A DNA stretch of 10,988 nucleotides, taken from the NCBI GenBank assembly GCA_027021085.1, contig JALUVB010000003.1, positions 1 through 10,988 of the forward strand, in the 5' to 3' direction. Shown here piece by piece: positions 1 through 10,988 of the stretch. Position 1 is the first letter of the stretch. Every line of letters begins with the position of its first letter. The DNA is from a bacterium. Lineage in GTDB: Bacteria > CAIJMQ01 > JAADFP01. Both the position numbers and the translations under genes were made by a program. The notes beneath the pieces were generated by a model. That model was not told the DNA's origin and searched no databases. It saw nothing but the letters and a program-made list of their open reading frames with translations.

Positions 1-1510
1 AGGTGGGCAGAAAACTCTTCCCTTCCACCAGGAGCAGTAGGAAAGTGGAGGAGAAAATAATGAAAAAAGCGAAGGATACCACGGCAATAATCTTGTGCAC
101 CAGGCCAGAGGGAAGTGTTCTGTGCCATACCTCAACTTTATCTTTTCCCCTGAGATAGGAGAAAATAGTTATTATAACCACGGCAAAGGTGGAAGTCTTT
201 ATTCCGCCTCCGGTAGAACCGGGAGAAGCTCCCACGAACATTAAGAAAATGATGAATAATTGCGCAGCCGGGTTAAGCTTGCTTATCTCAATGGTAGAGA
301 AGCCGGCTGTCCTCGCGGTAACCGACTGAAAAAACGAAGTTAAGATTCGCCCCTTCAGAGAAAGGGAGCTGTCATAGTTTATCCACATGAGAAAGAAGAA
401 GCCAGAAATTACTAAGATAGCCGTGGTTAAAAGCACCAACCTGGAATGGATAGAGAGCACAACGAATCTTCTGTGGATTTTCTTGTTAAAGAATTTGAAG
501 ATGTCCATCAACACCACAAAACCCAAACCGCCGATAATGATAAGTGCGGCAAAGATAAGATTTATGCTGGTGGAATCCCTGAAATTCTGTAAGCTGTTGC
601 TGAACAAGGAAAATCCCGCATTGCAGAAAGCAGAAACCGAGTGAAAGAGGGCAAAGAAGTAAGGCGAGGGCACTGATTGCGGGTAGGCAGCAAATATCCG
701 GGCTAAGGCAAATGTACCTATTGCCTCCACAAAGAGAGTGGTCAAAAGGACAGTCAGCACCACCTTCCCCAGCTCACCCACCATATCGTAGTCCAGGACA
801 TCTTTCAGGAGGGCCCTTTCGCGTATACCTATGCCTCTACCCATTATCAAGGCAAAGAAGGAAACAAAAGTCACCAATCCCAATCCTCCCACCTGAATTA
901 AGAAAAGGATTACGGATTGCCCAAAGCGGGTGAAGGCAGTGGAAATATCCAGGACAGACAAGCCGGTGACGCAGGTGGCAGAGGTAGCTGTGAATAACCT
1001 GTCTATCAGGGGAATATATCCTCTCCCGTAGGCTTGCGGCAGGGAGAGGAGGAAAGTGCCCAGAACTATTATCCCTAAGTAGGTAATTACCACTACCTGT
1101 CCCGGCTTGAGAGGAAGATGCACCAGAATCCGCGGCAAATCGCTGGCTTTTACCAGTATTTGCAGGGCAAGGTATATCTGTACCGGGATGAAAAAAGGTG
1201 TCGGAACCAGGAAGTGAGGCAGCTTTACAATATAGGTGGCGTGGGAAGAACGGAGAAGGAAAAGGAAAGATAGCAAGAGTATAAAGAAAACAAAGAGCGA
1301 TATTGCCTCTGCAATATTAGCCTTCCAGGTATCCCTGCGGTAACTGCCCTTATAGAGAAGGGTTAGAATTTCTACAATAAAGAAAAAGGCAAGAAAAAGC
1401 TGAAAAAAATGCAGGTTAATTATTCCCTGGTTGCCCCAGGGAAAGCCGTATTCCAGCACCAAAGATACAAAGGCGAAGAAGGCAAAAATGTAGGAAATTT
1501 TTTTGCTCAT
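1..1510 (-). CDS. trkH: TrkH/KtrB-family potassium uptake channel subunit (3' end beyond window)
   Basis: This is the membrane pore subunit of a Trk/Ktr K+ uptake system. The frame stays open for 503 codons from ATG at 1508-1510 to the window edge, so the C-terminus is missing. All four selectivity-filter loops of the family are readable: SATCVTGL (about residues 177-184), SVSAFCNAGF (291-300), SVTARTAGF (396-404) and GASPGSTGGGIKT (427-439). These follow the four-fold M1-P-M2 pattern. The N-terminal 140 or so residues are strongly hydrophobic and add membrane helices before the first pore unit, as in the longer members of the family. A GGGAG Shine-Dalgarno lies 10 bases before the ATG, inside the end of the preceding gene. 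Only one base separates it from that gene's stop, so it is the distal member of the operon. The family needs a cytoplasmic TrkA/KtrA RCK partner; it is not in the window and may lie just downstream. The family call is firm; TrkH versus KtrB is not resolved. Confidence 0.95.
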   Translation of the reverse strand, partial: MSKKISYIFAFFAFVSLVLEYGFPWGNQGIINLHFFQLFLAFFFIVEILTLLYKGSYRRDTWKANIAEAISLFVFFILLLSFLFLLRSSHATYIVKLPHFLVPTPFFIPVQIYLALQILVKASDLPRILVHLPLKPGQVVVITYLGIIVLGTFLLSLPQAYGRGYIPLIDRLFTATSATCVTGLSVLDISTAFTRFGQSVILFLIQVGGLGLVTFVSFFALIMGRGIGIRERALLKDVLDYDMVGELGKVVLTVLLTTLFVEAIGTFALARIFAAYPQSVPSPYFFALFHSVSAFCNAGFSLFSNSLQNFRDSTSINLIFAALIIIGGLGFVVLMDIFKFFNKKIHRRFVVLSIHSRLVLLTTAILVISGFFFLMWINYDSSLSLKGRILTSFFQSVTARTAGFSTIEISKLNPAAQLFIIFLMFVGASPGSTGGGIKTSTFAVVIITIFSYLRGKDKVEVWHRTLPSGLVHKIIAVVSFAFFIIFSSTFLLLLVEGKSFLPT

Positions 1511-1511
1511 T

Positions 1512-2285
1512 CTAAAAATACTCCCGGGAAACAGCTTCCAGGTCAATTTCCCAGCCATCCTTGGCCACCAGCATTTTCACTCCCGTAGCCCTCTCTATCT
1601 CTTCCGCCACTTTCCAGGGGTTTGCCCTGAGCACGGTCATACCAAAATGAGTAAGGATTCCTACACGGGGCATAGTCTCTTTTAAAATCTTCACCACATC
1701 CGGCATGGAAAGATGGTCAAGGGGGCCGGAAGGTAATCTTACCATATTAAATACCATAACCGGAGCCTTATAAGCCTCAGCCAGCCCGGCAAAGTAGCGA
1801 GTATCGGTAATCCAGGAGAGGATGAAGTGAGAGAATTTGAATTTAAATCCATAGGTTTCTGCATTTCCGTGGATATGCTTTATAGGGGTGGAAAAGTTAA
1901 TCTCTCCTACCGTGTACTCCCTGCCTTCTCGTAATATCTCTATTTTCCCCACGTAATTCCGTATATATTTCAGGATAACAGGGTCATCCTCCAGAGCATC
2001 TTCGGGAGCAAAAACCACCCCCCTCTTTTTGAATCCTCCCTCAGTCATAGCCTCAATCATAATATTAACATCTGAGGAGTGATCCAGGTGGCGGTGGGAA
2101 AGGATAAGCGCAGAAAGTTTTGCAGGGTTTAATCCCTTTTCCAGGGATTTGACCAGGGCACCGGGGCCAGGGTCCAGGAGAACCTGCGTATTACCCTTGC
2201 TAATCCATATTCCCCCAGAAGCACGCATCTGCCTGGAAACAACAAACCGCGCTCCTCCCGTGCCCAGAAAAATGAGTTTTTCCAT
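1512..2285 (-). CDS. metallo-beta-lactamase-fold hydrolase, RNase Z/PhnP-like
   Basis: This 257-residue soluble protein has a metallo-beta-lactamase fold. It opens with the beta-strand/Gly motif [13 protein letters not shown], continues with LLDPGPGAL (36-44), and carries the HxHxDH metal site as SHRHLDH, with H64, H66, D68 and H69. Further likely ligands are H137 or H139 in KHIHGNAETYGF, D161 in SWITDTRYF, H191 in PLDHLS and H213 in GILTHFG. The HIHG...YGF and ITDTRYF blocks resemble RNase Z and PhnP-type phosphodiesterases rather than beta-lactamases. The long flexible arm of true RNase Z is not evident, so a tRNA 3'-processing role is not supported. Substrate is unknown; a phosphodiester or cyclic phosphate is a guess. 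Its ATG shares one base with the acylphosphatase stop (TGATG), and TrkH follows after one base, so it is translationally coupled on both sides. No good Shine-Dalgarno of its own is seen, consistent with coupling. Confidence 0.88.
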   Translation of the reverse strand: MEKLIFLGTGGARFVVSRQMRASGGIWISKGNTQVLLDPGPGALVKSLEKGLNPAKLSALILSHRHLDHSSDVNIMIEAMTEGGFKKRGVVFAPEDALEDDPVILKYIRNYVGKIEILREGREYTVGEINFSTPIKHIHGNAETYGFKFKFSHFILSWITDTRYFAGLAEAYKAPVMVFNMVRLPSGPLDHLSMPDVVKILKETMPRVGILTHFGMTVLRANPWKVAEEIERATGVKMLVAKDGWEIDLEAVSREYF

Positions 2286-2566
2286 CAGTAAACTATAGAA
2301 AAAGAATCAAACTCTCCCAGGTATTCTTCCCAGTCCACTTCCACTTTTGCCACACTGGCGTAAGGAGGCCCTTCATGCGCCCATTCTATAAGTTTCTTTA
2401 CTTTTTCCTCTTCACCTTCTAACATCATCTCTACTCTTCCGTCCCGGGTATTTCTCACCCATCCCTTTACTCCGAGTTTATAGGCCATCTTCTGCGTGTA
2501 ATAGCGGAAAAGCACTCCCTGCACCACACCGGAAACGAAGACATGTGCCCTGGCTTTCTCTCCCAT
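2285..2566 (-). CDS. acyP: acylphosphatase
   Basis: This is a small cytosolic enzyme of 93 residues, the normal size for the family, hydrolysing the carboxyl-phosphate bond of acyl phosphates. The signature [14 protein letters not shown] places the phosphate-binding loop and catalytic Arg at R21. [13 protein letters not shown] supplies the second signature with catalytic Asn N39. The predicted beta-alpha-beta-beta-alpha-beta order is complete, ending in FDSFSIVY. A good Shine-Dalgarno (GGAGGG, 7 bases before the ATG) is embedded in the last codons of the TPR gene, whose stop is one base upstream. The next gene starts within its stop codon. Acylphosphatases are often stand-alone housekeeping genes; being locked between a TPR envelope protein and a metallo-hydrolase is informative about co-expression but not about substrate. 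Confidence 0.96.
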
Positions 2567-2567
2567 A

Positions 2568-4853
2568 CTACATCCCTCCGTGCTTCTTCCTGAATTTTCC
2601 CGCCTCTTTACTGGTGGGGAAACGAGTAATCAGCTCCTGGAAGACCTTCTCCGCTTCCTCGTCCTTCCCCAATCTCTTCAGTGAAATTCCTGCCTTGTAA
2701 AGTGCCTGGGGCACAAAGGGAGAATCCTGGTAAAGGTAGGCAAGCTTAAGATAATAGCGATAAGCCTGGGCGTAAGAACCCAGGGAGAAAAAGTATTCTC
2801 CCAGGGAGCAAAGAGCTCGCGAAGCATATTCCCCTCCCTCGGTTGCTCTCTTCCAATATTCCACGGATTTATCTCCCTCCCCCTTCATACTATAAGCCTC
2901 TCCCAGGAGAAAGTATACTTTTCCCTTTAACCTGGAATGCGGGTATTTCTCCAGAAAGCTTTCCAGTCTCTTTATCCCCTTTGCCAGCTTACCAGAAAGC
3001 ACCTCCACCTCACCCTTCCCCACCTCTATGACTTCCATATCTTCCCTGCTTTTGAACCTTTTCTCCATTTCATTGTAAACAAACAAAGAATTCCTGTAAG
3101 CCTTGTTCTTTAGAAAGTATTCGGCTAACCAGAGAAGAGTATTCTTATCCACCGGATAGGAAGGAAACTTTTTTAAAATACTGAGAAATACACGGGCAGA
3201 GTTTTTCTGCTCACCCTCCAGAAAGTAGGTATAGGCCAAAAGATAGGTAACTTCCGGTGCATACCTTCCCCGGGGAAACTTGTCCAGATAAAGAAGGAAG
3301 TAGTTAACCGCAGTGGACAATTTGTCATTTCTCTTCGCCACTATTCCGGCCTGGTATATAAGCTCCTCCTTCCAGGAGCTTTCCGGGTATGACTGCAGGA
3401 ATTCCTCCACTCTTTGAAAAAACAGGGACAGCTTCTCTTCCTTCAAAGCCACCTGCACCAGGTAGTAATCAGCCCCCTCAGCCCAATCGCCGCCGGGTTT
3501 CTCTTTTTTTACTTGCTGAAAATCTTTTTCTGCCGCCGGGTAATTTCCCGAATAGTAAAACCCCACTCCCCTATGAAACAAGGCAGGAAGGTAATACTTA
3601 TGAGAAGGGAACGAGTTTACAAACAAATTAAATAGTGGCAGGGATTCCCGGTAGCGCGACATTTTCTCCAGGAGAAGTCCTTTTTCGTAGAGGAGGTCCG
3701 GGTAATAAGGGGACTTTTGAAAAGAATCAATATCTGCAAGGTAACTCAATGCTGACTTGAAATTACCTTTCTCACTATCCATTTCGGAAAGGAGTAGCAA
3801 AGAGAGAGGCGCATATTTACCTTGCAGGGTGGATACTTCTTTCAAAATATTCTTTGCTTCCTCTACCTTACCTTCTTTTTTCTCCACCCGGGCAAGGAAG
3901 TAACGGGCTTCAGGGTAATAGGGTGATTTCTTGGAGAGCAAGGAAAGATAATAGGTGCTTTTCTGCAAATCTCCCAGCTGGAGATTCACCTTTCCTTTCC
4001 ACAACCATAAAGACTCTTTAATCTTTGCCTCTTTTATTGTCTTTTTCTCCAGATTAGAGAACCATTTATCTGCTTCCTTCCAGTTACCTGCACGATAGTA
4101 GGATATCCCCATTCCCAGAATAGCATTATTTATCTGCTTGCTTGCGGGAAATTCCTGCAGTAATGCAGAAAAATACTTGCGGGCTTCCTGATAACGGGAA
4201 AGCTCAAGATTTACCCTGCCCAGGGAGTAGAGCAGTTCTTCTTTAAGAGAAGGAGGGGGAAGAGAAGAGAGAGCATTAAGAAAGAACTCTCTGCTTAAAG
4301 CCTTTTCTCCCCTATTCCAGGAGAAAATTGCCAGGTTAAACCAGGCATAGGGAAGAATGGGGCTTTGGGGGAATTCGCGTTTCAGCTTATTAACATACTT
4401 CTGGGCTTCCTTCCCCTTCCCCTCCCTCAGCATAAGCTCCCCCAGCAGGGAAAGCACCCCTTCTCTGAGTTTTCCTGGAATACTTGCCTTTTCTAATTCA
4501 GAAAGTATTTCCCCTGCTTCCCTGTATTTTCTCTCTTCCAGGTAAACCTGGCTCAGCCTGTATAATGCCTCTTTTTCTTTCTCGCCATGCAGAGAAACGA
4601 CTTCTCTGAAATTTTTCTCCGCTTCTTTCCATTTCTTTAACTGGAAATAACACTCGCCTTTTCTGAATTTTAGCAGGGCTGTTTTTTCATTCCCCGGATA
4701 CTTCTTTTCATAATTTATATATTCCTTTAGAGCCAGGTCATACATGCCGCGGGCAAAAAGACTCTCGGCAAAATCCCAGTCCTCCTGCGGGGAAGAAAAA
4801 AGGAGAAAGGAAAACCCCAGAATGATAAAAAGAATTAACGCTTTTTTTCCCAT
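2568..4853 (-). CDS. large secreted tetratricopeptide-repeat protein
   Basis: This protein of 761 residues starts with a typical Sec signal peptide: Lys residues at 3-4, then a hydrophobic core at about 5-19 ending near SSPQEDW. There is no lipobox cysteine, so it is expected to be soluble in the periplasm or exported rather than a lipoprotein. The rest is almost entirely helical hairpins of about 34-37 residues, with the TPR pattern of small residues and Tyr at fixed positions and a FPxSxxxxxAxxxxG linker (for example [20 protein letters not shown] and [19 protein letters not shown]). I estimate more than fifteen repeats. The last hairpins ([20 protein letters not shown], then FP..KEA) resemble the TPR part of YbgF/CpoB and BamD. 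It likely acts as a protein-protein scaffold in the cell envelope; partner unknown. It overlaps the HPS gene by 19 bases, and an AGGTGAT site lies 12 bases before its ATG. The acylphosphatase follows after one base. Confidence 0.9.
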
Positions 4854-6133
4854 CTAAGTAGTTCCATCACCTCGCTTAATGTCCCTCCCTCCTGAATCTC
4901 CTTTCTTATCCGGTTTTCCCTCTCTAACACATCCATGGCTCTATTTGCCACTTCCTCCGCCTTTTCCTTAGGTATCCATACCACTCCGTCTTCATCGCCC
5001 ACCAGCCAATCACCGGGAGAAACTGCCTTCCCCCCTACCCTAACCGTTACCCCTATCTCGCCAAAACCCTTGGGCTCACCTGCCTGGGGTGTAATAATAC
5101 GGGCAAAGGCAGGAAACTTTAATTCTCTGATTTCCGATACATCTCTTATTCCTCCGTCAATCACCACGCCGGCTATCTTTTTATTCCTGGCTGACCAGGT
5201 AGCCAATTCACCCCACACTGCCGGTCCCACTCCCCCCGCATCCACCACAATTACCTCGCCCTCCCCTGCTTTCTCAATCGCCTCCACTGGCTTTGCCCAG
5301 TCACCCGGATAAGTCCTTACTGTAAATGCCCTTCCCACCATCTTAACTCCCCTTACCACGCATCTTATTCCTTCCAGGACACCGCCTCTATGCAGGGCAT
5401 CTGATATATTGGGAGTGGAAACCTTCTCCAGCACTTTTCTTATCTCTTCTCCTTGCACCCGGCGATAGAGAAAGGTAGGAATAGGTTTTTCCTGCAGGAT
5501 AGCTTTTTTTATAATTCTGGCAGATTCCCGGGCATCGGGAGATTTAATAATTGCTCCGCCCACAATTATTATGGAAGCGCCTCTCCGGGAGGCTTCCGGT
5601 GCAGTCTCGGAGTTTATCCCTCCGGCCACAGCCACGGGAATCCCCACCTTTCCCACTACTTTATCCAGAAGGGCAAAAGGGTCTTCTCCCCTCATCTGGG
5701 CATCTATCGGGGTATGAATCCCCACAAAATCTGCTCCCCACTCCTCCACCTCGCAAGCTCTCTTCACCACATCAGAAACCCCCAGCATATCCACCATTAC
5801 CTTTGCCCCGTAATTCTTCCCTGCCTCAATACACTCCTTTATGGTAGAATCCGAAATCCCTCCCAGCACACACACGATATCCGCACCTGCCTTGGCAGCA
5901 ATCTCCACCTCCAACCTCCCAGTGTCCGCTATCTTCATGTCTGCGATGAGAGTTCTTGAGGGAAACTCCTCCCGCAGTCTCCTCACCGCATCCAGCCCCT
6001 CGCTCTTGATTAAAGGGGTTCCCGCCTCTATCCAATCCACCCCACCTTCTACCGCTTCATGCGCCACCTTGATGGCTCTCTTAAGCTCCACGAAATCCAG
6101 GGCTAACTGCAGTTTAGTTTCCATATCTTTCAT
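4835..6133 (-). CDS. 3-hexulose-6-phosphate synthase fused to RraA-like domain
   Basis: This 432-residue two-domain cytosolic protein begins with a TIM-barrel hexulose-6-phosphate synthase (about 6-212). It belongs to the OMP decarboxylase superfamily, which joins ribulose 5-phosphate and formaldehyde or cleaves hexulose 6-phosphate. Visible features are ALDF (D13), WIEAGTP (E36), ADMKIADTG (D65, K67, D70), MVDMLGV (D115), GIHTPIDAQ (H140), and phosphate-binding VAGGIN (169-174) and VGGAI (191-195). After a linker, an RraA/HMG-aldolase-like domain spans about 230-425, with GELATWSARNKK and VVIDGGIRD (D326, R330, D331). Those residues are conserved in the aldolase members, so this domain may be an enzyme rather than an RNase E regulator. 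Similar fusions are annotated in archaea as HPS/ribonuclease regulator, where HPS makes pentose phosphate. No hexulose-phosphate isomerase is seen nearby. The first ATG is taken; a second ATG three codons later is possible, since neither has a strong Shine-Dalgarno. It heads the five-gene operon. Its first 46 codons are duplicated exactly upstream. Confidence 0.93.
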   Translation of the reverse strand: MKDMETKLQLALDFVELKRAIKVAHEAVEGGVDWIEAGTPLIKSEGLDAVRRLREEFPSRTLIADMKIADTGRLEVEIAAKAGADIVCVLGGISDSTIKECIEAGKNYGAKVMVDMLGVSDVVKRACEVEEWGADFVGIHTPIDAQMRGEDPFALLDKVVGKVGIPVAVAGGINSETAPEASRRGASIIIVGGAIIKSPDARESARIIKKAILQEKPIPTFLYRRVQGEEIRKVLEKVSTPNISDALHRGGVLEGIRCVVRGVKMVGRAFTVRTYPGDWAKPVEAIEKAGEGEVIVVDAGGVGPAVWGELATWSARNKKIAGVVIDGGIRDVSEIRELKFPAFARIITPQAGEPKGFGEIGVTVRVGGKAVSPGDWLVGDEDGVVWIPKEKAEEVANRAMDVLERENRIRKEIQEGGTLSEVMELLRWEKKR

Positions 6134-6167
6134 AATCTACCACGGGGAGAAGAAGTATTGCAAGGGG
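5996..6167. repeat. 172-bp perfect direct repeat, copy 1 (within intact HPS gene)
   Basis: All 172 bases are identical to 8528-8699 in the same orientation, offset 2532 bases. Here the repeat spans the first 46 codons of the HPS-RraA gene plus 34 bases upstream of its start codon. Identity stops sharply: position 5995 is g against c, and 6168 is c against t. No terminal inverted repeat or short target duplication is visible at the edges. Confidence 0.98.
6134..6163 (-). promoter_or_regulatory. possible promoter of the HPS operon (TTGCAA-18-TAGATT)
   Basis: On the minus strand TTGCAA (6163-6158) is followed after 18 bases by TAGATT (6139-6134), which directly abuts the annotated ATG. If this is the real promoter, transcription would begin near codon 3 and translation would start at the second ATG (6124-6122) of an essentially leaderless message. 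The match to consensus is only partial. Both elements lie inside the duplicated 172 bp. Low confidence. Confidence 0.25.
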
Positions 6168-6303
6168 CTGTACACGCCCATCATAGTTAGGAGAAAGATG
6201 CGTTTCCACGTGGGGCTAATACACAGAAGAATTGTTTGGCATAGTGGGCCTGCTATTCAGCACCTGGAGTAATTCCCAGCAAATTCGTTCTCTCAAAATC
6301 AAC
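6168..6303. other. non-coding spacer between the gene pair and HPS
   Basis: This 136-base spacer separates the stop of the 472-residue protein from copy 1 of the 172-bp repeat. It has no convincing coding frame and no stem-loop followed by a T run. The only clear symmetry is a short CCACGTGG palindrome at 6206-6213. It is not shared with the sequence upstream of copy 2, so it marks one junction of the bracketed segment. Confidence 0.6.
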
Positions 6304-7722
6304 TCAATTATCCCACTTTCCCCAAACAATATCATCTTTTCCTCTCTTCCATACTCCATTAACAAAAATTTCGGGCTCTCCTCCGTCGTCTTTTAAATTT
6401 GCTCCCACACTATAGAGAAGGAACCTATCGCCCTCTTTTTTGTAAATGAAATTCTTCCCCGTGAAGGGATCTTTTGGCAAGGGGGAGAGAATCTTAAGGA
6501 GAATATCATCCAAAGTATCAGGATATACCCCATATTTTATCCTATAGAGTTTTAAAGCAGCGACAATTCTTACTTCTTGCAATTTAGCCTCATACTCTGC
6601 AAAAATTTTGAAGGTTCCAAATATATCCGGGAGCAGCATATGAGAGATAAAGTGCCACTCACTTATCTTTGCTGATTTAGAGAAAAGTTTGTTTATCTCT
6701 TTTCTATAGTCATTCCTAACTTCTTCTTCCAACTTCTCGCTTTCTTTTATTGCCTCATAAAGAGGGAGTTCCGTTAATGATATCATCTTCTTATAAATTC
6801 TTAATCCATACAATGCATCACCTTTAATAAATCGCGAATAAATGAAGTAACTCATTTTGCCCATCTTAAGACCTCTCTCCTCAATTAGGAAATTTCGGGG
6901 ATTCTGGACTGCTTCTATAAATATGCATCTCTTACCCAAAATTATAAGTTTTAACATCTCTTTTATATCCTGTTGACAGGAGGCTAATACATCTATCAGC
7001 CTTTTAAGAGTTACGGGAGACAAATCACCTTCCAGCAATATCTTTTCTAAAGAACTTAGCATTACACTATAAATACTCAGCCGTATAAACTGGACAATAA
7101 ATACAGGTTGATTAGAGAGACTATCCCCTACTTTTTTTATCTGGAAGGCAATATTTACTGCCTCCTCCGCATTATGCTTTTCTAACTCCCATAAAACCTT
7201 CAGCGCCAAAAGCCGCACAGATGTCCTGAGCCATTCTACATAGGGTGGATCTGAAAAATATGACAATTTAAAATACGATGACATTTCATAATTTACCGGT
7301 AATTGGCATCTATTGTACGTAATAGCTTTCTCAATCAGGAAAAAGGACTCCTCATTCTCTTTAATAAAACTGTCAAGAGCAATTTTTTCCTTCAAAGTCA
7401 GGTTAGAGGGTCGCTCAGATAAAAGCTCTTCAATTTCTCCAGGAAGCTTTCCTACCTTATCAGATGCTTTTTGATAAAGAAAAGCAGCATTCTCCTCTTT
7501 TGGAATTGGAGGAGAAGCTAAATCTTTCAAATTGAGAGGGTCTCCTCTTGCTTTTATATAAGAAATTTCTTTCTTTAATTCCATGCCTGCTGTTCTACTC
7601 GGAGCAATAATAGGAAAAGGTGAATATTTCTCTGGGGAATATATAAGTAAATATCCAACTATGGGGAATACTACTAATCCCACGATTCCTGCTATAATTT
7701 CAAATTTACTCAATTTTTTCAT
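6304..7722 (-). CDS. membrane-anchored protein with pseudopilin-like C-terminal domain
   Basis: I do not recognise a named family for the whole 472-residue protein. One N-terminal membrane helix (about 8-28) follows a short Lys-rich start, giving an anchor with the bulk outside the cytoplasm. The middle (about 45-380) is a helical, charge-rich region with no motif I can name. The last 90 residues have a recognisable pattern: AALKLYRIKYGVYPDTLDDI, then LPKDPFTGKNFIYKKEG, LYSVGANLKDDGGEPE and DDIVWGKW. This matches the C-terminal domain of GspG-like type II pseudopilins, in which a helix ending in YP..L is followed by DP..G..Y and YS.G.DG. Such domains also end large proteins of unknown role in Planctomycetes-like genomes. 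The gene starts 6 bases after the previous stop, so it is co-transcribed with it. It is visibly AT-rich: line 6781-6840 has 16 G/C of 60, against 31 of 60 for 5041-5100 in HPS. No secretion-system genes are nearby, so its function is unknown. Confidence 0.82.
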   Translation of the reverse strand: MKKLSKFEIIAGIVGLVVFPIVGYLLIYSPEKYSPFPIIAPSRTAGMELKKEISYIKARGDPLNLKDLASPPIPKEENAAFLYQKASDKVGKLPGEIEELLSERPSNLTLKEKIALDSFIKENEESFFLIEKAITYNRCQLPVNYEMSSYFKLSYFSDPPYVEWLRTSVRLLALKVLWELEKHNAEEAVNIAFQIKKVGDSLSNQPVFIVQFIRLSIYSVMLSSLEKILLEGDLSPVTLKRLIDVLASCQQDIKEMLKLIILGKRCIFIEAVQNPRNFLIEERGLKMGKMSYFIYSRFIKGDALYGLRIYKKMISLTELPLYEAIKESEKLEEEVRNDYRKEINKLFSKSAKISEWHFISHMLLPDIFGTFKIFAEYEAKLQEVRIVAALKLYRIKYGVYPDTLDDILLKILSPLPKDPFTGKNFIYKKEGDRFLLYSVGANLKDDGGEPEIFVNGVWKRGKDDIVWGKWDN

Positions 7723-7728
7723 ATTTTT

Positions 7729-8454
7729 TTATATACTCTCAAGAATCCTTGGATTGGCTTCTATAATCTCCATGTATAACAAAAGGGTAAATGTTGTCAC
7801 CCAGACAGTGAGGATACTTTTTATCCCGCCATAGAGAATAATTCCCACTGGATACGGCACGAAAGCAGAAAAAACACCTATTAGTATGGGTAAGTAGAAA
7901 AGCAGGGATAATGTATAGCTTATAATCCCCATCAATAGCATATAACCAATGACTTTCCCCGGGGATACTTTCACCACCAATTTACTCAAAACAAGTGCCT
8001 CTCCCTTTCTTTTTTTGTGGACAACAGCAGTATAGACTGAAAAAAGATACCAGATAAAAAAGATTATTCCCGGGACAATAAAGAGAACGCTCCCTCCCAG
8101 TATAATGAGATATTCAATAATAAGAATCGTTGATACCGGAAAGAATAATTTCACTGCCTCTGTGTACACAGAAGAAAGAGGTTTCTTTTCGTCTTTCTGT
8201 AAATTATTTAGTGCAATTACTATTGCAACAATGCCTAAGGTAGTGAGAAACCAGGAAATTAAACTAATAGTCACATAGGCTAAGCGGGCATACAAGATAG
8301 GTAAAAGGTAAGGTTTAAACCATTTCCATAAGCCATTTACTATTACTCCCCAGAAATAGGATAAAAAGATTATTGAAGTAAGGAATTTAAAATTTGTCTT
8401 ATAAAGGTGGAGACTTTCTTTGAATAAACCTGAAAATCCCCTGGTATCTACCAT
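7729..8454 (-). CDS. polytopic membrane protein, YciC/GPDPase-membrane-domain-like
   Basis: This is a 241-residue integral membrane protein. Hydrophobic helices fall at about 24-42, 59-81, 104-122, 124-141, 166-195 and 202-227. The core VPGIIFFIWYLFSVY (about 127-141) is followed by a basic stretch (HKKRKGEALVLSK) and an amphipathic segment before the next helix. It resembles the layout of YciC/UPF0259 and the membrane domain found with glycerophosphodiester phosphodiesterases; that relation is tentative. A TTG six bases upstream (8460-8458) is in frame, but ATG at 8454-8452 is preferred because neither has a proper Shine-Dalgarno and ATG is the commoner start. It is AT-rich like its downstream partner (line 8341-8400 has 15 G/C of 60) and separated from it by 6 bases. 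Upstream lie a small inverted repeat and the truncated HPS copy, whose duplicated start region might supply its promoter. Confidence 0.82.
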   Translation of the reverse strand: MVDTRGFSGLFKESLHLYKTNFKFLTSIIFLSYFWGVIVNGLWKWFKPYLLPILYARLAYVTISLISWFLTTLGIVAIVIALNNLQKDEKKPLSSVYTEAVKLFFPVSTILIIEYLIILGGSVLFIVPGIIFFIWYLFSVYTAVVHKKRKGEALVLSKLVVKVSPGKVIGYMLLMGIISYTLSLLFYLPILIGVFSAFVPYPVGIILYGGIKSILTVWVTTFTLLLYMEIIEANPRILESI

Positions 8455-8470
8455 CCCCAAATTACATTTG

Positions 8471-8493
8471 GAAAGTGGGATTCTGCCACTTTC
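8471..8493. repeat. 8-bp inverted repeat upstream of the membrane gene
   Basis: GAAAGTGG (8471-8478) and CCACTTTC (8486-8493) are perfect complements around a 7-base loop. The element sits between the end of the truncated HPS fragment and the start of the membrane gene. No T run follows on the minus strand, so a terminator is unlikely. It could be an operator, an mRNA leader hairpin or a junction remnant. Confidence 0.5.
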
Positions 8494-8500
8494 TCATTAT

Positions 8501-8665
8501 TTAAACAAAATGTTTCGCATTTCCTACCCCCTCGCTCTTGATTAAAGGGGTTCCCGCCTCTATCCAATCCACCCCACCTTCTACCGCTTCATGCGCCACC
8601 TTGATGGCTCTCTTAAGCTCCACGAAATCCAGGGCTAACTGCAGTTTAGTTTCCATATCTTTCAT
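8501..8665 (-). pseudogene. truncated 5' copy of the HPS-RraA gene
   Basis: The frame begins at the duplicated start codon (8665-8663) and reads the first 46 residues of the HPS barrel unchanged, up to KSEG in the loop after the WIEAGTP motif. After the repeat ends it runs into unrelated sequence (VGNAKHFV) and stops at TAA 8503-8501, giving 54 codons. It lacks the DxKxxD catalytic motif and cannot form a barrel, so it is a gene remnant. There is no divergence at all from the intact copy, which means it is either very recent, under gene conversion or an assembly artefact. It may be translated as a short leader before the membrane gene, whose start is 47 bases beyond its stop. Confidence 0.9.
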
Positions 8666-8699
8666 AATCTACCACGGGGAGAAGAAGTATTGCAAGGGG
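8528..8699. repeat. 172-bp perfect direct repeat, copy 2 (displaced HPS 5' end)
   Basis: This stretch is identical base for base to 5996-6167. It carries the HPS start codon, 46 codons and the 34 bases in front, including both elements of the possible TTGCAA/TAGATT promoter (8695-8690 and 8671-8666). It lies upstream of the AT-rich two-gene segment in the same orientation as the genes. Confidence 0.98.
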
Positions 8700-8773
8700 T
8701 TGGAGAAATCAACATATGGGGAAAATGCCCCTCTCTTCCCCCGATGTTCACCAGGATGAGTTGGGAGTTGTTC

Positions 8774-8804
8774 CCGATGTCCATCGGTCCCGGCATGTGT
8801 CGGG
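8774..8804. repeat. tandem palindromes CCGATG-TC-CATCGG and CCCGGCATGTGTCGGG
   Basis: CCGATG (8774-8779) and CATCGG (8782-8787) form a perfect 6-bp inverted repeat. It is followed at 8789-8804 by the near-palindrome CCCGGCATGTGTCGGG. The latter differs at two positions from the perfect CCCGACATATGTCGGG at 10918-10933 and resembles 10958-10973. It is followed by GGTACCTATGCCCCCA, almost the same as the downstream flank of the last copy, so the repeat unit extends beyond the palindrome. Confidence 0.8.
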
Positions 8805-8822
8805 GTACCTATGCCCCCATGT

Positions 8823-8857
8823 TAGACTATAGACATCAGACTTTAGACATTAGACGG
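8823..8857. repeat. heptad array, TAGACNN type
   Basis: Five contiguous 7-base units in strict register read TAGACTA, TAGACAT, CAGACTT, TAGACAT and TAGACGG. This is the reverse-complement orientation of the NNGTCTA arrays at 8951-8985 and 9230-9264, so the arrays could pair into a long imperfect hairpin. Confidence 0.85.
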
Positions 8858-8883
8858 GAAAGACGCATGATACGGGGAACCAA

Positions 8884-8934
8884 CTCACTGTTCACTATTT
8901 ACTGTTTACTATCTTTTCCCCTCGCTACTAACTA
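8884..8934. repeat. heptad array, NTNACTN type
   Basis: CTCACTG, TTCACTA, TTTACTG and TTTACTA run in register (8884-8911). After a short break, CTCGCTA and CTAACTA follow (8921-8934). The units share the core Y-ACT-R with a 7-base period. Confidence 0.8.
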
Positions 8935-8950
8935 CTGCTCACTATACTTC

Positions 8951-8985
8951 CAGTCTACAGTCTAAAGTCTACGGTCTAAGGTCTA
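8951..8985. repeat. heptad array, NNGTCTA type
   Basis: Five contiguous units read CAGTCTA, CAGTCTA, AAGTCTA, CGGTCTA and AGGTCTA. The first two bases vary while GTCTA is fixed. There are no spacers, so this is a tandem array and not a CRISPR. Confidence 0.88.
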
Positions 8986-8994
8986 AAATCCTGG

Positions 8995-9014
8995 ATGCCT
9001 GCTTTCGCAGGCAT
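8995..9014. repeat. dispersed palindromic repeat ATGCCTGC-TTTC-GCAGGCAT
   Basis: A perfect 8-bp stem with a 4-base loop is embedded in a CCTGG...GACAGG context. This is the layout of the widespread bacterial intergenic repeat of the form GTCATTCC-TGCGAAAGCA-GGAATCC. A second, shortened relative is at 9052-9069 in the opposite orientation. Confidence 0.75.
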
Positions 9015-9051
9015 GACAGGTAGGCTGTTTTTTCTCTTTCTGCTTCTCTCT

Positions 9052-9069
9052 TGTCATTCCTGCGAATCC
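9052..9069. repeat. degenerate copy of the GTCATTCCTGCG-type repeat
   Basis: TGTCATTCCTGCGAATCC matches the two ends of the common repeat, but the middle (the far arm of the hairpin) is deleted. It lies inverted relative to the intact palindrome at 8995-9014. Confidence 0.55.
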
Positions 9070-9135
9070 TAATATCCCTCAGAACCCTATCCCAGGAAAC
9101 CAGGATTACCAACATACCAGGGTACCAAACCCCTA

Positions 9136-9168
9136 TTCACTGTTTACTATAACCCAGTCTAACGTCTA
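9136..9168. repeat. short mixed heptad array
   Basis: TTCACTG and TTTACTA (9136-9149), then after five bases CAGTCTA and ACGTCTA (9155-9168), join the ACT and GTCTA unit types in one block. Confidence 0.7.
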
Positions 9169-9191
9169 AAACTTCTGTCGGGAGCCTTCCC

Positions 9192-9264
9192 CTCGCTACT
9201 CACTACCCGCTACCATTCACTGCTCTCCTCAGTCTATAGTCTAAAGTCTCAGGTCTACAGTCTA
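9192..9264. repeat. heptad array, CTCRCTA then NNGTCTA
   Basis: CTCGCTA, CTCACTA and CCCGCTA occupy 9192-9212. After 17 bases, five contiguous units follow at 9230-9264: CAGTCTA, TAGTCTA, AAGTCTC, AGGTCTA and CAGTCTA. The order of the two unit types is the same as at 8884-8985. Confidence 0.85.
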
Positions 9265-9275
9265 TTTTCTATTAT

Positions 9276-9297
9276 CTTCCTGAACTTCTTCAGGAAG
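9276..9297 (-). terminator. stem-loop directly after the purine permease stop
   Basis: On the minus strand CTTCCTGAA and TTCAGGAAG form a perfect 9-bp stem around a 4-base loop, beginning at the base after the TAA stop. No T run follows (ATAATAGAAAATA), so intrinsic termination is doubtful. It may instead protect the 3' end or be a dispersed CCTGAA..TTCAGG repeat. Confidence 0.4.
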
Positions 9298-10599
9298 TTA
9301 GCGGTAAGGATAGAAAATATAAAACAGCAGGGAAAGAAGGCCCAAAACCCAGCAACCCGGGGTAACTTCTTTTGCTTTCCCGCTAACCAGCTTCATAATG
9401 CAATAGAGCACAAACCCCGCCGTTATACCTACTCCTATATTGTAGGTGAAAGGCATCAAAATAGCCACGGCAAAGGCAGGAACTGCTTCTGTGAAATCGG
9501 AAAAGTTTATTTTCACCACCGTGCTAATCATGAGCAGCCCAACAATCACCAATGCAGGACCGTAGGCATACGCGGGGATGGAAGTAAACAGGGGGGTAAA
9601 AAACAGCGCCAGGAGAAAGAGGAACGCGGTAATCACAGCAGTAAGCCCGGTCCTCCCTCCTTCCTCAATACCTGCACATGACTCTATATAGGTTCCGGTA
9701 GTGGTAGTTCCCAGGAGAGCTCCCAGCACGGTGGCCAGGGCATCGCAAAGCATGGGTTTCTCCACTTCCGGGAAGTCCCCCTTCTCATCAAGCATTCCAG
9801 CCCGGTAGCCTGCTCCGATTAGTGTTCCCATGGTATCCACAAAATCCATGATAAAAAGGGTAAGAATAACGGAGAAAAAGCCCCATTTTAGAGCCCCGAG
9901 AATATCCAGCTGCAGAAAGATGGGAGCCAGCGAAGGAGGCAAACCTACCAGCTTATGCGGGAAAGGAGAAAGTTTGAAAATATAGGCAAGAAAAGTAGTA
10001 AAGAGTATTCCCACCAGCAAAGCTCCTTTTATCTTCCTGGAGAGAAGCACTGCCATCAAGAGAAAGGCAAAAATGCCTAAGAGTATCCTGGGGTCATGGA
10101 TATTTCCCATTTTCACGGGTGCACCGGGAATTCCCAGGCTTACTATTCCCACCTCGTTCAAGCCTATAAAGGCAAGAAACAAGCCTATACCCACAGCAAA
10201 AGAATATTTAAGATTCTGAGGAATGCTCTGTGCCAGCCAGCTTCTCAGCTTGAAAATGGTAAGCAGGGTGAAGAGAACACCGCCTATGAAAACTGCTCCT
10301 ATGGCAGTCTGCCAGGAATACCCCAGCACCTTTACCACGGTAAAGGCAATGAAAGCATTCTCTCCCATATAAGGAGCTATGGCAAAAGGCCGGTTTGCAT
10401 AAATCCCCATGAGAAGGGTACCGAAAAAGGCGGAAAGAATCGTGGCTACCATGGAAGGCCCCTTCGGTATTCCGGCAGCCTCCAGTATTGCGGGATTGAC
10501 TATTATAATGTAAGCCATGGTGAAAAATGTAGTAAACCCTGCCAGAACCTCTGTCCGGAAATTACTCCCTCTCTCTTTTATCCGGAAAAACCTCTCCAT
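9298..10599 (-). CDS. NCS2/AzgA-family purine (adenine/guanine/hypoxanthine) permease
   Basis: This is an inner-membrane nucleobase importer of 433 residues, the usual AzgA length, with about 12-14 hydrophobic helices. Family marks are GFTTFFTMAYIIIVNPAIL (21-39), APYMGENAFIAFTV (75-88), the substrate-site helix MDFVDTMGTLIG (251-262), and GTTTTGTYIESCAGIEEGGRTGL (297-319), whose E306 is in the binding region. The PYMGENAFIA version of the first motif, rather than GMGLNAFFA, suggests a clade shared with archaeal and anaerobe members; that is from memory of the family. AAGGAGGG lies 6 bases before the ATG. A promoter and operator-like palindrome are about 110-150 bases upstream, so it is probably a single-gene transcript under repressor control. 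About 600 non-coding bases follow. Exact purine specificity cannot be told from sequence alone. Confidence 0.93.
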   Translation of the reverse strand: MERFFRIKERGSNFRTEVLAGFTTFFTMAYIIIVNPAILEAAGIPKGPSMVATILSAFFGTLLMGIYANRPFAIAPYMGENAFIAFTVVKVLGYSWQTAIGAVFIGGVLFTLLTIFKLRSWLAQSIPQNLKYSFAVGIGLFLAFIGLNEVGIVSLGIPGAPVKMGNIHDPRILLGIFAFLLMAVLLSRKIKGALLVGILFTTFLAYIFKLSPFPHKLVGLPPSLAPIFLQLDILGALKWGFFSVILTLFIMDFVDTMGTLIGAGYRAGMLDEKGDFPEVEKPMLCDALATVLGALLGTTTTGTYIESCAGIEEGGRTGLTAVITAFLFLLALFFTPLFTSIPAYAYGPALVIVGLLMISTVVKINFSDFTEAVPAFAVAILMPFTYNIGVGITAGFVLYCIMKLVSGKAKEVTPGCWVLGLLSLLFYIFYPYR

Positions 10600-10605
10600 C
10601 TTTTA

Positions 10606-10613
10606 CCCTCCTT
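10606..10613 (-). promoter_or_regulatory. ribosome binding site of the purine permease
   Basis: AAGGAGGG is close to the ideal anti-16S complement and lies 6 bases before the ATG at 10599-10597. It is the best such site in the window and fixes the start codon. Confidence 0.85.
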
Positions 10614-10711
10614 TGCTTAACTTAACGCCTGTTTTTTACTTTCAAGTATACTCAACACTAACTTCTCCCAAGAAATCCATCCCGAATCAGGTAGATGTCC
10701 CTCCAAACTGG

Positions 10712-10736
10712 ATTACTATTTTTTACAAATAGTAAT
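10712..10736. promoter_or_regulatory. palindromic operator-like site over the permease promoter
   Basis: ATTACTATTT and AAATAGTAAT are a perfect 10-bp inverted repeat around a 5-base centre. The site covers the -10 element and much of the promoter spacer, the classic place for a dimeric repressor. A related sequence (CATTACTACATTTGAAAA on the minus strand, 10770-10753) repeats one half in direct orientation 33 bases upstream, about three helical turns. Confidence 0.6.
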
Positions 10737-10748
10737 GCCATCTGTCAA
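10720..10748 (-). promoter_or_regulatory. sigma70-type promoter of the purine permease
   Basis: On the minus strand a perfect TTGACA (10748-10743) is followed after exactly 17 bases by TAAAAA (10725-10720). This predicts an untranslated leader of roughly 110 bases. The -10 match is moderate; the -35 and spacing are ideal. Confidence 0.6.
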
Positions 10749-10822
10749 GTAGTTTTCAAATGTAGTAATGTTTGTGAACACAATCAGCCTCTCCACCTAA
10801 CTCCTCAACCGGCAAACATCTA

Positions 10823-10878
10823 AAGTCTATGGGCTATAGTCTAAGAGTTGTGAGTTATGAGTTGTTAGTTGTTAGTTC
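10823..10878. repeat. eight-unit heptad array, GTCTA turning into GAGTTG type
   Basis: Eight contiguous 7-base units without a break read AAGTCTA, TGGGCTA, TAGTCTA, AGAGTTG, TGAGTTA, TGAGTTG, TTAGTTG and TTAGTTC. The register is kept while the unit changes from GTCTA to AGTTG. Confidence 0.88.
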
Positions 10879-10905
10879 CACCTGTGCCCCCACCTGTATC
10901 TTGGG

Positions 10906-10952
10906 AGAGTTGTGAGTCCCGACATATGTCGGGAGTTGTTAGTTGTTAGTTC
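10906..10952. repeat. heptad array interrupted by CCCGACATATGTCGGG palindrome
   Basis: AGAGTTG plus TGAGT precede a perfect 16-bp palindrome (10918-10933), and GGAGTTG, TTAGTTG and TTAGTTC follow. The palindrome thus sits inside a heptad array, as if inserted into it or spread together with it. Confidence 0.85.
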
Positions 10953-10957
10953 CCTGT

Positions 10958-10973
10958 CCCGGCGCATGTCGGG
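10958..10973. repeat. CCCGGCGCATGTCGGG near-palindrome at window end
   Basis: This is the third member of the CCCGRCRYATGTCGGG family, followed by GGCACCTATCCCCCCA up to the window edge. That flank matches the one after 8804 with few changes. Confidence 0.75.
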
Positions 10974-10988
10974 GCACCTATCCCCCCA

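Follow-up and report, generated by a model that had tools for sequence, protein, structure and literature searches.

Partial duplication of a target gene upon integration of foreign DNA has been described in Escherichia coli. With a linearised donor of one-sided homology, 56 out of 60 aberrant integrants carried a partly duplicated target gene. The duplications comprised 109-950 bp in sequenced clones and were ascribed to the single crossover of a recircularised molecule, while four of the 60 integrants represented classical homology-facilitated illegitimate recombination (HFIR) with a deletion (PMC3240628). In bacterial species, 10-18% of the variable segments are flanked by direct repeats, and in some species the empty state of such segments is commoner than expected (PMC2884548).

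A foreign-looking segment between direct repeats is present in the window, the whole analysed stretch of 10,988 nucleotides, which is the entire contig C3 of a 307-contig draft assembly of 1.93 Mb (G000) from an uncultured hot-spring lineage. Copy A (5996-6167) and copy B (8528-8699) of the repeat are identical in 172 of 172 bases, with a start-to-start offset of 2532. Sequence comparison agrees in this with the first-pass annotation, which had reported the repeat and its spacing. A chance match of this length is far out of reach. The 1.93-Mb assembly contains these two copies only; a third is absent. Both ends of the repeat are sharp, as had been claimed, and similarity stops at either end: about 17% of random flank pairs reach the similarity of the left flanks of the copies, and 46% reach that of the right flanks. 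Diverged homology past the repeat ends was considered and dropped, being no better than that of random flank pairs. A search for inverted repeats across the window found none, in line with their reported lack at the termini.

The gene order on the minus strand is permease, HPS remnant, ORF2, ORF1, HPS, and then a TPR protein. HPS is an intact bifunctional hexulose-6-phosphate synthase/RraA-like gene (4835..6133, minus strand) encoding 432 aa, and the fusion scores 608 bits against NF005442 (cut-off 593). Copy A, on the same strand, comprises codons 1-46 of this gene together with its 34-bp leader. Copy B, likewise on the minus strand, is a truncated remnant of the HPS start; its frame runs through 46 HPS codons and closes 8 residues into the block between the copies. 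The earlier description of the repeat as the HPS start is thus correct for both copies, but the gene is not split, copy A heading the full-length 432-aa frame. With no difference in 172 bp, the 95% upper bound on the divergence of the copies is approximately 1.7%, compared with a DNA divergence of approximately 14% between G000 and its congener G001. An old duplication held identical by gene conversion is unneeded in view of these values and was rejected.

The block (6168..8527) measures 2,360 bp and has a GC content of 0.364, against a genome mean of 0.452. This value lies below all 340 sampled 2.36-kb windows of other contigs (mean 0.452, sd 0.024). The third-position GC amounts to 0.33 in ORF1 and 0.38 in ORF2, versus 0.51-0.56 in the neighbouring genes. 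The tetranucleotide distance of the block falls within the outer 2.4%, which adds little, since native genes of G000 lie likewise far out. ORF1 (6304..7722, minus strand) encodes 472 aa with an N-terminal membrane segment and a weakly T2SSG-like C-terminus (E 0.002, under the cut-off). ORF2 (7729..8460, minus strand) encodes a multi-pass membrane protein of 243 aa without a known family. Neither matched Pfam, NCBIfam, PHROGs or PADLOC above the cut-off, and searches for solved-structure relatives found none. Structure predictions were of low confidence (mean pLDDT of 67 for ORF2 and 47 for ORF1).

Insertion of a site-specific integrative element or transposon, with the HPS start as attachment site, would account for a duplicated end that keeps the target gene intact and for an empty site in a relative. 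It is very improbable, as ORF1 and ORF2 match no integrase, recombinase, transposase or phage family, no relatives were found on viral contigs or plasmids, inverted repeats and a tRNA site are lacking, and 172 bp would make a long attachment core. RNA families and a tRNA attachment site were sought at the locus without detection. Transposase, terminal inverted repeats and a short target duplication, by which a transposon or insertion sequence would be recognized, were not found, nor was an integrase or recombinase gene in ORF1/ORF2. A transposon or phage origin was rejected on the profile scans and on the viral contig and plasmid searches.

Remote relatives of ORF1 (~30% identity) occur in several copies per genome in a sister family (f2). 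In three genomes of this family (G003, G004 and G005), HPS is preceded by such a relative at a distance of one or two genes (L059 5025-9751, L060 6531-13076 and L061 2185-6111); that of G003 comes after a gene for an ECF sigma factor. These neighbourhoods may hint at the gene order of the donor. A scan of named genomes with ORF1 yielded no relative. Closer kin were represented by G001, the only genome of the same genus that was compared (~86% DNA identity to G000), and by G002 from the same family. Neither ORF1 nor ORF2 was found in these two incomplete genomes (86% and 64% complete, respectively). Vertical inheritance of the ORF1-HPS neighbourhood is not preferred, because the closer kin, at this completeness, show no ORF1 relative.

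The corresponding locus in G001 is distributed over two contigs. C31 matches positions 1-4655 of the window and then ends. C32 starts inside the leader-HPS stretch, of which 82 bases are common to both genomes and 95% identical. On C32 the HPS leader runs directly into the stop codon of the xanthine/uracil permease family gene (9298..10599 in the window, minus strand), with no ORF1 or ORF2 between them. The consecutive numbers, the same orientation and the missing part of HPS, flanked by both contigs, suggest that C31 and C32 form one scaffold with a gap. Given this arrangement, permease-HPS-TPR without ORF1 and ORF2 is likely the ancestral order, with HPS of G001 seen for 16 codons only. A contig end within the leader-HPS stretch would be expected, too, if a repeat were present in G001. 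Judged against C32, the G000 contigs C3 and C4 are adjacent.

Homology of G001 to the window stops at 6165, 2 bp short of the right end of the repeat. This agreement with the end of the conserved leader argues against a random target-site duplication, the outcome expected if foreign DNA had entered a staggered or over-replicated break by repair or template-switching, with no homology of the donor and with duplication of 172 bp of target. A target duplication without inverted repeats and a block missing from relatives speak for such a break insertion. It is nevertheless rather unlikely, since a random break would hardly coincide with the leader end, and a Ku gene was not detected in G000.

An intergenic patch of dispersed degenerate repeats (8700..9297) separates copy B from the permease gene. 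It starts exactly where the HPS leader ends and is missing at that place in G001. Its degenerate motifs are AGTCTA and ACTCACTGTTCACTATT-like, with similar ones at 10809-10953. They recur on other contigs of G000 and in G001, up to 94% alike.

The draft state of the genome raises the question of the assembly. The sample of contigs comprised 58 readable ones besides the window, 0.53 Mb including the window, contigs shorter than 3 kb being represented by N. Five contig-end pairs in this sample overlap by exactly 127 bases (e.g. L167/L214, L193/L194 and L215/L220), which makes a de Bruijn graph assembler with k=127 probable. The 172-bp repeat is longer than this 127-bp overlap, and so a plain overlap join does not apply; reads or read pairs must have crossed the repeat. 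The earlier caveat of an assembly join fails in this simple form but is sensible for a merge of strain variants. Such a composite is the main rival to a chromosomal event, although in itself unlikely. In that case, the assembler would have threaded into one contig, through the 172 bases, either two arrangements of the population (HPS preceded by the permease in one and by ORF2-ORF1 in the other) or an empty chromosome and a free circle of 2,532 bp. The 307-contig draft as source is consistent with it, the exact 127-bp overlaps imply that the repeat was a branching stretch in the graph, and two upstream contexts would naturally part at the right repeat end. Against these points stand the length of the repeat beyond the overlap and the need for both block/repeat junctions to be present in reads. 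Other within-contig repeats of at least 60 bp at 97% identity were absent from the 0.53 Mb sampled, and a circle of 2.5 kb that lacks a replication gene is improbable. No other contig of G000 contains the sequence of the block junctions.

A recent insertion-duplication in the chromosome is considered the most likely account, with moderate confidence. Target copies flank foreign DNA, and one of them belongs to an intact gene. The evidence in the sequence consists of the repeat, the foreign composition of the block, the empty arrangement of G001 and the position of the right repeat end at the leader end. That the event was recent, one of the options named in the first-pass annotation, is supported by the block composition, the failure to find ORF1 and ORF2 in G001 and G002, and the undiverged copies. 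Donor, route of entry and order of events may be inferred as follows. The ancestor would have carried the order permease, leader, HPS and TPR. The donor DNA would have contained ORF2-ORF1 adjoining an HPS leader and start identical or nearly identical to the resident one. Entry would proceed by one homologous crossover inside this shared stretch, either directly or after formation of a circle by end-joining, followed by single-crossover integration. The second joint would be illegitimate and is placed at 8527|8528, beside a run of C and at HPS codon 46. With a donor whose similarity to the resident was confined to the start and leader of HPS, the repeat would end on the right at the limit of the shared sequence and on the left at the illegitimate joint. 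As a result, the block would be flanked on either side by the shared stretch from the leader end to codon 46, with an intact HPS following copy A and with copy B as the remnant. A donor-type arrangement, with ORF1 beside HPS and without copy B, was not found among the genomes searched, none within the genus. A ComEC gene is present in G000; together with the undetected Ku gene, this is compatible with the proposed event, though not specific for it. The insertion-duplication alone does not account for the fact that the patch 8700-9297 begins exactly at the leader end.

Identical 172-bp direct repeats at a distance of 2.5 kb can recombine via RecA. Recombination of this kind between the copies could in principle remove the block. 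The segment had been proposed as possibly excisable with restoration of an intact gene; HPS is already intact, and the loss would only rejoin it to the permease side. The empty arrangement in G001 is most simply read as the ancestral state rather than as a product of excision. A reversible switch, in which RecA-mediated loss and regain via the 172-bp copies would toggle the HPS-permease linkage and the presence of two membrane-protein genes, is highly improbable.

Among the described systems, the locus resembles the lacZ-duplication class of E. coli, in which a foreign segment stands between direct partial copies of the target gene, the 172 bp falling within the range of 109-950 bp (PMC3240628). 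That class was obtained with a plasmid and under selective conditions in E. coli, whereas the present case arose naturally in an uncultured genome, from a putative donor and by a putative route. One homologous and one illegitimate joint, as in HFIR, would give the observed structure; in contrast to the target deletion of classical HFIR, the target is duplicated here. Like the variable segments of bacterial species, the block varies in its presence among related genomes and has direct repeats on both sides, but those repeats are mostly shorter than 30 bp (PMC2884548), in contrast to the fully identical 172 bp of this locus. If the account is true, the locus clearly documents a recent acquisition of foreign genes by an uncultured lineage of hot springs, with the target gene kept intact. 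It would point to integration by one-sided homology and leave the general picture unchanged. Most likely, the locus is a fresh case of a known type of event and not a new mobile element.
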